64,000 bases of DNA from NCBI RefSeq assembly GCF_002105195.1, contig NZ_MUHU01000001.1:1-64000 (forward strand). Direction: 5' to 3'. How positions within the stretch are numbered: position 1 is the stretch's first letter; each line of letters begins with the position of its first letter. This stretch comes from Derxia lacustris (GTDB lineage: Bacteria > Pseudomonadota > Gammaproteobacteria > Burkholderiales > Burkholderiaceae_E). Of the stretch, positions 1-64,000 are shown one piece after another. The translations under genes were made by a program, and so were the position numbers. The notes under the pieces were generated by a model. The model did not search any database, had not been told where the DNA came from, and saw only the letters and a program-made list of their open reading frames with translations.

Positions 1-25
1 GCTTGACCGGGACCAGAACCTTCAT
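1..25 (-). CDS. etfB: Electron transfer flavoprotein beta subunit (5' end only)
   Basis: Only the first eight codons lie in the window, reading MKVLVPVK on the minus strand. This matches the very conserved N-terminus of bacterial EtfB, the AMP-binding small subunit of the electron transfer flavoprotein that carries electrons from acyl-CoA dehydrogenases to the quinone pool. A strong Shine-Dalgarno stretch (AAGGGG, 5 nt before the ATG) supports the start. The gene is divergent from the moxR operon. The call rests on eight residues plus the ribosome binding site, so it is probable but not certain. Confidence 0.7.
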
Positions 26-95
26 GCCTTCCCCTTGGAATTCGGGCTGTTACGGGCGCCGGCGCCATGCGCCGCGCTCAGGAAAACGGGCCGGG

Positions 96-101
96 ATTAT
101 A
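96..101 (-). promoter_or_regulatory. Possible -10 box of the etfB promoter
   Basis: A perfect TATAAT reads on the minus strand about 70 bases upstream of the etfB ATG, in the only AT-rich patch of the divergent etfB/moxR gap. No good -35 hexamer lies 16-18 bases further upstream (the sequence there is AGAAGG), so this is a candidate only. Confidence 0.35.
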
Positions 102-248
102 CGAAAGGCCCCGGCAAGCCTTCTCTGGCAGACAAAGCGCACAGGCCACGCCGATCCCGGCCAATGAGCCCGCCGGACGATGTGGCACGCTCCGCCTCGC
201 GCCGGTCCCCGGCCGCGCCCTCCCCTCCTCATCCACGTTGCAACCGCC

Positions 249-1220
249 ATGAATCCCACCGACCTTGCCCCGTCCCGGCTCGATGCCGCCCAGGCCGCCG
301 CGCTTGCCGGCCGCGTGCTCGCCACGGTCGGCGCCATCGTCGTCGGCAAGGACGTGCAGGTGAAGCTCGGCCTCGCCTGCCTGCTCGCCGGCGGCCATCT
401 GCTGATCGAGGACGTGCCCGGCGTCGGCAAGACCACGCTGGCCCATGCCTATGCGCGCGCGCTCGGGCTGGCGTTTGCGCGGGTGCAGTTCACCAGCGAC
501 CTGCTGCCGACCGACGTGATCGGCGGCGCCATCTTCGACCGCGAGGAACAGCGCTTCGTGTTCCACCCGGGCCCGGTCTTCACCCAGGTGCTGCTGGCCG
601 ACGAAATCAACCGCGCCAGCCCCAAGACCCAGAGCGCGCTGCTCGAAGCGATGGAGGAGCGCCAGGTCAGCGCCGAGGGCGAGACCCGGCCGCTGCCCGA
701 GCCCTTCTTCGTGATCGCCACGCAGAACCCGTCGCGCCAGCTCGGCACCTTTCCGCTGCCCGAGTCGCAGCTCGACCGCTTTCTGATGCGGCTGTCGCTC
801 GGCTATCCGTCGCGCGACGCCGAGCGCGCGCTGCTCATGGGCGAGGACCGCCGCGAACTGCTGCGCCGGCTCGATCCGGTCGTCACGCCGGCCGAGCTGC
901 GCGCGCTCGCCGGCACCCGCGCCGCGCTGCATGTGGCGCCGATGCTCATCGATTACGTGCAGCGCCTGATCGAGGCCTCGCGCGATCCGCGCCGCTTCGC
1001 CGAGGGCCTGAGCCCGCGCGCCGGCCTCGCGCTGTTGCAGGCCGCGCGCGCCTGGGCGCTGATCGACGGCCGCGACTTCGTGCTGCCCGACGACGTGCAG
1101 GCGGTGCTGCCGTCGGTGGCCGGCCATCGGCTGCTGCCGGCCGCCGCCGGCAATGCCCGGCCGCTGCAACTGGCCGAAGCCATCGCCGGCTGGATGCGCT
1201 CGGTGCCGGTCGAGGGCTGA
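249..1220 (+). CDS. MoxR-family AAA+ ATPase
   Basis: 323-residue AAA+ ATPase of the MoxR type, thought to act as a chaperone-like remodelling factor for partner proteins encoded beside it. Walker A is PGVGKTT (residues 57-63) and Walker B is VLLADE (114-119), followed by INRASPKTQ, and the ATQNP sensor segment comes later, all typical of MoxR. The ATG at 249 is preferred over an upstream in-frame ATG at 180 because the family starts close to this point; no strong ribosome binding site separates them. The stop overlaps the start of the DUF58 gene (TGATG), and a transglutaminase gene follows. This MoxR/DUF58/TgpA trio is common in proteobacteria. Confidence 0.9.
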   Translation: MNPTDLAPSRLDAAQAAALAGRVLATVGAIVVGKDVQVKLGLACLLAGGHLLIEDVPGVGKTTLAHAYARALGLAFARVQFTSDLLPTDVIGGAIFDREEQRFVFHPGPVFTQVLLADEINRASPKTQSALLEAMEERQVSAEGETRPLPEPFFVIATQNPSRQLGTFPLPESQLDRFLMRLSLGYPSRDAERALLMGEDRRELLRRLDPVVTPAELRALAGTRAALHVAPMLIDYVQRLIEASRDPRRFAEGLSPRAGLALLQAARAWALIDGRDFVLPDDVQAVLPSVAGHRLLPAAAGNARPLQLAEAIAGWMRSVPVEG

Positions 1221-2224
1221 TGTCGGCGCCGCCCGTCGATCACGACAGCGTCGGCGCCGCGCTGCGCCGCGCCGCCGCCGGCCATGGCCTGCGCGACCGC
1301 ATGCAGCGCCTGCTCCAGCGCCCGGCCGAGGCCGAGCTGCTGCTCGGCCATCGCCGCATCTACACCCTGCCGACGCGCCCGGGCTGGGCCTTCGGCGCGC
1401 TGCTCGCGGCGCTGCTGCTGCTGGCCATCAACTACGAGCTGAATCTGGGCTATGCGCTGGTGTTCATCCTGGCGTCGGCGGCCTGGGCCTCGCTGCATCT
1501 CGGCTTTGCCAACCTGTCCGGACTGAAGCTGGCCGACGCGCGCGCCGAGCCGGTGTTCGCCGGCGAGCTGGCCGCGTTCGAATTCACCGTCGCCGACACG
1601 CGCCGACGCGCCCGCCACGCGCTCGCCGTGAGCAGTGCCGACGGCAGGATGCGGCTGCAACTGGCGGCCGGCGCCAGCGCACGCGCCATCGTGCAGCGGC
1701 GCGCGGAGCAGCGCGGCTGGCTCGACGCGCCGCGCGCCACGCTCGAAACCGGCTTTCCGCTCGGCCTGTGGCGCATCTGGAGCCTGTGGCAGCCGGCCGC
1801 GCGCTGCCTGGTCTATCCGGCGCCCGAGCGGCCCGCCGCGCCGCTGCCCGGCGCCGAAAGCCGCGACGGCGACCAGCCGGTCGGCGGTCCCGGCCACGAG
1901 TCCTTCGCCCATCTGCGCGCCTACCAGCCCGGCGACTCGCCGCGCCGCATCGCCTGGCGCGCCTATGCGCGCAGCGGCGGCCAGACCCTGTCGGCGCGCC
2001 AGTTCGAGGGCAGCAACGGCGGCGAGCTGTGGTTCGACGCCGCCAGCCTGCCCGGCGCGCTCGGGCTCGAAGGCCGGCTCGCCCGCCTCGCCGCCTGGGT
2101 GCTCGAAGCCGATGCGCTTGGCCTGAGCTACGGCCTGCGCCTCGGCGCCGAGGAAGTGCCGCCCGCCGCAGGCCCGGCCCAGCGCGACGCCTGCCTGCGC
2201 CTGCTGGCGCTGCACGCCCTGTAA
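1220..2224 (+). CDS. DUF58 domain membrane protein
   Basis: 334-residue protein with two N-terminal membrane segments (about residues 55-73 and 78-97) and a C-terminal DUF58 domain whose signature (HLRAYQPGDSPRRIAWRAYA) lies near residues 231-250. Family members are fixed partners of MoxR ATPases and transglutaminase-like proteins; the biochemical role is not established. The start ATG overlaps the moxR stop by one base, implying translational coupling, and only 10 bases separate its stop from the next gene. Confidence 0.88.
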   Translation: MSAPPVDHDSVGAALRRAAAGHGLRDRMQRLLQRPAEAELLLGHRRIYTLPTRPGWAFGALLAALLLLAINYELNLGYALVFILASAAWASLHLGFANLSGLKLADARAEPVFAGELAAFEFTVADTRRRARHALAVSSADGRMRLQLAAGASARAIVQRRAEQRGWLDAPRATLETGFPLGLWRIWSLWQPAARCLVYPAPERPAAPLPGAESRDGDQPVGGPGHESFAHLRAYQPGDSPRRIAWRAYARSGGQTLSARQFEGSNGGELWFDAASLPGALGLEGRLARLAAWVLEADALGLSYGLRLGAEEVPPAAGPAQRDACLRLLALHAL

Positions 2225-2234
2225 TCCGCCGTCC

Positions 2235-4361
2235 ATGTCGCCGCTCGCCCGCCTCGTCCCCTTCGTCCGGCGCCAGCTCGCCACGCTCGGCCATGACGGC
2301 CGCGCCACGCTGCTCCTGCTGCTGGCGGTCGCCGCCGTGGTCGTGCCGCATTTCGAACATCTGCCGGGCTGGGCGCTGGCGGTCACGCTCGGCGCCTTCG
2401 GCTGGAAATGCCGGCTGCTGGCGCTGCACCGTGCCGCGCCGCCGCGCCTGCTGCTGGCGCTGATCGTCGGCGCCATCGCGCTCGGCACCTGGCGCAGCTA
2501 CGGCAGCCTGTTCGGCCGCGATGCCGGCGTGACCCTGCTGGTCATGCTCATGTGCCTCAAGCTGCTGGAAATGCAGGCGCGGCGCGACAGCTTCGTGGTG
2601 GCCTATCTCGGCTTCTTCCTGGCCGCCACCGGCTTCCTGTTCTCGCAGAGCATTCCGGCCGCCGCCTGCGTGCTGCTGGCGCTGCTGCTGCTGCTGGCGG
2701 CGATGGTCGCCGGCCAGCTCGGTGCCGCCGACCCCGGCGCCGCCGAGCCGCAGGACGGCGCCGGCGCCACCGGCCTGCGGCTGGCCGGCGCCACCGGGCT
2801 CAGGCTGATGGCCTGGTCGCTGCCGCTGGCGGCGCTGTTCTTCCTGCTGTTTCCGCGCATTCCGGGGCCGCTGTGGAACCTGCCCAACGATGCCGGCGGC
2901 GCCCACACCGGCCTGAGCGACAGCATGGCGCCGGGCGATCTGAGCGATCTGGCCGAATCGGGCGCGATGGCATTCCGCGCCCGCTTTGCCGCCAGCGCGC
3001 CGGCGCAGGGCCAGCTGTACTGGCGCGCCCTGGTCATGGGCGGCTTCGACGGCCGCAGCTGGCGACCGTGGCACATGCCGGCCGGCGCCGAGGCCGGCGA
3101 CGGCCCGTCCGAGCCGGTGCAGGCGCTGTCGGCGCCGCTGCAATACGAGCTGATCGCCGAGCCGAGCGGCGACCGCTGGCTGTTCGCGCTCGACGGGCCG
3201 CTCGCGCTCGGCCCCGACACCCGGCCCACCGAAGGCGCCACCTGGCAGGCGCGGCGCGGGCTGCGCGACCGCACCGTGCTGCACGGCAGTTCGGCGCTCG
3301 ACTACCGGCTCGGCGCTGCCGCCGGCACCGGCGACGGCCCGGTGGCGCGACGCGGCTGGCTGCAACTGCCGGCCGGCTTCAATCCGCGCACGCTCGACTA
3401 CGGTCGCCGCCTGCGCGCCGATTACACGGACGACCGCGCCCTGATCGACGCGGTGCTCAGCCGGTTCCGGCGCGACGCCTACCGCTACACGCTGCAACCG
3501 CCACGCCTCGGCCGCGACTCGGTCGATGAATTCCTGTTCGATACCCGCGCCGGCTTCTGCGAACACTACGCCTCGGCGTTCGCGGTGCTGATGCGCGCGG
3601 CCGGCATTCCGGCGCGCGTGGTGGCCGGCTACCAGGGCGGCGAAGTCAATCCGGTCGACGGCTGGATCGAGGTGCGCCAGAGCGATGCCCATGCCTGGAC
3701 CGAGGTCTGGCTCGGCCGCGACGCCGGCTGGGTGCGCATCGACCCGACCGCGGCGGTCGCGCCCGAGCGCATCGAGCGCGGCCTCAATCAGGCGCTGCCG
3801 GCGCTCGGCATCGACCGGCTGGCCCGGCTCGCACGCGGCACCGACGGCCCGCAGCTGTGGCGCGCGCTGCGGCATCGCTGGAATGCGATCGAGAACACCT
3901 GGAATCTGGCGGTGCTGCGCTACGACAGCGAGCAGCAGCGCAGCCTGTTCGAGCGCCTGGGCCTGGGCGCGCCCGACATGCAGACGCTGCTCGTCGGCTG
4001 CATGGCAGCGCTCGGGCTGGCCAGCGCGGCGCTCGGCGGCAGCCTGCTGTGGCAGGCGCTGCGCCGGCCGCGCCCCGACCGGCTGACGCGGCTGGCGATG
4101 CGCTTCGAAGCCAGACTGGCGCATGCCGGCTGCGTGCGCGCACCGCACGAGCCGCCGGCCGCCTTCGCGCGCCGCGCCGTCGCCGCGCTGGCCGCCGACG
4201 CCGCCGCGCCGGCCGATGCGCGCGTACCGGACGCCGCCGATCAGGCGCGCCGCATCTTCGAAGCGCTGATCGGCATGCGCTATCGTCGGCCGCCGTCCCC
4301 CGCCGAACTGGAAGTGCTGCAACGATGGATCGCCGAATTCAAGCCGCGCTCGCCGCGCTGA
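2235..4361 (+). CDS. tgpA: TgpA-type transglutaminase-like membrane protein (DUF3488)
   Basis: 708-residue inner membrane protein. Several hydrophobic segments fill the first 210 residues and a further one lies near 585-605; between them is a periplasmic transglutaminase-like domain. A plausible catalytic triad is visible: Cys442 in RAGFCEHYASAF, His486 in DAHAWTEVWL and Asp503 in WVRIDPTAA. The architecture matches the Pseudomonas TgpA family (DUF3488 plus transglutaminase core). It is third in the MoxR/DUF58 operon, and its 3' end overlaps the mltB-like gene by 37 bases. The acyl acceptor substrate is unknown for this family. Confidence 0.88.
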   Translation: MSPLARLVPFVRRQLATLGHDGRATLLLLLAVAAVVVPHFEHLPGWALAVTLGAFGWKCRLLALHRAAPPRLLLALIVGAIALGTWRSYGSLFGRDAGVTLLVMLMCLKLLEMQARRDSFVVAYLGFFLAATGFLFSQSIPAAACVLLALLLLLAAMVAGQLGAADPGAAEPQDGAGATGLRLAGATGLRLMAWSLPLAALFFLLFPRIPGPLWNLPNDAGGAHTGLSDSMAPGDLSDLAESGAMAFRARFAASAPAQGQLYWRALVMGGFDGRSWRPWHMPAGAEAGDGPSEPVQALSAPLQYELIAEPSGDRWLFALDGPLALGPDTRPTEGATWQARRGLRDRTVLHGSSALDYRLGAAAGTGDGPVARRGWLQLPAGFNPRTLDYGRRLRADYTDDRALIDAVLSRFRRDAYRYTLQPPRLGRDSVDEFLFDTRAGFCEHYASAFAVLMRAAGIPARVVAGYQGGEVNPVDGWIEVRQSDAHAWTEVWLGRDAGWVRIDPTAAVAPERIERGLNQALPALGIDRLARLARGTDGPQLWRALRHRWNAIENTWNLAVLRYDSEQQRSLFERLGLGAPDMQTLLVGCMAALGLASAALGGSLLWQALRRPRPDRLTRLAMRFEARLAHAGCVRAPHEPPAAFARRAVAALAADAAAPADARVPDAADQARRIFEALIGMRYRRPPSPAELEVLQRWIAEFKPRSPR

Positions 4362-5644
4362 CCGCCGCCACCGCCCTCGCCGCCTGCGCGAGCCGCATCC
4401 CGCTCTATCCCGAAGACGGCGCCGCGCCGGCCCGCAGCGGCAGCGCCGCCACGCCGGCCGCGCCCGCCCCGGCCGCGGCACCGCCCGCGCCGGCACCCGC
4501 GGAAGCCCCCGTCGTGGCGGTCACCACCCGGCCGATCGTGGTCGGGCCCATGGGCAGCGCCGATCTGGCCACGCCGGCCGTGCCCGGCAGCTATGCGCGG
4601 CGCGCCGACATCGCCGCCTGGGCCGATGAATTCGCCGCGCGCGCGCCGATCGACCGCGCGCTGGTGCAATCGGCGCTCGACCGCATCGAGCCGCAGCCGC
4701 GCGTGCGCCGGCTGATCCTGCCGCCGGCCACGCCGCAGCAGAAGAACTGGACCGCCTACCGCGCCCGCTTCCTCGACACGGTGCGGATACGCGCCGGCGC
4801 CGACTTCTGGGCCGCCAATGCCGACGCCCTGGCGCGCGCCGAGCGCGACTACGGCGTGCCGGCGGCGGTCATCGTGGCGGTGGCCGGCGTCGAGACCGTC
4901 TACGGCCGCAACCAGGGCGACTTCCGCACCGCCGACACGCTCGCCACCCTCGCCTTCGACTGGCCGGCCGAGGCGCCGCGCGACCGCTCGGCCTATTTCC
5001 GCGAGCAGCTCGAACAGCTTCTGCTGCTGGCGCGCGACTACGGCAGCCAGGTGCTCGACTGGCGCGGCAGCTATGCCGGCGCGCTCGGCATTCCGCAATT
5101 CATGCCGGGCAGCCTGCGCGACTTTGCGGTGGACTACGACGCCGACGGCCGCATCGACCTGAGCGGCAGCCCGGCCGACGCCATCGGCAGCATCGCGCGC
5201 TATCTGTCGGCGCACGGCTGGCAGGCCGGCCTGCCGATCTGGCTGCCGGCGCGCCCCGGCAACAGCCCCGAGCAATGGATCGCCCACGACCTGGAAGCGC
5301 GCTGGACCGCCGATGCGCTGGCCGAGGCCGGCGTGACGGTGCAGGGCAGCGCGCCGCCCGATCTGCTGTTCGGCCTGGTCGACCTGACCGCGCCGGCCGC
5401 GCCGACCGAATGGCGCGCCGGCACGCGCAACTTCTTCGCCATCACCCAGTACAACCGCAGCTTCTTCTATGCGGCGGCGGTGGCCGATCTGGCAGCGGCG
5501 GTGAGCGCGGCGCGCAATCAGCCGGCCGCCGCCGCGCTGCCGGTCAATCCGGCCGCGCCGCGCGTGGGCAGCGGCACGCCGCGCCCGGCGCCGGGCACGC
5601 TGCGCATCGGCGACAGCGGCAAGCCGTCCACCGGCACGCGCTGA
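4325..5644 (+). CDS. mltB: MltB-type lytic murein transglycosylase, lipoprotein
   Basis: 439-residue predicted outer membrane lipoprotein: the signal ends in the lipobox LAAC (Cys21) and is followed by an Ala/Pro-rich linker to about residue 62. The SLT_2/MltB domain contains AVAGVETVYGRNQGDFRT with catalytic Glu190 and the GALGIPQFMPGSLRDFAVDYD segment. It cleaves the beta-1,4 MurNAc-GlcNAc bond of peptidoglycan to give 1,6-anhydro ends. The ATG at 4325 lies inside the end of tgpA in another frame; it is chosen because it gives an intact lipoprotein signal. A Pro/Ala-rich tail of about 60 residues follows the catalytic domain. Confidence 0.9.
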   Translation: MDRRIQAALAALTAATALAACASRIPLYPEDGAAPARSGSAATPAAPAPAAAPPAPAPAEAPVVAVTTRPIVVGPMGSADLATPAVPGSYARRADIAAWADEFAARAPIDRALVQSALDRIEPQPRVRRLILPPATPQQKNWTAYRARFLDTVRIRAGADFWAANADALARAERDYGVPAAVIVAVAGVETVYGRNQGDFRTADTLATLAFDWPAEAPRDRSAYFREQLEQLLLLARDYGSQVLDWRGSYAGALGIPQFMPGSLRDFAVDYDADGRIDLSGSPADAIGSIARYLSAHGWQAGLPIWLPARPGNSPEQWIAHDLEARWTADALAEAGVTVQGSAPPDLLFGLVDLTAPAAPTEWRAGTRNFFAITQYNRSFFYAAAVADLAAAVSAARNQPAAAALPVNPAAPRVGSGTPRPAPGTLRIGDSGKPSTGTR

Positions 5645-5654
5645 GCGCCGGCGT

Positions 5655-6389
5655 TCAGCCCGCGCCGGTCGCGGTGCCGGGCTCGATCACCGCCAGCACC
5701 GGCAGATGGTCGGACGCGATCCGCGCCAGCCGGCTGCGATGCGCCGCCACCCGCACCAGCAGCGGCGCCGGCCGCACCCAGATGCGGTCGAGCGCCAGCA
5801 GCGGCCAGCGCGCCGGAAAGCTGCGCGGCGCCGGCGCCGGCGCGAACACCCGCTGCAACCAGCGCAGCGGCCGGCCCCACAGCCACCATTCGTTCAGGTC
5901 GCCGAGCAGCACCGTGGTTTCGCGCGCGGCCACGTCGAATGCGCTGGCGCCGGCCGCGTCAATGCGGCTCAGCTCGGCCAGCAGCCGGCGCACCTGGGCC
6001 CGGCGCTCGGCCGGGTCGAGGCCGAGATGCGTCGCGATCACCCGCAGCGGCCGGCCCGGCGCATCGAGCGTGACGACGATGGCGCCGCGCGGCTCGCGGC
6101 CCGGCACGCTCAGGTCGATCAGCCGGCGGCTGGTGACCGGATAGCGGCTGAGCAGCCCGTTGCCGTAGTCGCCCGGGCCGCGCAGCAGCGTCGGCCCGGC
6201 TACCGCATGCATGCCGCTGCGCTCGGCCAGCCAGGCCAGCATGTCGAAGCCGGTGCGGTCCGACTCCACCTCCTGCAGCGCGATCACGTCGGCGCGCAGT
6301 TCGCGCAGCACGTCGGCGATGCGGTTGGGCACGAAATGCCCGTCGGCGCCGACGCCGCCATGCAGATTCCAGGTCGCCACCCGGATCAC
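5655..6389 (-). CDS. Endonuclease/exonuclease/phosphatase family protein
   Basis: 244-residue EEP-fold hydrolase with the conserved blocks RVATWNLHGG (N-terminus), ALQEVESDRTG (metal-binding Glu), LLGDLNEWW and the terminal ASDHLPVLAVIE, so a metal-dependent phosphodiesterase. The substrate could be nucleic acid or a phospholipid head group. The start is a GTG that overlaps the stop of the upstream phospholipase D gene (GTGA), which argues for translational coupling and a shared role. No signal peptide is visible, so it should act in the cytoplasm. Confidence 0.85.
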   Translation of the reverse strand: MIRVATWNLHGGVGADGHFVPNRIADVLRELRADVIALQEVESDRTGFDMLAWLAERSGMHAVAGPTLLRGPGDYGNGLLSRYPVTSRRLIDLSVPGREPRGAIVVTLDAPGRPLRVIATHLGLDPAERRAQVRRLLAELSRIDAAGASAFDVAARETTVLLGDLNEWWLWGRPLRWLQRVFAPAPAPRSFPARWPLLALDRIWVRPAPLLVRVAAHRSRLARIASDHLPVLAVIEPGTATGAG

Positions 6390-8662
6390 GCGCCAGCCCG
6401 GTCGCGGCGCCGGCCGATCCAGCCGCGCACCAGCACCGCCGCCAGCACGCACAGCGCCACCAGGCCGCCGAGCAGCGCAAAGCTGGCCCAGCCGGGCGTG
6501 CGGATCGCGGCCGCCACCCGGTCGACGAACACGGTGGTGAATGCGATGCCCGGCGCCATGCCGAGCGCGGTGCCGGCCAGAAAATCGCGCAGCCGCACCT
6601 GGGCCGCGCCGGCCACCAGATTGACGATGGAGAACGGCGCGACCGGCAGCACGCGCAGCAGCACCATCGCCGGCAGGCCGCGCCGTGCCAGCCGCAGCGC
6701 CAGCCGCTGCATGCGCGGCCCGCCCCAGCGCCGCAGCGCGCGCCGGCCCGCGAGCCGGCCGATCCACCAGCTGACGGCGGCGCTGGCCAGCGCGCCGGCC
6801 AGCGCGTAAAGCCCGCCCTGCCAGGGCCCGAACACGATGCCGGTCACGCCGACCAGCAGCATCACCGGCATGACCACCAGACCGGCCAGCACATAGCAGC
6901 CGACCACCGCCAGTGGCGACAGCGGCAGCGCATCGAGCCGTTCGCCCAGGCGCACCAGCTCGCCCAGGTCGAGCAGCTCGCGCAACGGCGTATAGCGCCA
7001 GGCCATCGCCAGCGCCGCCAGCGCGACGGCGATCAGCGTCCAGGCGGCGATGCGCTCGCGCATCGGGCGGCGCTGGCCGGCGCGCGGCAGCAGCTCGGTC
7101 ATGAGCAGCTCGGTCGCGGCCGGGCGCTCGGGGTCGATGACGAAGTTGGCGTCGGGCAGCAGCCGGTCGATCTCGGGCGCGACGCTCAGGTCGAGCGGCA
7201 CCAGGCTGCGCTGGCCGGGCGCGCCGGCGCAGTCGGCCGCCGCGCCGGCGACGCTCTCGACCGGCGCCGCCGGCGCGCGCAGCGCATCGATGGCGGCATT
7301 GAGCCGGCCGTGCTCGCGCAGGGCCGCGTCGACCTCGGCCGGCGCCCGGCCCAGATGCTCGCCGAGCAGCCGCGCGCGCAGGGCGGCGATGGCCGCGCGC
7401 ACCCGCGGCTCGCCACCCGAGGCGATGGCGAGATTGCATTCGCTGTCGAAGCCCATCGAGCGGTTGCTGAGGTTGGCCGAGCCGACGGTGACGAAGTCGT
7501 CGTCGACGACCATCAGCTTGCTGTGCACATTCAGGCAGCGGCTGCCGTCGGGCGTTTCGCCGGGCAGTTGCGGGCACCAGGCGCGGTAGCGGTCGGCGCC
7601 GTCGGCGCCGCGCAGCCGCGCATCGATGCGGCCGCGCAGCACGCCGAGCGTGGTCTCCTCCAGCCAGCCGCTCTGGCGCCGCGGCAGCACCAGCGCGATG
7701 TCGGGCGCGGCCGGTGCGGCCAGGCGCGCGGCCAGCGCCTCGGCCATGGCGGCGGAGCTGAGGTACTGGTTCTCGATGTAGATGGCGTGGCGCGCGGCGC
7801 CGATGGCATCGGCCAGCAGTGCGCGCACTTCGCCGACCGCCGCATAGCCCTCGAAGCCGGGCTCGGTGCGCGCGATGCCGACCGGCACGTCGGTGAGGTC
7901 GGGCCGCAGGCCGGCGGGCCAGGGGTCGGCGCCGGTCGCCGCTGTCGCCGCTGCCGCTGATGGGGCTGTGCCGGGACGCGCCCCGGCGGGCGGGCGCAGG
8001 CCGGGCCGGCCGCTGGCGCGCAGCCAGCGTTCGGCGCACAGCTCGCCGAGCGCGGCGGCGGCGGCGCCGTCGACCGCCATCTGCACGTCGTGGAACGGCG
8101 CATAGGGCTTGCCGTCGGGATCGACGCGGCCCGGGTCGGCCGCCGCATGGGCCGGCGTGTCCCAGCGGCAGCGCGTCAGGTCGAGCCCGCCGACGAAGGC
8201 GATGGCGCCGTCCACCACCACCACCTTCTGATGCTGCGAGGCGCCGACCGGATGGCAGCCGTCGAGCTGGAACTGCATGCGCCGGTGGGTGCGCCAGCCC
8301 AGCCGCAGCGGCGACAGCCATTCGCGTTCGAGCGCGAACAGCATCGCGTAATCCCAGCTCAGCACCTGGGCGCGCAGGCCCGGCCGGGCGCGCACCAGCG
8401 CATCGAGCAGCTCGGCCAGCGGCGCCGGCCAGCCGTCGTCGCCGCCGTCGCGGCGCAGCTGCACGCGGCTGTCGATGTCCCAGCCGACGATCTGGATGCT
8501 GTGCCGGGCCTGGATGAGCGCCGCGCGCAAGGCCGAGAAATACGCCGCGCCGTCGACCAGGAAGGCGACGCGCGCGGCCTGCTCCACGCGCCAGCAATTG
8601 CGGCCGGGCTGGAGCAGATGGGCGGCATCGGCCGCAGGGTGGGAAGGACGGTCGTCAGGCAT
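6386..8662 (-). CDS. Phospholipase D-like / VTT (DedA-type) fusion protein
   Basis: 758 residues. The N-terminal two-thirds is a phospholipase D superfamily domain with two HKD motifs: HQKVVVVD (His144, Lys146, Asp151) and HSKLMVVD (His380, Lys382, Asp387), the second followed by SANLSNRSMG. The C-terminal part (about 535-750) has several membrane helices and a VTT/TVP38-type domain with GIVFGPWQGGLYALAGA and LRVLPVAPFSIVNLVAG. The first domain resembles cardiolipin synthases and phosphatidyl transferases; the second resembles TMEM64/DedA lipid-handling proteins. A role in phospholipid synthesis or remodelling with lipid flipping is inferred. The downstream EEP gene overlaps it. Confidence 0.88.
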   Translation of the reverse strand: MPDDRPSHPAADAAHLLQPGRNCWRVEQAARVAFLVDGAAYFSALRAALIQARHSIQIVGWDIDSRVQLRRDGGDDGWPAPLAELLDALVRARPGLRAQVLSWDYAMLFALEREWLSPLRLGWRTHRRMQFQLDGCHPVGASQHQKVVVVDGAIAFVGGLDLTRCRWDTPAHAAADPGRVDPDGKPYAPFHDVQMAVDGAAAAALGELCAERWLRASGRPGLRPPAGARPGTAPSAAAATAATGADPWPAGLRPDLTDVPVGIARTEPGFEGYAAVGEVRALLADAIGAARHAIYIENQYLSSAAMAEALAARLAAPAAPDIALVLPRRQSGWLEETTLGVLRGRIDARLRGADGADRYRAWCPQLPGETPDGSRCLNVHSKLMVVDDDFVTVGSANLSNRSMGFDSECNLAIASGGEPRVRAAIAALRARLLGEHLGRAPAEVDAALREHGRLNAAIDALRAPAAPVESVAGAAADCAGAPGQRSLVPLDLSVAPEIDRLLPDANFVIDPERPAATELLMTELLPRAGQRRPMRERIAAWTLIAVALAALAMAWRYTPLRELLDLGELVRLGERLDALPLSPLAVVGCYVLAGLVVMPVMLLVGVTGIVFGPWQGGLYALAGALASAAVSWWIGRLAGRRALRRWGGPRMQRLALRLARRGLPAMVLLRVLPVAPFSIVNLVAGAAQVRLRDFLAGTALGMAPGIAFTTVFVDRVAAAIRTPGWASFALLGGLVALCVLAAVLVRGWIGRRRDRAGA

Positions 8663-8808
8663 GCGCCGATGCTAGGCAGCGCGAGCCCGCCGGCTGAACG
8701 GCACGAAATGGCAGCGACGCAAGCGGACGGCTTCAGTCGTAAGCGGCGGCAAGCCCTGCGGGACGGCGCCGACAAGACGGCGCGCCGCAGCGGAAGGCGG
8801 ACCGGCGC

Positions 8809-8860
8809 GGTCGGCGCGCGATGCCCGAAGGGTCGGTCGGCGCGCGGTGCCCGAACGGTC
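8809..8860. repeat. Tandem direct repeat, two 26-bp units
   Basis: Two adjacent 26-bp copies (8809-8834 and 8835-8860) differ at only two positions. Each begins GGTCGGCGCGCG and ends GGTC, and the next bases begin a partial third copy. The repeat lies in the 234-base gap between the transglycosylase gene of the 9-12 kb cassette and the phospholipase D gene. No other feature is seen in that gap. Confidence 0.75.
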
Positions 8861-8896
8861 GGCCGCCGTGCCGGTCGAGGCGGCGGCCGGCGGCGC

Positions 8897-9952
8897 TCAG
8901 GCGGGCGGATTCAGCAGCCGCCAGTAGCTCGGCGTGTTGGCCAGCGGCGGCGCCTCGCCGAGCACCGCGAAGCAGTCGTTGAAGTATTCGATCCAGGCAT
9001 CGGCATGCAGGGTGCCGAGCTGCTTGTCGCGCAGCGTCTGCACCAGGCCCCAGCGGTTGCCGGCCGGCCGCAGCGAGCCGGCGTTGTAGGCACAGGCCAC
9101 CAGCGGCGGATCGAAGTTGGTCGGGCCGGCGCGGCGCAGCGCCTGCTGGCGCAGATAGAGCGTGCCGGCGCGGATCGAGGTTTCGGGGTCGAGCAGCGCC
9201 TGCCGGTCGAGCCTGGGGTCGCCGACGGCGGCGCGCGCGGTGCTGATGAGCGTCTGCATCAGGCCGGGCGAGACGCGGTCGGGCGTGGTGGCGTCGCTGA
9301 CGAAGCCGGGCTCCTCGCGGCAGCAGTCGGCGCGGCCGCCGCTTTCGGTGCAGATGGTGGCGACGATGATCTCGACCGGCACGCCGTAGGCGGCGGCGCA
9401 CTTTTGCAGCGCGGCGCCGTAGGCGGTCCAGACCTTGCGCGCGGTGTTCGGCGCGCCGCCGGTGCGCGGCAGCCGCTCGGCGCCGGCTTCGCGCACCCGC
9501 ACGCCATCGGCGGCCAGCCGCCATTGCAGCGTGCCGCCGCCGAGCGGGCTGGCATGCCAGTCGGCGATGCGGCGCAGATAGGCGTCGAGATTGGCGATCC
9601 AGCCCGGCGCCGGGGCGCTGGCGGCCGGCGCGGCGGCCGGCGCCGGCGCATCTGCGGCGCCCGGCGTGCGCACATCGGCGAGCGCGCGGACGGCGGCGGC
9701 AGCCGGCGCGTCGTCGACGATGGCGGCGCTGTCGGGATTGAGCCGGCTCCAGGTGTCGCGGCCGATCACGCCGTCGGCTTCGAGCTTCTCGGCCTGCTGA
9801 AAGTCGCGCACCGCATCGCGGGTGGCGGGGCCGTAGACGCCGTCGGCGCCGCAACGCAGCAGGCCGCGCCGGATCAGCGCCTGCTGGGCCGCGCGCACCT
9901 GTTCGCCGCGCATGAGCGGCAGGCTGAAGCGCAGGTCGGAGTCGAGATTCAT
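8897..9952 (-). CDS. Peptidoglycan-binding lytic transglycosylase-like protein
   Basis: 351 residues with three parts: an N-terminal peptidoglycan-binding domain (about 10-72, with GVYGPATRDAVRDFQQ), an Ala/Pro linker (80-118) and a C-terminal SLT-type domain (about 175-345). The latter has TICTESGGRAD with candidate catalytic Glu203, then SPGLMQTLISTAR and ACAYNAGSLRP, the usual three transglycosylase blocks. There is no signal peptide, which is unusual for a housekeeping enzyme and typical of phage endolysins. The ATG at 9952 is chosen over an upstream one at 10024 because it follows the lipoprotein stop by one base and starts the domain directly. It is last in a three-gene cassette. Confidence 0.8.
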   Translation of the reverse strand: MNLDSDLRFSLPLMRGEQVRAAQQALIRRGLLRCGADGVYGPATRDAVRDFQQAEKLEADGVIGRDTWSRLNPDSAAIVDDAPAAAAVRALADVRTPGAADAPAPAAAPAASAPAPGWIANLDAYLRRIADWHASPLGGGTLQWRLAADGVRVREAGAERLPRTGGAPNTARKVWTAYGAALQKCAAAYGVPVEIIVATICTESGGRADCCREEPGFVSDATTPDRVSPGLMQTLISTARAAVGDPRLDRQALLDPETSIRAGTLYLRQQALRRAGPTNFDPPLVACAYNAGSLRPAGNRWGLVQTLRDKQLGTLHADAWIEYFNDCFAVLGEAPPLANTPSYWRLLNPPA

Positions 9953-9953
9953 C

Positions 9954-10655
9954 TCAGCCTCCGCAGTTGGCGAGGGTGGCGCGGCGGGCACGCGCATCGG
10001 CGAGCAGGCGCGCGAACTGTTCACCGTAGCTGCCGGCGGACTGGCCGGCGAGCGCGGCCTGCTCGGCCTGGCGCGCGGCGGCGCAGCGCGCTACGTCGTC
10101 ACCCTGGCCCGGGCGCGCCAGCAGCAGCGCGGCGCGGCCCTGCCACAGCGCGCGCTCGGCCGGGCCGGCCTGCGCGGCCTCGGCCTGGGCGGCGCGGGCG
10201 GCGCTGGCAGCAGCCGGAAAGCTGGTGGCGATCTCGGCGCGGCAGTACTGGGCCTGGGCGCCGAGCGCGGCCAGCTTGGTGCGGCCGGCGGCGTCGATGC
10301 CGCTGTCGCCACCGCCGCGGGCCTGGGCCAGATCGGCGGCGGCGGCGGCCAGTCGGCCGTCGAGCGCGGCGGCCTGCTCGCCGCCAGCCGGACAGGCCGC
10401 GCCGGGCGCGCGCGTCGCGAGTGCCATGTGCAGCAGCGCCTCGCCGTGCAGCGCATGCAGCCGGCCGCAGCCGGGCCGGGCCGGCTCGCTGGTGCAGGCA
10501 CCGGTCACGGCGTCGCCGGCGATCGCGTCCTGCCGACCGCTACTAGCCAGCCGCTCCCATTGCTCGAGCTGGGCCACCACCGGATTGAGGGCGGGCTTGC
10601 AGCCGGCCAGCGCCAGCAGCACGGCCGCAGCCGTGAAAACACTTCGGGCATTCAT
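9954..10655 (-). CDS. Predicted lipoprotein of unknown function
   Basis: 233 residues starting with a lipoprotein signal: Lys/Arg-poor start MNARS, hydrophobic core, and lipobox LAGC at the cleavage site. The mature part is Ala-rich and predicted largely helical, with six further Cys residues, including one near the C-terminus (LANCGG). No family is recognised. The start ATG overlaps the stop of the membrane protein gene (TGATG) and the stop lies one base before the transglycosylase start, so the three genes must be one transcript. A structural or spanin-like role with the neighbouring transglycosylase is possible but speculative. Confidence 0.7.
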   Translation of the reverse strand: MNARSVFTAAAVLLALAGCKPALNPVVAQLEQWERLASSGRQDAIAGDAVTGACTSEPARPGCGRLHALHGEALLHMALATRAPGAACPAGGEQAAALDGRLAAAAADLAQARGGGDSGIDAAGRTKLAALGAQAQYCRAEIATSFPAAASAARAAQAEAAQAGPAERALWQGRAALLLARPGQGDDVARCAAARQAEQAALAGQSAGSYGEQFARLLADARARRATLANCGG

Positions 10656-12226
10656 CAAGGCAGCACCTCGCCAATCAGCGGAAGGGGATCGATGCGGGCG
10701 GCGCGCAGCTCGCCCGTGAGCAGCACCAGCGCCTCGAAGGCGCCGCGCTGCTCGGCACTGCCCGGCGCATTGCCCAGCCGGGCGTCGAACACGGCATTGA
10801 CTTCGTCGGGCGTGGGCTGGGCCGCGCCAGCCAGACTGGCCGGCAGACGCGCCGCGACGCTGCCGATCTGGCTCGTGTCGATGTCGGCGCGGCCGCGCTC
10901 GCCGAGCAGCAGGCCGCGAAATTCCATCAGTCCGTCGGTGGCCTCGCCGCGACTGGCAAAGCGGCCGTCGCCGCCCCAGCGCTGCCACAGCCGGTCGCTC
11001 GCGTCCTCGCGCAGCGCCAGATCGAGCAGCTCGCCGGCGAACTGCGGCTGGCTGCGGATTTCCTCGGCGAAGGCGCGCGCAAAGATCGGCGCGCGCTCCA
11101 GGCACAGCCCGGCGCTGGCGGCGGTGAGATAGCCCGGATCGATCAGCTGCGGGTTGTAGGGCGCGTCGAGCACCCGCGCGACCCAGCGCTGGTACTGCTC
11201 GGAACCGAGCTGCCAGCCGAGCCCGAGCACCATCAGCACGCCCGCCGCCGGCCCGAGCGTGCCGACCAGCGGCAACGCGCCGGCGGCCTTCTCGATCAGG
11301 CCGGGCAGCGGCGACTTGCCGAGCAGCTCGCGCGCGGCGGCGGCCACCTCGTGCAGCGTGTTTTCGTCCACGCCGCCGGAAATGGCCTGGGCCGCGCCGA
11401 GCACGCTGTTGGCCTTGTCGAGCGCGTCCCTGGCGCCGGCCGGCAGCAGGCCGGGCAGCGTGCCGTCGAGCAGGCCGATCAGGCTGCTCGCGGCCTTGGC
11501 ATGGCGTTGCAGCCGGTCCAGCTCGAGCGCGAACCGGCCGCCGCGCGCCAGTGCCTCCTTGTCGGCGGTGGCCTGATCGGCGGCGCTGGTGGCCTGGGCC
11601 ACCACCTGACCCAGCGCGCCGGCCTGGGCGCGCAACTGGTCGGCCTCGCTGCGCGCGGCATCGGCCAGCTTGACGCTGGCGCGCGCGGTCTGGGCATCGG
11701 CAGTGGCGCTGCGGGTGCCGAAGTAATAGGCGAACACGCCGGTGACGATGCCGTTGATGTAGCCGGCAATGCTCTCGTTGAGATCGAGCGCGCGGCTGAA
11801 CACCAGGATGGGCAGCCCGACCACGCCGACGATGAGCGCGATCACCGCGCGCACCGTGCCCTCGGGCAGGGCCATCGGCAAATCCTTGAGCGCCGCGAGC
11901 TTGTCGGCCGGCATGTCGCGGATGGCCGAGAAATAGCGCGCGCTCAGCCACCACAGATACGCGGCAAACGCGAGCCCCACGCCAAAGATGAGCGCCGCCA
12001 CCGCAAAGGTGCGCAGCCCGCCCGAGCCGCCGAGCGCCGCGCCGATGCCGCCCGCGCCGCCCATGCCGCCCAGCACGAAATGGTTGAGCAGCCCCAGCAG
12101 CAGCAGCACGACCAGCCCGTAGGCCAGCAGCCGCGCCGGCCCGGCCAGCGCCTGCCACCAGACCGGCGGCCCGGCCGCGACCGTGACGACTGCCAGCTCA
12201 CCTGTCGACGTGTTCTCGTCCGCCAT
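10655..12226 (-). CDS. Polytopic membrane protein of unknown function
   Basis: 523 residues, not recognised. Hydrophobic segments lie at about 31-53, 71-95, 124-145, 152-170 and 319-340. Between the fourth and fifth is a heptad-like, Ala-rich probable coiled coil (about 175-245). The segment LPEGTVRAVIALIVG followed by SIAGYINGIVTGVFAYYFG is a compact pair of helices of a type seen in small holin-like proteins, but that likeness is only by eye. The C-terminal 180 residues look soluble and helical. It is the first gene of the cassette with the lipoprotein and transglycosylase, so it may anchor or export them. Confidence 0.7.
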   Translation of the reverse strand: MADENTSTGELAVVTVAAGPPVWWQALAGPARLLAYGLVVLLLLGLLNHFVLGGMGGAGGIGAALGGSGGLRTFAVAALIFGVGLAFAAYLWWLSARYFSAIRDMPADKLAALKDLPMALPEGTVRAVIALIVGVVGLPILVFSRALDLNESIAGYINGIVTGVFAYYFGTRSATADAQTARASVKLADAARSEADQLRAQAGALGQVVAQATSAADQATADKEALARGGRFALELDRLQRHAKAASSLIGLLDGTLPGLLPAGARDALDKANSVLGAAQAISGGVDENTLHEVAAAARELLGKSPLPGLIEKAAGALPLVGTLGPAAGVLMVLGLGWQLGSEQYQRWVARVLDAPYNPQLIDPGYLTAASAGLCLERAPIFARAFAEEIRSQPQFAGELLDLALREDASDRLWQRWGGDGRFASRGEATDGLMEFRGLLLGERGRADIDTSQIGSVAARLPASLAGAAQPTPDEVNAVFDARLGNAPGSAEQRGAFEALVLLTGELRAARIDPLPLIGEVLP

Positions 12227-12310
12227 GCGTCTCTCCCTGACCCGTTCGGGCGAGAGAGTAGGCCGATGCCGGCGGCCCGGCGATGACAGGTCGGGGAAGA
12301 CCTAGGAGCG

Positions 12311-12337
12311 AAAAACCTGCCGGTATTGACTGCCGGC
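12311..12337 (-). terminator. Weak terminator after cheB
   Basis: On the minus strand a GCCGG/CCGGC stem with a nine-base loop begins within the cheB stop codon and is followed by AGGTTTTT. The short stem and the displaced T run make it a modest candidate for the end of the chemotaxis operon. Confidence 0.45.
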
Positions 12338-13413
12338 TAGACCCGCGACAGCAGCTTGCCGCCCGCCATCAGCCGCTCCAGCACCTGCGGCCCGATCTGG
12401 CCGATCGGCAGGATCTGGTCGACCGCGCCGACCGCCACCGCCTCGCGCGGCATGCCGTAGACGACGCAGGTCGCCTCGTCCTGGGCGATGTTGTGGCTGC
12501 CGGCGCGCTTCATTTCCATCATGGCCAGCGCGCCGTCCTTGCCCATGCCGGTCAGCATCACGCCGATGGCATTGGGCCCCACGTTGCGCGCCACCGACTT
12601 GAACAGCACTTCCACCGACGGCTTGTGGCGGTTCACCGGCTCGGTGTCGTGCAGCTCGACCACATAGTTGGCGCCGCTGCGGCCGACGGCAAAGTGCTGG
12701 CCGCCGGGCGCGATGTAGGCATGGCCCGGCAGGATGCGTTCGCCGTGGCGCGCCTCGGCCACGCGGATGCGGCAGCTGCCGTCGAGCCGCTTGGCGAAGC
12801 TGGCGGTAAAGCCGGGCGGCATGTGCTGGGTGATGACCACCGCCGGGCAATCGGCCGGAAAGGTTTCCAGCACTTCGCGGATCGCCTCGGTGCCGCCGGT
12901 GGACGCGCCGATCACGATCATCTTTTCGGTGCTGTGGCGCGAGAAGGTGGCGGTGCCCTTGACCGGCGCCGGCGCGCTGGCCGCATGCGCCGGCGCGGTC
13001 TTGCGAAACACCCGCGACTTGGCCGCGATGCGGATCTTGTCGCAGATCTCGCTGCCCATCTCGCGCATGCCGTTGGCCACGCCGAGCTTGGGCTTGGCCA
13101 CGAAGTCGACCGCGCCCAGCTCCAGCGCACGCATCGTCACGTCGGCGCCGCGCTCGGTCAGCGTGCTGACCATCACCACCGGCATCGGCCGCAGCCGCAT
13201 GATCTTTTCAAGAAAGTCGAGCCCGTCCATGCGTGGCATTTCCACGTCGAGCGTGACCACGTTGGGATTGGTCGTGCGGATGATCTCGCGCGCCTGGAAC
13301 GGATCGGCTGCAGCACCCACCACATGCAGATCGGGCTGGGCGTTGATGATTTCGGTGAGCAGCGCGCGAATCAGCGCCGAATCGTCGACGACGACGACAG
13401 TTGTCTTGGCCAT
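12337..13413 (-). CDS. cheB: Chemotaxis protein-glutamate methylesterase CheB
   Basis: 358 residues: an N-terminal receiver domain (Asp10, Asp11, phosphoacceptor Asp56 in [10 protein letters not shown]) joined by a linker to a CheB methylesterase domain with [18 protein letters not shown] and [10 protein letters not shown] carrying the Ser-His-Asp catalytic residues. Phosphorylated by CheA, it removes methyl groups from chemoreceptors for adaptation, opposing CheR. A ribosome binding site GGAAG precedes the ATG. It is the last gene of the che operon, 12 bases after cheD. Confidence 0.97.
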
Positions 13414-13425
13414 GGTCGCTTCCGC

Positions 13426-14094
13426 TCAGAACAGCTCGATGTCGCCACCCGAGACCGCCGGCTTGGCGACCTGGAGCTTGGTCTTGTATTGCGATTCCAG
13501 CTTGACCACGGTCTCGCCGCGATCTTCCTTCAGCTTCTTCACCATGCACTTGCCGCTGTGGCTGAAGAACACGACCTTGCGCGGATAGATGTCGAGCAGG
13601 TCCTTCGCGCTGCACCGGATGCGCTCGGTGGTCAGGAACTTCTCGGCAAAGGCCGCGTTGCGCTCGCCGACGTTGATGGTGGTGAAGTTCTTCATCACGT
13701 TGCCGCCGCCGAAGAGCTTGGCGTCGAGGTTCTCGCGCCGCGCGCCCTTCTTCATGAGGTCGTTGATGAGCAGTTCCATCGCATAGGTGCCGAAGCGCCC
13801 GGCGGCGCCGGTGAAATCGGCCTCGCCGGTCTCGGGCAGCATGAAATGGTTCATGCCGCCGATGCCGGTGGTGCGGTCCCAGATGCAGGCCGACACGCAG
13901 GAGCCGAGCACCGTGGTGATGACCACTTCCTCTTCCGACACGAAGTACTCGCCCGGCAGGATCTTGACCGCCGGCGCATTCCACTGGCGCTCGAAATAGA
14001 AATGGGTGGCGGTTCCGGAGCCGCGCGGTCGCGTGGCGACGTGGCCACCGTGCGCGCCAGACGGCGCAGGGTGGTGGTGATGGCCGGCGTTCAT
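13426..14094 (-). CDS. cheD: Chemoreceptor glutamine deamidase CheD
   Basis: 222 residues. The CheD core carries TVLGSCVSACIWD with catalytic Cys66 and GGMNHFMLP with His83. It deamidates specific receptor Gln residues to Glu and in some bacteria also stimulates CheY-P dephosphorylation with CheC. The N-terminus is His-rich (HHHH at 5-8). The protein ends in the acidic-hydrophobic tail GGDIELF, which resembles the SIDLF tail of the CheZ-like protein at the other end of the operon. AAAGG lies six bases before the ATG. Confidence 0.95.
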   Translation of the reverse strand: MNAGHHHHPAPSGAHGGHVATRPRGSGTATHFYFERQWNAPAVKILPGEYFVSEEEVVITTVLGSCVSACIWDRTTGIGGMNHFMLPETGEADFTGAAGRFGTYAMELLINDLMKKGARRENLDAKLFGGGNVMKNFTTINVGERNAAFAEKFLTTERIRCSAKDLLDIYPRKVVFFSHSGKCMVKKLKEDRGETVVKLESQYKTKLQVAKPAVSGGDIELF

Positions 14095-14130
14095 GGGCAG
14101 CCTTTCGATTTGAGGTGGCGCGGGCGCCGT

Positions 14131-14973
14131 TCAGCGCCGCTCGTACACGGTCTTGCCGCGCAGCACGAACGGGCCGTGGAAATCGCTGAAGTTCTCGGAA
14201 TGGCCGGCAAACAGCAGGCCGCCCGGGCGCAGCACGCGCGCGAACTTCTCGAGGATGGAATGCTGGGTCGGCTTGTCGAAATAGATCATCACGTTGCGGC
14301 AGAAGATCACGTCGAAGGCGTCGCCCAGGTTCCAGGTGGCGTCGAGCAGATTCACCTGCCGGAACTCGATCATCCGGCGCATCTCGGGCCGCACGCGCAC
14401 CAGCCCGGAGTTGGTCGAGGTGCCGCGCATGAAGTAGCGCTTGAGCCGCGCCGGATCGAGCGACTGCGCCGACTCGGCCTTGTAGACGCCGCGCGCGGCC
14501 TGGGCCAGCACATTGGTGTCGATGTCGCTCGCGACCATGCGCGCATTGCCGCAGCCGGCCTCGTCGAGCGTCATGGCGATGGAATACGGCTCCTCGCCGG
14601 TCGATGCCGCCGAGCACCACAGACGCGGCGGCTTGCCGGTGGTCTTGAGGTGATTGCGGGCAAATTCGAGCAGCACCGGAAAGTGGTGCTGCTCGCGGAA
14701 GAACGAGGTGAGGTTGGTGGTGAGCGCATTGATGAACTCCTGCCACTCGTCGCCGCCGTCGCGCTCCAGCCGGTCGAGATAGGCCGCGAAGCTGCCGGTG
14801 CCGGTGGCCCGCACGCGCCGGCTCAGCCGGCTGTAGGCCATCTGGCGCTTGGAGTCGTTGAGCGAGATGCCGGCGCGCTCGCGGATCAGCCGGCGGATGC
14901 GTTCGAAATCGTCGTTGCCGAAGGCGATGTCGCGGGGCGGATCGGCGAGGACTGCTGAATCACGATTGGACAT
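14131..14973 (-). CDS. cheR: Chemotaxis protein methyltransferase CheR
   Basis: 280 residues. An N-terminal helical CheR domain (about 20-75) precedes the SAM-dependent methyltransferase domain with LWCSAASTGEEPYSIAMTLDE and the NPPVxxC-like block VIFCRNVMIYFD. It methylates receptor Glu residues with S-adenosylmethionine. The neighbouring receptor ends in DWEEF, a likely CheR docking pentapeptide, so the pair is probably cognate. It sits 36 bases before cheD; no strong ribosome binding site is seen. Confidence 0.96.
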   Translation of the reverse strand: MSNRDSAVLADPPRDIAFGNDDFERIRRLIRERAGISLNDSKRQMAYSRLSRRVRATGTGSFAAYLDRLERDGGDEWQEFINALTTNLTSFFREQHHFPVLLEFARNHLKTTGKPPRLWCSAASTGEEPYSIAMTLDEAGCGNARMVASDIDTNVLAQAARGVYKAESAQSLDPARLKRYFMRGTSTNSGLVRVRPEMRRMIEFRQVNLLDATWNLGDAFDVIFCRNVMIYFDKPTQHSILEKFARVLRPGGLLFAGHSENFSDFHGPFVLRGKTVYERR

Positions 14974-15011
14974 GGAGGCGGCGCATTCGGCGTTGAACGG
15001 TGGAGGGCGGA

Positions 15012-16976
15012 TCAGAACTCTTCCCAGTCGTCCGAATCGGCGGCCGAGGAAGTGGTGATCCGCGAGTCGCCGCGTGCCGGCGTGGCCGCTGCCGGCGCAG
15101 CGGCGGGTGCCGGACGGCTCGGCGCGGCGGCCTTGGGCGCGGGCTTGCGCTCGGCCGGCTTGGCCGCGACGACGGGCGCCTCGACCTTCGGCTCGGCGGA
15201 CCGGGCGGCGACCGGCTTGGACTCGACCTTCGGCTCGGCCGGCTTGGGCGCGGCGGCCTTGGGCTCGATCGGCTTGTGTTCGGCGGGCTTGTGTTCGGCG
15301 GGCTTGTGTTCGGCCGGCTTGTGCGCCACCGGCGCATGGGCGGGCTTGTGCGCCTTGTGCGGCGCGTGATGCGCTGCCGGCTTGCTCTCGGCCGGCTGGA
15401 TCGACGCCACCCGGGGCTCGATGCGCGCACCGGCACCGGCGCCCTGGAAGGCATCGACCGCGCGGCCGAGCGCCACCGCCTGGCCGCGCAGGCTGTCGGC
15501 GGCCGCCGTGCTCTGCTCGACCAGCGCCGCGTTCTGCTGCGTCATGTCGTCGAGCTGGGTGATGGCCGCGCTCACCTGCTTGATGCCGGCGGCCTGCTCC
15601 ATCGTCGAGCCGAGGATGCGTTCCATGATCGCCGACACCGAATTCACGCCGCGCACGATCTCGGTCATGGCGCTGCCGGAGTCGTTGACCAGCCGGCCAC
15701 CGACCTCGACCTTGCTGGCCGAATCCTCGATCAGCGTCTTGATCTCGCGCGCCGCCTGGGCGCTGCGCTGGGCCAGCGTGCGCACCTCGCTGGCCACCAC
15801 GGCGAAGCCGCGGCCCTGTTCGCCGGCGCGGGCGGCTTCGACCGCCGCATTCAGCGCCAGGATGTTGGTCTGGAAGGCGATGCCGTCGATCACGCCGATG
15901 ATGTCGGCGATCTTGCGGCTGGCCTCGCTGATCTCGGCCATGGTCGACACCACCTTGGCCGCCACCTCGCCGCCGCGCCGGGCCGATTCGTTGGCCGCCT
16001 CGACCAGGGTGCTGGCCTCGCGCGCCGCCTCGGCATTGCTCTGCACCGCCGAGTTGAACTGCTCCATCGAGGCCGCCGTCTCTTCGAGACTGCCGGCCTG
16101 CTGCTCGGTACGCCGGCTCAGGTCGGCGCTGCCGTTGGCGATCTCGGCCGAGGCGGTGGTCACCTCCTGCAGGCCACTGCGCACATCGCCCACCAGCTTG
16201 CGCAGCGAGCTCTGCATGCCGGCGATGGCGCGGGTCATCTCGGCCGCCTCGTCATGGCCGGTCACATGCAGGTCGACCGACAGATCGCCGGCGGCGATGC
16301 GGTTGGCGCCCTCGCGCACCCGCTTGAGCGGCAGCACGATCGAGTTGGCGATGGCGAAGGTGAAGAACAGGCTCAGCGCCGCGCCGACCGCGACGCAGGC
16401 CGCCATGAACCAGCCCACGCTGCCGGCGGTATCGCGCACCTCGGCCCGGGCCTGCTCGAACACCTGATGCTGCCAGGCCACCAGCACATCGAACTCGCCC
16501 ATGTAGCGCCGCGCCGACTGCACCAGGCGCTCGCGGGTCGCGGCCTCGGTCGGCGTGCCGGCCAGATGCGCGCGGATCACTTCTTCGCGCAGCGCGCGGT
16601 AGTCGGCGCGGGCACGGCCGATGCTGTCGAGCAGCTCCTTGCCGCGGGCCGTGCTCACCAGCTGGGCCATGCGTTCCTGCAATTCGGTGGCGCGGGCCGA
16701 CTCGGCCTTCATGTCGGTCTGGAGCCGGGCGATCTGGTCGGTGTCGCGCAGTGCCAGCAGCGCTTCGGTGCGCACCAGATTGATCCGCACCACATCCTTC
16801 CACTCCTGCGCCAGCACGATCTTTTCGGAATCGGTGGTGGTGGTGGTGTCGACGATGTCGGCAATCCGGTGCAAACCTCGTGCGCCCGCAAGGACGCCCA
16901 GCCCGATGGCCAGCAGCGCGAAGGCAAAGCCGGCAACCAGCCGGGTGCGCACGCTGAAACGGCTGAGAAATTCCAT
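15012..16976 (-). CDS. Methyl-accepting chemotaxis protein with long tethered C-terminus
   Basis: 654 residues: a cytoplasmic start, a membrane helix (about 12-32), a helical periplasmic sensor with a four-helix-bundle look (about 35-190), a second membrane helix (about 190-212), a HAMP segment, then the MCP signalling domain with the conserved tip ([20 protein letters not shown]). After the signalling domain come roughly 150 residues rich in Pro, Ala, Lys and His, including HKPAE repeats, ending DDWEEF. The last five residues match the xWxxF pentapeptide that binds CheR. AGGAG stands six bases before the ATG. The ligand is unknown. Confidence 0.95.
15271..15315. repeat. 15-bp tandem repeat inside the chemoreceptor gene
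   Basis: Three consecutive 15-bp units (15271-15285, 15286-15300, 15301-15315), the first two identical and the third differing at its last base, with a fourth partial unit after them. They encode the HKPAE repeats of the receptor's C-terminal tether. The unit length is a multiple of three, so copy-number changes would lengthen or shorten the tether without a frameshift. Confidence 0.85.
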
Positions 16977-17043
16977 CCGGGTCTCCTGTGTTGCGTTGAT
17001 CGAAACGGCGGAGCGGCACTGCCGCCCCGCGTGCGGGCGGCGT

Positions 17044-17529
17044 TCAGCCGTCGATGAGGGCCATCTCGGCCGAGGTCATGAGGCGTTCGATGTCGACGAG
17101 GATGAGCATGCGTTCGCCGATCGAGCCGAGGCCCATCACGTAGCTCACGTCGAGCGCGCCCGAGAACTCGGGCGTCGGGCGGATCTGGTTCTGCTCCAGC
17201 GTCAGCACGTCGCTCACGCTGTCGACCACGATGCCGACCACGCGGTTGGCGATGTTGAGGATGATCACCACCGTGAAGGCGTCGTAGTTGGCTTCGCCCA
17301 CGTTGAACTTGAGGCGCATGTCCACGATCGGGACGATGGTGCCGCGCAGGTTGATCACGCCCTTGATGAAGTCGGGTGCATTGGCGATGCGCGTCGGCTG
17401 CTCGTAGCCGCGGATTTCCTGCACCTTCAGGATGTCGATGCCGTATTCCTCCTGGCCCAGACGGAAGGTGAGGAACTCGTGGATGTCGTTGACTTGGCTG
17501 TCGGCGGAAAACTTTTCGATGGCGCCCAT
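17044..17529 (-). CDS. cheW: Chemotaxis coupling protein CheW
   Basis: 161-residue CheW-fold adaptor that links receptors to CheA, with the conserved [18 protein letters not shown] start, [16 protein letters not shown], and [10 protein letters not shown]. The ATG at 17529 is chosen over one at 17589 because AAGGAG lies six bases upstream and the shorter form begins like other CheW proteins. It lies 37 bases after cheA. Confidence 0.97.
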
Positions 17530-17566
17530 GGTCGGCTCCTTCAGGTCGGTGCTGCGGTGGAAAGAC

Positions 17567-19675
17567 TTAGTGGCGAGCCTGCTTTGCAAGCGCTGTCACA
17601 TCGAGGATGAGAGCGACGCGACCGTCGCCGAGGATGGTGGCGCCCGAGACGCCGCGCACCTTGCGGTAGTTGGCTTCGAGGTTCTTCACGACCACCTGGT
17701 GCTGGCCCACGAGTTCGTCCACGAGCACGGCGGTGCGCACACCGTCGCTCTCGATGACGACCATGATCGATTCGGGCGGCGCGCCGTCGTCGGGGATCTC
17801 GAACAGCTCGCGCAGCGACACCACCGGCAGGTATTCGTTGCGCACGTCCACCACCCGGCCGGAGCTGGCGATGCTCTTGATCTGGTCGTGGCTGAGTTGC
17901 AGCGACTCGACCACGCTGGCGAGCGGGAAGATGTAGATCTCGCCGCCGGCCGCCACGCTCATGCCGTCCATGATGGCCAGCGTCAGCGGCAACCGCACGA
18001 TCACCTTCGAGCCCTTGCCCGGCGTCGAGTCGAGCTCGACCGAGCCGTTGAGCGCGGCGATGTTCTTCTTGACCACGTCCATGCCCACGCCGCGACCCGA
18101 CACATCGGTGATCTGGTCGGCGGTGGAGAAACCCGGCGCGAAGATGAGCTGCCACACCTCCTGGTCGGTCATGCCGTCATGCACCGGCAGGCCGCGTTCG
18201 GCCGCCTTGCTCAGGATCTTGTCGCGCCGCAGGCCCTGGCCGTCGTCGCGCACCTCGATCACGATCGAGCCGCCCTGATGGAAGGCCGACAGCGTGACCA
18301 CGCCGGTCTCGGGCTTGCCGGCGAGCTTGCGGCCCTCGGGCATTTCCAGACCGTGGTCGACCGAGTTGCGCACCAGGTGGGTCAGCGGATCGATGATCTT
18401 CTCGATCAGGCCCTTGTCCAGCTCGGTGGCTTCACCGCTCGTCACCAGCTCGACCTTCTTGCCGAGCTTGGCCGCGAGGTCGCGGATCATGCGCGGGAAG
18501 CGGTTGAACACGAAGGCCATCGGGATCATGCGGATCGACATCACCGCGTCCTGCAGATGGCGCGTGTTGCGCTCCAGGTCGGTGACGCCGCCAAGCACGT
18601 TCTGGTGCTGCACCGGGTCCAGCTCGCGCACCTTCTGCGACAGCATGGCCTGGGTAATCACCAGTTCGCCGACCAGGTTGATGAGCTGGTCGACCTTTTC
18701 CACCGACACCCGCAGCGTCTGCGAATCGAGGCCGGCCGCCGGCGCCGCGACCTTCTCGCGCGGCTTGGCGATCAGCTGGGTATCGGTCACGGCCGGCGCG
18801 CGCGGCGCGGCCACCGGCTCGATGGCCGGCCCCGACACCACCGGCGGCGCCACGGTCACGGCGGGCTGGCTGGCGGCGGCCGGTGCCGGCTCGTCGTCGA
18901 ACAGGCCGAAGCCCGGAATGTCGGCCAGCGCGGCCGGCGCCGGCGCGGCAGCCGCCGCCTCGGGCCAGGGGCCGAACTTGAGCTGGTCGCGGCTCAGGTA
19001 GAAGTTGCACAGGTCGAGCAGCTCGTCGTCGGGCGACAGCGTCTCGATGCGAAAGCGCACATAGCCCTCGCCCGGCGCGCTGCCGGCGGCGAAGTCGGCC
19101 TTCTTGATCGTGCCGAGCTGGGGAATCTCGGCGAAGGGTTCGAGCAGGTTGTCGGCGATGCTCACGTCGGCCAGCGGCCCGGCGATCAGCTCGACCACGC
19201 GCACCGACGGGCCGGCCGGCGCGGGTGCCGGCAGATCGCTGGCATCGAGCTTCTCGCCGGCCGCCAGCACGCGCAGCCGGCGCTTCAGATCGGCATCGTC
19301 GATCGGCGCGCCGGCGGCGCCGGCCTGATGGCGCGCCAGCTGGCTCTTGAGCACGTCGCCGGCCTCGAGCAGCGTGTCGACCATGACCGAGTCGAGCATC
19401 AGCTCATGCTTGCGCACGCGGTCGAGCAGGGTTTCCAGCTCATGCGTGAGCTCGGTGACATCCGAAAAGCCGAAGGTCGCGCTGCCGCCCTTGATCGAGT
19501 GCGCGGCGCGGAAGATGGCGTTCAGGTCTTCGTCGTCGGGTTCGGCGCAGTCGACGTTGAGCAGCAGCCCTTCGAAGTTGGCGAGGTTCTCGCCCGCTTC
19601 CTCGAAGAACACGCTGTAGAACTGCGACAGGTCGAATCCGCCGCCGAGTCCCGATGATTGCGACATGTCTCCCAT
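17567..19675 (-). CDS. cheA: Chemotaxis histidine kinase CheA
   Basis: 702 residues. The HPt domain has phosphoacceptor His59 in [13 protein letters not shown]; then come a P2-like region and an Ala/Pro linker, the dimerisation domain, the HATPase domain with [18 protein letters not shown] and [12 protein letters not shown], and a C-terminal CheW-like domain. It autophosphorylates under receptor control and passes phosphate to CheY and CheB. The ATG at 19675 is preceded by GAGGAAG; a second ATG at 19666 is possible. One CheA is seen, so one pathway here. Confidence 0.97.
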
Positions 19676-19724
19676 GGAGGCTTCCTCTTCTGATTCGTTG
19701 GTGGCGGCGCGGCGGCGGGGTCGC

Positions 19725-20087
19725 TCAGCCGAGCACGCGCTTGACGACCTCGGCGAGGCGCATCGGATCGAAGGGCTTGACCAGCCAGCCGGTCGCGCCT
19801 GCGGCCTTGCCCGCGCTCTTCATCGCGTCCGACGACTCGGTCGTGAGGATGAGGATCGGCTTGCCCTGGTACTGGCTGCTGGCGCGCAGGTTCTTGACCA
19901 GCGTGATGCCGTCCATCTTCGGCATGTTCTGGTCGGTGAGGACCAGGTCGAACGTCTTGGTCTGAGCCTTTTCGAGGGCGTCCTGCCCGTCGACGGCTTC
20001 CGTGACCTGGTAGCCCGCGCTCTTGAGCGTGAAGGCGACCATCTGGCGAATCGACGCGGAATCGTCGACGGCGAGAATCGAATGCAT
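19725..20087 (-). CDS. cheY: Chemotaxis response regulator CheY
   Basis: 120-residue single-domain receiver with acidic pair Asp8/Asp9, phosphoacceptor Asp52 in LVLTDQNMPKMDG, Thr82 and Lys104 in WLVKPFD. No output domain, as expected for the motor-binding regulator. GGAG lies five bases before the ATG. It is placed between a CheZ-like gene and cheA, as cheY often is. No motor genes are in the window, so flagellar rather than pilus output is inferred from family knowledge only. Confidence 0.93.
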   Translation of the reverse strand: MHSILAVDDSASIRQMVAFTLKSAGYQVTEAVDGQDALEKAQTKTFDLVLTDQNMPKMDGITLVKNLRASSQYQGKPILILTTESSDAMKSAGKAAGATGWLVKPFDPMRLAEVVKRVLG

Positions 20088-20115
20088 GGTGGCTCCTGGC
20101 GTTTGTAAGGTGGGC

Positions 20116-20511
20116 TTAGAACAGGTCGATGCTTCCGGCGCCGACCGAGCTTTGCGCGACCGGCCCGCCTGCATGCGCGCCGCGAATCTGGGTGGAAGTG
20201 AAATGCGTGGCCGAGAACGGCACCGTCGATGCGTGATGCACGTCGGACAGCCGGCGCCGGCAATGCGCGATGAGCTGGGTGGCCATGTCCTGGAATTGCA
20301 GCGCGATGCAGGCCTGCATCGCGGCCTCGCCGATTTCGGGCGCACCGCGCGCGCCCGCCAGCGTCTGGATGTTCGCGAAGCTCTGCATCAGTCGGTCGAT
20401 CGCGTCGCCGAGAATGGTGTCGAGCCGCCCGAGATCGTCTGAAACCGCCTGCAGGGCTGCCAGGTCATGTACCGACGAAGCATCGAAGCTGGCTGGCGTG
20501 GTGGGTTCCAT
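20116..20511 (-). CDS. Short CheZ-like chemotaxis phosphatase (candidate)
   Basis: 131-residue protein, first gene of the chemotaxis operon and directly before cheY. It looks all-helical and contains LQFQDMATQLIAHC, which aligns with the QDFQDLTGQVI active-site helix of CheZ: Asp75 and Gln79 fall where E. coli CheZ has Asp143 and Gln147. The C-terminus SIDLF after a Gly/Ala-rich linker resembles the CheY-binding tail of CheZ. It is much shorter than the usual CheZ (about 210 residues), so a minimal CheY-P phosphatase is inferred, not shown. CAGGA lies before the ATG. Confidence 0.7.
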   Translation of the reverse strand: MEPTTPASFDASSVHDLAALQAVSDDLGRLDTILGDAIDRLMQSFANIQTLAGARGAPEIGEAAMQACIALQFQDMATQLIAHCRRRLSDVHHASTVPFSATHFTSTQIRGAHAGGPVAQSSVGAGSIDLF

Positions 20512-20743
20512 GCACGAGTCCTGGTCTTCGCCAACCGCGCCGCACGGGCGGACGGTCGGAGTCCTCTTGATAAAATTCCCGTCAGCGCGGCCGGGTGCCG
20601 CGCCCTTGCGGGGCCTTGGTTCTGGTCAGGGAATTGTCGGCAGCGACCCTTGCTGCGGATGTCCTGATAAGCGGTGTTCGCCAAACCCAATTCGCCACTT
20701 CCTCGCGCGCTTGCGCGCCCCTCCATCGGACACAATCGGGGCC

Positions 20744-21865
20744 ATGGATTCGGCTACAGACACGTCTCATCGCGCACTGCGCGTCCTCGTCGTCGAGGAC
20801 TCGGAGATCGACTACACCTTCCTCGTCGCCACCCTGCGCCGGCATGGACTGCTCGACACTTCGTGCCGGGTGGAAACCCGCGAGCAGATGCAGGCGGCGC
20901 TCGCCGCCGAGCCCTGGGACATCGTGGTGTCCGATCACAACCTGCCGCAGTTCTCGTCGTTCGGCGCGCTCGACACGTTGCGCGAGAGCGGGCTGGAGCT
21001 GCCGTTCGTGATCGTCTCGGGCCAGATCGGCGAGGACATCGCGGTCGAGGCGATGCGTGCCGGCGCCGACGACTATCTGCTGAAGGACCGGCTCGCGCGG
21101 CTGGTGCCGGCGATCGAGGCGGCGATGGCGCGGGCGGCGGCGCGGCGCGAGGCGAGCGAATCGTCGCGCGCGCTGGCCGAGTCGGAACGCAAGCTGTCGG
21201 CGATGACGGCGCACATGGCGCATCTGGCCGAGCGCGAGCGCGCGGCAATGGCGCGCGACCTGCACGACGAGGTCGGCGGCTCGCTGGCGGCGGTCAACTT
21301 CCAGCTCGCGGCGCTGCGGCCGCGGGTCGGCGCCGACCCTGAAAGCGCGATCATCGTCGAGCACATGGTCAGCCAGATCGACGGTGCCATCGGTTCGTTG
21401 CAGCGCATGATGTCGCAGCTGCATCCCACCATCCTCGACGATGGCCTGGTGCCGGCGCTCGAATGGCAGGCGCGCGAATTCACCCGCCGCACCCGCATCG
21501 CCACCAGCTTTCGCAGCAACCACGAGGACATCGCGCTACCACCGGCAGTGGCCAACGCGGCCTACCACGTCTGCCAGGAGGCATTGACCAACGTGATGAA
21601 GCATTCCCGCGCCAGCACCGCGCATGTCGAGCTGTTCATCGACGCGGACAACCTCACGCTGGAGATCGGCGACAACGGCTGCGGCTTCCAGCCCGACCAG
21701 CCGGCCACGCACCGCGCGCATTTCGGCATCGTCGGCATGCGCGAGCGGGCACGCCATCTGGGCGGCTGGTTCGAGCTGTCGACCAGCCCGACCGGCACCT
21801 GCGTGATGTTGTCGCTGCCGCTCGCCACGCCCGCCGATGCCGGCGCCGCCACCGGAGCCGCGTGA
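20744..21865 (+). CDS. Receiver-HisKA_3 histidine kinase
   Basis: 373 residues with no membrane segment. An N-terminal receiver domain (phosphoacceptor Asp64 in VVSDHNLPQF) is joined by a coiled-coil-like helix to a NarL-type kinase: HisKA_3 dimerisation box ARDLHDEVGGSLAAV with His174, then an HATPase domain with ALTNVMKHS, GDNGCGF and GIVGMRERA. The kinase probably takes its input through the receiver, not through a sensor of its own. The stop overlaps the start of the LuxR-type regulator gene (TGATG), marking them as a pair. It is divergent from the che operon across 232 bases. Confidence 0.9.
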   Translation: MDSATDTSHRALRVLVVEDSEIDYTFLVATLRRHGLLDTSCRVETREQMQAALAAEPWDIVVSDHNLPQFSSFGALDTLRESGLELPFVIVSGQIGEDIAVEAMRAGADDYLLKDRLARLVPAIEAAMARAAARREASESSRALAESERKLSAMTAHMAHLAERERAAMARDLHDEVGGSLAAVNFQLAALRPRVGADPESAIIVEHMVSQIDGAIGSLQRMMSQLHPTILDDGLVPALEWQAREFTRRTRIATSFRSNHEDIALPPAVANAAYHVCQEALTNVMKHSRASTAHVELFIDADNLTLEIGDNGCGFQPDQPATHRAHFGIVGMRERARHLGGWFELSTSPTGTCVMLSLPLATPADAGAATGAA

Positions 21866-22503
21866 TGCAGTACCGCCTCATGATCGTCGACGACCACGCC
21901 CTGATCCGCATGGGCATCGCGCATGTGTTCGACGACACCTCCGACCTGCGCATGATCGCCGAGGGCGATTGCTACAACGACGTGGTGCGGCAGATGGAAG
22001 CCGAGGGCTGCGACCTGCTGCTGCTCGACATCGACCTGCCGGGCCGCAACGGCATCGACATCCTCAAGCTGGTGAAGAAGGATTACCCGAAGCTGCCGGT
22101 GCTGATGCTGTCGATGTATCCCGAGGACCAGTACGCGGTGCGCGTGCTCAAGGCCGGCGCGGCCGGCTACCTCAACAAGGGCAGTCCGCCCGACGTGATG
22201 GTCGCGGCGGCGCGCACCGTGATCGGCGGCAAGAAGTACATCAGCCCCGAGATCGCGCAGGCGCTGGCCGAAAGCCTGGGCCATGACGACGACAACACGC
22301 CGGCGCACGAGAAGCTGTCCGACCGCGAGTTCCAGACGCTCAAGCTCATCGCCTCGGGCAAGCGGTTGTCCGAGGTGGCCGAGGCGTTGTCGCTGAGTCC
22401 CAAGACCGTGTCGGTCTATCGCGCGCGCATCCTCGAAAAGATGAAGCTCGGCTCGAATGCCGAGATCACCCACTACGCGCTCAAGCACGGTCTGGTGAAG
22501 TAG
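21865..22503 (+). CDS. NarL/FixJ-type response regulator
   Basis: 212 residues: a receiver domain (Asp9/Asp10, phosphoacceptor Asp55 in LLLLDIDLPG, Lys in YLNKGSP) and a LuxR-type helix-turn-helix output domain (LSDREFQTLKLIASGK and LSLSPKTVSVYRARILEKM). It overlaps the upstream kinase gene by one base and is its likely cognate DNA-binding partner. Targets are not identifiable here. Confidence 0.93.
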   Translation: MQYRLMIVDDHALIRMGIAHVFDDTSDLRMIAEGDCYNDVVRQMEAEGCDLLLLDIDLPGRNGIDILKLVKKDYPKLPVLMLSMYPEDQYAVRVLKAGAAGYLNKGSPPDVMVAAARTVIGGKKYISPEIAQALAESLGHDDDNTPAHEKLSDREFQTLKLIASGKRLSEVAEALSLSPKTVSVYRARILEKMKLGSNAEITHYALKHGLVK

Positions 22504-22661
22504 ACCGGCCGGGCGCCCTGCCCGGCTGTCGGCCGCCGGCCCGGCCGACTCAAGTTCCTCCTCGGTTCGCCGTCATGACGCTTGCGGGCTGCTGCCCGCC
22601 CGCTCCGGCACGCCCGTCGCACCCGCGACGCCCGCCTGCCCGAACCCGCCAGCGAGCCTTC

Positions 22662-24224
22662 ATGCCCGACGCCGCCGACCTCGCCCGTCCTGCCGCCACC
22701 TTCAGCCGCACTGCCGCCGCGCTGCAACGCACGCACGGCGAATCGCGCCGCGCCATCATCGCCGAGCCCGATCCGGGCGCGCGCATGGCCATCCGCAACA
22801 CGCTCGGCGAATTCGGCATCACCCACATCTCGGACGCCAGCGACGGTGCCGACGTGATCGCGCGGCTCAAGCTGCGGCGTCACGACCTGATCGTCTGCGC
22901 CTACCGGCTGGAGCCGCGCCGCGACGGCCAGCGCCTGCTGGAGGAGTTGCGCTCGAGCGGCGTGCTGCCGCTGTCGACGATGTTCGTGCTGGCCTTCGAC
23001 AGCGGCATCAGCGGCGACGTGATCGCCTGCGCCGACTTCGAGCCCGACGATCTCATCGTCAAGCCCTTCACCGGCGCCCAGCTCGCGGCCCGGCTGCGCC
23101 GCGTGCTCGACAAGCAGCGCAGCTTTCTGCCGGTGTACAAGGCGCTCGGCCTGGGCAAGACCGCCGACGCGGCCGACGAATGCCTGCGGCTGGCGGCCGA
23201 GACGCCGCGCTTTGCCAGCTCCGCCTACCGGCTCGGCGTGCGGCTGCTCATCGACAGCCAGCGGCTGGCCGATGCGCGCCGCCTGCTCGAACAGCTGATC
23301 GCCGCGCGGCCGGCGCCCTGGGCACTGCTGGCGCTGGCGCGCGTGCATGCGCGCGAAAACCGCCCGGTCGAGGCCGAATCGCTGCTGGAGCCGCTGGTGA
23401 TCGAGCATCCCCAGCTGCTCGCCGCCTACGACGTGCTGGCGGCGGTGAAGGAAGACCTCGGCAAGCACGAGGCGGCGCTGGCGGTGCTCGACAGCGCGAC
23501 CGCGCTCAGCGCGCGCAATGCCGGCCGGCTGCGCCAGTCGGCCCGGCTCTGCGAGGCCACCGGCAATCCCGAGCGCGCCGAGCAGCTCTATTCGCAGCTG
23601 GTCGAGCGGGTCGAGCATTCGGCGCTGGAAAAGGCCGAGGACTACAACGCCTTCACCCGCGTGCTGCTGGCCCAGGGCAAGTTCGACGAGGCCGAGCGCG
23701 TGGTGGCGCGGCGGCCGGCCGGCATCGGCGAACAGGCCGACGCCGCCTTCATGGCCGCGCTGCTCGGCTATCGGCGCGCCTTCGCCGCCGACGACCGGCC
23801 GGCCAGCGACGACGCCTTCGAGATCCTCGACCAGCTGCACCGCGAAAAGGGCGCGCGGCTCAGCCCCGGACTGGTGCTGGAACATGCGCAGATCTGCCTC
23901 GACCGCGAGCTGCGGACGCAGGCGCGCGGCGCACTCGCCGCGCTGCTCGACCGCAGCGATGCCGACCCGAGCACGCGCCAGCGCGCGCGGGCGCTGTTCG
24001 ACACGCTGCCGGCACCCGAGCCGGTGGCCGAGGCGCCGCTCCAGCTCACCTTCGAGCAGATCGACGACGCCCTGCTCAAGCTGGAGCGCGAGCACAACGA
24101 GGCGCTGGTCAAGGCCATCGAGCGCTCGCTGCTGCACTGGAGCGAGCGGGTGGACATGGCGGTACAGGTGACGGCCGCGCGCGACCGGCTGCAACGCCTG
24201 CGCCGGCGCCAGGCCGACGACTGA
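22662..24224 (+). CDS. Degenerate receiver domain fused to TPR repeats
   Basis: 520 residues. Residues 28-150 look like a receiver domain, with the acidic turn AEPDPG and the Lys134 motif IVKPF, but the phosphoacceptor position in IVCAYRLEPRRDGQ is Ala80. The rest (about 155-500) is TPR-like helical repeats with a long C-terminal helix. It probably acts as a non-phosphorylatable scaffold in signalling. The ATG at 22662 is preferred over one at 22575 because the upstream 29 residues are low-complexity Pro/Arg/Ala; neither has a clear ribosome binding site. It follows the regulator gene by 158 bases. Confidence 0.8.
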   Translation: MPDAADLARPAATFSRTAAALQRTHGESRRAIIAEPDPGARMAIRNTLGEFGITHISDASDGADVIARLKLRRHDLIVCAYRLEPRRDGQRLLEELRSSGVLPLSTMFVLAFDSGISGDVIACADFEPDDLIVKPFTGAQLAARLRRVLDKQRSFLPVYKALGLGKTADAADECLRLAAETPRFASSAYRLGVRLLIDSQRLADARRLLEQLIAARPAPWALLALARVHARENRPVEAESLLEPLVIEHPQLLAAYDVLAAVKEDLGKHEAALAVLDSATALSARNAGRLRQSARLCEATGNPERAEQLYSQLVERVEHSALEKAEDYNAFTRVLLAQGKFDEAERVVARRPAGIGEQADAAFMAALLGYRRAFAADDRPASDDAFEILDQLHREKGARLSPGLVLEHAQICLDRELRTQARGALAALLDRSDADPSTRQRARALFDTLPAPEPVAEAPLQLTFEQIDDALLKLEREHNEALVKAIERSLLHWSERVDMAVQVTAARDRLQRLRRRQADD

Positions 24225-24231
24225 AGCCGCC

Positions 24232-26481
24232 TCAGCTGCCGGCGCGGTTGAGCCGGACCCGGAATTCGCTGCCCACGCCGGGCTCGCTGGCGACGTCGAG
24301 CGCGCCGCCCATCTCGCCGACCATGCGCTGCACGATCACCAGCCCGAGGCCGCTGCCCTCGATCGCGGCACCCTCGCGGCCGAGCCGGTTGAACGGCTGG
24401 AACAGCTGATCGAGCTGGAGCGCGGTCAGGCCGGTGCCGGTGTCGCGCACGCAGATCACCAGGCAGTCGGCGCAATCGGTCGGCCGGTCGATCCAGACCC
24501 GCACCTGGCCGCCGGCGCGGTTGTACTTGACCGCGTTGGACAGCAGATTGATGAGCACCTGCTTGAGCCGCAGCCGGTCGGCCTGCACCACGCAGCCGCC
24601 CGGCACTTCGGCCAGCAGCCGCACGCCGGCCGCGTCGGCGGGCGGGCGCAGCAGGTCGAGCGCCTCGTCGACCAGTGCGCGCAGCGGCACGGCTTCGAGC
24701 ACCAGCCGCTCGGCCGCCGCCTCGGCGCGCGCCATCTCCAGCACATCGCCGATCACCGTGAGCAGATGGCGCCCGGCGTTGACGATGTGCTCCAGCCGCG
24801 CGCGCTGGCCCGGCGTCGGCGGATCGAGCCGGTCCTGCTCGATGAGCTGGGCAAAGCCGAGCACCGCATTGAGCGGCGTGCGCAGCTCATGGCTCATGCG
24901 CGACAGGAATTCGCTCTTGGCGCGGCTGGCGCGCTCGGCGGTGTCCTTGGCGCGCAGTGCGTTCTCGGCCAGCTTGCGGTCGGTGATGTCCCATTGCAGG
25001 CCGATCATGCGCAGCCCGTCCTCGCTGGCCACGCTGTAGCCGCGCCCGGCCAGCCAGCGCTGCTGGCCGTCGGCATGGCGCACCCGCACATCCACGTCGT
25101 AGGCGGCGCCGGTGAGCAGGGCGCGCCGCATCTCGCGGCGCAGCCGGGCCAGATCGGCCGGATCGACGGCGGCTTCCCAGGCCTGACGCGGCTCGACGCC
25201 GCTGCGCCGGCCGGTCACCAGCTCGTACATGCGCTCGTCCCAGATCGCGCGCCGCGTGGCCGGGTGGTATTCCCACACGCCCAGGCCGACCACCTCGGCG
25301 GCAAAGCTCAGCCGCAGGCCGGCGGTGCGCGCCGCGCTCTCGGCCTCGGCGCGTTCGGTCACGTCCCAGTCGGCACCCACCATGCGCAGCGGCCGGCCGT
25401 CGGCGTCGCGAAAGATGCGGCCACGCGCATGGATGCGCCGCACCACGCCGTCGCTGCGCCGCACGATGCGGAAACTGTCGTCGTAGTCCTCGTCGCGCGC
25501 GACGACCGCCTGCATGCGGTTGGCGGCACGCGCCCGGTCGTCGGGATGCAGCAGCGCCAGCCATTCGTCCATCGCGCCGCTGCGCGCCGCCTGGTCCAGC
25601 CCGTGGATGCGGCACCACTCCTGATCCCAGCAGTAGCGCGCGCCGGCGATGTCCCATTCCCACACGCCGACGCCGGCCGCTTCGGTAGCCAGTTGCAGCC
25701 GCGCCGCCAGCCCGGCGAGCGCGCGGTTGGCGGCTTGGCGCTCGGTGATGTCCCAGCACACGCCCAGCACGCGCTGCGGCCGGCCGACGACGTCGGCCTG
25801 GGCGGTGGCGCGCAGTGCCAGCCAGCGTTCGCCGCCGTCGGGCAGGCGGATGCGCATTTCATGGCTGACGCTGCGGCCGGTGTGCACGGCGCGCTCGTAC
25901 AGCGCGTCGAGCCGGGCCTGCTCGGCGGCACCGAGGGCGGCGGCGCGGATGTCGGCCAGCGGCCGCGGATCGGTGCTGTCGGTGCCCAGCAGGCGATAGA
26001 CGCCGGCATCCCAGCGGCTGCTGCCGTCGGTCAGATCGCGCTCCCAGAGCCCGAAGCCGAGCCCTTCGGCGGCCAGCGCCAGCCGACGCGCCACGTCGCG
26101 CGCCAGCACGCTGGCGGGTTCGGGCAGGACCACGCCGGCAAAGGCGGCGCAGGGCTCGCAGGCGGTCGGCGCCAGATGCAGCCAGACCACCGCCGGCAGC
26201 GGCCCGCATACCTGGAAGGCCAGCGGCTCGCCGACGCTCAGCGCGGTCCTTGCGGTCGGCGGACAGGCCGGATCGAGCCGCAGAAACGCGGCCTGAAGGC
26301 GCGCGCCGTCGTTGTGCCATGCAGCAGTCGCGGCGGCATTTACCGTGACGACATGCCCCTCCTCGTCGAGCACCAGACCTGGGCAGGGCGCCAGCGCAAC
26401 GGCCGCACGCAGGGCGGCAAGCGGATCGCTGACGCCCGGCATCGACGGGTCAGCAGGGCCGACGCGGGCCTGATGCAACAT
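24232..26481 (-). CDS. Multi-PAS sensor histidine kinase
   Basis: 749 residues with no membrane helix. A first PAS-like domain (about 18-120) is followed by three PAS_3-type domains, each ending in the GxxWDITER/WDVTER PAC signature. Then comes a HisKA domain with His531 in SHELRTPLNAVLGF and an HATPase domain with LLSNAVKYN, RDTGTGL and GSGLGLVIV. A soluble hybrid-free kinase sensing intracellular signals is implied. It converges on the receiver-TPR gene, seven bases apart. No response regulator is next to it on its own strand. Confidence 0.93.
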   Translation of the reverse strand: MLHQARVGPADPSMPGVSDPLAALRAAVALAPCPGLVLDEEGHVVTVNAAATAAWHNDGARLQAAFLRLDPACPPTARTALSVGEPLAFQVCGPLPAVVWLHLAPTACEPCAAFAGVVLPEPASVLARDVARRLALAAEGLGFGLWERDLTDGSSRWDAGVYRLLGTDSTDPRPLADIRAAALGAAEQARLDALYERAVHTGRSVSHEMRIRLPDGGERWLALRATAQADVVGRPQRVLGVCWDITERQAANRALAGLAARLQLATEAAGVGVWEWDIAGARYCWDQEWCRIHGLDQAARSGAMDEWLALLHPDDRARAANRMQAVVARDEDYDDSFRIVRRSDGVVRRIHARGRIFRDADGRPLRMVGADWDVTERAEAESAARTAGLRLSFAAEVVGLGVWEYHPATRRAIWDERMYELVTGRRSGVEPRQAWEAAVDPADLARLRREMRRALLTGAAYDVDVRVRHADGQQRWLAGRGYSVASEDGLRMIGLQWDITDRKLAENALRAKDTAERASRAKSEFLSRMSHELRTPLNAVLGFAQLIEQDRLDPPTPGQRARLEHIVNAGRHLLTVIGDVLEMARAEAAAERLVLEAVPLRALVDEALDLLRPPADAAGVRLLAEVPGGCVVQADRLRLKQVLINLLSNAVKYNRAGGQVRVWIDRPTDCADCLVICVRDTGTGLTALQLDQLFQPFNRLGREGAAIEGSGLGLVIVQRMVGEMGGALDVASEPGVGSEFRVRLNRAGS

Positions 26482-26535
26482 CCGGGAAGGCGATCTGAGA
26501 GGTCATGGATAAAAAAGTCCGCCGAGAGGACTGTG

Positions 26536-26565
26536 TTTATACCCAATCGCATCAAAATTTGTCCA
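26536..26565 (-). promoter_or_regulatory. Candidate sigma70-type promoter for the multi-PAS kinase
   Basis: On the minus strand TGGACA and TATAAA are separated by 18 bases in an AT-rich stretch, unusual for this genome. Transcription would start near 26529, about 48 bases before the kinase ATG. The opposing DUF1841 gene begins at 26613, so its promoter must overlap this segment. Confidence 0.4.
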
Positions 26566-26612
26566 AGTGTTACGCGCCAACTGTGGCGCGAGCCTGCCTC
26601 CGGAGGCCCCGA

Positions 26613-27032
26613 ATGTTCAATCCGACGCGCGACCAGGTCCGCGAGTTTTTCCGTGGCGCCTGGCGCAAGCAGGTGGAGCGGCTGCCGATGGAGCCGCTGG
26701 AACTGGCTGCGGCCGAATGGATCGCCGAGCATCCCGAGTACCACGACGAACTGGCGGCCAGCGCCAGTGCCGACTACTCGATCGACGGCGGCCGGACCAA
26801 TCCCTTCCTGCATCTGTCGATGCATCTGAGCCTGGCCGAACAGGTGTCGATCGACCAGCCGCGCGGCATCAAGGCGGCGGTGCAGGCGCTGGCGCTGCGC
26901 CATGGCTCGCTGCATGCGGCGCATCACGAAGCGATGGACTGCCTCGGCGAGATGCTGTGGACGGCGCAGCGCAACGGCCAGCCGCCCGATGGCGAGGCCT
27001 ATGTGGATTGCGTGCGGCGCAAGGCCGGCTGA
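26613..27032 (+). CDS. DUF1841 family protein
   Basis: 139-residue soluble protein beginning MFNPTRDQVREFF, the characteristic start of the DUF1841 family found in beta- and gammaproteobacteria. Other recognisable blocks are AAEWIAEHPEYHD and NPFLHLSMHLSLAEQ. Function is not known. The ATG at 26613 is chosen over one at 26505 because GGAGG lies six bases upstream and the family starts here. Confidence 0.9.
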   Translation: MFNPTRDQVREFFRGAWRKQVERLPMEPLELAAAEWIAEHPEYHDELAASASADYSIDGGRTNPFLHLSMHLSLAEQVSIDQPRGIKAAVQALALRHGSLHAAHHEAMDCLGEMLWTAQRNGQPPDGEAYVDCVRRKAG

Positions 27033-27047
27033 GGGCGCCGGCGGCAG

Positions 27048-27464
27048 TCAGCGCCGCGTGACCAGCGTGCCCGGCAGCGCGCCAAGATAGGCCGCCACAT
27101 CGTCGACCTCGCGCGGCGAAAGCTGGGCCGCCATGCCCTGCATCACCGGATTGCTGCGCCCTTCGAGCCGGCCGCCGGGCCGCCGGTAGGCACGCAGCGC
27201 CTGGGCCAGATAGTCGGGATGCTGGCCGGCGAGACGCGGATAGCTGGCGTCGATCGGCGAGTTGAAATCGGCGCCGTGGCAGCTGGCGCAGGCGTATTTC
27301 TGCACCGCCTCCTTGCCGCGCTCGACGCTGCCGCCGGCCTGCGCCGGCCCGGTCGCCATCAAGGCGGCCAGCGCCAGCAGCGGTGCCGCCAATCGCGCCG
27401 GATGCCGGCGTCCGCAGCCACTGGCGGGCAGGGCAATGAGCGTGAAGCCGAAGCGCGGGTTCAT
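27048..27464 (-). CDS. Small c-type cytochrome (second of a pair)
   Basis: 138 residues: a long hydrophobic signal ending near TGPAQA, then a single-heme class I cytochrome domain with the CASCHG heme-binding motif and a distal Met (NPVMQGMAAQLS). It is periplasmic by inference. The start ATG overlaps the stop of the upstream cytochrome gene (ATGA). Two such monoheme cytochromes in tandem often form or feed a diheme electron carrier; the redox partner is not evident here. Confidence 0.9.
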   Translation of the reverse strand: MNPRFGFTLIALPASGCGRRHPARLAAPLLALAALMATGPAQAGGSVERGKEAVQKYACASCHGADFNSPIDASYPRLAGQHPDYLAQALRAYRRPGGRLEGRSNPVMQGMAAQLSPREVDDVAAYLGALPGTLVTRR

Positions 27465-27811
27465 TTCTGCTCCGAGTAGAGCGCGGCGAGATCGAGGATG
27501 TCCTGATCGCTGAGCGACTGGGCCACGCCGCGCATGGTGGGATGACGCCGATCGCCCTTCTTGTAGGCATGCAGCGCCGCAGCGATGTAGCCGGCCGACT
27601 GGCCACCGATGCGCGGCACCCGGTAGACCTCTGGGAAGGACGCCTTGTAATCGACGATGCCGTGGCAGCCGATGCAGGCAGCGTTCTTCTGGCGGCCGGC
27701 GTCGGCGCTGCCTTGAGGGGTGTCGGCCGCGCGCGCCGGGCCGGGCAGCGCGCAGGCAAGCATGAGAGCGAGAGCGGCTACCGGCCGCGCGGTGAAGGAG
27801 AGCGGGCGCAT
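27461..27811 (-). CDS. Small c-type cytochrome (first of a pair)
   Basis: 116 residues with a cleavable signal (ending PGPARA) and one CIGCHG heme site followed by a distal Met region (HPTMRGVAQSLS). The ATG at 27811 is chosen because AGGA stands five bases upstream; an ATG two codons earlier (27817) is also possible. It overlaps the next cytochrome gene by four bases. Probably a periplasmic electron carrier. Confidence 0.88.
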   Translation of the reverse strand: MRPLSFTARPVAALALMLACALPGPARAADTPQGSADAGRQKNAACIGCHGIVDYKASFPEVYRVPRIGGQSAGYIAAALHAYKKGDRRHPTMRGVAQSLSDQDILDLAALYSEQK

Positions 27812-28028
27812 CGTCATCCTGTCGAAACGGTGGCGGGGCCGGAGATCCGGGCGAACAGGGCGTCAGGCGCACTGTCCGGGCGCGGGGCGCAAAACCCAAC
27901 CCGGTGAAACACGGAGTCACCGCCGCGTCGCAATGCACAATGCGCGGGCTGCCATACGCCTGCGTGTCGGGCCTGGCGGCAGTCACCGTTTCCGCGCGAA
28001 CCGCTTTCCCTTTCCTCATCACGCCGCC

Positions 28029-28889
28029 ATGACCACGCCCGCCACGCCGCGCTTCGAAGGCTCGCAGAACTACGTCGCCACGCCCGATCTCAAGCTGGCC
28101 ATCAATGCCGCCATCCGGCTGCAACGTCCGCTGCTCATCAAGGGCGAGCCCGGTACCGGCAAGACGCTGCTGGCCGAGGAAGTGGCCGCCGCGCTCGGCA
28201 TGCCGCTGCTGCAATGGCACATCAAGAGCACCACCAAGGCCCAGCAGGGGCTGTACGAGTACGACGCGGTTTCGCGGCTGCGCGATTCGCAGCTGGGCGA
28301 CGCGCGGGTGAAGGACATCGCCAACTACATCGTGCCAGGCGTGCTGTGGCAGGCCTTCACGGCCGACGCGCCGGTGGTGCTGCTGATCGACGAGATCGAC
28401 AAGGCCGACATTGAGTTCCCCAACGATCTGCTGCGCGAGCTCGACCGCATGGAATTCCATGTGTACGAGACGCGCGAACTGATCCGCGCGGTGCATCGGC
28501 CGGTGGTCATCATCACCAGCAACAACGAGAAGGAGCTGCCCGACGCCTTTCTGCGGCGCTGCTTCTTCCACTACATCCGCTTCCCGGACCGCGAGACGAT
28601 GGAGAAGATCGTCGAGGTGCATCACCCCGACGTGAAGCGCGAGCTGCTCACGCGCGCGCTGACAGCCTTCTATGAGCTGCGTGAGATGCCGGGACTGAAG
28701 AAGAAGCCGTCCACGTCGGAGCTGGTCGACTGGCTGCGGCTGCTGATCGCCGAGGACATCCCGGCCGACGCGCTGCGCGGCGACAACAACCGCGCGGTAC
28801 TGCCGCCGCTGGTGGGCGCGCTGCTCAAGAACGAGCAGGACCTGGGCCTGTTCGAGAAGCTGGTGGCGATGGCGAGCCGCGGCCGCTGA
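28029..28889 (+). CDS. MoxR-type AAA+ ATPase (CoxD-like)
   Basis: 286 residues. Walker A is [13 protein letters not shown], Walker B is VLLIDEIDKAD, and the sensor segment is VIITSNNEKELPDAFLRRC. The sequence is of the group that pairs with CoxE-like VWA proteins and differs from the MoxR at the left end of the window. It likely remodels or inserts a metal centre in a partner enzyme, but no such enzyme is encoded nearby. The VWA gene follows 52 bases downstream. Confidence 0.9.
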   Translation: MTTPATPRFEGSQNYVATPDLKLAINAAIRLQRPLLIKGEPGTGKTLLAEEVAAALGMPLLQWHIKSTTKAQQGLYEYDAVSRLRDSQLGDARVKDIANYIVPGVLWQAFTADAPVVLLIDEIDKADIEFPNDLLRELDRMEFHVYETRELIRAVHRPVVIITSNNEKELPDAFLRRCFFHYIRFPDRETMEKIVEVHHPDVKRELLTRALTAFYELREMPGLKKKPSTSELVDWLRLLIAEDIPADALRGDNNRAVLPPLVGALLKNEQDLGLFEKLVAMASRGR

Positions 28890-28941
28890 GGCGGCACCGA
28901 CCGGGCGCGGCCGCCGCGCCCTCTTCCCCAGGGAGCCTGCG

Positions 28942-30114
28942 ATGCTGATCCGCTTCTTCTTCCATCTGCGCGATGCCGGCCTGAAGGTGTCGATCAAGGA
29001 ATTGCTCACGCTGATCGAGGCGCTGAAGGCCGAGGTCATCGGGCCGTCGATCGACGACTTTTATCTGCTCGCGCGCACCGTGCTCATCAAGGACGAGGCG
29101 CAGTACGACAAGTTCGACCGCGCCTTCGGTAGCTATTTCGCCGGCGTCGAGAGCATTGCCGAGGCGCTGAAGGAAGTGCCGCTCGACTGGCTGGTCAAGG
29201 AGCTGGAACGCCAGCTGTCCGAGGAGCAGAAGGCCAACGCCCAGCGCATGGGCGGACTCGACGAGCTGATGAAGCGCTTCAAGGAGCTGCTCGACGAGCA
29301 GAAGGAAAAGCACGCCGGCGGCAACAAGTGGATCGGCACCGGCGGCACCAGCCCCTTCGGCCACGGCGGCTACAACCCCGAGGGCATCCGCATCGGCGGC
29401 GAGAGCGAGCAGCGCAGCGCGGTAAAGGTGTGGGAAGAACGCGCCTTTCGCGACTACGACGAGAGCCTGGAAATCGGCACCCGCAACATCAAGGTGGCGC
29501 TGCGCCGGCTGCGGCGCTTTGCACGCGAAGGCGCGGCCGATGAGCTTGACCTCGACCACACCATCGCCAGCACCGCGCGCAACGCCGGCTGGCTCGATTT
29601 GCAGATGCGGCCCGAGCGGCACAACGCGGTCAAGGTGCTGATGCTGCTCGACGTTGGCGGCACGATGGACGACCACGTCCGCAAGACCGAGGAGCTGTTC
29701 TCGGCCGCGCGCGCCGAGTTCAAGCACATGGAGTTCTTCTACTTCCACAACTGCGTCTACGACTGGGTGTGGAAGGACAACCGGCGCCGCTATGCCGAGC
29801 GCACGCTCACCGCCGACCTGCTGCACCGCTACACGCCCGACTACAAGCTGATCTTCGTCGGCGACGCGACGATGGGGCCTTACGAGATTCTTCAGCCCAA
29901 CGGCAGCGTCGAGTACAGCAATGTCGAGCCGGGTGCGGTCTGGTTGCGCCGGCTGATCGACGCCTTTCCCAAGTTTGCCTGGCTCAATCCCGAGCCCGAG
30001 CAGCTCTGGCAGTACCGCCAGAGCATCGACATCGTGAAGCACATCATGGGCGGCCGGATGTTTCCGATGACGCTCGACGGGCTGGATCGCGCAGTGCGGC
30101 AGCTGTCGCGCTGA
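28942..30114 (+). CDS. VWA domain protein (CoxE-like)
   Basis: 390 residues. An N-terminal helical region with a charged, Glu/Lys-rich segment (about 90-130) leads to a C-terminal von Willebrand A domain starting at VLMLLDVGGTMDDH. The metal-ion-dependent adhesion site reads DxGxT rather than the canonical DxSxS, so metal binding may be altered. It is the partner of the upstream MoxR ATPase. The pair is widespread and its client is not known. Confidence 0.88.
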   Translation: MLIRFFFHLRDAGLKVSIKELLTLIEALKAEVIGPSIDDFYLLARTVLIKDEAQYDKFDRAFGSYFAGVESIAEALKEVPLDWLVKELERQLSEEQKANAQRMGGLDELMKRFKELLDEQKEKHAGGNKWIGTGGTSPFGHGGYNPEGIRIGGESEQRSAVKVWEERAFRDYDESLEIGTRNIKVALRRLRRFAREGAADELDLDHTIASTARNAGWLDLQMRPERHNAVKVLMLLDVGGTMDDHVRKTEELFSAARAEFKHMEFFYFHNCVYDWVWKDNRRRYAERTLTADLLHRYTPDYKLIFVGDATMGPYEILQPNGSVEYSNVEPGAVWLRRLIDAFPKFAWLNPEPEQLWQYRQSIDIVKHIMGGRMFPMTLDGLDRAVRQLSR

Positions 30115-30119
30115 GCCGG

Positions 30120-30578
30120 TCAGCTCGGCTTGCCCTGGCGCACGACCAGCTGGCTGTCGACCGAGCGCACGCCCGGTGTCGCGGCGGCGAGCTGTTCAGC
30201 CTTGGTGCGGATGGCGATGCTGTCGACCTCGCCTTCCAGCTTCACGCGGCCGTTGTCGGTATCGACCTTGATCTCGTGCGCCGCCACCTCGGGCGCGCGG
30301 GCCAGCGCGGTCTTCACCTCGGCGGTAATGCGCAGATCGGTCGCGGCGGCCCGGGTCTTGTCGTAGGCCTCGCTGGCAGCTTCGCCGCCGCGTTCGGCCG
30401 CGTGGTCGATCGATTTGCCGGCCTTGTCCAGCGCCTCGCGCGAGTCGGCCACGGCGGCATCGAGATGCTGGCCGGCGGTCTTCGAGTCGCCACGATCGCA
30501 GGCGCTCAGTCCGAGGCTGGCCAGCAGGGAGATCAGCAGCGCGGCAAGGCGCTTGCGACGGCGGGGATGGAATGGCAT
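30120..30578 (-). CDS. BON domain lipoprotein
   Basis: 152 residues with an Arg/Lys-rich start, hydrophobic core and lipobox LSAC, then a helical segment and a single C-terminal BON domain (about 80-148, with LARAPEVAAHEIKVDTDNGRVKLEG split across it). BON proteins of the OsmY type are periplasmic or outer-membrane linked and bind phospholipid. GGGAG lies six bases before the ATG. It converges on the VWA gene, six bases apart. Confidence 0.9.
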   Translation of the reverse strand: MPFHPRRRKRLAALLISLLASLGLSACDRGDSKTAGQHLDAAVADSREALDKAGKSIDHAAERGGEAASEAYDKTRAAATDLRITAEVKTALARAPEVAAHEIKVDTDNGRVKLEGEVDSIAIRTKAEQLAAATPGVRSVDSQLVVRQGKPS

Positions 30579-30706
30579 GGCGGGCTCCCAAAACGGTGGA
30601 CGGCAAGAACTGCCGCCCGGGACGCTTCAAGAGTGCGCCAGACCGCGTGCGCCAGCTGTCGGCGCGGCCTGGGCATGGCTGTCGGCCGGCGCCGACGCGC
30701 AGCGGC

Positions 30707-32104
30707 TCAGGCGCTGGCCGCCTCGCGCATCGCCGCCGCGATGGTCTCGGCGCTCGATTGCGCCAGCTCGGCATCGTCGGCCTCGACCATCACGCGCACC
30801 ACCGGCTCGGTGCCCGACGGGCGGATCAGCACCCGGCCGCGCCGGCCAAGCTGGGCCTCGACCTCGGCCGCCACCCGCGTGACGCGCGGCTGCGCCTTCC
30901 AGTCGAAACCCGGCTGCACGCGCACATTGAGCAGCACCTGCGGATACAGGCTCAGCTCGGCGGTCAGCTCGGCCAGCGTGCGCTGGCTGCGCCGCATCGC
31001 GGCCAACACTTGCAGCGCCGAGATCGTGCCGTCGCCGGTCGTGTGCTTGTCGAGGCAGATGAGATGACCCGAGCCTTCGCCGCCGACCAACCATTCGCGC
31101 TGCTGCAATTCCTCGAGCACATAGCGGTCGCCGACCTTGGCGCGCGCAAATTCGAAGCCGGCGCTGCGCAGCGCGTTTTCCACGCCCAGATTGGTCATCA
31201 GCGTGCCGACCACGCCGGTGAGCGCGTCGTTGCCGCAGGAAGCGGCATGCAGCGCGCGGCGCTCCATCGCCAGCACATAGAGCAGCTCGTCGCCGTCGTA
31301 GAGCCGGCCGGCGTCGTCGGCCATCAACACGCGGTCGGCATCGCCGTCGAGCGCGATGCCGATGTCGGCCTTGTGCTCGCGCACCATGGCTTGCAGATAG
31401 GCCGGATGGGTGGCGCCGCAGCCGTCGTTGATGTTGAAGCCGTCGGGCTGGTTGGCCACGGCGATCACCTTGGCGCCCAGCTCATGAAAGACGGCCGGCG
31501 CGGTGTGATACGCGGCGCCGTTGGCGCAGTCCACGACGATGCGCAGGCCGCGCAGGTCGAGATCGTTGGGGAAGGTCGACTTGCAGAATTCGATGTAGCG
31601 GCCGGCGGCGTCATCGAGCCGGCGCGCGCGGCCGATGTCCTCGGCGCCCGCGCAGATCATGCCCTCGCGCAGCTGGGTCTCGATGGCTTCCTCGATCGCG
31701 AATTCGGCGTCGTCGGGCAGCTTGAAGCCGTCGCGCGCGAAGAACTTGATGCCGTTGTCGGGATAGGCGTTGTGCGAGGCCGAGATCACCACGCCGGCCG
31801 ACAGCCGCAGCGCGCGCGTGAGATAGGCGACGCCGGGCGTGGGCAGCGGGCCGCACAAAATCACGTCGACACCGGCGGCCGCGAAACCGGCTTCAAGCGC
31901 CGACTCCAGCATGTAGCCCGACACGCGCGTGTCCTTGCCGATGAGCACCTGCGGCCGCTTGTCGCGCCGGGTGTTCGAGCGGCCGATGGCGTGCACCAGC
32001 ACGCGACCGGCGGCAGCGCCGAGATGCAGCACGAAATCGGGCGTGATCGGCGCCGTGCCGACCGTGCCGCGCACGCCGTCGGTGCCGAAATATTTGCGTC
32101 CCAT
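30707..32104 (-). CDS. glmM: Phosphoglucosamine mutase GlmM
   Basis: 465 residues. It converts glucosamine-6-phosphate to glucosamine-1-phosphate for UDP-GlcNAc and cell wall synthesis. The active-site phosphoserine is Ser110 in [17 protein letters not shown], metal binding is at DGDADRV, and the phosphate-binding loop is [11 protein letters not shown]. It is slightly longer than the usual 445, with small insertions near residues 41-50 and 275-290. It follows folP on the same strand, the usual ftsH-folP-glmM order. Confidence 0.96.
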
Positions 32105-32169
32105 CGGGTCTTCCTGTGGTCGGGATGAATCGGGTCGGGCTGGCGGCCGGCACACGCCGGGCCTGCGCG

Positions 32170-33024
32170 TCAGCCTTCGATCTGCTGCCAGGCCCGCAGC
32201 GCGTCGACGGTCTCGCGCACATCGTGCACGCGCACGATCTGGGCGCCGTGCGCGGCGGCATTGAGCGCGACGGCGACGCTGCCGCCCACGCGCTGATGCG
32301 CCGGCGCCTCGGGCCGGCCAGCCAGCCGCGCCACCATGCCCTTGCGCGACACGCCGATCAGCACCGGCCAGCCGCTTGCCACGAAGCGCGGCGTGGCGCG
32401 CAGCAGCGCGAGATTGTGTTCGAAACGCTTGCCGAAGCCGAAGCCCGGATCGATCGCAATGCGATCGGCGGCGATGCCGGCCTGCTCGCAGGCCGCCACC
32501 CGCTCGGCGAGAAAGGCTTCCACCTCGGCCACCACATCGTCGTAATGCGGATCGTCCTGCATGGTCTTGGGCATGCCGATCATGTGCATCACGCAGATGC
32601 CAAGGTCGGTCGTGGCCGCCGCTTCGAGCGCGCCGGGCCAGCGCAGCGCCGCCACGTCGTTGATGATCGCCGCGCCGGCGGCGGCGGCCAGCGTCATGAC
32701 GGCGGGCTTCATCGTGTCGACCGATACCGGCTTGCCCAGCGCGACGATGTCGGCCAGCACCGGTTCGAGCCGCGCCAGCTCCTCGGCCTCGGGCACGCTG
32801 TCCGAGCCGGGGCGGGTGCTTTCGGCGCCGATGTCGAGGATGTCGGCGCCCTCTTCCACCAGCCGCTGCGCGCATTCGAGCGCGGCATTCGGCGCGAAAT
32901 GGCGGCCGCCGTCTGAGAAGGAATCGGGCGTGATGTTGACGATGCCCATCACCAGCGGGCGGTCGAGCGGCAACAGAAAACTGCCGCAGCGCCAATGCGC
33001 CGGCAGCGGATGGGATGAAGTCAT
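32170..33024 (-). CDS. folP: Dihydropteroate synthase FolP
   Basis: 284 residues. It joins 6-hydroxymethyl-dihydropterin pyrophosphate and p-aminobenzoate in folate synthesis. Conserved blocks are [34 protein letters not shown] and [14 protein letters not shown], with IGVSRKGM near the C-terminus. The ATG at 33024 is preferred over one at 33063 that lies inside the terminator-to-gene gap; the next Met would truncate the domain. It lies between ftsH and glmM. Confidence 0.96.
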
Positions 33025-33065
33025 GAGTGCAGGCGGATGCAAGGGATTGCAGGCGGCCGGCAACG

Positions 33066-33091
33066 AAAAAGGCCGGCTCGCGCCGGCCTTT
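33066..33091 (-). terminator. Rho-independent terminator after ftsH
   Basis: On the minus strand a 7-bp GC stem (GGCCGGC / GCCGGCC) with a GCGA loop is followed by five T residues. It lies 21 bases beyond the ftsH stop and before folP, so folP-glmM may be partly uncoupled from ftsH. Confidence 0.85.
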
Positions 33092-33111
33092 CGGGCTGCC
33101 GATCGATCCGG

Positions 33112-35022
33112 TCAGGCCGGATTGGCGGCCGAAGGATCGGGACTGGCCTTGGGCTCGGCCGGCGGCGTGCCACCCGCCTTGCCCTGGGTCGGCGGCGTGC
33201 CACCGCTCGACTTGGGCGGCCGCACCGGACGGCCGGCCATGATGTCCTCGATCTGGTCGGCATCGATGGTCTCGAACTCCATCAACGCCGCCACCATCGC
33301 CTCGATCTTTTCGCGGTTCTCGTTCAGCAGTCGCGTGGTGAGCGCGTATTGCGTGTCGAGGATGCGGCGAATCTCGGCGTCGATCTTCTGCATCGTCGCT
33401 TCGGACGTGTTGGTCGTCTTGGTGATCGAGCGGCCGAGGAAGACCTCGCCCTCGTTCTCCGCATAGACCATCGGCCCGAGCGCTTCGGTCATGCCGTAGC
33501 GCGTGACCATGTCGCGGGCCAGATGCGTGGCACGCTCGAAGTCGTTGCTGGCGCCGGTCGTCATCTGGTTGAGGAAGACTTCCTCCGCCGCACGACCGCC
33601 GAACAGCATGCTGATCTGCTCCAGCATGAATTCCTTGTCGTAGCCGTAGCGGTCCCGCTCCGGCAGCGACATCGTCACGCCCAGCGCCCGACCGCGCGGG
33701 ATGATCGTCACCTTGTGCACCGGATCGCACTTGGGCAGCAGCTTGCCGATCACCGCATGGCCGGACTCGTGATAGGCCGTGGCGCGGCGCTCGTCCTCGG
33801 GCATCACGACGCTCTTGCGTTCGGCGCCCATGATGATCTTGTCCTTCGCCTTCTCGAAGTCGTTCATGTCGACGACGCGGCCGTTGCGGCGCGCCGCGAA
33901 CAGCGCGGCTTCGTTCACGAGATTGGCGAGGTCGGCGCCCGAGAAGCCCGGCGTGCCGCGCGACAGCACGCTCGGCTCCACGTCCGGCGCCAGCGGCACC
34001 TTGCGCATGTGCACCTTGAGAATCTGCTCGCGGCCACGGATGTCGGGCAGGTTCACCACCACCTGACGGTCGAAACGGCCCGGACGCAGCAGCGCGGGAT
34101 CGAGCACATCGGGGCGGTTGGTGGCCGCGATCACGATGATGCCCTGACCGGTTTCGAAGCCGTCCATCTCGACCAGCATCTGGTTCAGCGTCTGTTCGCG
34201 CTCGTCGTTGCCACCGCCCAGGCCGGCACCGCGCTGGCGGCCGACCGCGTCGATTTCATCGATGAAGATGATGCAGGGCGCGTTCTTCTTGGCCGTCTCG
34301 AACATGTCGCGCACGCGGGCCGCGCCCACGCCGACGAACATCTCGACGAAGTCGGAACCCGAGATCGAGAAGAACGGCACCTTGGCTTCGCCGGCGATGG
34401 CCTTGGCCAGCAGCGTCTTGCCGGTGCCAGGAGGGCCGACCATCAGCACGCCGCGCGGGATGCGACCACCGAGCTTCTGGAACTTGCTCGGATCGCGCAG
34501 GAATTCGACCAGCTCATGCACGTCTTCCTTGGCCTCGTCGCAACCGGCGACATCGGCGAAGGTGATGCTGTTGTTGCTCTCGTCGAGCATCTTCGCGCGG
34601 CTCTTGCCGAAGCTGAACGCGCCGCCACGCCCGCCGCCCTGCATCTGCCGCATGAAGAAGATCCACACGCCGATCAGCAGCAGCATCGGGAACCAGCTGA
34701 CGAAGATGCTCATCAGCAGGCTCGGCTCTTCCTCGGCCTTGCCGTAGACCTGCACACCGAACTTCATCAGGTCGCCGACCATCCAGCTGTCGCCGGGCGA
34801 GGTGATCTGATAACGCTTGTCGTCGGCGCTGGTGACCATGAGCTGGCGCCCCTGGACATCGACGCGCCGCACACGGCCCGCTTTGGCATCGTCCATGAAC
34901 TGGGTGTACGACACCGAATCGACGGCCGGCCGCTGCCGATTGTCGAACTGCTTGAAAACCGTGAACAACACGAGGGCGATGACCATCCAGATCGCCGCCT
35001 TCGAGAGCATGTTCTTGTCCAA
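33112..35022 (-). CDS. ftsH: ATP-dependent zinc metalloprotease FtsH
   Basis: 636 residues: membrane helix (about 8-25), periplasmic domain, second helix (about 102-122), AAA+ domain with GPPGTGKT and [12 protein letters not shown], and M41 peptidase with HESGH (zinc ligands and catalytic Glu). The Pro/Gly-rich C-terminal tail (about 600-636) is lower in complexity. It degrades membrane and regulatory proteins. The start is a TTG at 35022: AGGAG lies exactly six bases upstream, and the resulting [12 protein letters not shown] matches relatives. An ATG four codons later has no such site. It lies downstream of rlmE on the same strand. Confidence 0.97.
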
Positions 35023-35028
35023 CTCGAG

Positions 35029-35033
35029 CTCCT
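35029..35033 (-). promoter_or_regulatory. Ribosome binding site fixing the TTG start of ftsH
   Basis: AGGAG on the minus strand, six bases (CTCGAG) upstream of the TTG. It is the reason for placing the ftsH start at 35022 rather than at the ATG at 35010. Confidence 0.75.
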
Positions 35034-35179
35034 GACTGACTCAGTCCCGCACGCAGGGTCGCGCGTTTCCTGACCTCATTCTACCGATCCGATCTTGGTC
35101 GGAATTCGGCAATTTCAATCCGCCGGATAAAGAAGTTTTGGCCGGCTTGCTTCAAATCGTATCTGGGCCCGCAAAAACC

Positions 35180-35842
35180 CTATTTCAGGCCACGGCCAAG
35201 AATGAAAGTTTCGGACGATTTATCGCGCGACGCCTTCGGCTTGAGCGGTTTCACGACGGCAAATTGGTTCTTGAACGCCTTGACGATCTGGGAATACCCG
35301 CTTCCGTGGAAGGCCTTCACCAGCAATGCGCCTTCCGGCTTTAGCCATTCGGCCGAAAATTCGAGCGCGAGTTCGCACACATGCTGAATTCGCGCCATGT
35401 CGGCGGCCTCGATTCCGGAAAGATTGGGCGCCATGTCCGAGACCACCAGATCGACTTTCTCACCGCCGAGCAAAGATTCGAGTTCGCGCAACACCGCTTC
35501 TTCGCGGAAATCGCCCTGGAAACAGGTCACGTCGGCAATCGGCTCGAAAGGCAGCAGATCGAGCGCGAAGATGCGGCCCTTGAGCGTGCCGGCCGATGCA
35601 CCACCGCCCGCCAGCGGGTTCTCCTTGCCAGCCATGCGGGCGCGCAGATACTGGCTCCAGCTGCCAGGTGCGGCGCCCAGGTCGACCACGGTCATGCCCG
35701 GGCGTACCAGTCGTTCGGCCTCGTCGATCTCCTTGAGCTTGTAGGCGGCGCGCGCGCGATAACCCTCGCGCTGGGCCAGCTTTACGTAGGGATCGTTGAG
35801 GTGATCGTGGAGCCAGTTGCGGTTGAGTTTCTTTTTGGCCAT
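35180..35842 (-). CDS. rlmE: 23S rRNA 2'-O-methyltransferase RlmE (RrmJ/FtsJ)
   Basis: 220 residues. It methylates U2552 of 23S rRNA with S-adenosylmethionine in the assembled large subunit. Visible are the start [19 protein letters not shown], the SAM-binding [15 protein letters not shown], and the catalytic blocks VSDMAPN and LVKAFHG. There is an insertion of about ten residues ([12 protein letters not shown]) relative to the E. coli protein. It precedes ftsH as in E. coli, 157 bases away, and its start is only 18 bases from the divergent yhbY start. Confidence 0.96.
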
Positions 35843-35860
35843 CGATGCGACAATACTTGA

Positions 35861-36364
35861 ATGAAACTTGCTCTTACCCCAGCTGAACGCGCCGGCCTGC
35901 GTTCCCAGGCCCATGCGCTCAATCCGGTCGTGATGATCGGTGGCGACGGACTCACTCCCGCCGTCCTCAAGGAAATCGACCTCGCGCTCAATTCGCATGA
36001 GCTCATCAAGGTGCGCGTGCTGGGCGACGACCGCATGGCGCGGGTCGCCATCTACGACAGCATCTGCGAGGAACTCGGCGCCGCGCCGGTCCAGCACATC
36101 GGCAAGCTGCTGGTGCTCTATCGGCCGCGCCCCGAGGTGGTCGAAGTCGAAACTGCATCGGCATTTCCGCATGGCATCGCGCGCGGCGCCGGGCTGCGCG
36201 GCAAGGCACCGCAGGAAGTGCTGGTGGTCAAGCCGTCGCGCAGCGCCACCCGTGCCCCGTCGCGCACCCGCATCACCGTGCTGGGCAATGAACGCGTCAC
36301 GGCCGGCGGTCTGGTCAAGCGGGTGAAGGAACGTCAGAAGTCGCTGAAGAAGCAGCGCGGCTGA
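35861..36364 (+). CDS. yhbY: YhbY family RNA-binding protein
   Basis: 167 residues with an N-terminal CRS1-YhbY (CRM) domain (about 1-95) that begins [29 protein letters not shown] in spread form and includes [13 protein letters not shown]. The family binds pre-50S particles. A basic C-terminal extension (about 100-167, ending [12 protein letters not shown]) goes beyond the 97-residue E. coli protein. Divergent from rlmE, it has no Shine-Dalgarno sequence and almost no upstream space. Confidence 0.92.
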
Positions 36365-36373
36365 GCATCCACC

Positions 36374-36393
36374 GGGCGGGAGCGCTCCCGCCC
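36374..36393. terminator. GC-rich perfect palindrome between convergent genes
   Basis: A 20-base perfect inverted repeat with half-site GGGCGGGAGC lies between the convergent yhbY and DUF4149 genes. It lacks a T run on either strand, so it may act as a bidirectional hairpin stop or mRNA end stabiliser. Confidence 0.4.
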
Positions 36394-36397
36394 ACGG

Positions 36398-36883
36398 TCA
36401 ACGTGGCGCGAGGCTCCTCGCCTGCCGCAGCACCAGCCACACGCCCAGCAGGCTGTGCGCCAGATAGAACACCGCCGAGACGCCATGCACGACCGCAAAG
36501 CGGCTGCGGATGCTGTCCGGCACCTCGCTGCCATGCGCTGCCATCAGTTCACGCAGTCCGTGCATCAGCGGTTGCAAGGCGAAGTAACCCACCAGCGTGC
36601 AGAGCAGCATCCCGAACACGATGCGCACCTCGGCATCGCGCCACAGCGCGCCGCGCCTGACGGCCAGCGCTGACCACAGCAGCAGCAGCGCCACCACCAC
36701 GCTCACCCAGGCCTGGATGCGGAACAGTTCGCCGGCGATGCTGCCGGCCAGCAGCCGGTCGTCGAGCATGCGGAACAGCAGCGGCGCCACCACATAGCCG
36801 GCAGTCCAGGTCAGCCCGCACCAGGCGGCAATCAGCAGCAGCCGGACTGCACGCAGATTGGCGCCCATGCCGGTCGGTTCCAT
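36398..36883 (-). CDS. DUF4149 family membrane protein
   Basis: 161 residues with four predicted membrane helices (about 12-34, 52-75, 84-103 and 128-152). It is the small membrane protein of unknown function that sits beside greA and yhbY in many betaproteobacteria. The start at 36883 is uncertain: another ATG five codons on (36868) is possible and neither has a good ribosome binding site. It follows greA by six bases. Confidence 0.8.
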   Translation of the reverse strand: MEPTGMGANLRAVRLLLIAAWCGLTWTAGYVVAPLLFRMLDDRLLAGSIAGELFRIQAWVSVVVALLLLWSALAVRRGALWRDAEVRIVFGMLLCTLVGYFALQPLMHGLRELMAAHGSEVPDSIRSRFAVVHGVSAVFYLAHSLLGVWLVLRQARSLAPR

Positions 36884-36889
36884 CGCGCG

Positions 36890-37366
36890 TTACACGTAGC
36901 GCACGTCGATGATCTCGACCTCGCGCTCGCCGCCCGGGGCCAGCACATGCGCGGTGTCGCCGGCGTACTTGCCGATCAGCGCGCGCGCGATCGGGCTCGA
37001 CACCGAAATCTTGCCGAGCTTCAGGTCGGCCTCGTCGTCGCCGACGATCTGATAGACCTTCTTGTCGCCGGATTGCAGATCTTCGATCTCGACCGTGGAG
37101 GCGAACACCACGCGGCCATCGGCGTCGACCGCCGAGGGATCGATCACCTGGGCCGAGGACAGCTTGCCCTCGACTTCCATGATGCGGCCCTCGATGAAGC
37201 CCTGGCGCTCCTTGGCGGCGTCGTACTCGGCGTTTTCCGACAGGTCGCCCTTCTCGCGGGCTTCCTTGATGGCCTGGATCACGGACGGACGTTCGATGGT
37301 CTTGAGGCGATGCAGCTCGGCCTTGAGCTGCTCCGCGCCTTGCCGGGTCATCGGGACAGTTGCCAT
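36890..37366 (-). CDS. greA: Transcription elongation factor GreA
   Basis: 158 residues with the N-terminal coiled coil ([23 protein letters not shown] segment, [18 protein letters not shown]) and the C-terminal FKBP-like domain ([14 protein letters not shown]). The acidic tip Asp/Glu pair in [10 protein letters not shown] is present, needed to stimulate transcript cleavage in backtracked RNA polymerase. Downstream of carB on the same strand but behind a strong terminator. Confidence 0.97.
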
Positions 37367-37408
37367 GGCGGACTCTTATGAAATCGGGTTTGCGAAATTC
37401 GTCGGCAC

Positions 37409-37438
37409 AAAAAAATCGCCCCGGGTGGAGCCCGGGGC
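37409..37438 (-). terminator. Rho-independent terminator after carB
   Basis: On the minus strand an 8-bp stem (GCCCCGGG / CCCGGGGC) with a five-base loop is followed by GATTTTTTT. It lies 54 bases after the carB stop and before greA, separating the two transcripts. Confidence 0.9.
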
Positions 37439-37492
37439 AATGTGTTTTCAGCGCGACCGATGATAGCGGAAAGACCCGCCGGTCGCGCCGTC

Positions 37493-40769
<3,277 letters not shown>

Positions 40770-40777
<8 letters not shown>

Positions 40778-41957
40778 GTTTCTTCTCCGCCATCAGCGTG
40801 GTGAAACGGTCGAACAGGTAGGCGATGTCGTGCGGACCGGGGCTCGCCTCGGGGTGACCCTGGAAGCAGAACGCCGGCTTGTCGGTGCGGCGAAAGCCTT
40901 GCAGCGAGCCGTCGAACAGGCTCGTGTGCGTGACCTTGCAGTTGTCGGGCAGCGTGGCTGGATCGACCGCGAAGCCGTGGTTCTGCGAGGTGATGAGCAC
41001 CATGCCGGTTTCGAGGTCCTGCACCGGATGGTTCGCGCCGTGATGGCCGAACTTCATCTTCAGCGTGGTCGCGCCCGACGCCAGACCCATGATCTGGTGG
41101 CCGAGGCAGATGCCGAAGGTGGGATAGCCGAGCTCGATGAGTTCGCGCGCGGCGGCGATGGCGTAGTCGCAGGGCTCGGGATCGCCCGGGCCGTTGCTCA
41201 GGAACACGCCGTCGGGCTTGAGCCTGACGACCTCGCTCGCGGGCGTCTGCGCCGGCACCACGGTGACGCGGGCGCCACGCGCGGCCAGCATGCGCAGGAT
41301 GTTGCGCTTCACGCCGAAGTCGTAGGCCACCACGTGAAAGCGGCTGTCGCTGCGGCCAAAGCCGGGCTTGCCGCTGCCATCGTTGAGCAGCCATTCGCCT
41401 TCGGTCCACTCGTAGGCTTCGCGCGTGCTGACCACCTTGGCCAGATCGAGCCCGGCCATGCCCGCGAACGAGCGCGCCAGCGCGACGGCCTGTTCAGCGT
41501 CGTCACCGACCAGGATGGCGCCGGGCTGGGCGCCCTTGTCGCGCAGGATGCGGGTGAGCTTGCGCGTGTCGATGCCCGCGATGGCGACCGTGCCGTTGCG
41601 CTCGAGATAGGCGCTCAGCGACTCGGTGCTGCGGAAGTTGGAGGCGACTGCGGCGAGATCGCGCACCACCAGACCCGCGGCCTGCACGCCGGGCGCCTCT
41701 TCGTCCTGAAGATTGCACCCGACATTGCCGATATGCGGATAGGTGAGCGTGACGATCTGTCGGCAGTACGACGGGTCGGTCAGGATTTCCTGGTAGCCCG
41801 TGATGGCGGTATTGAAAACGACTTCGCCGACCGTATGGCCGGCGGCGCCGATGGAAATGCCTTTGAACACGGTGCCGTCCGCTAGCGCGAGAATGGCTGC
41901 GGACGGCGCATGCTTGCCGGCTCCCGCAAAGGGACCGAAAGAAGACAACGGCAGCAA
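40770..41957 (-). CDS. carA: Carbamoyl-phosphate synthase small subunit
   Basis: 395 residues: an N-terminal CPSase domain ([33 protein letters not shown]) and a class I glutaminase domain with catalytic Cys in [13 protein letters not shown] and the His/Glu pair in [14 protein letters not shown]. It supplies ammonia from glutamine to CarB. The start is a TTG at 41957; GGAG lies eight bases upstream and this start gives the N-terminus seen in relatives, but a further TTG at 41948 is possible. Confidence 0.96.
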
Positions 41958-42259
41958 GAGGGCGGCTCCGAAAGAGTGTCTGCCACCGAGCGCCGTGCGA
42001 TCACCGCCCGGCTTCTTGCAGGCGTGTCGTGCGCCCGTGCTTGGGGCGCTGCGACGGCGCGAGCCGAGGCTGTGCGGAGGATTTGGGGGGATTGGCGCTA
42101 CAGGAGGCGGGGATGGGTAAACCGCATGAGTATATCACTGTGGAATGTATCAACCTTGCCCCGCTTTTCAACGCAAGGCCATGCATGTGATGCAGCACAC
42201 TAGGACATTCGGTGATGCCCACCTAGGCCATTCACCGGCGGTCCGCACAGGAATGGAAT
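41958..42259. other. Intergenic region between carA and a small unknown gene
   Basis: 302 bases without a supported gene. It holds a candidate extended -10 promoter for carA on the minus strand, a leader of about 165 bases for carA, and the ribosome binding site AGGA seven bases before the ATG at 42260. I found no convincing attenuator, leader peptide or PyrR-type hairpin in the carA leader. Confidence 0.5.
42129..42137 (-). promoter_or_regulatory. Extended -10 promoter candidate for carAB
   Basis: On the minus strand the sequence TGATATACT fits an extended -10 element (TGn-TATACT). The only TTG-type hexamer nearby (TTGATA) is too close at 13 bases, consistent with an extended -10 promoter that does not depend on a -35. 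Transcription would start near 42122. Confidence 0.45.
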
Positions 42260-42571
42260 ATGAATACCTTCAACCCGATGATCCACGATACGAAGTTTGT
42301 CTGGGACGACGGGCGGGGCGAAACCTGGTGCACCCGCGAGTATGTCGAGACCCGCTATCTGCATCGCATCGCGCTTGGCCGCGCCGCCGAGGCGCGGCTG
42401 GCCGGCCAGAACGATGTCGCCGAAGAGTTCGAGCACAAGGCGCGTGGCCTGTCGCGCACGCTCCAGCGGCTGCGCGACCAGGGCCATCTGGGCCGCAACG
42501 AGGCCTACGAGAATGGCGAATTCAGCAAGGCGTTCAAGAGCATGACGGTCGATTCGCTGCGCGTGATCTAG
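42260..42571 (+). CDS. Hypothetical protein
   Basis: 103 residues, not recognised. It is rich in charged residues and predicted mostly helical after a short N-terminal stretch ([18 protein letters not shown]). AGGA lies seven bases before the ATG, and codon use looks like that of neighbouring genes, so it is probably real. It is divergent from carA and upstream of tal but separated from it by 88 bases. Confidence 0.65.
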
Positions 42572-42659
42572 CTCGCGCGGCGGGCGGCGGAAGCGTCATT
42601 GCCTTCCGCTACCATCGATTGCGATGTGTGCCGTCGGCGCACCGCAATCCCTTGTCGCC

Positions 42660-43592
42660 ATGAACAGCCTCGACCAACTCAAGCAGTTCACCACCGTGGT
42701 TGCCGACACCGGCGACTTCCAGCTTCTGGCGCAGTACGCGCCGCAGGATGCGACGACCAATCCGTCGCTGGTGCTCAAGGCGGCGCAGAAGCCCGAATAC
42801 CGGCATGTGCTCGAACAGGTCGTGCGCGACGGCGCCGGCAAGTCGGCGAGCGAGCTGATCGACGACGTGCTCGTGGCCTTCGGGCGCGAAATCCTCGCCG
42901 TCATCCCGGGGCGCGTGTCGACCGAAGTCGATGCGCGGCTGTCCTTCGATGCCGATGCCACCGTCGCCAAGGCGCGCGAGATCGTCGCGCGCTACGACGC
43001 CGCCGGCATTCCTCGCGAGCGCGTGCTCATCAAGATCGCGTCGACCTGGGAAGGCATCCAGGCGGCGCGCGTGCTTCAGGCCGAGGGCACGCGCTGCAAC
43101 ATGACGCTGCTGTTCTCGCTGGCCCAGGCCGTGGCCTGCGCCGATGCCGGCGCCCAGCTCATCTCGCCCTTCGTCGGCCGCATCTACGACTGGTATGTGA
43201 AGCGCGACGGCAAGACCTTCGAGCCCGAAGCCGATCCGGGCGTGCTGTCGGTGCGCGGCATCCATGCGTACTACAAGGCACACGGCATCGCCACCGAAGT
43301 GATGGGCGCGAGCTTCCGCTCGGTGGGCGAAGTGCTGGCGCTGGCCGGCTGCGACCTGCTCACGATCAGCCCCGACCTGCTCGAAGCGCTGCGCCAGACC
43401 GATCAGCCGGTCGAGCGCAAGCTTGGCGTGGGCACGCCGGCCGCAATCCCGCGCATCGATCTCGACGAGAAGCGCTTCCGCTGGCTCATGAACGAGGACG
43501 CGATGGCGACCGAGAAGCTCGCCGAAGGCATCCGCACTTTCGGCGCCGACGCCATCAAGCTCGAAGCCGTGATCGCTGCCCTGCTCGACTGA
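42660..43592 (+). CDS. tal: Transaldolase
   Basis: 310-residue pentose phosphate pathway enzyme that transfers a dihydroxyacetone unit between sugar phosphates. The Schiff-base Lys is in [12 protein letters not shown], and [12 protein letters not shown] and [11 protein letters not shown] are further family blocks. The ATG at 42660 ([11 protein letters not shown]) is chosen over one at 42624 because the family starts there. A strong terminator follows. Confidence 0.97.
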
Positions 43593-43605
43593 ACGCCGCA
43601 CCAGC

Positions 43606-43648
43606 AAAAAAGCCGCCCGCTCGCGCATTGCGCGGCGGGCGGCTTTTT
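43606..43648. terminator. Bidirectional terminator between tal and the LytTR regulator
   Basis: A 9-bp stem GCCGCCCGC / GCGGGCGGC, with a further inner CGCG pairing, is flanked by six A residues on the left and five T residues on the right. It can stop transcription from both tal (plus) and the convergent regulator operon (minus). Confidence 0.9.
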
Positions 43649-43667
43649 CATGCGCGCCGAAACGGCG

Positions 43668-44498
43668 TCAGGCGCGCAGCAGCGTCTTGACGTTGGGCCA
43701 TTGCCGGCGGCTGACCGGCAGCGTCTCGTCGAGGCCGCGCAGCTGGATCTGCCAGCCCTGATCGCCCGCCTCGGATTCAGCGCCCTCGCGGCTGGCGCGC
43801 TGGCAGCCGGCGATGGCATTGCGCGCCACCAGCGCCGAGCGATGCACGCGCACGAAGTACTCGCCGAACTCCTCTTCGAGCGCGGTCAGCGATTCCTCGG
43901 TGAGGTACTCGGCGTCGCGGGTGCGGATCGTCGTGTACTTCATTTCGGCGCGGAAATAGAGGATGTCGAGCACCGGCACCAGCGTGAGCTTGCCGCGCTC
44001 GGTCACGGCGATGTGGCGGCGCGACAGCCCGGCCACGGCGGCGGCGCGTTCGAGCGCCTCCTCGCTGAACGCCGGATCGGACACGCGCAGCGCCGCCTCG
44101 CGTTCCTCGCAGCGCTTGCGGGCGCGGTCGAGCGCATCGAACAGGCGCGTCGAGCGCACCGGTTTGAGCAGATAGTCGATGGCCTGCACGTCGAAGGCCT
44201 GCACGGCGTAATCGTCGAAGGCCGTCACGAAGACGATCTGCGGCGCATGACGGCCCGGCATCGGCCGGATGTGCATCGCATGCCGCGCCACCTCGACCCC
44301 GTTCATGCCGGGCATCTGCACGTCGAGCAGCACCACGTCGGGCAGCAGCTCCTCGATTTGCGTGATGGCTTCGCGGCCGTTGGCGGCCTCGCCGACGATG
44401 CGGGTCTCGATTTGCGATCGCAGGTCTTCGAGCAGGATGCGCAGCCGCGACCGCGCCAGCGGTTCGTCGTCTACAAGCAATAAGCGCAGTGGTCTCAT
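43668..44498 (-). CDS. LytTR-type response regulator (AlgR-like)
   Basis: 276 residues: a receiver domain (phosphoacceptor Asp59 in VVLLDVQMPGMNG, Lys in YLLKPV) and a C-terminal LytTR DNA-binding domain (about 160-272, with IAVTERGKLTLVPVLDILYF and FVRVHRSALVARNAI). It overlaps the upstream kinase gene by four bases (ATGA). The pair, opposite argH, matches the algZ-algR arrangement of pseudomonads, so an AlgR-type role is likely; its targets cannot be read here. Confidence 0.92.
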   Translation of the reverse strand: MRPLRLLLVDDEPLARSRLRILLEDLRSQIETRIVGEAANGREAITQIEELLPDVVLLDVQMPGMNGVEVARHAMHIRPMPGRHAPQIVFVTAFDDYAVQAFDVQAIDYLLKPVRSTRLFDALDRARKRCEEREAALRVSDPAFSEEALERAAAVAGLSRRHIAVTERGKLTLVPVLDILYFRAEMKYTTIRTRDAEYLTEESLTALEEEFGEYFVRVHRSALVARNAIAGCQRASREGAESEAGDQGWQIQLRGLDETLPVSRRQWPNVKTLLRA

Positions 44499-45565
44499 GT
44501 TCGGTCCTGGTCCCCGTCCTCCGGGTTGAATGGCAAGGTGATCGACACCCGCCACAGCTTGCCGTCGCCCCCGATGCGCAGGCGCGCCTCAAGGTCGTAC
44601 AGCAGCGAAAGCCGTTCGCGGATGTTGGCGAGCGCCAGCCGGTTGCCGGGTCGGCGACGGATCACGGGATCGTAGGTGTTCTCGACGACGATGATCAGTT
44701 CGCGTCCGACCCCGGTGATGCGCACGCGCACCTGGCCGGGTTGCTCGGCGGGCTCGATGCCGTGGTGTACGGCGTTTTCAAGCAAAGGTTGAAGCAGCAA
44801 AGCCGGAACCGGGTAATCACCCGGCATTCTTGCCAAATCCCATTCGACGGTGAGCCGGTCGCCGATGCGGACCTGCTCGATGTCGACGTACTGCTGGGCC
44901 AGCCGCACCTCGTCGGCGAGCGGCAGCAGCGCGCGGGCATCGCCCATGCTGGCGCGAAACAGCTCGGCCAGATCGCCAAGCACGCGCTCTGCCAGCGGCG
45001 GATCGATGCGCACCAGCGACATCGCGGCATTGAGGCTGTTGAACAGGAAGTGCGGCCGGATGCGCGCCTGCAGAGCCTGCAAGCGCGCATCGGCCAGCGC
45101 CGGCGAGACCGCGCGTGCGCGCAGCTCGATGGTCCAGGCAATCATCACCGCCGCCAGGCCAAAGCCGGAGATGCGCATCAGCAGCGTCGACACTCCGGGC
45201 AAGGCCTCGGGCGGCATGAAGGCGCCCATCGCAAGGGTGAGCAGCAGCGCCCAGCCAGCGCCGATGGCACCCGCGATCAGCGAGCGCACGCGCGAGCGAA
45301 AACCGTTCAGCCGCAGCCGCAGCGAGCACATGGTGGTGATGCAGACCAGCGTGAGCGGCTCGACCATCGCGCCCTGCTCCAGCACCGCCAGCGCGAAGCC
45401 GCCGGCGTTCTGGGCCCGCATCAGTGCGGCGACGAGCAATCCGAGATTGGCCAGCCCGAGCACCCGCAGCACGGTCCCGAAGTTGCAATAGTCGGGAGCG
45501 GGCGTGGGCGCCTGGGCGCAGACCTCGAGGGCGTCGGCTTCTGGTTTTGTGGGTCCTGCGCGCAT
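44495..45565 (-). CDS. LytS/AlgZ-type sensor histidine kinase
   Basis: 356 residues: several membrane helices (about 30-150), then the His_kinase domain of the LytS/YehU type with ARIRPHFLFNSLNAAMSLV, where the phosphorylated His lies, and an HATPase domain with LLQPLLENAVHHGIEP. The ATG at 45565 is preferred over one at 45748 that would overlap the argH leader and add a low-complexity head. It is translationally coupled to the LytTR regulator and divergent from argH. Confidence 0.88.
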   Translation of the reverse strand: MRAGPTKPEADALEVCAQAPTPAPDYCNFGTVLRVLGLANLGLLVAALMRAQNAGGFALAVLEQGAMVEPLTLVCITTMCSLRLRLNGFRSRVRSLIAGAIGAGWALLLTLAMGAFMPPEALPGVSTLLMRISGFGLAAVMIAWTIELRARAVSPALADARLQALQARIRPHFLFNSLNAAMSLVRIDPPLAERVLGDLAELFRASMGDARALLPLADEVRLAQQYVDIEQVRIGDRLTVEWDLARMPGDYPVPALLLQPLLENAVHHGIEPAEQPGQVRVRITGVGRELIIVVENTYDPVIRRRPGNRLALANIRERLSLLYDLEARLRIGGDGKLWRVSITLPFNPEDGDQDRT

Positions 45566-45624
45566 GAACTCGCGTGGTGGAAATGCACGATGGGATCGGG
45601 ACAAACCCGCCTGAGGCTGCGACC

Positions 45625-45630
45625 TATAAT
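45625..45630 (+). promoter_or_regulatory. Candidate -10 box upstream of argH
   Basis: A perfect TATAAT on the plus strand, with no good -35 17 bases upstream. Transcription would begin near 45637, giving a 220-base leader to argH. The leader contains GGCTGCC/GGCAGCC and ACGGGG/CCCCGT stems and a six-T run at 45838-45843. Confidence 0.45.
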
Positions 45631-45857
45631 CGCGGCCCGACATGCAGCACGCCCGCGTCAACGCGCCAAAGCATGCATGCGGCCCGGGCCGGCTGCCGAT
45701 CGGCGGCAGCCACGCGGCGCCTTCGCCACGCTTGTTCGGCGCCGACAACCGGATTGGCCGCGCCGATCGTCAGACATCTGCAGCGCCGGCTCTACGGGGA
45801 CAACCCCGTCGAACTCATCTGGCATGGCCGCAACAGCCTTTTTTGTATTCAAAGATT

Positions 45858-47255
45858 ATGACAGAGCAGCTTTACAAGAAGCACGAAGCATGGTCAGGCC
45901 GCTTCGACGAACCGGTGTCCGAACTCGTGCAGCGTTACACCGCTTCCGTGAATTTTGACCGCCGCCTCTGGCGCCACGACATTCAGGGCTCGCTTGCGCA
46001 TGCCGAGATGCTGAATCACGTCGGCATCCTCAGCGCCGCCGATCTGGCTGCCATCCGCAGTGGAATGGATACGATTGTTGCCGAGATCGAGTCGGGCCAA
46101 TTCGAGTGGCAACTGGCTCTCGAGGACGTTCATCTCAATATCGAAGCGCGGCTGACTGCGCTGGCAGGCGATGCGGGCAAGCGCCTGCACACCGGCCGCT
46201 CGCGCAACGATCAGGTCGCGACCGACATCCGCCTGTGGCTGCGCGACGAGATCGACCGCATCGTCGGCCTGCTCGGCAAGCTGCAACTGGCCCTCGTCGA
46301 AGTGGCCGAGCAAAACGCCGACACCATCCTGCCGGGCTTCACCCATCTGCAAGTGGCGCAGCCGGTGGTGTTCGGTCATCACCTGCTGGCCTATGTGGAA
46401 ATGTTTGCGCGCGATGCGGAACGCCTGCTCGACGTGCGCAAGCGCGTCAACCGGCTGCCGCTCGGCGCCGCCGCGCTGGCCGGCACCAGCTTCCCGATCG
46501 ACCGCGAGCGCGTTGCCGCGACGCTCGGCTTCGACGCCGTGGCGCGCAATTCGCTCGACGCCGTCAGCGACCGCGACTTCGCGATCGAATTCAGCGCCGC
46601 CGCCGCGCTGGTGATGGTGCACATCTCGCGGCTGTCGGAAGAACTCGTCATCTGGATGAGCCCGCGCGTGGGCTTCATCGATCTGGCCGACCGCTTCTGC
46701 ACCGGCTCGTCGATCATGCCGCAGAAGAAGAACCCCGACGTGCCCGAGCTGGCGCGCGGCAAGACCGGCCGCGTGGTCGGCCATCTGATGGGTCTGGTCG
46801 TGCTCATGAAGGGCCAGCCGCTCGCCTACAACAAGGACAACCAGGAAGACAAGGAGCCGCTGTTCGACACCGCCGACACGCTGGTCGACACGCTCACGAT
46901 CTTTGCCGACATGGCCGCCGGCATTCGCGTCAAGCCCGACGCAATGCGCGCCGCCGCGCTGCAGGGCTTTGCCACCGCGACCGATCTGGCGGATTACCTG
47001 GTGAAACGCGGCCTTCCCTTCCGCGACGCTCATGAAGCCGTGGCGAGGGCCGTCAAGGCATGCGTGGATCGCGGCTGCGACCTGTCGGATCTGAGCGTGG
47101 AAGAGCTGCGTGCCTTCAGCGCGCTCGTGGGCGACGACGCCAAGGCCGTGCTCACGCTCGAAGGCTCGGTCGCCGCGCGCGATCACGTGGGCGGCACTGC
47201 CCCCAACCAGGTTCGCGCGCAGATTGCCGCCGCGCGCGCCCGTCTGGGCGGCTGA
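45858..47255 (+). CDS. argH: Argininosuccinate lyase
   Basis: 465 residues. It is the last enzyme of arginine synthesis, splitting argininosuccinate to arginine and fumarate. The fumarase/aspartase signature [12 protein letters not shown] is present, as are [13 protein letters not shown] and [12 protein letters not shown]. The ATG at 45858 gives the standard [16 protein letters not shown] start. The frame stays open for a further 72 codons upstream to 45642, but that extension is not conserved by eye and is not adopted. Confidence 0.97.
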
Positions 47256-47290
47256 GCCCCACTGCAAACCAGGTCGCGCGCCTCATCGTC

Positions 47291-48622
47291 ATGTCTTCTT
47301 CAATGGATCAACGCATCGGCAAGTACGAACTCATCCGTCGCATCGGCGAGGGGAGTTCGAGCAACGTCTGGCTGTGCCGCGATCCGTTCACCGAGCGGCT
47401 GGTCGCCGTGAAGGTGGCCAAGTCCGAGACCCTGCGCGACGAGCGCTATTCGCATGTGTATCGCAAGCTGTTCGCGGTCGAGGCGCATCTGGCGGGCAAG
47501 CTGCATCACCCGCACATCGCCATGATCCTCGACGCGGTGGACGAGGGCGACCTGCGCTACATCGTGAGCGAGTACGTGCCGGGCGGCACGCTGGAGCAGT
47601 TCTGCCGGCCCGAGCGCCTGCTGCCGCAGGAGAAGGTGGTGGAAATCATGTTCAAGTGCGCGCGCGCGCTTGAGTTCGCCCACCGCATCGGCATCACCCA
47701 CCGCGACGTCAAGCCGGCCAACATCCTCGTCAATTCCGACAACGACGAGGTGCGCGACGTGAAGCTCACCGACTTCGGCACCGCCATGAATCTGGCCGAG
47801 GACTCGACGCTGGTCGAAGGCATCGGCTCGCCGGCCTACATGTCGCCCGAGCAGATTTCCGAAGGCGCGCTGTCGCACCAGACCGACATCTATTCGCTCG
47901 GCGTGGTGATGTACCAGCTGCTCACCGGCCGCCTGCCGTTCGAGGCGCAGAACAACGCGGCCATGATTTATCAGGTGCTGCATTCCACGCCGCCCGCGCC
48001 GTCGGAGCTGCGGCCCGGCGTGGCCGAGCACATCGAGGCCATCGCGGTGAAGGCGATGGCCAAGGACCGCAGCCAGCGCTACCCGAGCTGGGACGCCTTC
48101 GCCGCCGATCTGGCGCGCGCCGCGCGCGCCGAGCCGCGTTCCATTCGCGCGCGCGAAGTGGCCGACACCGAGCGCTTCAGCCTGCTCAAGAGCCTGCGTT
48201 TCTTCGACCGCTTCGACGAGGCCCAGCTGTGGGAAGTGGTGCGCTTTGCCGACTGGCAGCGGCGCGGCCATGCCCAGCGCCTGTATGCCGAGGGCGACAT
48301 GGGTACCGACTTCTTCATCCTGGCCGAAGGTCAGGTGCGCGTGACCAAGCACGGCAAGCTGCTGACCGCGCTGGGCCCCGGCGAATGCATTGGCGAGATG
48401 GGCTATCTGGCCGGCCTCGACCATGCCGAGGATGCGAGCCATCCGGCCGCGCAACGCAGCGCCGACGTGGTCACGGTGATGCCCTGCACGCTGATCCGCG
48501 TGTCGCCGACTGCGCTGGCCGCCGCGAGCGAAGGCTGCCAGCTGCGCTTCAACCGCGCCTTCCTCAGCCTGCTGGCCGAACGCTTGCAGGTGGCGAACCA
48601 GCGGCTCACCACCCCGGGTTGA
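47291..48622 (+). CDS. Serine/threonine protein kinase with C-terminal cyclic-nucleotide-type domain
   Basis: 443 residues. The Hanks-type kinase domain (about 10-275) has the GEGSSSNVW loop, Lys41, HRDVKPANIL with Asp139, DFG at 161-163 and GSPAYMSPEQ activation segment, so it looks active. A linker follows, then a CRP/cNMP-like beta-roll (about 305-440) with IGEMGYLAG and QRSADVVTV, where the Glu and Arg needed to hold a cyclic nucleotide phosphate are kept. No membrane helix is seen. The ligand and substrates are unknown. Starts at 47291 or 47303 are both possible. Confidence 0.9.
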   Translation: MSSSMDQRIGKYELIRRIGEGSSSNVWLCRDPFTERLVAVKVAKSETLRDERYSHVYRKLFAVEAHLAGKLHHPHIAMILDAVDEGDLRYIVSEYVPGGTLEQFCRPERLLPQEKVVEIMFKCARALEFAHRIGITHRDVKPANILVNSDNDEVRDVKLTDFGTAMNLAEDSTLVEGIGSPAYMSPEQISEGALSHQTDIYSLGVVMYQLLTGRLPFEAQNNAAMIYQVLHSTPPAPSELRPGVAEHIEAIAVKAMAKDRSQRYPSWDAFAADLARAARAEPRSIRAREVADTERFSLLKSLRFFDRFDEAQLWEVVRFADWQRRGHAQRLYAEGDMGTDFFILAEGQVRVTKHGKLLTALGPGECIGEMGYLAGLDHAEDASHPAAQRSADVVTVMPCTLIRVSPTALAAASEGCQLRFNRAFLSLLAERLQVANQRLTTPG

Positions 48623-48629
48623 ACCGGCG

Positions 48630-49979
48630 TCAGCTGCCGGCGATGACCATTTCGCCGATCAGGATCGAGCCGGTGGTCTTGGTGCCGCGCGAGATGCGGT
48701 CGGCACCGATGGCCACGATGTTCTCGAACATCTGGCGCAGATTGCCGGCGATGGTGATCTCGCCGACCGGATGCACGATCTTGCCGTTTTCGACCCAGTG
48801 GCCGGCCGCGCCGCGCGAGTAGTCGCCGGTCACGTAGTTGACGCCCTGGCCCATCAGGTCGGTGACGAGCAGGCCGGTGCCGAGCTTGCGCAGCATCTGC
48901 TCGAAGTCGTCCCCGCGTTTGGTGTGGGTGGAGCTGAGCACCAGGTTGTGCGAGCCGCCCGCATTGCCGGTGGTGCGCATGCCGAGCTTGCGCGCCGAGT
49001 AGGTCGACAGGAAATAGCCCTGCACGATGCCGTCGCGGACCACGTCGCGGCGCTGGGTGCGCACGCCTTCCTCGTCGAACGGGGCGCTGCCCATCGCGCC
49101 CTTGATGTGCGGGTCTTCCGACAGGTTGATGTGCGACGGGAACACCTGGGCGCCGAGCGAATCGGCCAGGAAGGTGGTGCGGCGGTAGAGCGCGCCGCCC
49201 GAGATCGCCTGCACGAAGCTGCCGAGCAGCCCGCCGGCCAGCGGCGCCTCGAACAGCACCGGGCATTTGCGCGTGCTGATCTTGCGGGCGCCGATGCGCG
49301 ACAGCGCGCGCCGCGCGGCGTACTCGCCGACCACTTCGGGCAGCGCCAGCTTCTTGGGATCGCGGCTGGCGGTGTACCAGTCGTCGCGCTCCATCTCGCG
49401 GCCCACGCGTGCGATCGGCGCGACCGTGAGGTAGTGGCGCGAATGCGGATAGCCGCCCATGAAGCCGCGCGAATTGGCCGAGATGAACTGCGCGTGCTGC
49501 ACCGACACGCTGGCGCCGTCGCTGTTGCGGATCGCCGGATCGACCGCGAAGGCCGCGTCCTCGGCGCGCTTGGCGAAGGCGATGGCATCGTCGGCCGAGA
49601 TGTCCCAGGGCTTGTAGAGCTTGAGATCGAGCGGCTGGCGCTCGAAGAACTCGTCCTCGGGCAGGCCGGAGAATTCGTCGGGCGAGGTGAAGCGCGCGAT
49701 GTCGAGCGCCGCCTGCACCGTGTCTTCGAGCGCCTTGAGCGAGAAGTCCGACGTGCTGGCGTGGCCCTTCTTCTTGCCCAGATAGCAGGTCAGGCCCACG
49801 CCCTTGTCCTGGTTCTGCTCGATGGTCTCGACCTTGCCGCGGCGCACATTCACCGACAGGCCGCTGCCCTCGCTGACCTCCACCGCGCATTCTGTGGCGC
49901 CGCGCGCCCGGGCGATGTGGAGCACGTTCTCGGCGAGTTCACGCAGATGGTCGATCGGATAGCTGAAGTGGTTGGACAT
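48630..49979 (-). CDS. pmbA: TldE/PmbA metalloprotease
   Basis: 449 residues with the PmbA/TldE fold: VEVSEGSGLSVNVRRGKVE at the N-terminus, YSARKLGMRTTGNAGGSHN and NYVTGDYSRGAAGHWVENG near the C-terminus. With TldD it forms a heterodimeric metalloprotease that matures microcin-type peptides and affects CcdA and gyrase inhibition. TldD is not in this window. It converges on the kinase gene with a seven-base gap. Confidence 0.96.
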   Translation of the reverse strand: MSNHFSYPIDHLRELAENVLHIARARGATECAVEVSEGSGLSVNVRRGKVETIEQNQDKGVGLTCYLGKKKGHASTSDFSLKALEDTVQAALDIARFTSPDEFSGLPEDEFFERQPLDLKLYKPWDISADDAIAFAKRAEDAAFAVDPAIRNSDGASVSVQHAQFISANSRGFMGGYPHSRHYLTVAPIARVGREMERDDWYTASRDPKKLALPEVVGEYAARRALSRIGARKISTRKCPVLFEAPLAGGLLGSFVQAISGGALYRRTTFLADSLGAQVFPSHINLSEDPHIKGAMGSAPFDEEGVRTQRRDVVRDGIVQGYFLSTYSARKLGMRTTGNAGGSHNLVLSSTHTKRGDDFEQMLRKLGTGLLVTDLMGQGVNYVTGDYSRGAAGHWVENGKIVHPVGEITIAGNLRQMFENIVAIGADRISRGTKTTGSILIGEMVIAGS

Positions 49980-50141
49980 GGCGGTCGGCAGGAGGAGCGC
50001 ACGCGCGCGGGAGGGAGTCGCTTTTAGCGGCGGCTATCATAGCAAGCGCGTGACAGGGAAATTTCCGCCGCGCAACGCATACAGGCACGTCATGAACCAT
50101 CAATATTCATATTTACCCACGGGTTTTGGGCGAGGTCTCGC

Positions 50142-50738
50142 ATGAAATCGCATGTGGAAGAAACCGGCGCCGACGACGAGTACGACGGTCCTTCGCGCAG
50201 CCAGCTCAAGCGCGACAGCGAAGCGCTGCAAGCGTTCGCCGAGCAGCTGGTGGAACTGGGCCGCGACCAGCTCGCGCGCATCGATCTGCCCGAGCCGCTG
50301 GCGGTCGCCATCCGCGACACCCAGCGCATCACCGCCCACGGCGGGCTGCGGCGCCAGCGCCAGTACCTGGGCAAGCTGATGCGCGCGCTCGACGAGCCGA
50401 CGGTCGAGCGCATGAAGCGCGGCTACCTCGCGGTCACGCAGCAATCGCGCGACGAGGTGAAGCTGATGCACAGCCTGGAGCGCTGGCGCGAAAAGCTCAT
50501 CGAGGACGACAGGACGCTCGATGTGTGGACCGCCGAGTACGGCATCGACGGCTTGCAGGATCTGCGCAATCTGATCCGGCAGGCGCGCCGCGAGAAGGCC
50601 GACAACCGGCCGCCGAAGGCCTTCCGCGAGCTGTTCCAGCGCCTGAAGGCGGCGGCGCTCGGCGAGGCCGAACGCATCGACGCCGCAGCTCAGCCGCCCG
50701 CCTCCGACGAAAACGCCGACGACGAGGACCGCTCATGA
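50142..50738 (+). CDS. yjgA: Ribosome-associated protein YjgA (DarP, DUF615)
   Basis: 198-residue DUF615 protein. The family associates with 50S precursors and helps large subunit assembly. Recognisable are SRSQLKRDSEALQAFAEQLVEL, RRQRQYLGKLMR and RRLIRQARRE-like LRNLIRQARREKADN. It is typically divergent from pmbA, as here. GAGG precedes the ATG by six bases, and the stop overlaps mog (ATGA). Confidence 0.93.
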   Translation: MKSHVEETGADDEYDGPSRSQLKRDSEALQAFAEQLVELGRDQLARIDLPEPLAVAIRDTQRITAHGGLRRQRQYLGKLMRALDEPTVERMKRGYLAVTQQSRDEVKLMHSLERWREKLIEDDRTLDVWTAEYGIDGLQDLRNLIRQARREKADNRPPKAFRELFQRLKAAALGEAERIDAAAQPPASDENADDEDRS

Positions 50739-51349
50739 GCGCCGCCGACCTGCCCTTGCAAGCGCTGCGCATCGGCCTCGTGTCGATCTCCGACCGCGCG
50801 AGCGCCGGCACCTATGCCGACGCCGGCCTGCCGGCGCTGCGCGAATGGCTCGGCCTGGCGCTGAAGAATCCGGTCGAGTGGGTCGAGCGGCTGATCCCGG
50901 ATGAGCGCGCCGGCATCGAGGCGACGCTGATCGAGCTGGTCGACGCCGAGCGCTGCGATCTGGTGCTGACCACCGGCGGCACCGGCCCGTCGCGGCGCGA
51001 TGTGACGCCCGAGGCGACGCTGGCCATCGGCACCAAGCAGCTGCCCGGCTTCGGCGAGCAGATGCGCCAGGTGAGCCTGAAATTCGTGCCGACCGCCATC
51101 CTGTCGCGCCAGGTGGCGGTGATCCGCGAGACGCCGGATCACGCGGCGCTGGTCATCAATCTGCCGGGCCAGCCCAAGTCGATCCGCGAGACGCTGGCCG
51201 GGCTGCGCGCCGCCGACGGCTCGGTGACGGTGGACGGCGTGTTCGCCGCCGTGCCCTACTGCATCGACCTGATCGGCGGGCCCTGGATCGAGACCGATCC
51301 GGCGGTGAGCAAGGCCTTCCGGCCCAAGACGGCGGTGCGCACGCGCTGA
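50735..51349 (+). CDS. mog: Molybdopterin adenylyltransferase
   Basis: 204 residues. It adenylates molybdopterin before molybdenum insertion. The MoCF/MogA fold shows LTTGGTGPSRRDVTPEAT, ISDRASAGTYAD at the N-terminus and LVINLPGQPKSIRE. The ATG overlaps the yjgA stop by four bases. No other molybdenum cofactor genes are close by. Confidence 0.94.
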   Translation: MSAADLPLQALRIGLVSISDRASAGTYADAGLPALREWLGLALKNPVEWVERLIPDERAGIEATLIELVDAERCDLVLTTGGTGPSRRDVTPEATLAIGTKQLPGFGEQMRQVSLKFVPTAILSRQVAVIRETPDHAALVINLPGQPKSIRETLAGLRAADGSVTVDGVFAAVPYCIDLIGGPWIETDPAVSKAFRPKTAVRTR

Positions 51350-51353
51350 GGCA

Positions 51354-51965
51354 CTAGCGCTGCAAGCCTGTCGCTGCAATCGCGGTCGCCGCTTCATCGG
51401 CCGTGGCGCCGAGCAGCGCGCTCAGCGCCCGCGCCGCGCCCTCGGGGCTGTCGTCGTCGAGCGTCACGCCGCGCGTCACCACGCCGTGCGGCGGCAGCGC
51501 CTGCACCGAGCGCGGATCGATCAGCGTCCAGCGCACCTCGCCATCCAGCCGGCGCGCGGCGCGGTCGATGTCGAGCTTGACCACATCCACCGCCAGCACG
51601 CGGCGCAGCGCGGCCGCCTCGGCGCAACCGCTCTCGCAGATCAGCGCCGACGGCAGCGTGCGCCGCAGCGCCACCGCCAGCTCGCGCGTCGCGCCCACTT
51701 CCACGCGCTCGGCCCAGACGCCGCCCGGCCAGCTCACGATGCCGGCCGCGCCATCGCGAAACCTCAGCTCGCGCGATTGCAGGTACTCGGGCAGCGCCAC
51801 GCGCCGCACCGTCAGCGCGAGGCCGTCGGGCGCCTGCGCGCTGGTGCTCGTCGGCGCGGCGGGCAGCGTCACCAGATGCAGCGCCGGCGCCTTGGCCGCG
51901 CAGCCGGCCAGCAGCAGACCGAGCGCGAGCAGCGTCGGCAAGCACTTCAGATTCACGCGCGTCAT
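51354..51965 (-). CDS. ABC-type transport auxiliary lipoprotein (PqiC/YmbA family)
   Basis: 203 residues with a lipoprotein signal ending LAGC and an ABC_trans_aux domain: VRRVALPEYLQSRELRFR near the N-terminus and a conserved C-terminal segment. It is the outer membrane lipoprotein of an MCE lipid transport system, the fourth gene after permease, ATPase and MCE protein. The start overlaps the MCE gene stop by four bases (ATGA). Four bases separate it from convergent mog. Confidence 0.88.
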   Translation of the reverse strand: MTRVNLKCLPTLLALGLLLAGCAAKAPALHLVTLPAAPTSTSAQAPDGLALTVRRVALPEYLQSRELRFRDGAAGIVSWPGGVWAERVEVGATRELAVALRRTLPSALICESGCAEAAALRRVLAVDVVKLDIDRAARRLDGEVRWTLIDPRSVQALPPHGVVTRGVTLDDDSPEGAARALSALLGATADEAATAIAATGLQR

Positions 51966-52933
51966 TGCGCCTCCCTGCCGAACAGGATGGCGTTCGGCTG
52001 CTGATCGAGGGTTTCGGAAAGCGCGCGCAGGCTGCGCGCCGACTGTGCCAGATCGCGCAGCGCGCTTTCGAGGTCGTCGCGGCCCTGGGCGCCCGGCGCC
52101 ACCAGATCGGACAGCCGCAGCATCGCGGCCTGCGCCGCCTGCGAGGCCTCGCGCGTGGCCACCAGCGTGCGTTGCAGCTCGGGCTGGGCCTGGCCCAGCG
52201 TGCCGCGCGTGCTGTCGGCCAGCTGTCGGATGCTGCCCATCGTGACATTGGCGCTGTCCTGCACCGACTTGAGCGCGCCGTTGGCCTGGGCCAGCGTGCG
52301 GCGCAGCTCGGCGCCGGTCTTGCCGACCTCGCCGGCACTGACGGCCATGAGATCGCGCGCGCCGTTCATCGTCAGTTCCAGCGCCTGCATGGTGCTGCGC
52401 AGCTGCTGGATGGTGTCGCGCACCGGCACGTCGGCGAGCTGGTCGATCAGGGCGCTGAAGCGGTCCTTGATCATCGGAATCTCGGGCGGATCGTCGTCGG
52501 CGCTGCCGAGCAGCGTGGGCTGGGTGTCGGTGCGGAAGTCGAGATCGATCGCGGCCTGGCCGGTGACGAAGCTTTGCAGCATCAGCTTGGCGCGCAGGCC
52601 GCGCTGCACCAGTTCGGGAATGTCGAGCCGGGGCTTGCGCATCTCGTTGCCGATGCGGATGGCGCGCGGCGAGATGCGCAGCACGACCGGAATGCGCGCA
52701 TCGAGCGTGGCGGCATTCACCTCGATGCCGATGTCCTCGACCTGGCCGATCTTCACGCCGCGAAAGGTGACCGGCGCGCCGACATACAGGCCGCTCACGG
52801 TGCCGTCCACATAGGTGACGGCGCGCGCCGATTTCTCGAACAGCGCGGTGCCGCCGAGCAGCACCGCGCCGAGCCCGGCGAGCACGAAGGCGACGACCAC
52901 GAACACGCCGACCATCAGGGCATTGCGTTTCAT
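51962..52933 (-). CDS. MCE domain substrate-binding protein (MlaD-like)
   Basis: 323 residues: one N-terminal membrane helix (about 6-28), a single MCE domain (about 35-115, with VSGLYVGAPVTFRGVKIGQVEDI), and a long helical region (about 160-310) of amphipathic repeats. That longer helical part suggests a tube-forming relative of PqiB/YebT or of the single-MCE LetB-like group rather than compact MlaD. It binds phospholipid and bridges the inner and outer membranes. The start overlaps the ATPase stop (ATGA). Confidence 0.92.
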   Translation of the reverse strand: MKRNALMVGVFVVVAFVLAGLGAVLLGGTALFEKSARAVTYVDGTVSGLYVGAPVTFRGVKIGQVEDIGIEVNAATLDARIPVVLRISPRAIRIGNEMRKPRLDIPELVQRGLRAKLMLQSFVTGQAAIDLDFRTDTQPTLLGSADDDPPEIPMIKDRFSALIDQLADVPVRDTIQQLRSTMQALELTMNGARDLMAVSAGEVGKTGAELRRTLAQANGALKSVQDSANVTMGSIRQLADSTRGTLGQAQPELQRTLVATREASQAAQAAMLRLSDLVAPGAQGRDDLESALRDLAQSARSLRALSETLDQQPNAILFGREAQ

Positions 52934-53730
52934 GCGGAATCCTTGCGGTTGGGCGGCGCGATCCGCGCCTCGGACGCCTCGGCATCGGCCAGCGCCTCGC
53001 GGCGCAGAAACGCGCGCACCGTCGGATGCTGGCAGCGGTCGCGCAGCGTGCGCGGATTGCCGTGGGCGATCGGATGCTTGCTGTCGGCATCCAGAAAAAT
53101 GCCGTCGTCTGCGATGGCGAAGATGCTCGGCAGCTCATGCGTGACCATGACGACGGCCGCGCCGGTGCGGTCGCGCAGCTCGAGGATGAGATCGTCGAGC
53201 CGCTTCGAGCTGATCGGATCGAGGCCTGCCGAGGGCTCGTCGAGGAACAGCAGGCGCGGCTCGCCGGCAATGGCGCGCGCCAGACCGGCGCGCTTCTTCA
53301 TGCCGCCGCTGATGTCGGCCGGAAAGAAGTCGGCGAAGCGCCCGAGCCCGACGAGATCGAGCAGCTCGCGCGCCTTTTCCTCGCGCGCCGCGCGGTCGAG
53401 CCGGCCCTTGCGTTCGAGCGGCACGCAGACGTTCTCGAGCAGCGTCATCGACGACCACAGCGCCGCGCCCTGGAACAGCACGCCGAAGTTCTCGCGCAGC
53501 TGCATGCGGCCGGCGCCGTCGGCCTGCCAGTAGTCGCGGCCGTCATAGCTCACGCTGCCTGCGGCCGGCTCGATGAGCCCGATCATGTGCTTGAGCAGCG
53601 TGCTCTTGCCGCAGCCGCTGCCGCCCATCACCACGAAGATGCGGCCGGGTTCCACGTCGAAGCTGATGTCGCGCTGGATCAGCCGCTCGCCGAAGCGCAT
53701 CTCGAGATTGCGGACCGAGACGAGCGCCAT
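52930..53730 (-). CDS. ABC transporter ATPase of the MCE system (MlaF-like)
   Basis: 266-residue ABC ATPase: Walker A GGSGCGKSTLLKH, signature SGGMKKRAGLARAIA, Walker B LLFLDEPSAGLDP and the switch His in MVTHELPSIF. The signature ISGGMKKRAG is typical of MlaF-type ATPases of lipid transporters. A charged C-terminal extension of about 25 residues follows. It lies two bases after the permease stop. Confidence 0.93.
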   Translation of the reverse strand: MALVSVRNLEMRFGERLIQRDISFDVEPGRIFVVMGGSGCGKSTLLKHMIGLIEPAAGSVSYDGRDYWQADGAGRMQLRENFGVLFQGAALWSSMTLLENVCVPLERKGRLDRAAREEKARELLDLVGLGRFADFFPADISGGMKKRAGLARAIAGEPRLLFLDEPSAGLDPISSKRLDDLILELRDRTGAAVVMVTHELPSIFAIADDGIFLDADSKHPIAHGNPRTLRDRCQHPTVRAFLRREALADAEASEARIAPPNRKDSA

Positions 53731-53732
53731 CG

Positions 53733-54500
53733 TCAGATGCCCATCGCGTTGGCGGCCACGGCAAACGCCGCGTCGAGCGCGATGACGCCGACGATGCCCG
53801 ACACCACCGCGCCGGTCGTCGCATCGCCCACGCCGGCCGCGTTGCGCGCCGAATTGAGGCCGCTGTAGCAGGCGGTCAGCGCGATCAGCCCGCCGAAGGT
53901 CAGCGACTTGGCCAGCCCGAGCCCGAAGAAGCTGAAGTCGAGCGCCTCGAAAGTGCGGTCGAAGTAGGCCGACGGCGTGAGCCGCAACATGCCCGCGCCG
54001 ACGACAAAGCCGCCGAACAGGCTCGTCACGCAACCGTAGAGGTAGAGCAGCGGCGTCATGACCACCAGCGCCAGCACGCGCGGCAGCACCAGGTAATCCA
54101 GCGCCGGCAGGCCGAGCACTTCGAGCGCGTCGATCTCCTCGTTGGCCTGCATCGTGGCCAGCTCGGCGGCAAAGGCGGCGCCGGTGCGGCCGCTGAGCAC
54201 CACGGCGGTGATGACGGCGGCCATCTCGCGCGAGCTGGCGATGGCGACCAGATCGGCCACGAAGATGCCGGCGCCGAACTTGACCAGTTGCACCGCGCCG
54301 ACGAAGGCGAGGATGGCGCCGACCAGCACATTGACCAGGCTGACGATGCCGAGCGCGCGCGCGCTGCAATCGGCCAGTACGCGGGCGAAGTCCTTGCCGC
54401 GAAAGATCGGCCGGCCGCGCAGCAGCGGACCGATGGCAAGCACCAGTCCGCCGAAGAACGCCAGCTTGCTTGCGGCGGCAGACCGGAGGGCCGTCAGCAT
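53733..54500 (-). CDS. MlaE-like permease of the MCE system
   Basis: 255-residue MlaE-family permease with five or so membrane helices and the family signature GAAFAAELATMQANEEIDALEVLG. It opens with no STAS domain, so it is of the short MlaE type. As first gene of the four-gene operon (permease, ATPase, MCE, lipoprotein) it defines an inter-membrane lipid transporter. No ribosome binding site stands out. Confidence 0.93.
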   Translation of the reverse strand: MLTALRSAAASKLAFFGGLVLAIGPLLRGRPIFRGKDFARVLADCSARALGIVSLVNVLVGAILAFVGAVQLVKFGAGIFVADLVAIASSREMAAVITAVVLSGRTGAAFAAELATMQANEEIDALEVLGLPALDYLVLPRVLALVVMTPLLYLYGCVTSLFGGFVVGAGMLRLTPSAYFDRTFEALDFSFFGLGLAKSLTFGGLIALTACYSGLNSARNAAGVGDATTGAVVSGIVGVIALDAAFAVAANAMGI

Positions 54501-54611
54501 GGGCGGAGCTTGTTGGAGGAAGAAGGCGCCGATGCTAGCGCGCCGCCGCCGCGCCGACGACTCGTCACATCTGCGCGCGGCCCGACGGTTCCGCCGGGCC
54601 GGCGTCCGCGC

Positions 54612-55640
54612 TCAGGCAGTCATGTCGAGCACCACGCGGCCGTTGATCGTGCCGGCGCGCATGTGGTCGAAGATGGTGTTGATGTTGTCGAGCCGGTCGG
54701 TGGTCGAGGTGCAATGCACCTTGCCCTGGGCCGCGAAGTCGAGCGCCTCCTGCAGGTCGAGCCGGGTGCCGACGATCGAGCCGCGCACCGTGATGCCGTT
54801 GAGCACCATGTCGAAGATCGACAGCGGAAAATCGCCCGGCGGCAGCCCCACCAGCGACACGGTGCCGCCGCGTCGCACCGCGCCGATGGCCTGCGCAAAG
54901 GCCGTGCGCGATACCGCCGTGACGAGCACGCCATGCGCGCCGCCGATCGCCGCGCGGATGGTCGCGCCCGGGTCTTCGCGCAGCGCGTTCACCGTCAGCT
55001 CGGCGCCGTGCTCGCGCGCCAGCGCCAGCTTGCTGTCGTCGATGTCGATGGCCGCGACGCGCAGGCCCATCGCGCGCGCGTACTGCACCGCCATGTGCCC
55101 GAGCCCGCCAATGCCCGAGATGGCGACCCACTGCCCGGGCTTGGCCTCGGTCACCTTGAGGCCCTTGTAGACCGTGACGCCAGCGCAGAGCACCGGCGCC
55201 ACCTCGACGAAGCCGAGCCTGTCGGGCAGCTTGCCGACGAAATCCGGATCGGCCAGCACGAAGTCGGCATAGCCGCCGTTGACCGAGTAGCCGGTGTTCT
55301 TCTGCTCACCGCACAGGGTTTCCCAGCCGGCCAGGCAATGCTCGCAATGGCCGCAGGCGCTGTAGAGCCAGGGCACGCCGACGCGGTCGCCCTCCTTCAC
55401 ATGCGTCACGCCCGCGCCCACCGCCGCGACCCAGCCCACGCCTTCATGGCCCGGGATGAACGGCGGATTGGGCTTGACCGGCCAGTCGCCGTCGGCGGCA
55501 TGCAGATCGGTATGGCAGACACCGCTGGCGGCGATCTTCACGAGGATCTGGCCCGGGCCGACCTCGGGCACCGGCACTTCGTCGATGACCAGCGGCTGAC
55601 CGAATGCGCGGACGACCGCGGCCTTCATGAACTTGCTCAT
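54612..55640 (-). CDS. adhP: Zinc-dependent alcohol dehydrogenase
   Basis: 342-residue medium-chain dehydrogenase. Catalytic zinc ligands sit in [14 protein letters not shown] and GHEGVGWV, structural zinc Cys residues in [15 protein letters not shown], and the NAD-binding fold is [17 protein letters not shown]. It matches propanol-preferring AdhP (ethanol to acetaldehyde). AGGAGG stands seven bases before the ATG, one of the strongest ribosome binding sites in the window. It is monocistronic by context. Confidence 0.93.
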
Positions 55641-55730
55641 GGCTTGCCTCCTGATGGCTGTGCAACCAGGAGCCAGACTCCGCCCGCCGCGCCCTCACCC
55701 GCCTTGATGACGGTCAAGTGGACTGACCGA

Positions 55731-57221
55731 TTACTGGAACGCCACCTCGGCAAAGCTGCGCAGCTTGCGGCTGTGCAGATGATCGAGATCCTGCTGGCGC
55801 AGCCGCTCGATGGCGCGGATGCCGATGCGCAGATGCTGCTCGACCCGCTCGCGGTAGAAGTGGTTGGCCATGCCGGGCAGCTTGAGCTCGCCGTGCAGCG
55901 GCTTGTCGCTCACGCAGAGCAGCGTTCCGTAGGGCACGCGAAAGCGGAAGCCGTTGGCGGCAATCGTGGCGCTTTCCATGTCGAGCGCGACCGCGCGGCT
56001 CTGGCTGAAGCGGCGCTCGGGCGTGCGCTGCGGCAGCAGCTCCCAGTTGCGGTTGTCGGTGCTGGCCACGGTGCCGGTACGCATGATGCGTTTCAGCTCA
56101 TAGCCCTCCAGCTGGGTCACGTCCTCGACCGCGCCTTCGAGCGCCAGCTGCACCTCGGCCAGCGGCGGGATCGGCACCCACAGCGGCAGGTCCTCGTCGA
56201 GCACATGGTCCTCGCGCACATAGCCGTGGGCCAGCACGTAGTCGCCCAGGTTCTGCGTGTTCCGCAGGCCGGCGCAATGGCCGAGCATGATCCAGGCATG
56301 CGGGCGCAGCACCGCGATGTGGTCGGTGATGGTCTTGGCATTGGCCGGCCCGACGCCGATGTTGACCATCGTGATGCCGGTACGGTCGCGTCGCAGCAGG
56401 TGATAGGCCGGCATCTGCGGCAGCCGGGGCGGCGGCGCGCCGAGGGCGTCGCCGGCTTCGGCCGCCTCGCCCACGCGTCGCGTGACGACATTGCCCGGCT
56501 CCACGAAGGCGCAGTAGGCGTCGTTCTCGCCGCCGTCGGGCGCGCTGGCCATGATCTGGTGGCCGAGCTTGATGAACTCGTCGATGTAGAACTGGTAGTT
56601 CGTGAACAGCACGAAGTTCTGGAAATGCTCGGGCGCGGTGCCGGTGTAGTGACGCAGCCGGTGCAGCGAATAGTCCACGCGCGGCGCGGTGAACAGCGCC
56701 AGCGGCTGCGGCTCGCCGAGGTCGATCTCGTGCGTGCCGTTGGCGATGCCGTCGTCCATCGCGCCGAGGTCGGGCAGATCGAACACGTCGCGCATGCGCA
56801 TGCGGCGCTCGGCACTCAGGCTGCCTTCGATGTGATCGTGCTCGGCGAAGGAAAAGTGCACCGGGATCGGCTGCGTGCTCAGTCCCACTTCCAGCGCCAC
56901 GCCGTGATTGCGCAGCAGCAGCCGGAATTGCTCGCGGTAGTAGTCGGCGAACAGGTCGGGCCGGGTGAGCGTGGTCTCGTAGGTGCCCGGCCCGGCCACA
57001 AAGCCGTAGGCCAGCCGCGAGTCGGCGCGCGCCACGGTATCGGTATGCACACGCACGAAGGGATAGCAGGCGCGCACATGGCCGCCGAGGTCTTCGCCGG
57101 CCACGAAGCGGCGCAGCGCGTCGCGCAGTCGGGCGATGCTTGCGTCGTACAGCTGCTCGACATGGTCGGCGGCGCGGTCGGGATCGGTGAAGCTGAGTGT
57201 GGCGGGGCGCGGCTCGGTCAT
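55731..57221 (-). CDS. amn: AMP nucleosidase
   Basis: 496 residues. It hydrolyses AMP to adenine and ribose-5-phosphate. An N-terminal domain of about 180 residues is followed by the nucleoside phosphorylase-like domain with INIGVGPANAKTITDHIAVLR in spread form and the active-site segment ALDMESATIAANGFRFRVPYG. Length and order match proteobacterial Amn. It lies downstream of the tRNA cluster behind a terminator. Confidence 0.95.
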   Translation of the reverse strand: MTEPRPATLSFTDPDRAADHVEQLYDASIARLRDALRRFVAGEDLGGHVRACYPFVRVHTDTVARADSRLAYGFVAGPGTYETTLTRPDLFADYYREQFRLLLRNHGVALEVGLSTQPIPVHFSFAEHDHIEGSLSAERRMRMRDVFDLPDLGAMDDGIANGTHEIDLGEPQPLALFTAPRVDYSLHRLRHYTGTAPEHFQNFVLFTNYQFYIDEFIKLGHQIMASAPDGGENDAYCAFVEPGNVVTRRVGEAAEAGDALGAPPPRLPQMPAYHLLRRDRTGITMVNIGVGPANAKTITDHIAVLRPHAWIMLGHCAGLRNTQNLGDYVLAHGYVREDHVLDEDLPLWVPIPPLAEVQLALEGAVEDVTQLEGYELKRIMRTGTVASTDNRNWELLPQRTPERRFSQSRAVALDMESATIAANGFRFRVPYGTLLCVSDKPLHGELKLPGMANHFYRERVEQHLRIGIRAIERLRQQDLDHLHSRKLRSFAEVAFQ

Positions 57222-57340
57222 GGGTCTCGGCAGGAAGCGGGAGGATCGGGCAACGATAGTTGCGTCGCATGATCCTGCAACGCGCCGGGCCGGCCGTCGC
57301 GGAATTCCCTGCTGCCGAAAGGGCGCGCAAAAACAGAAAA

Positions 57341-57356
57341 GCCCGCATCTGCGGGC
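57341..57356. terminator. Terminator of the tRNA cluster
   Basis: A compact stem GCCCGCA/TGCGGGC is flanked by six T residues on the right and by AAAA plus a further A run on the left, so it can work on both strands. On the minus strand it closes the tRNA transcript before amn. Confidence 0.8.
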
Positions 57357-57393
57357 TTTTTTGCGTTGACTGCACAGGTTGCGGGCGACTGAC

Positions 57394-57469
57394 TGGCGTC
57401 CCCACCGGGATTCGAACCCGGGTTATCGCCGTGAAAGGGCGGTGTCCTAGGCCTCTAGACGATAGGGAC
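57394..57469 (-). tRNA. tRNA-Glu (UUC), copy 1
   Basis: 76 nt, minus strand, anticodon TTC in the loop CTTTCAC, with GTCCCTA acceptor start, TTCGAAT T-loop and encoded CCA. It is identical to the other tRNA-Glu gene. The top anticodon-stem pair is C27-A43, a mismatch. Confidence 0.97.
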
Positions 57470-57520
57470 CCGCAACTGCGCGACATGCACGGCCGACTAG
57501 CATCGACCGCTCAAACAAAA

Positions 57521-57546
57521 ATGGCTTAGCCGAGAAGCTAAGCCAT
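57521..57546 (-). terminator. Hairpin with T run between the two tRNA-Glu genes
   Basis: A perfect 10-bp stem (ATGGCTTAGC / GCTAAGCCAT) with a six-base loop is followed on the minus strand by TTTTTGTTTG. It has the form of an intrinsic terminator or a processing hairpin, yet a second tRNA-Glu lies downstream with no visible promoter. Confidence 0.7.
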
Positions 57547-57574
57547 CTTGACGAACATTGAGGTGACTCGGGTT

Positions 57575-57650
57575 TGGCGTCCCCACCGGGATTCGAACCC
57601 GGGTTATCGCCGTGAAAGGGCGGTGTCCTAGGCCTCTAGACGATAGGGAC
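57575..57650 (-). tRNA. tRNA-Glu (UUC), copy 2
   Basis: 76 nt, identical to copy 1, anticodon TTC, encoded CCA. It is bracketed by a 16-nt inverted repeat with one mismatch (57561-57576 and 57654-57669) that would pair the precursor's 5' leader with its 3' trailer. Confidence 0.97.
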
Positions 57651-57691
57651 ACTCAAACCCGAATCACCTCACAACCGCTGCACCATCTTGA

Positions 57692-57767
<76 letters not shown>

Positions 57768-57782
57768 TTGCGATGTGCAGCG

Positions 57783-57822
57783 TTCTTCGTTGTTTGCGTT
57801 TTGCTGTGCAAGCAGCGAAGAA
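57783..57822. repeat. Long imperfect hairpin upstream of the tRNA cluster
   Basis: Arms of 15 bases (57783-57797 and 57808-57822) are complementary at 13 positions with two G-U pairs on the plus strand, around a ten-base loop. It lies between gltX and tRNA-Ala, overlapping the predicted start of the tRNA transcript. Confidence 0.5.
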
Positions 57823-57827
57823 GCCGA

Positions 57828-57856
57828 ATTATGCAGAGTGCTCTACGACTTGGCAA
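57828..57856 (-). promoter_or_regulatory. Sigma70-type promoter of the tRNA cluster
   Basis: TTGCCA and CATAAT, each one base off consensus, are separated by exactly 17 bases on the minus strand, and the sequence after the -10 is GC-rich (TCGGC), as in stringently controlled stable RNA promoters. The start would be near 57821, about 54 bases before tRNA-Ala. Confidence 0.65.
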
Positions 57857-57889
57857 GTGCCTGTGTCGAAAATGTATCAACCACGCACA

Positions 57890-59299
57890 TCAGACTGCAT
57901 CGAGGCCGGCGGCGATGCGCGCCAGCACCGTCTCGCGGCCGAACAGTTCGAGCACCGCATCGACCGACGGCGTGTGCGTTTGCCCGGCCACCAGCACGCG
58001 GAGCGGAATCGCGAGCTGCGGCATCTTCAGGCTGTGGGCGGCGAGCACCTGCTTGAGCAGCGGCGCGATGGCTTCGCGCTTCCACTCGATGTCGGCGGCG
58101 GCGGTGGCGAAGGCCGCGATGGCCGGACGCACGGCAGCAGTGACGTGCTGCTCGCGCAGGGCAGCGTCGTCCTTGAACGGCGCGTAGAACAGCATGGCCG
58201 CATCGGCGAGCTGCTCCAGCGTTTCGGCGCGGTCGCGCAGCAGCAGCACGGCTGTGGGCAGATCGACGCCGCCGGCCACGATGCCGCCGCGCCGTTCGAT
58301 GCGCGGCGCGACCAGCGCGGCGAGTCGGGCCACGTCGGCCTGCTTGATGTAGTGGTGATTGACCCAGTTCAGCTTCTTCGGGTCCCACTGCGCGGCCGAG
58401 CGGCTGAGGTGGGCCACGTCGAACCATTCCACGAACTGCTCGCGCGAGAAGATTTCATCGTCGCCATGGCTCCAGCCGAGGCGCGCCAGGTAGTTGCACA
58501 GCGCCTCGGGCAGATAGCCGTCGTCGTCGTACTGCATGACGCTGACCGCGCCGTGGCGCTTGGACAGCTTCTCGCCGTCGGGGCCGAGGATCATGGGCAC
58601 ATGGCCGTACTCGGGCACCTCGGCGCCGAGCGCCTTGAGGATGTTGATCTGGCGCGGCGTGTTGTTGACATGGTCGTCGCCGCGGATCACATGGGTGATG
58701 CCCATGTCCCAGTCGTCGACCACCACGCAGAAGTTGTAGGTCGGCGTGCCGTCGGGGCGAGCGACGATGAGGTCGTCCATCTCGCGGTTGGCGATGGTGA
58801 TTTCGCCCTTCACGAAGTCGTTCCAGGTCACCTCGCCGTCGGCCGGATTGCGGAACCGCAGCACCGGCTGCACGCCTTCGGGCACCGGCGGCAGCGTCTT
58901 GCCGGGCTCGGGGCGCCAGCGGCCGTCGTAGCGCGGCTTTTCGCCGCGTGCGCGTTGCGCCTCGCGCATGGCTTCGACTTCCTGCGGCGAGCAGTAGCAC
59001 GGGTAGACGCTGCCGGCGGCGCGCATCTGCGCCAGCACTTCGCGGTAGCGGTCCATGCGCTGCATCTGGTAGTGCGGGCCCTCGTCGTGTTCGAGGTCGA
59101 GCCATTTCATGCCGTCGAGGATGGCCTGCACGGCCTCGGGCGTGGAGCGTTCGAGGTCGGTGTCCTCGATGCGCAGCACGAAGGTTCCGCCGGCGTGGCG
59201 CGCGAGCGCCCAGGCATAGAGCGCGGTGCGCGCGCCGCCGAGATGGAGATAGCCGGTGGGCGAGGGAGCGAAGCGGGAACGGATGGGGCGAGTGGACAC
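57890..59299 (-). CDS. gltX: Glutamyl-tRNA synthetase
   Basis: 469-residue class I synthetase that charges tRNA-Glu. The HIGH-type motif is in [18 protein letters not shown] and the KMSKS-type motif is EKLSKRHGA. The start is a GTG at 59299 with AAGG six bases upstream; the resulting [16 protein letters not shown] is the usual N-terminus. It is directly upstream of the cluster containing two tRNA-Glu genes. Confidence 0.97.
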
Positions 59300-59400
59300 G
59301 ATCAGCCTTGGGAAAAGCCCTGAATAGAATCGGTCGAGTTTAGCAATCGGCCCCGCCCTGCCGACCGTCGCCGGAAACCGCCGGACCCGGGCAAGACGCA

Positions 59401-59420
59401 TTGCAAGGGATTGCTTGCAA
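59401..59420. repeat. Small inverted repeat in the gltX upstream region
   Basis: TTGCAAG and CTTGCAA arms of seven bases are separated by six bases, 102 bases upstream of the gltX start. It could be an operator or a chance palindrome. Nothing else is evident in the 290-base gap between gltX and the PfpI-type gene. Confidence 0.35.
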
Positions 59421-59589
59421 CGGCCGCGTCCCGAAACACGCCTGCGATCGCCAGCCACCTGGCGTGATGGCCAACCAACCCCTGCCTGCGCCGGAGCGTC
59501 GCCTAAAACAGCGCAACGCAAGCGCCGTCAATCCTGTCCGGCTCAGTACCGGGCAGGGATGGCCTCGGACCCAGCGTCGGACTCAAGAC

Positions 59590-60177
59590 TCAGGTCACGG
59601 TCGGCGTGCCGACTTTTGCCTTGTCACGGGTCTGCCGGGTACGCAGCGCCGCGATCAGCTCGCGACTGAAGGCGGCGATGTCGCCCGGGCCGCGACTGGT
59701 GATGAGCTTGCCGTCGACCACCACCTCGCGGTCGACCCAGTGGCCGCCGGCCGCGCGGATGTCGTCCGCGATGCCGGGCGCGCCGGTCAGCGTGCGGTCC
59801 GCCACCAGCCCGGCCGCGATCAGCAGCCACGGCCCGTGGCAGATCGCGCCGACCGGCAGTTGAAGCTCGAAGGCATGGCGGATGAAGGTGAGCGCCTCGG
59901 GCACTTCGCGCAGGCGCGCCGAGTTGACACTGCCGCCCGGCAGCAGTACCGCGTCGAACTCCTCGGCCGAGACGCCGAGAAAAGTCTTGTCGATCTCGAA
60001 CTCGTCGGCCGGCTCGTCCTGCCGGGTGGCGCGCAGTCTGCCGAGCCGATCCGAGATGAGCACCACGCGCGCGCCGGCCTTTTCCAGCGCCTCGCGCGGC
60101 CCGGTCAATTCGGACTGCTCGAACCGGTCGGTGACGAGGACCGCCACCTGGGCATCGTTGAAATCGCTCGGCTGCAT
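59590..60177 (-). CDS. DJ-1/PfpI family protein
   Basis: 195 residues with the class I glutamine-amidotransferase-like fold: nucleophile Cys113 in VGAICHGPWLL (nucleophile elbow, His114 next to it), Glu20 in TDRFEQSE, and VLLPGGSVNSARLR. The closest group is PfpI-type deglycase/protease proteins (YhbO, YraA), tied to stress resistance. GGGAGAAG precedes the ATG. It is divergent from the Crp/Fnr gene. Confidence 0.9.
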   Translation of the reverse strand: MQPSDFNDAQVAVLVTDRFEQSELTGPREALEKAGARVVLISDRLGRLRATRQDEPADEFEIDKTFLGVSAEEFDAVLLPGGSVNSARLREVPEALTFIRHAFELQLPVGAICHGPWLLIAAGLVADRTLTGAPGIADDIRAAGGHWVDREVVVDGKLITSRGPGDIAAFSRELIAALRTRQTRDKAKVGTPTVT

Positions 60178-60505
60178 CTGCTTCTCCCGGGGATGAACGC
60201 CGCGAGCCGCATGCCCGCGATCACCATGAGAGTGCCGGCAGCGCTTGTCAACCGTCGGTCCAGGTTGTAAGCACCCGCAGCGACGAATGGGGCTACCGCC
60301 CATCAGACGGTATGTCTTAGAACATAGCCAGCCACCCCGCCCGTCGATACCCTCGCGCTGAGAAAAATCACACACCACCCACGCATCCGGAAGTTGGCCC
60401 CTTTGCTGTTATCGCTCGACAAGATCCCGTTTCGTTGGGTGCGATGCAGCAAGCAATCTGGCGCGATCTGGCCCGGCTCGGGCAGATGCGATCGGGCGGC
60501 TTCCG
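60178..60505. other. Intergenic region between the PfpI-type and Crp/Fnr genes
   Basis: 328 bases without a gene. It holds a TTGACA-type promoter candidate on the minus strand and a small TATGT/ACATA palindrome at 60311-60326. I see no convincing plus-strand promoter. Confidence 0.5.
60224..60251 (-). promoter_or_regulatory. Candidate promoter of the PfpI-type gene
   Basis: A perfect TTGACA on the minus strand (60246-60251) is followed 17 bases later by CATGGT, which keeps the two most conserved -10 positions. It would give a short leader of about 40 bases to the ATG at 60177. Confidence 0.4.
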
Positions 60506-61252
60506 ATGCCGGCAGCGGATCCAATGTCCAATTCCAGCAGTGACGAACCGGGCGCGCGTCTTGTGCCCGTTGCCTACGGTCATGCGCGCCGCCGCCTTGT
60601 CGATGAACTTCGGGGCAAGCGCGTCGTGCTGGGCCCGCGCCAGATGCTCGCGCGCGAAGGCGACGACACGCTGAACATCCATCTGCTGCGCGGCGGCTGG
60701 GCTTTCCGCTTCAAGTCGCTGGAGGACGGCCGGCGCCAGATCCTGGGCTTCGTCATGCCGGGCGATCTGCTCGGCGTGCTGGAGCCGGGCGCGCCGATGT
60801 TTCCCTACGGCATCGAGACGCTGACCGAAACCGAAATCCTGACCCTGCCGCGCCAGCGCCTGCTCGAAGCCGCGGCCCAGGACGCGAGCCTGGCGCTCGA
60901 CCTGATGTGGATCGCCGCCAACGAACGCCGGCAATCGGAGGAAAGCCTGCTGTCGGTCGGCCGCCGCAGCGCCGACGAACGGATGGCGGCGCTGATCCTG
61001 CATGTGTATGCGCGCGCGGTCGAACGCGATCTGGCCGATGCCAGCGGCGCCGTGCCCTTCCCGGTCAGCCAGCAGCACATCGCCGATGCGCTCGGCCTGT
61101 CGCTGGTGCACACCAACAAGACGCTGCGCCGGCTGCTGACGCTGGGCGTGTACGAGCTGTCGGGCGGCCGCTTGCGCGTCATCGATGCGGCCGCGCTCGG
61201 CGACATCGCGCTGCACCGCGAGATGGCGGTACCGGGGCGTCCGCTGTTCTGA
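60506..61252 (+). CDS. Crp/Fnr family transcription regulator
   Basis: 248 residues: an N-terminal cyclic-nucleotide-like beta-roll (about 35-150, with FKSLEDGRRQILGFVMPGDLLGV) and a C-terminal Crp-type helix-turn-helix (VSQQHIADALGLSLVHTNKTLRRL). There are no Cys residues, so it cannot carry the iron-sulfur cluster of Fnr, and it is probably an Fnr-like regulator with another input. A second ATG at 60524 is possible; neither start has a good ribosome binding site. Confidence 0.88.
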   Translation: MPAADPMSNSSSDEPGARLVPVAYGHARRRLVDELRGKRVVLGPRQMLAREGDDTLNIHLLRGGWAFRFKSLEDGRRQILGFVMPGDLLGVLEPGAPMFPYGIETLTETEILTLPRQRLLEAAAQDASLALDLMWIAANERRQSEESLLSVGRRSADERMAALILHVYARAVERDLADASGAVPFPVSQQHIADALGLSLVHTNKTLRRLLTLGVYELSGGRLRVIDAAALGDIALHREMAVPGRPLF

Positions 61253-61265
61253 CGCGCGCCGGCGG

Positions 61266-63458
<2,193 letters not shown>

Positions 63459-63519
63459 GGCCTGGACCTTTCGTGAGCGATGACGCGAGCCGGCCAGCCA
63501 GCCGGAATGGACCGTCGAT

Positions 63520-64000
63520 TCAGACTTCGACCGGCGTGGGCTTGCCGGCGGGCGCCTGGGCCGGCTCCACGCCGTCGGGCGCCGGCAGGTCGGGCGGCGG
63601 CACCGCCGGCGAGTCGGGCTCGACCGGCATCTCGCCCGGCGCGGCGGGCTGGCCGCCGCCCACCGGCTGGATCGGACGCTCGTCGTGCACCGCCGGCGGC
63701 GAACCGTCGGAAAACGCGATCGAGCCGTTGCCGGGCTGCAGCTCGCTGCCTTGCGGCTCGGCCGGGTCCGGCAGCTCGGCGGTGGATGCCGGCGCATTGG
63801 CGCCGAAGCGCATCGGCACCTCGCCGCGCGCCGCCGCCCGCACCACCTTGTGGATGAACTCGAGCTTGGCCACCACGGTCGCCGGCAGCTGGAACGGATA
63901 GCCGTCGTGCAGGCCGAGGCTGCGCATCATCCCGTTGATGAACTGGGACACCGGCAGCCATTGCGCCACCAGCGCCGCGCCCACGCCGTCGTCGTCGCCG
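63520..64000 (-). CDS. C-terminal part of a putative zinc-binding metallopeptidase (runs past the window)
   Basis: At least 159 residues remain; the frame is open to the window edge, so the gene starts outside. The segment VAQWLPVSQFINGMMRSLG followed by DGYPFQLPATVVAKLEFIH matches the C-terminal end of the putative zinc-binding metallopeptidase family (WLPLTYALNSLNRSMG..DLYPF..V..KL.FVH). After that comes a Pro/Gly/Ala-rich tail of about 90 residues. The catalytic HExxH region would lie upstream and cannot be seen. Confidence 0.6.
   Translation of the reverse strand, partial: GDDDGVGAALVAQWLPVSQFINGMMRSLGLHDGYPFQLPATVVAKLEFIHKVVRAAARGEVPMRFGANAPASTAELPDPAEPQGSELQPGNGSIAFSDGSPPAVHDERPIQPVGGGQPAAPGEMPVEPDSPAVPPPDLPAPDGVEPAQAPAGKPTPVEV

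Follow-up and report, generated by a model that had tools for sequence, protein, structure and literature searches.

A trio of membrane protein, lipoprotein and signal-less hydrolase genes in Derxia lacustris and distant bacteria: a candidate type 10 secretion-like cassette

Based on gene layout, homology searches in cellular genomes and viral contigs, and structure prediction, we describe a trio of genes in Derxia lacustris encoding a large membrane protein (MP), a lipoprotein (LP) and a peptidoglycan-binding lytic transglycosylase (SLT). The trio is a real unit, since MP and LP recur beside the enzyme in distant lineages, and it is unnamed within the libraries searched. On balance, we consider it probable, though far from assured, that this unit is a cellular cassette of the holin/endolysin type, with phage ancestry and working in the manner of a type 10 secretion system (T10SS). 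We call it T10SS-like rather than a member of the T10SS, as pore formation and release are what we infer by analogy.

A conserved unit outside prophages

The window analysed here is a stretch of 64,000 nucleotides (positions 1 to 64,000 of contig NZ_MUHU01000001.1), and the features of the trio are collected in Table 1. The ORF coordinates confirm the tight minus-strand packing described in the original prediction: the ATG of LP (10655-10653) overlaps the TGA of MP by one base, and a single base separates the end of LP (9954) from the ATG of SLT (9952). A second in-frame ATG lies upstream of the latter, and the longer version would still be devoid of a signal peptide; the starts of homologues and the GGAGG sequence favour the ATG at 9952 as the probable start. 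That no phage genes are nearby also holds, as none is adjacent to the trio in the window. With chemotaxis genes upstream (cheB/cheD/cheR) and PLD-VTT and endonuclease/exonuclease/phosphatase genes downstream, the trio is encoded outside a prophage.

Table 1. Coordinates of the trio and of its features in the window
Feature	Position	Strand	Description and basis
MP	10655..12226	-	523-aa membrane protein; ORF calls
MP long helix, residues 183-256	11459..11680	-	Coiled-coil candidate, predicted cytoplasmic; DSSP on AlphaFold model, loop charges
MP holin-like hairpin, residues 115-172	11711..11884	-	P-x-x-x-P-E-G-T-V-R ... Y-Y-F-G-T-R; tblastn, HHalign
LP	9954..10655	-	233-aa lipoprotein, predicted TPR-like; ORF calls, alignment, model
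LP lipobox LAGC, residues 16-19	10599..10610	-	Perfect match; sequence
Shine-Dalgarno GGAGG	9958..9962	-	Precedes SLT ATG 9952; sequence
SLT	8897..9952	-	351-aa signal-less PGBD-SLT lytic transglycosylase; ORF calls, Pfam
PG_binding_1 of SLT, residues 15-71	9740..9910	-	Pfam 1e-17
SLT catalytic domain, residues 183-294	9071..9406	-	Pfam 7.4e-12
SLT catalytic Glu203	9346-9344	-	E203 in 53/53 homologues

Conservation of the gene neighbourhood, which had been proposed as a check on the prediction, revealed wide co-occurrence. An alignment of the transglycosylase, run against 84,980 species genomes, gave 48 loci, beside which MP and LP were sought with home-made HMMs; complete MP-LP-hydrolase trios number 34, window and Paracoccus counted in, and their hosts are Gammaproteobacteria, Acetobacteraceae/Elioraea, Paracoccus, Nitrospirota and a KSB1 MAG. 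A lipobox protein begins at the MP stop in 34 of the 36 loci that have MP and the hydrolase on the same strand (a set that takes in the window and Paracoccus), and the MP/LP overlap is 4 bp in 30 of these 34; many of the loci belong to closely related Roseomonas MAGs, so that there are fewer independent lineages than loci. Given this recurrence at the MP stop, the arrangement is not due to chance. Distant relatives of MP were found in two gammaproteobacterial genomes, on two Paracoccus megaplasmids and in a Burkholderiales genome (G700), and their neighbourhoods are the same trio except in G700, where MP is accompanied by a PGBD hydrolase but LP is missing. Matches in three other genomes (G306, G468 and G777) were rejected, being partial or unrelated.

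MP is absent from 60 relatives of D. lacustris, including one genome of the same genus. In the SLT tree, the enzyme of the window clusters with those of Acetobacteraceae/Roseomonadaceae (support 100/99), and the window MP is 41-46% identical to most MPs of these families and 18-22% identical to gammaproteobacterial, Nitrospirota and KSB1 MPs. The grouping of SLT, the MP identities and the absence from relatives together suggest that the trio was acquired horizontally. Its GC3 matches that of the neighbouring genes, and the genome assembly comprises 58 contigs with an estimated contamination of 6.8%.

The three proteins and their phage relatives

The PGBD of SLT is located at the extreme N-terminus, and, as originally predicted for the transglycosylase, SLT lacks a hydrophobic signal peptide, as do all homologues tested at the N-terminus. 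The catalytic module has been swapped with retention of the PGBD and of MP: the Paracoccus hydrolase has Amidase_2 and GH19 instead of the SLT domain, and the C-terminal domain of the G700 hydrolase, for which Pfam gave no match, looks lysozyme-like in sequence. SLT-domain relatives are present on seven viral contigs. One of these, L019, has a terminase and a portal near the family member and can on that basis be called a phage; in another, L025, a membrane region whose last residues are GFYFGSS precedes the SLT domain in one fused protein. That region looks holin-like by eye only, Pfam having made no call. In the tree, phage sequences are interspersed with cellular ones on long branches.

The Cys-containing lipoprotein of the prediction is borne out by the perfect LAGC lipobox of LP, and a lipobox is also present in 33 homologous loci. 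In a 20-row alignment, C19, C54, C63, C191 and C231 are invariant and C74 and C104 nearly so, a pattern consistent with a disulfide-bonded lipoprotein in the periplasm. The confident model of LP (pLDDT 93) predicts a TPR-like fold of about ten helices, with the TPR domain of sNASP as top VIA-align match (Z 14.3, 159 residues at 3.9 A). Because high Z scores come easily to helical repeats and the TPR fold is a common one, the match says that the predicted fold is of a docking type and does not imply a function. Neither LP nor MP has a family above cut-off in Pfam, NCBIfam or PHROGs, in agreement with the initial description of the 523-aa and 233-aa proteins as unrecognised. The further suggestion of a spanin-like lipoprotein did not survive: LP is predicted to be TPR-like, it has conserved cysteines, and it was not found on viral contigs. 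An o-spanin identity was ruled out in view of its 233 aa, its predicted TPR-like build of roughly ten helices and an array of three genes without an i-spanin gene.

AlphaFold and DSSP predict for MP four membrane helices, followed by a helix of 74 residues and a C-terminal half that is helical throughout, in line with the expected polytopic membrane protein with a coiled coil, for which the long helix is the candidate. The model has a pLDDT of 75.5, low in the membrane part and mostly 80-94 in the C-terminal half; Foldseek searches of the PDB and of viral models gave best E values of 0.70 and 0.063, which are not meaningful, and tblastn of MP against phage records gave no match. Several homologues seem to carry a cleavable signal peptide. 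The positive-inside rule makes a cytoplasmic C-terminal half probable, although a hydrophobic stretch (318-336) counts against certainty. The best-conserved part of MP is a hairpin with the motifs PxGLPxGTVR and (F/Y)YFGxR. The Paracoccus MP has mainly the C-terminal half in common with the others and another membrane region without the hairpin motif.

This hairpin connects MP to phages. When viral contigs were scanned with the MP alignment, the single match was a 94-aa protein on the phage contig L119. This contig has genes for head and tail, and the protein is encoded 157 bp after its CHAP endolysin and shares 33% identity with the MP hairpin (E 6e-7, tblastn among candidate stretches). A query alignment headed by this protein retrieved 21 viral loci, L119 itself among them. 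Three are other hairpins of 60 to 78 aa that share both MP motifs, these small proteins having been picked out by the YFGxR motif only, and the remaining loci that were read are 3TM holins. Among the 3TM holins scanned, two score above the PF11351 cut-off and overlap a GH108 endolysin gene; another falls short of it and overlaps an M15 peptidase gene. With HHalign, the MP hairpin matched the four small phage hairpins at 98.6% and the phage 3TM holins at 89% (E 2e-6, for one comparison and with a phage set chosen by motif), and 0 of 100 block-shuffled controls reached its score against either phage set. A comparison with a mixed PF11351 set, made before the motif-bearing phage proteins were found, had given 22%. 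The window MP has no PF11351 match at E<=1, and three MP homologues gave E values of 0.009-0.04 at no more than 16.9 bits (Pfam gathering cut-off, 24.8 bits). Judged from these alignments, homology of the MP hairpin to the small phage hairpins is solid; its relationship to the phage 3TM holins is suggestive, the match being partly selected by motif.

The original prediction had compared the trio to a phage lysis module in which the membrane protein is the pore. This logic is upheld in part, by the hairpin homology and by phage contigs that carry the enzyme family, but not with regard to LP as a spanin. As for the pore, the hairpin is holin-like, but MP is 4-5 times the size of a typical holin and the rest of it is unlike one. 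The phage-like hairpin and enzyme family could also be the remains of a decaying prophage lysis cassette without current function. However, the frames are intact, the catalytic Glu and the lipobox Cys are retained across distant lineages, the gene order is conserved with no phage genes adjacent, and LP has not turned up on viral contigs; conservation largely refutes such decay, which we regard as extremely unlikely.

Association with contractile systems

In a Nitrospira MAG (G803), the genes follow one another in one direction in the order MP-LP-SLT-muramidase-Pvc16_N-sheath-tubes, where Pvc16_N and the muramidase were called by Pfam and the sheath and tube by reading. The trio of the gammaproteobacterium G804 converges on a T6SS cluster, and a Pvc16_N gene lies elsewhere on the same contig. 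The genome of the window contains two clusters for extracellular contractile injection systems (eCIS) and a T6SS, all on contigs other than that of the trio. Besides the window genome and G804, Pvc16_N is present in all four trio-bearing Nitrospirota (two of which are sister lineages, and the MAGs are incomplete), against backgrounds of 18/148 in Nitrospirota and 30/369 in genomes of the window's class. The trio-bearing Nitrospirota are enriched for eCIS. Pvc16_N is missing in G112, G300, G700, the KSB1 MAG and 13 of the 15 Acetobacteraceae/Elioraea carriers. Neither eCIS nor T6SS was detected in 10 of the 15 tested Acetobacteraceae/Elioraea carriers, nor were markers of either in G300 and the KSB1 MAG (G802), with MAG incompleteness as a caveat. 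The link between the trio and contractile systems is thus present in some lineages and absent in others. Universal dependence on eCIS was ruled out, as most Acetobacteraceae carriers are without them, and no single cargo explains the trio, because those ten carriers have neither system.

The trio shares with T6SS peptidoglycan hydrolase effectors a signal-less hydrolase beside a lipoprotein gene, and T6SS-type lipase families occur near some relatives (Tle1-like in L033 and L041, Lipase_3 in G112, patatin in Paracoccus). These lipases would favour an effector set of a contractile system, with the PGBD hydrolase delivered as an effector by a T6SS or an eCIS and LP (or MP) conferring immunity. 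An immunity protein normally fits the catalytic domain of its effector, whereas the LP family stays constant as the catalytic domain goes from SLT to amidase plus GH19. Moreover, the LP gene precedes that of the enzyme, genomes without T6SS also carry the trio, and ten Acetobacteraceae carriers, G300 and the KSB1 MAG are without eCIS and T6SS markers. We give an effector role little credence.

The same context bears on a non-lytic scaffold for envelope remodelling, in which MP and LP would assemble into a complex across the envelope. This complex would draw in an SLT that is cytoplasmic or has leaked out, and would open the wall locally for the building of a large machine (a T6SS, the docking of an eCIS, or another), with no pore or lysis. 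LP, with its TPR-like fold and conserved cysteines, would be a typical docking part of such a complex, the large helical C-terminal half of MP suits it as well, and the trio adjoins T6SS genes in G804, T6SS being present in 7 of the 32 genomes tested. A scaffold, however, does not account for the exit of a signal-less hydrolase, for the match between the hairpin and a phage protein whose gene lies next to that of an endolysin, or for members of the enzyme family on phage contigs; we consider it unlikely.

Relation to known release systems and proposed mechanism

The core of a T10SS is a holin plus a wall-degrading enzyme, the hydrolase being signal-less; spanins are optional and are absent in the Salmonella systems (PMC13284979). 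Lytic release has been shown for the T10SS of Yersinia entomophaga (PMC10847048). The trio resembles the T10SS operons (Serratia ChiWXYZ, Y. entomophaga YenLC, Salmonella ChiH/ChiP) in its location outside prophages and in that a peptidoglycan hydrolase devoid of a signal peptide accompanies a holin-like membrane protein (PMC10847048, PMC13284979). SLT, as judged from its Pfam domains, its N-terminus and the conserved Glu203, corresponds to this hydrolase, and the optional spanins have no apparent counterpart, LP being modelled as TPR-like. In contrast to the T10SS, the trio has an MP of about 450-630 aa and not a small holin, a TPR-like lipoprotein in place of spanins, and a hydrolase that is usually a PGBD-SLT lytic transglycosylase. 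The trio stands out as a distinct variant of a T10SS-like cassette through its large MP, the C-terminal half of that protein and its TPR-like lipoprotein. With PF11351 (GTA_holin_3TM), MP appears to have in common a last membrane hairpin with (A/V)-F-G-F-Y-F-G-S-R and an adjacent hydrolase; it differs in scoring below the Pfam cut-off, in its P-x-G-L-P-x-G-T-V-R motif and in its C-terminal half of ~350 aa.

The closest parallel to the arrangement in Nitrospira G803 appears to be the Afp eCIS cluster of Serratia, which has a lysis cassette of endopeptidase, holin and lysozyme upstream (PMC12961389): in both, a membrane protein and a wall hydrolase are located directly upstream of an eCIS. Judged from the description of the Afp cassette, the protein families differ, and in most trio genomes no eCIS adjacency was seen.

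The T10SS-like reading is thus favoured by the conserved trio, the hairpin homology, the phage-borne enzyme family, the module swap and the gene order of G803; the large MP, the modest fit to 3TM holins in HHalign, the Paracoccus MP without the hairpin motif, an LP that is no spanin, the carriers with neither eCIS nor T6SS and the location of the window genome's own eCIS and T6SS on other contigs count against it. From this evidence we infer that a pore forms and that the enzyme passes through MP, as well as the role of LP, the cargo and lysis. MP would reside in the inner membrane, where its holin-like hairpin may open or license a path across, and its helical C-terminal half, probably cytoplasmic, may time this opening or hold partners. 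The signal-less PGBD-SLT enzyme would remain cytoplasmic until MP allows its passage and would then cut peptidoglycan. LP, held by its anchor at the periplasmic face, probably serves to dock the enzyme or to connect MP with the outer membrane. Large folded cargo would be released as a result, via lysis of some cells or local leakage, and in at least some lineages this cargo is plausibly an eCIS. A more tentative proposal, possible but rather doubtful, is that the trio represents a new and widespread class of cellular release system, which would jointly comprise a holin hairpin within a large regulated MP, an LP, an interchangeable hydrolase and, in some lineages, the exit of eCIS.

To our knowledge, the exit of eCIS and of other large cytoplasmic assemblies is poorly understood beyond a few insect-pathogen systems. 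If the release reading is true, the trio would provide a testable exit route in environmental bacteria, with parts that can be named and deleted. Type 10 secretion would then no longer be confined to small holins, and MP would be a case in which a holin hairpin has been recruited into a large, probably regulated protein.

Genes around the trio and related transglycosylase loci

The opposite strand carries, about 3 kb from the trio, an MltB-type lytic transglycosylase that is apparently a lipoprotein; downstream of the trio, on its own strand, lie the PLD-like/VTT and endonuclease/exonuclease/phosphatase genes. At four other loci encoding the SLT domain (L040, L042, L062 and L044), a conserved gene of unknown function is found upstream of the SLT-domain gene, and the trio's membrane protein is absent. 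In the Ignavibacteriaceae locus (L041), the LysM-SLT gene is on the strand opposite to the adjoining phospholipase and membrane protein genes.

Coordinates of the features discussed
Feature	Position	Strand	Source
MltB-type lytic transglycosylase (SLT_2, 1.9e-81)	window 4334-5644	+	
PLD-like protein with C-terminal VTT domain, then endonuclease/exonuclease/phosphatase gene	window 5655-8662	-	
SLT domain as in the trio enzyme, plus extra C-terminal domain	L040, L042, L062 and L044, about 8800-12300		Anaerolineae/Chloroflexi and Geodermatophilus
Tle1-like phospholipase and Paracoccus-type membrane protein beside LysM-SLT gene	L041:2685-5713		Ignavibacteriaceae
60- to 78-aa hairpin, then second small membrane protein	L122:4992-5416, L123:4992-5407, L124:4149-4661		viral contigs
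Pvc16_N	G000:C57:552854-553375		genome of the window
Pvc16_N	G000:C12:264794-265243		genome of the window
T6SS sheath	G000:C5:69245-70144		genome of the window
PF11351 holin-like match near Pvc16_N	G129:C29:19789-21616		genome G129

Possible holin-type genes on viral contigs and near an eCIS gene

On the three viral contigs the second small membrane protein directly follows the hairpin, a possible holin/antiholin-like pair. In the genome of the window itself, eCIS are represented by two Pvc16_N genes and the T6SS by one sheath gene; the stretches examined around these three genes yielded no homologue of the trio. In G129, a single TAG interrupts the frame of the PF11351 match, and a Pvc16_N gene is about 1.1 kb away; because of this proximity, holin-type genes may also be carried by further eCIS clusters.
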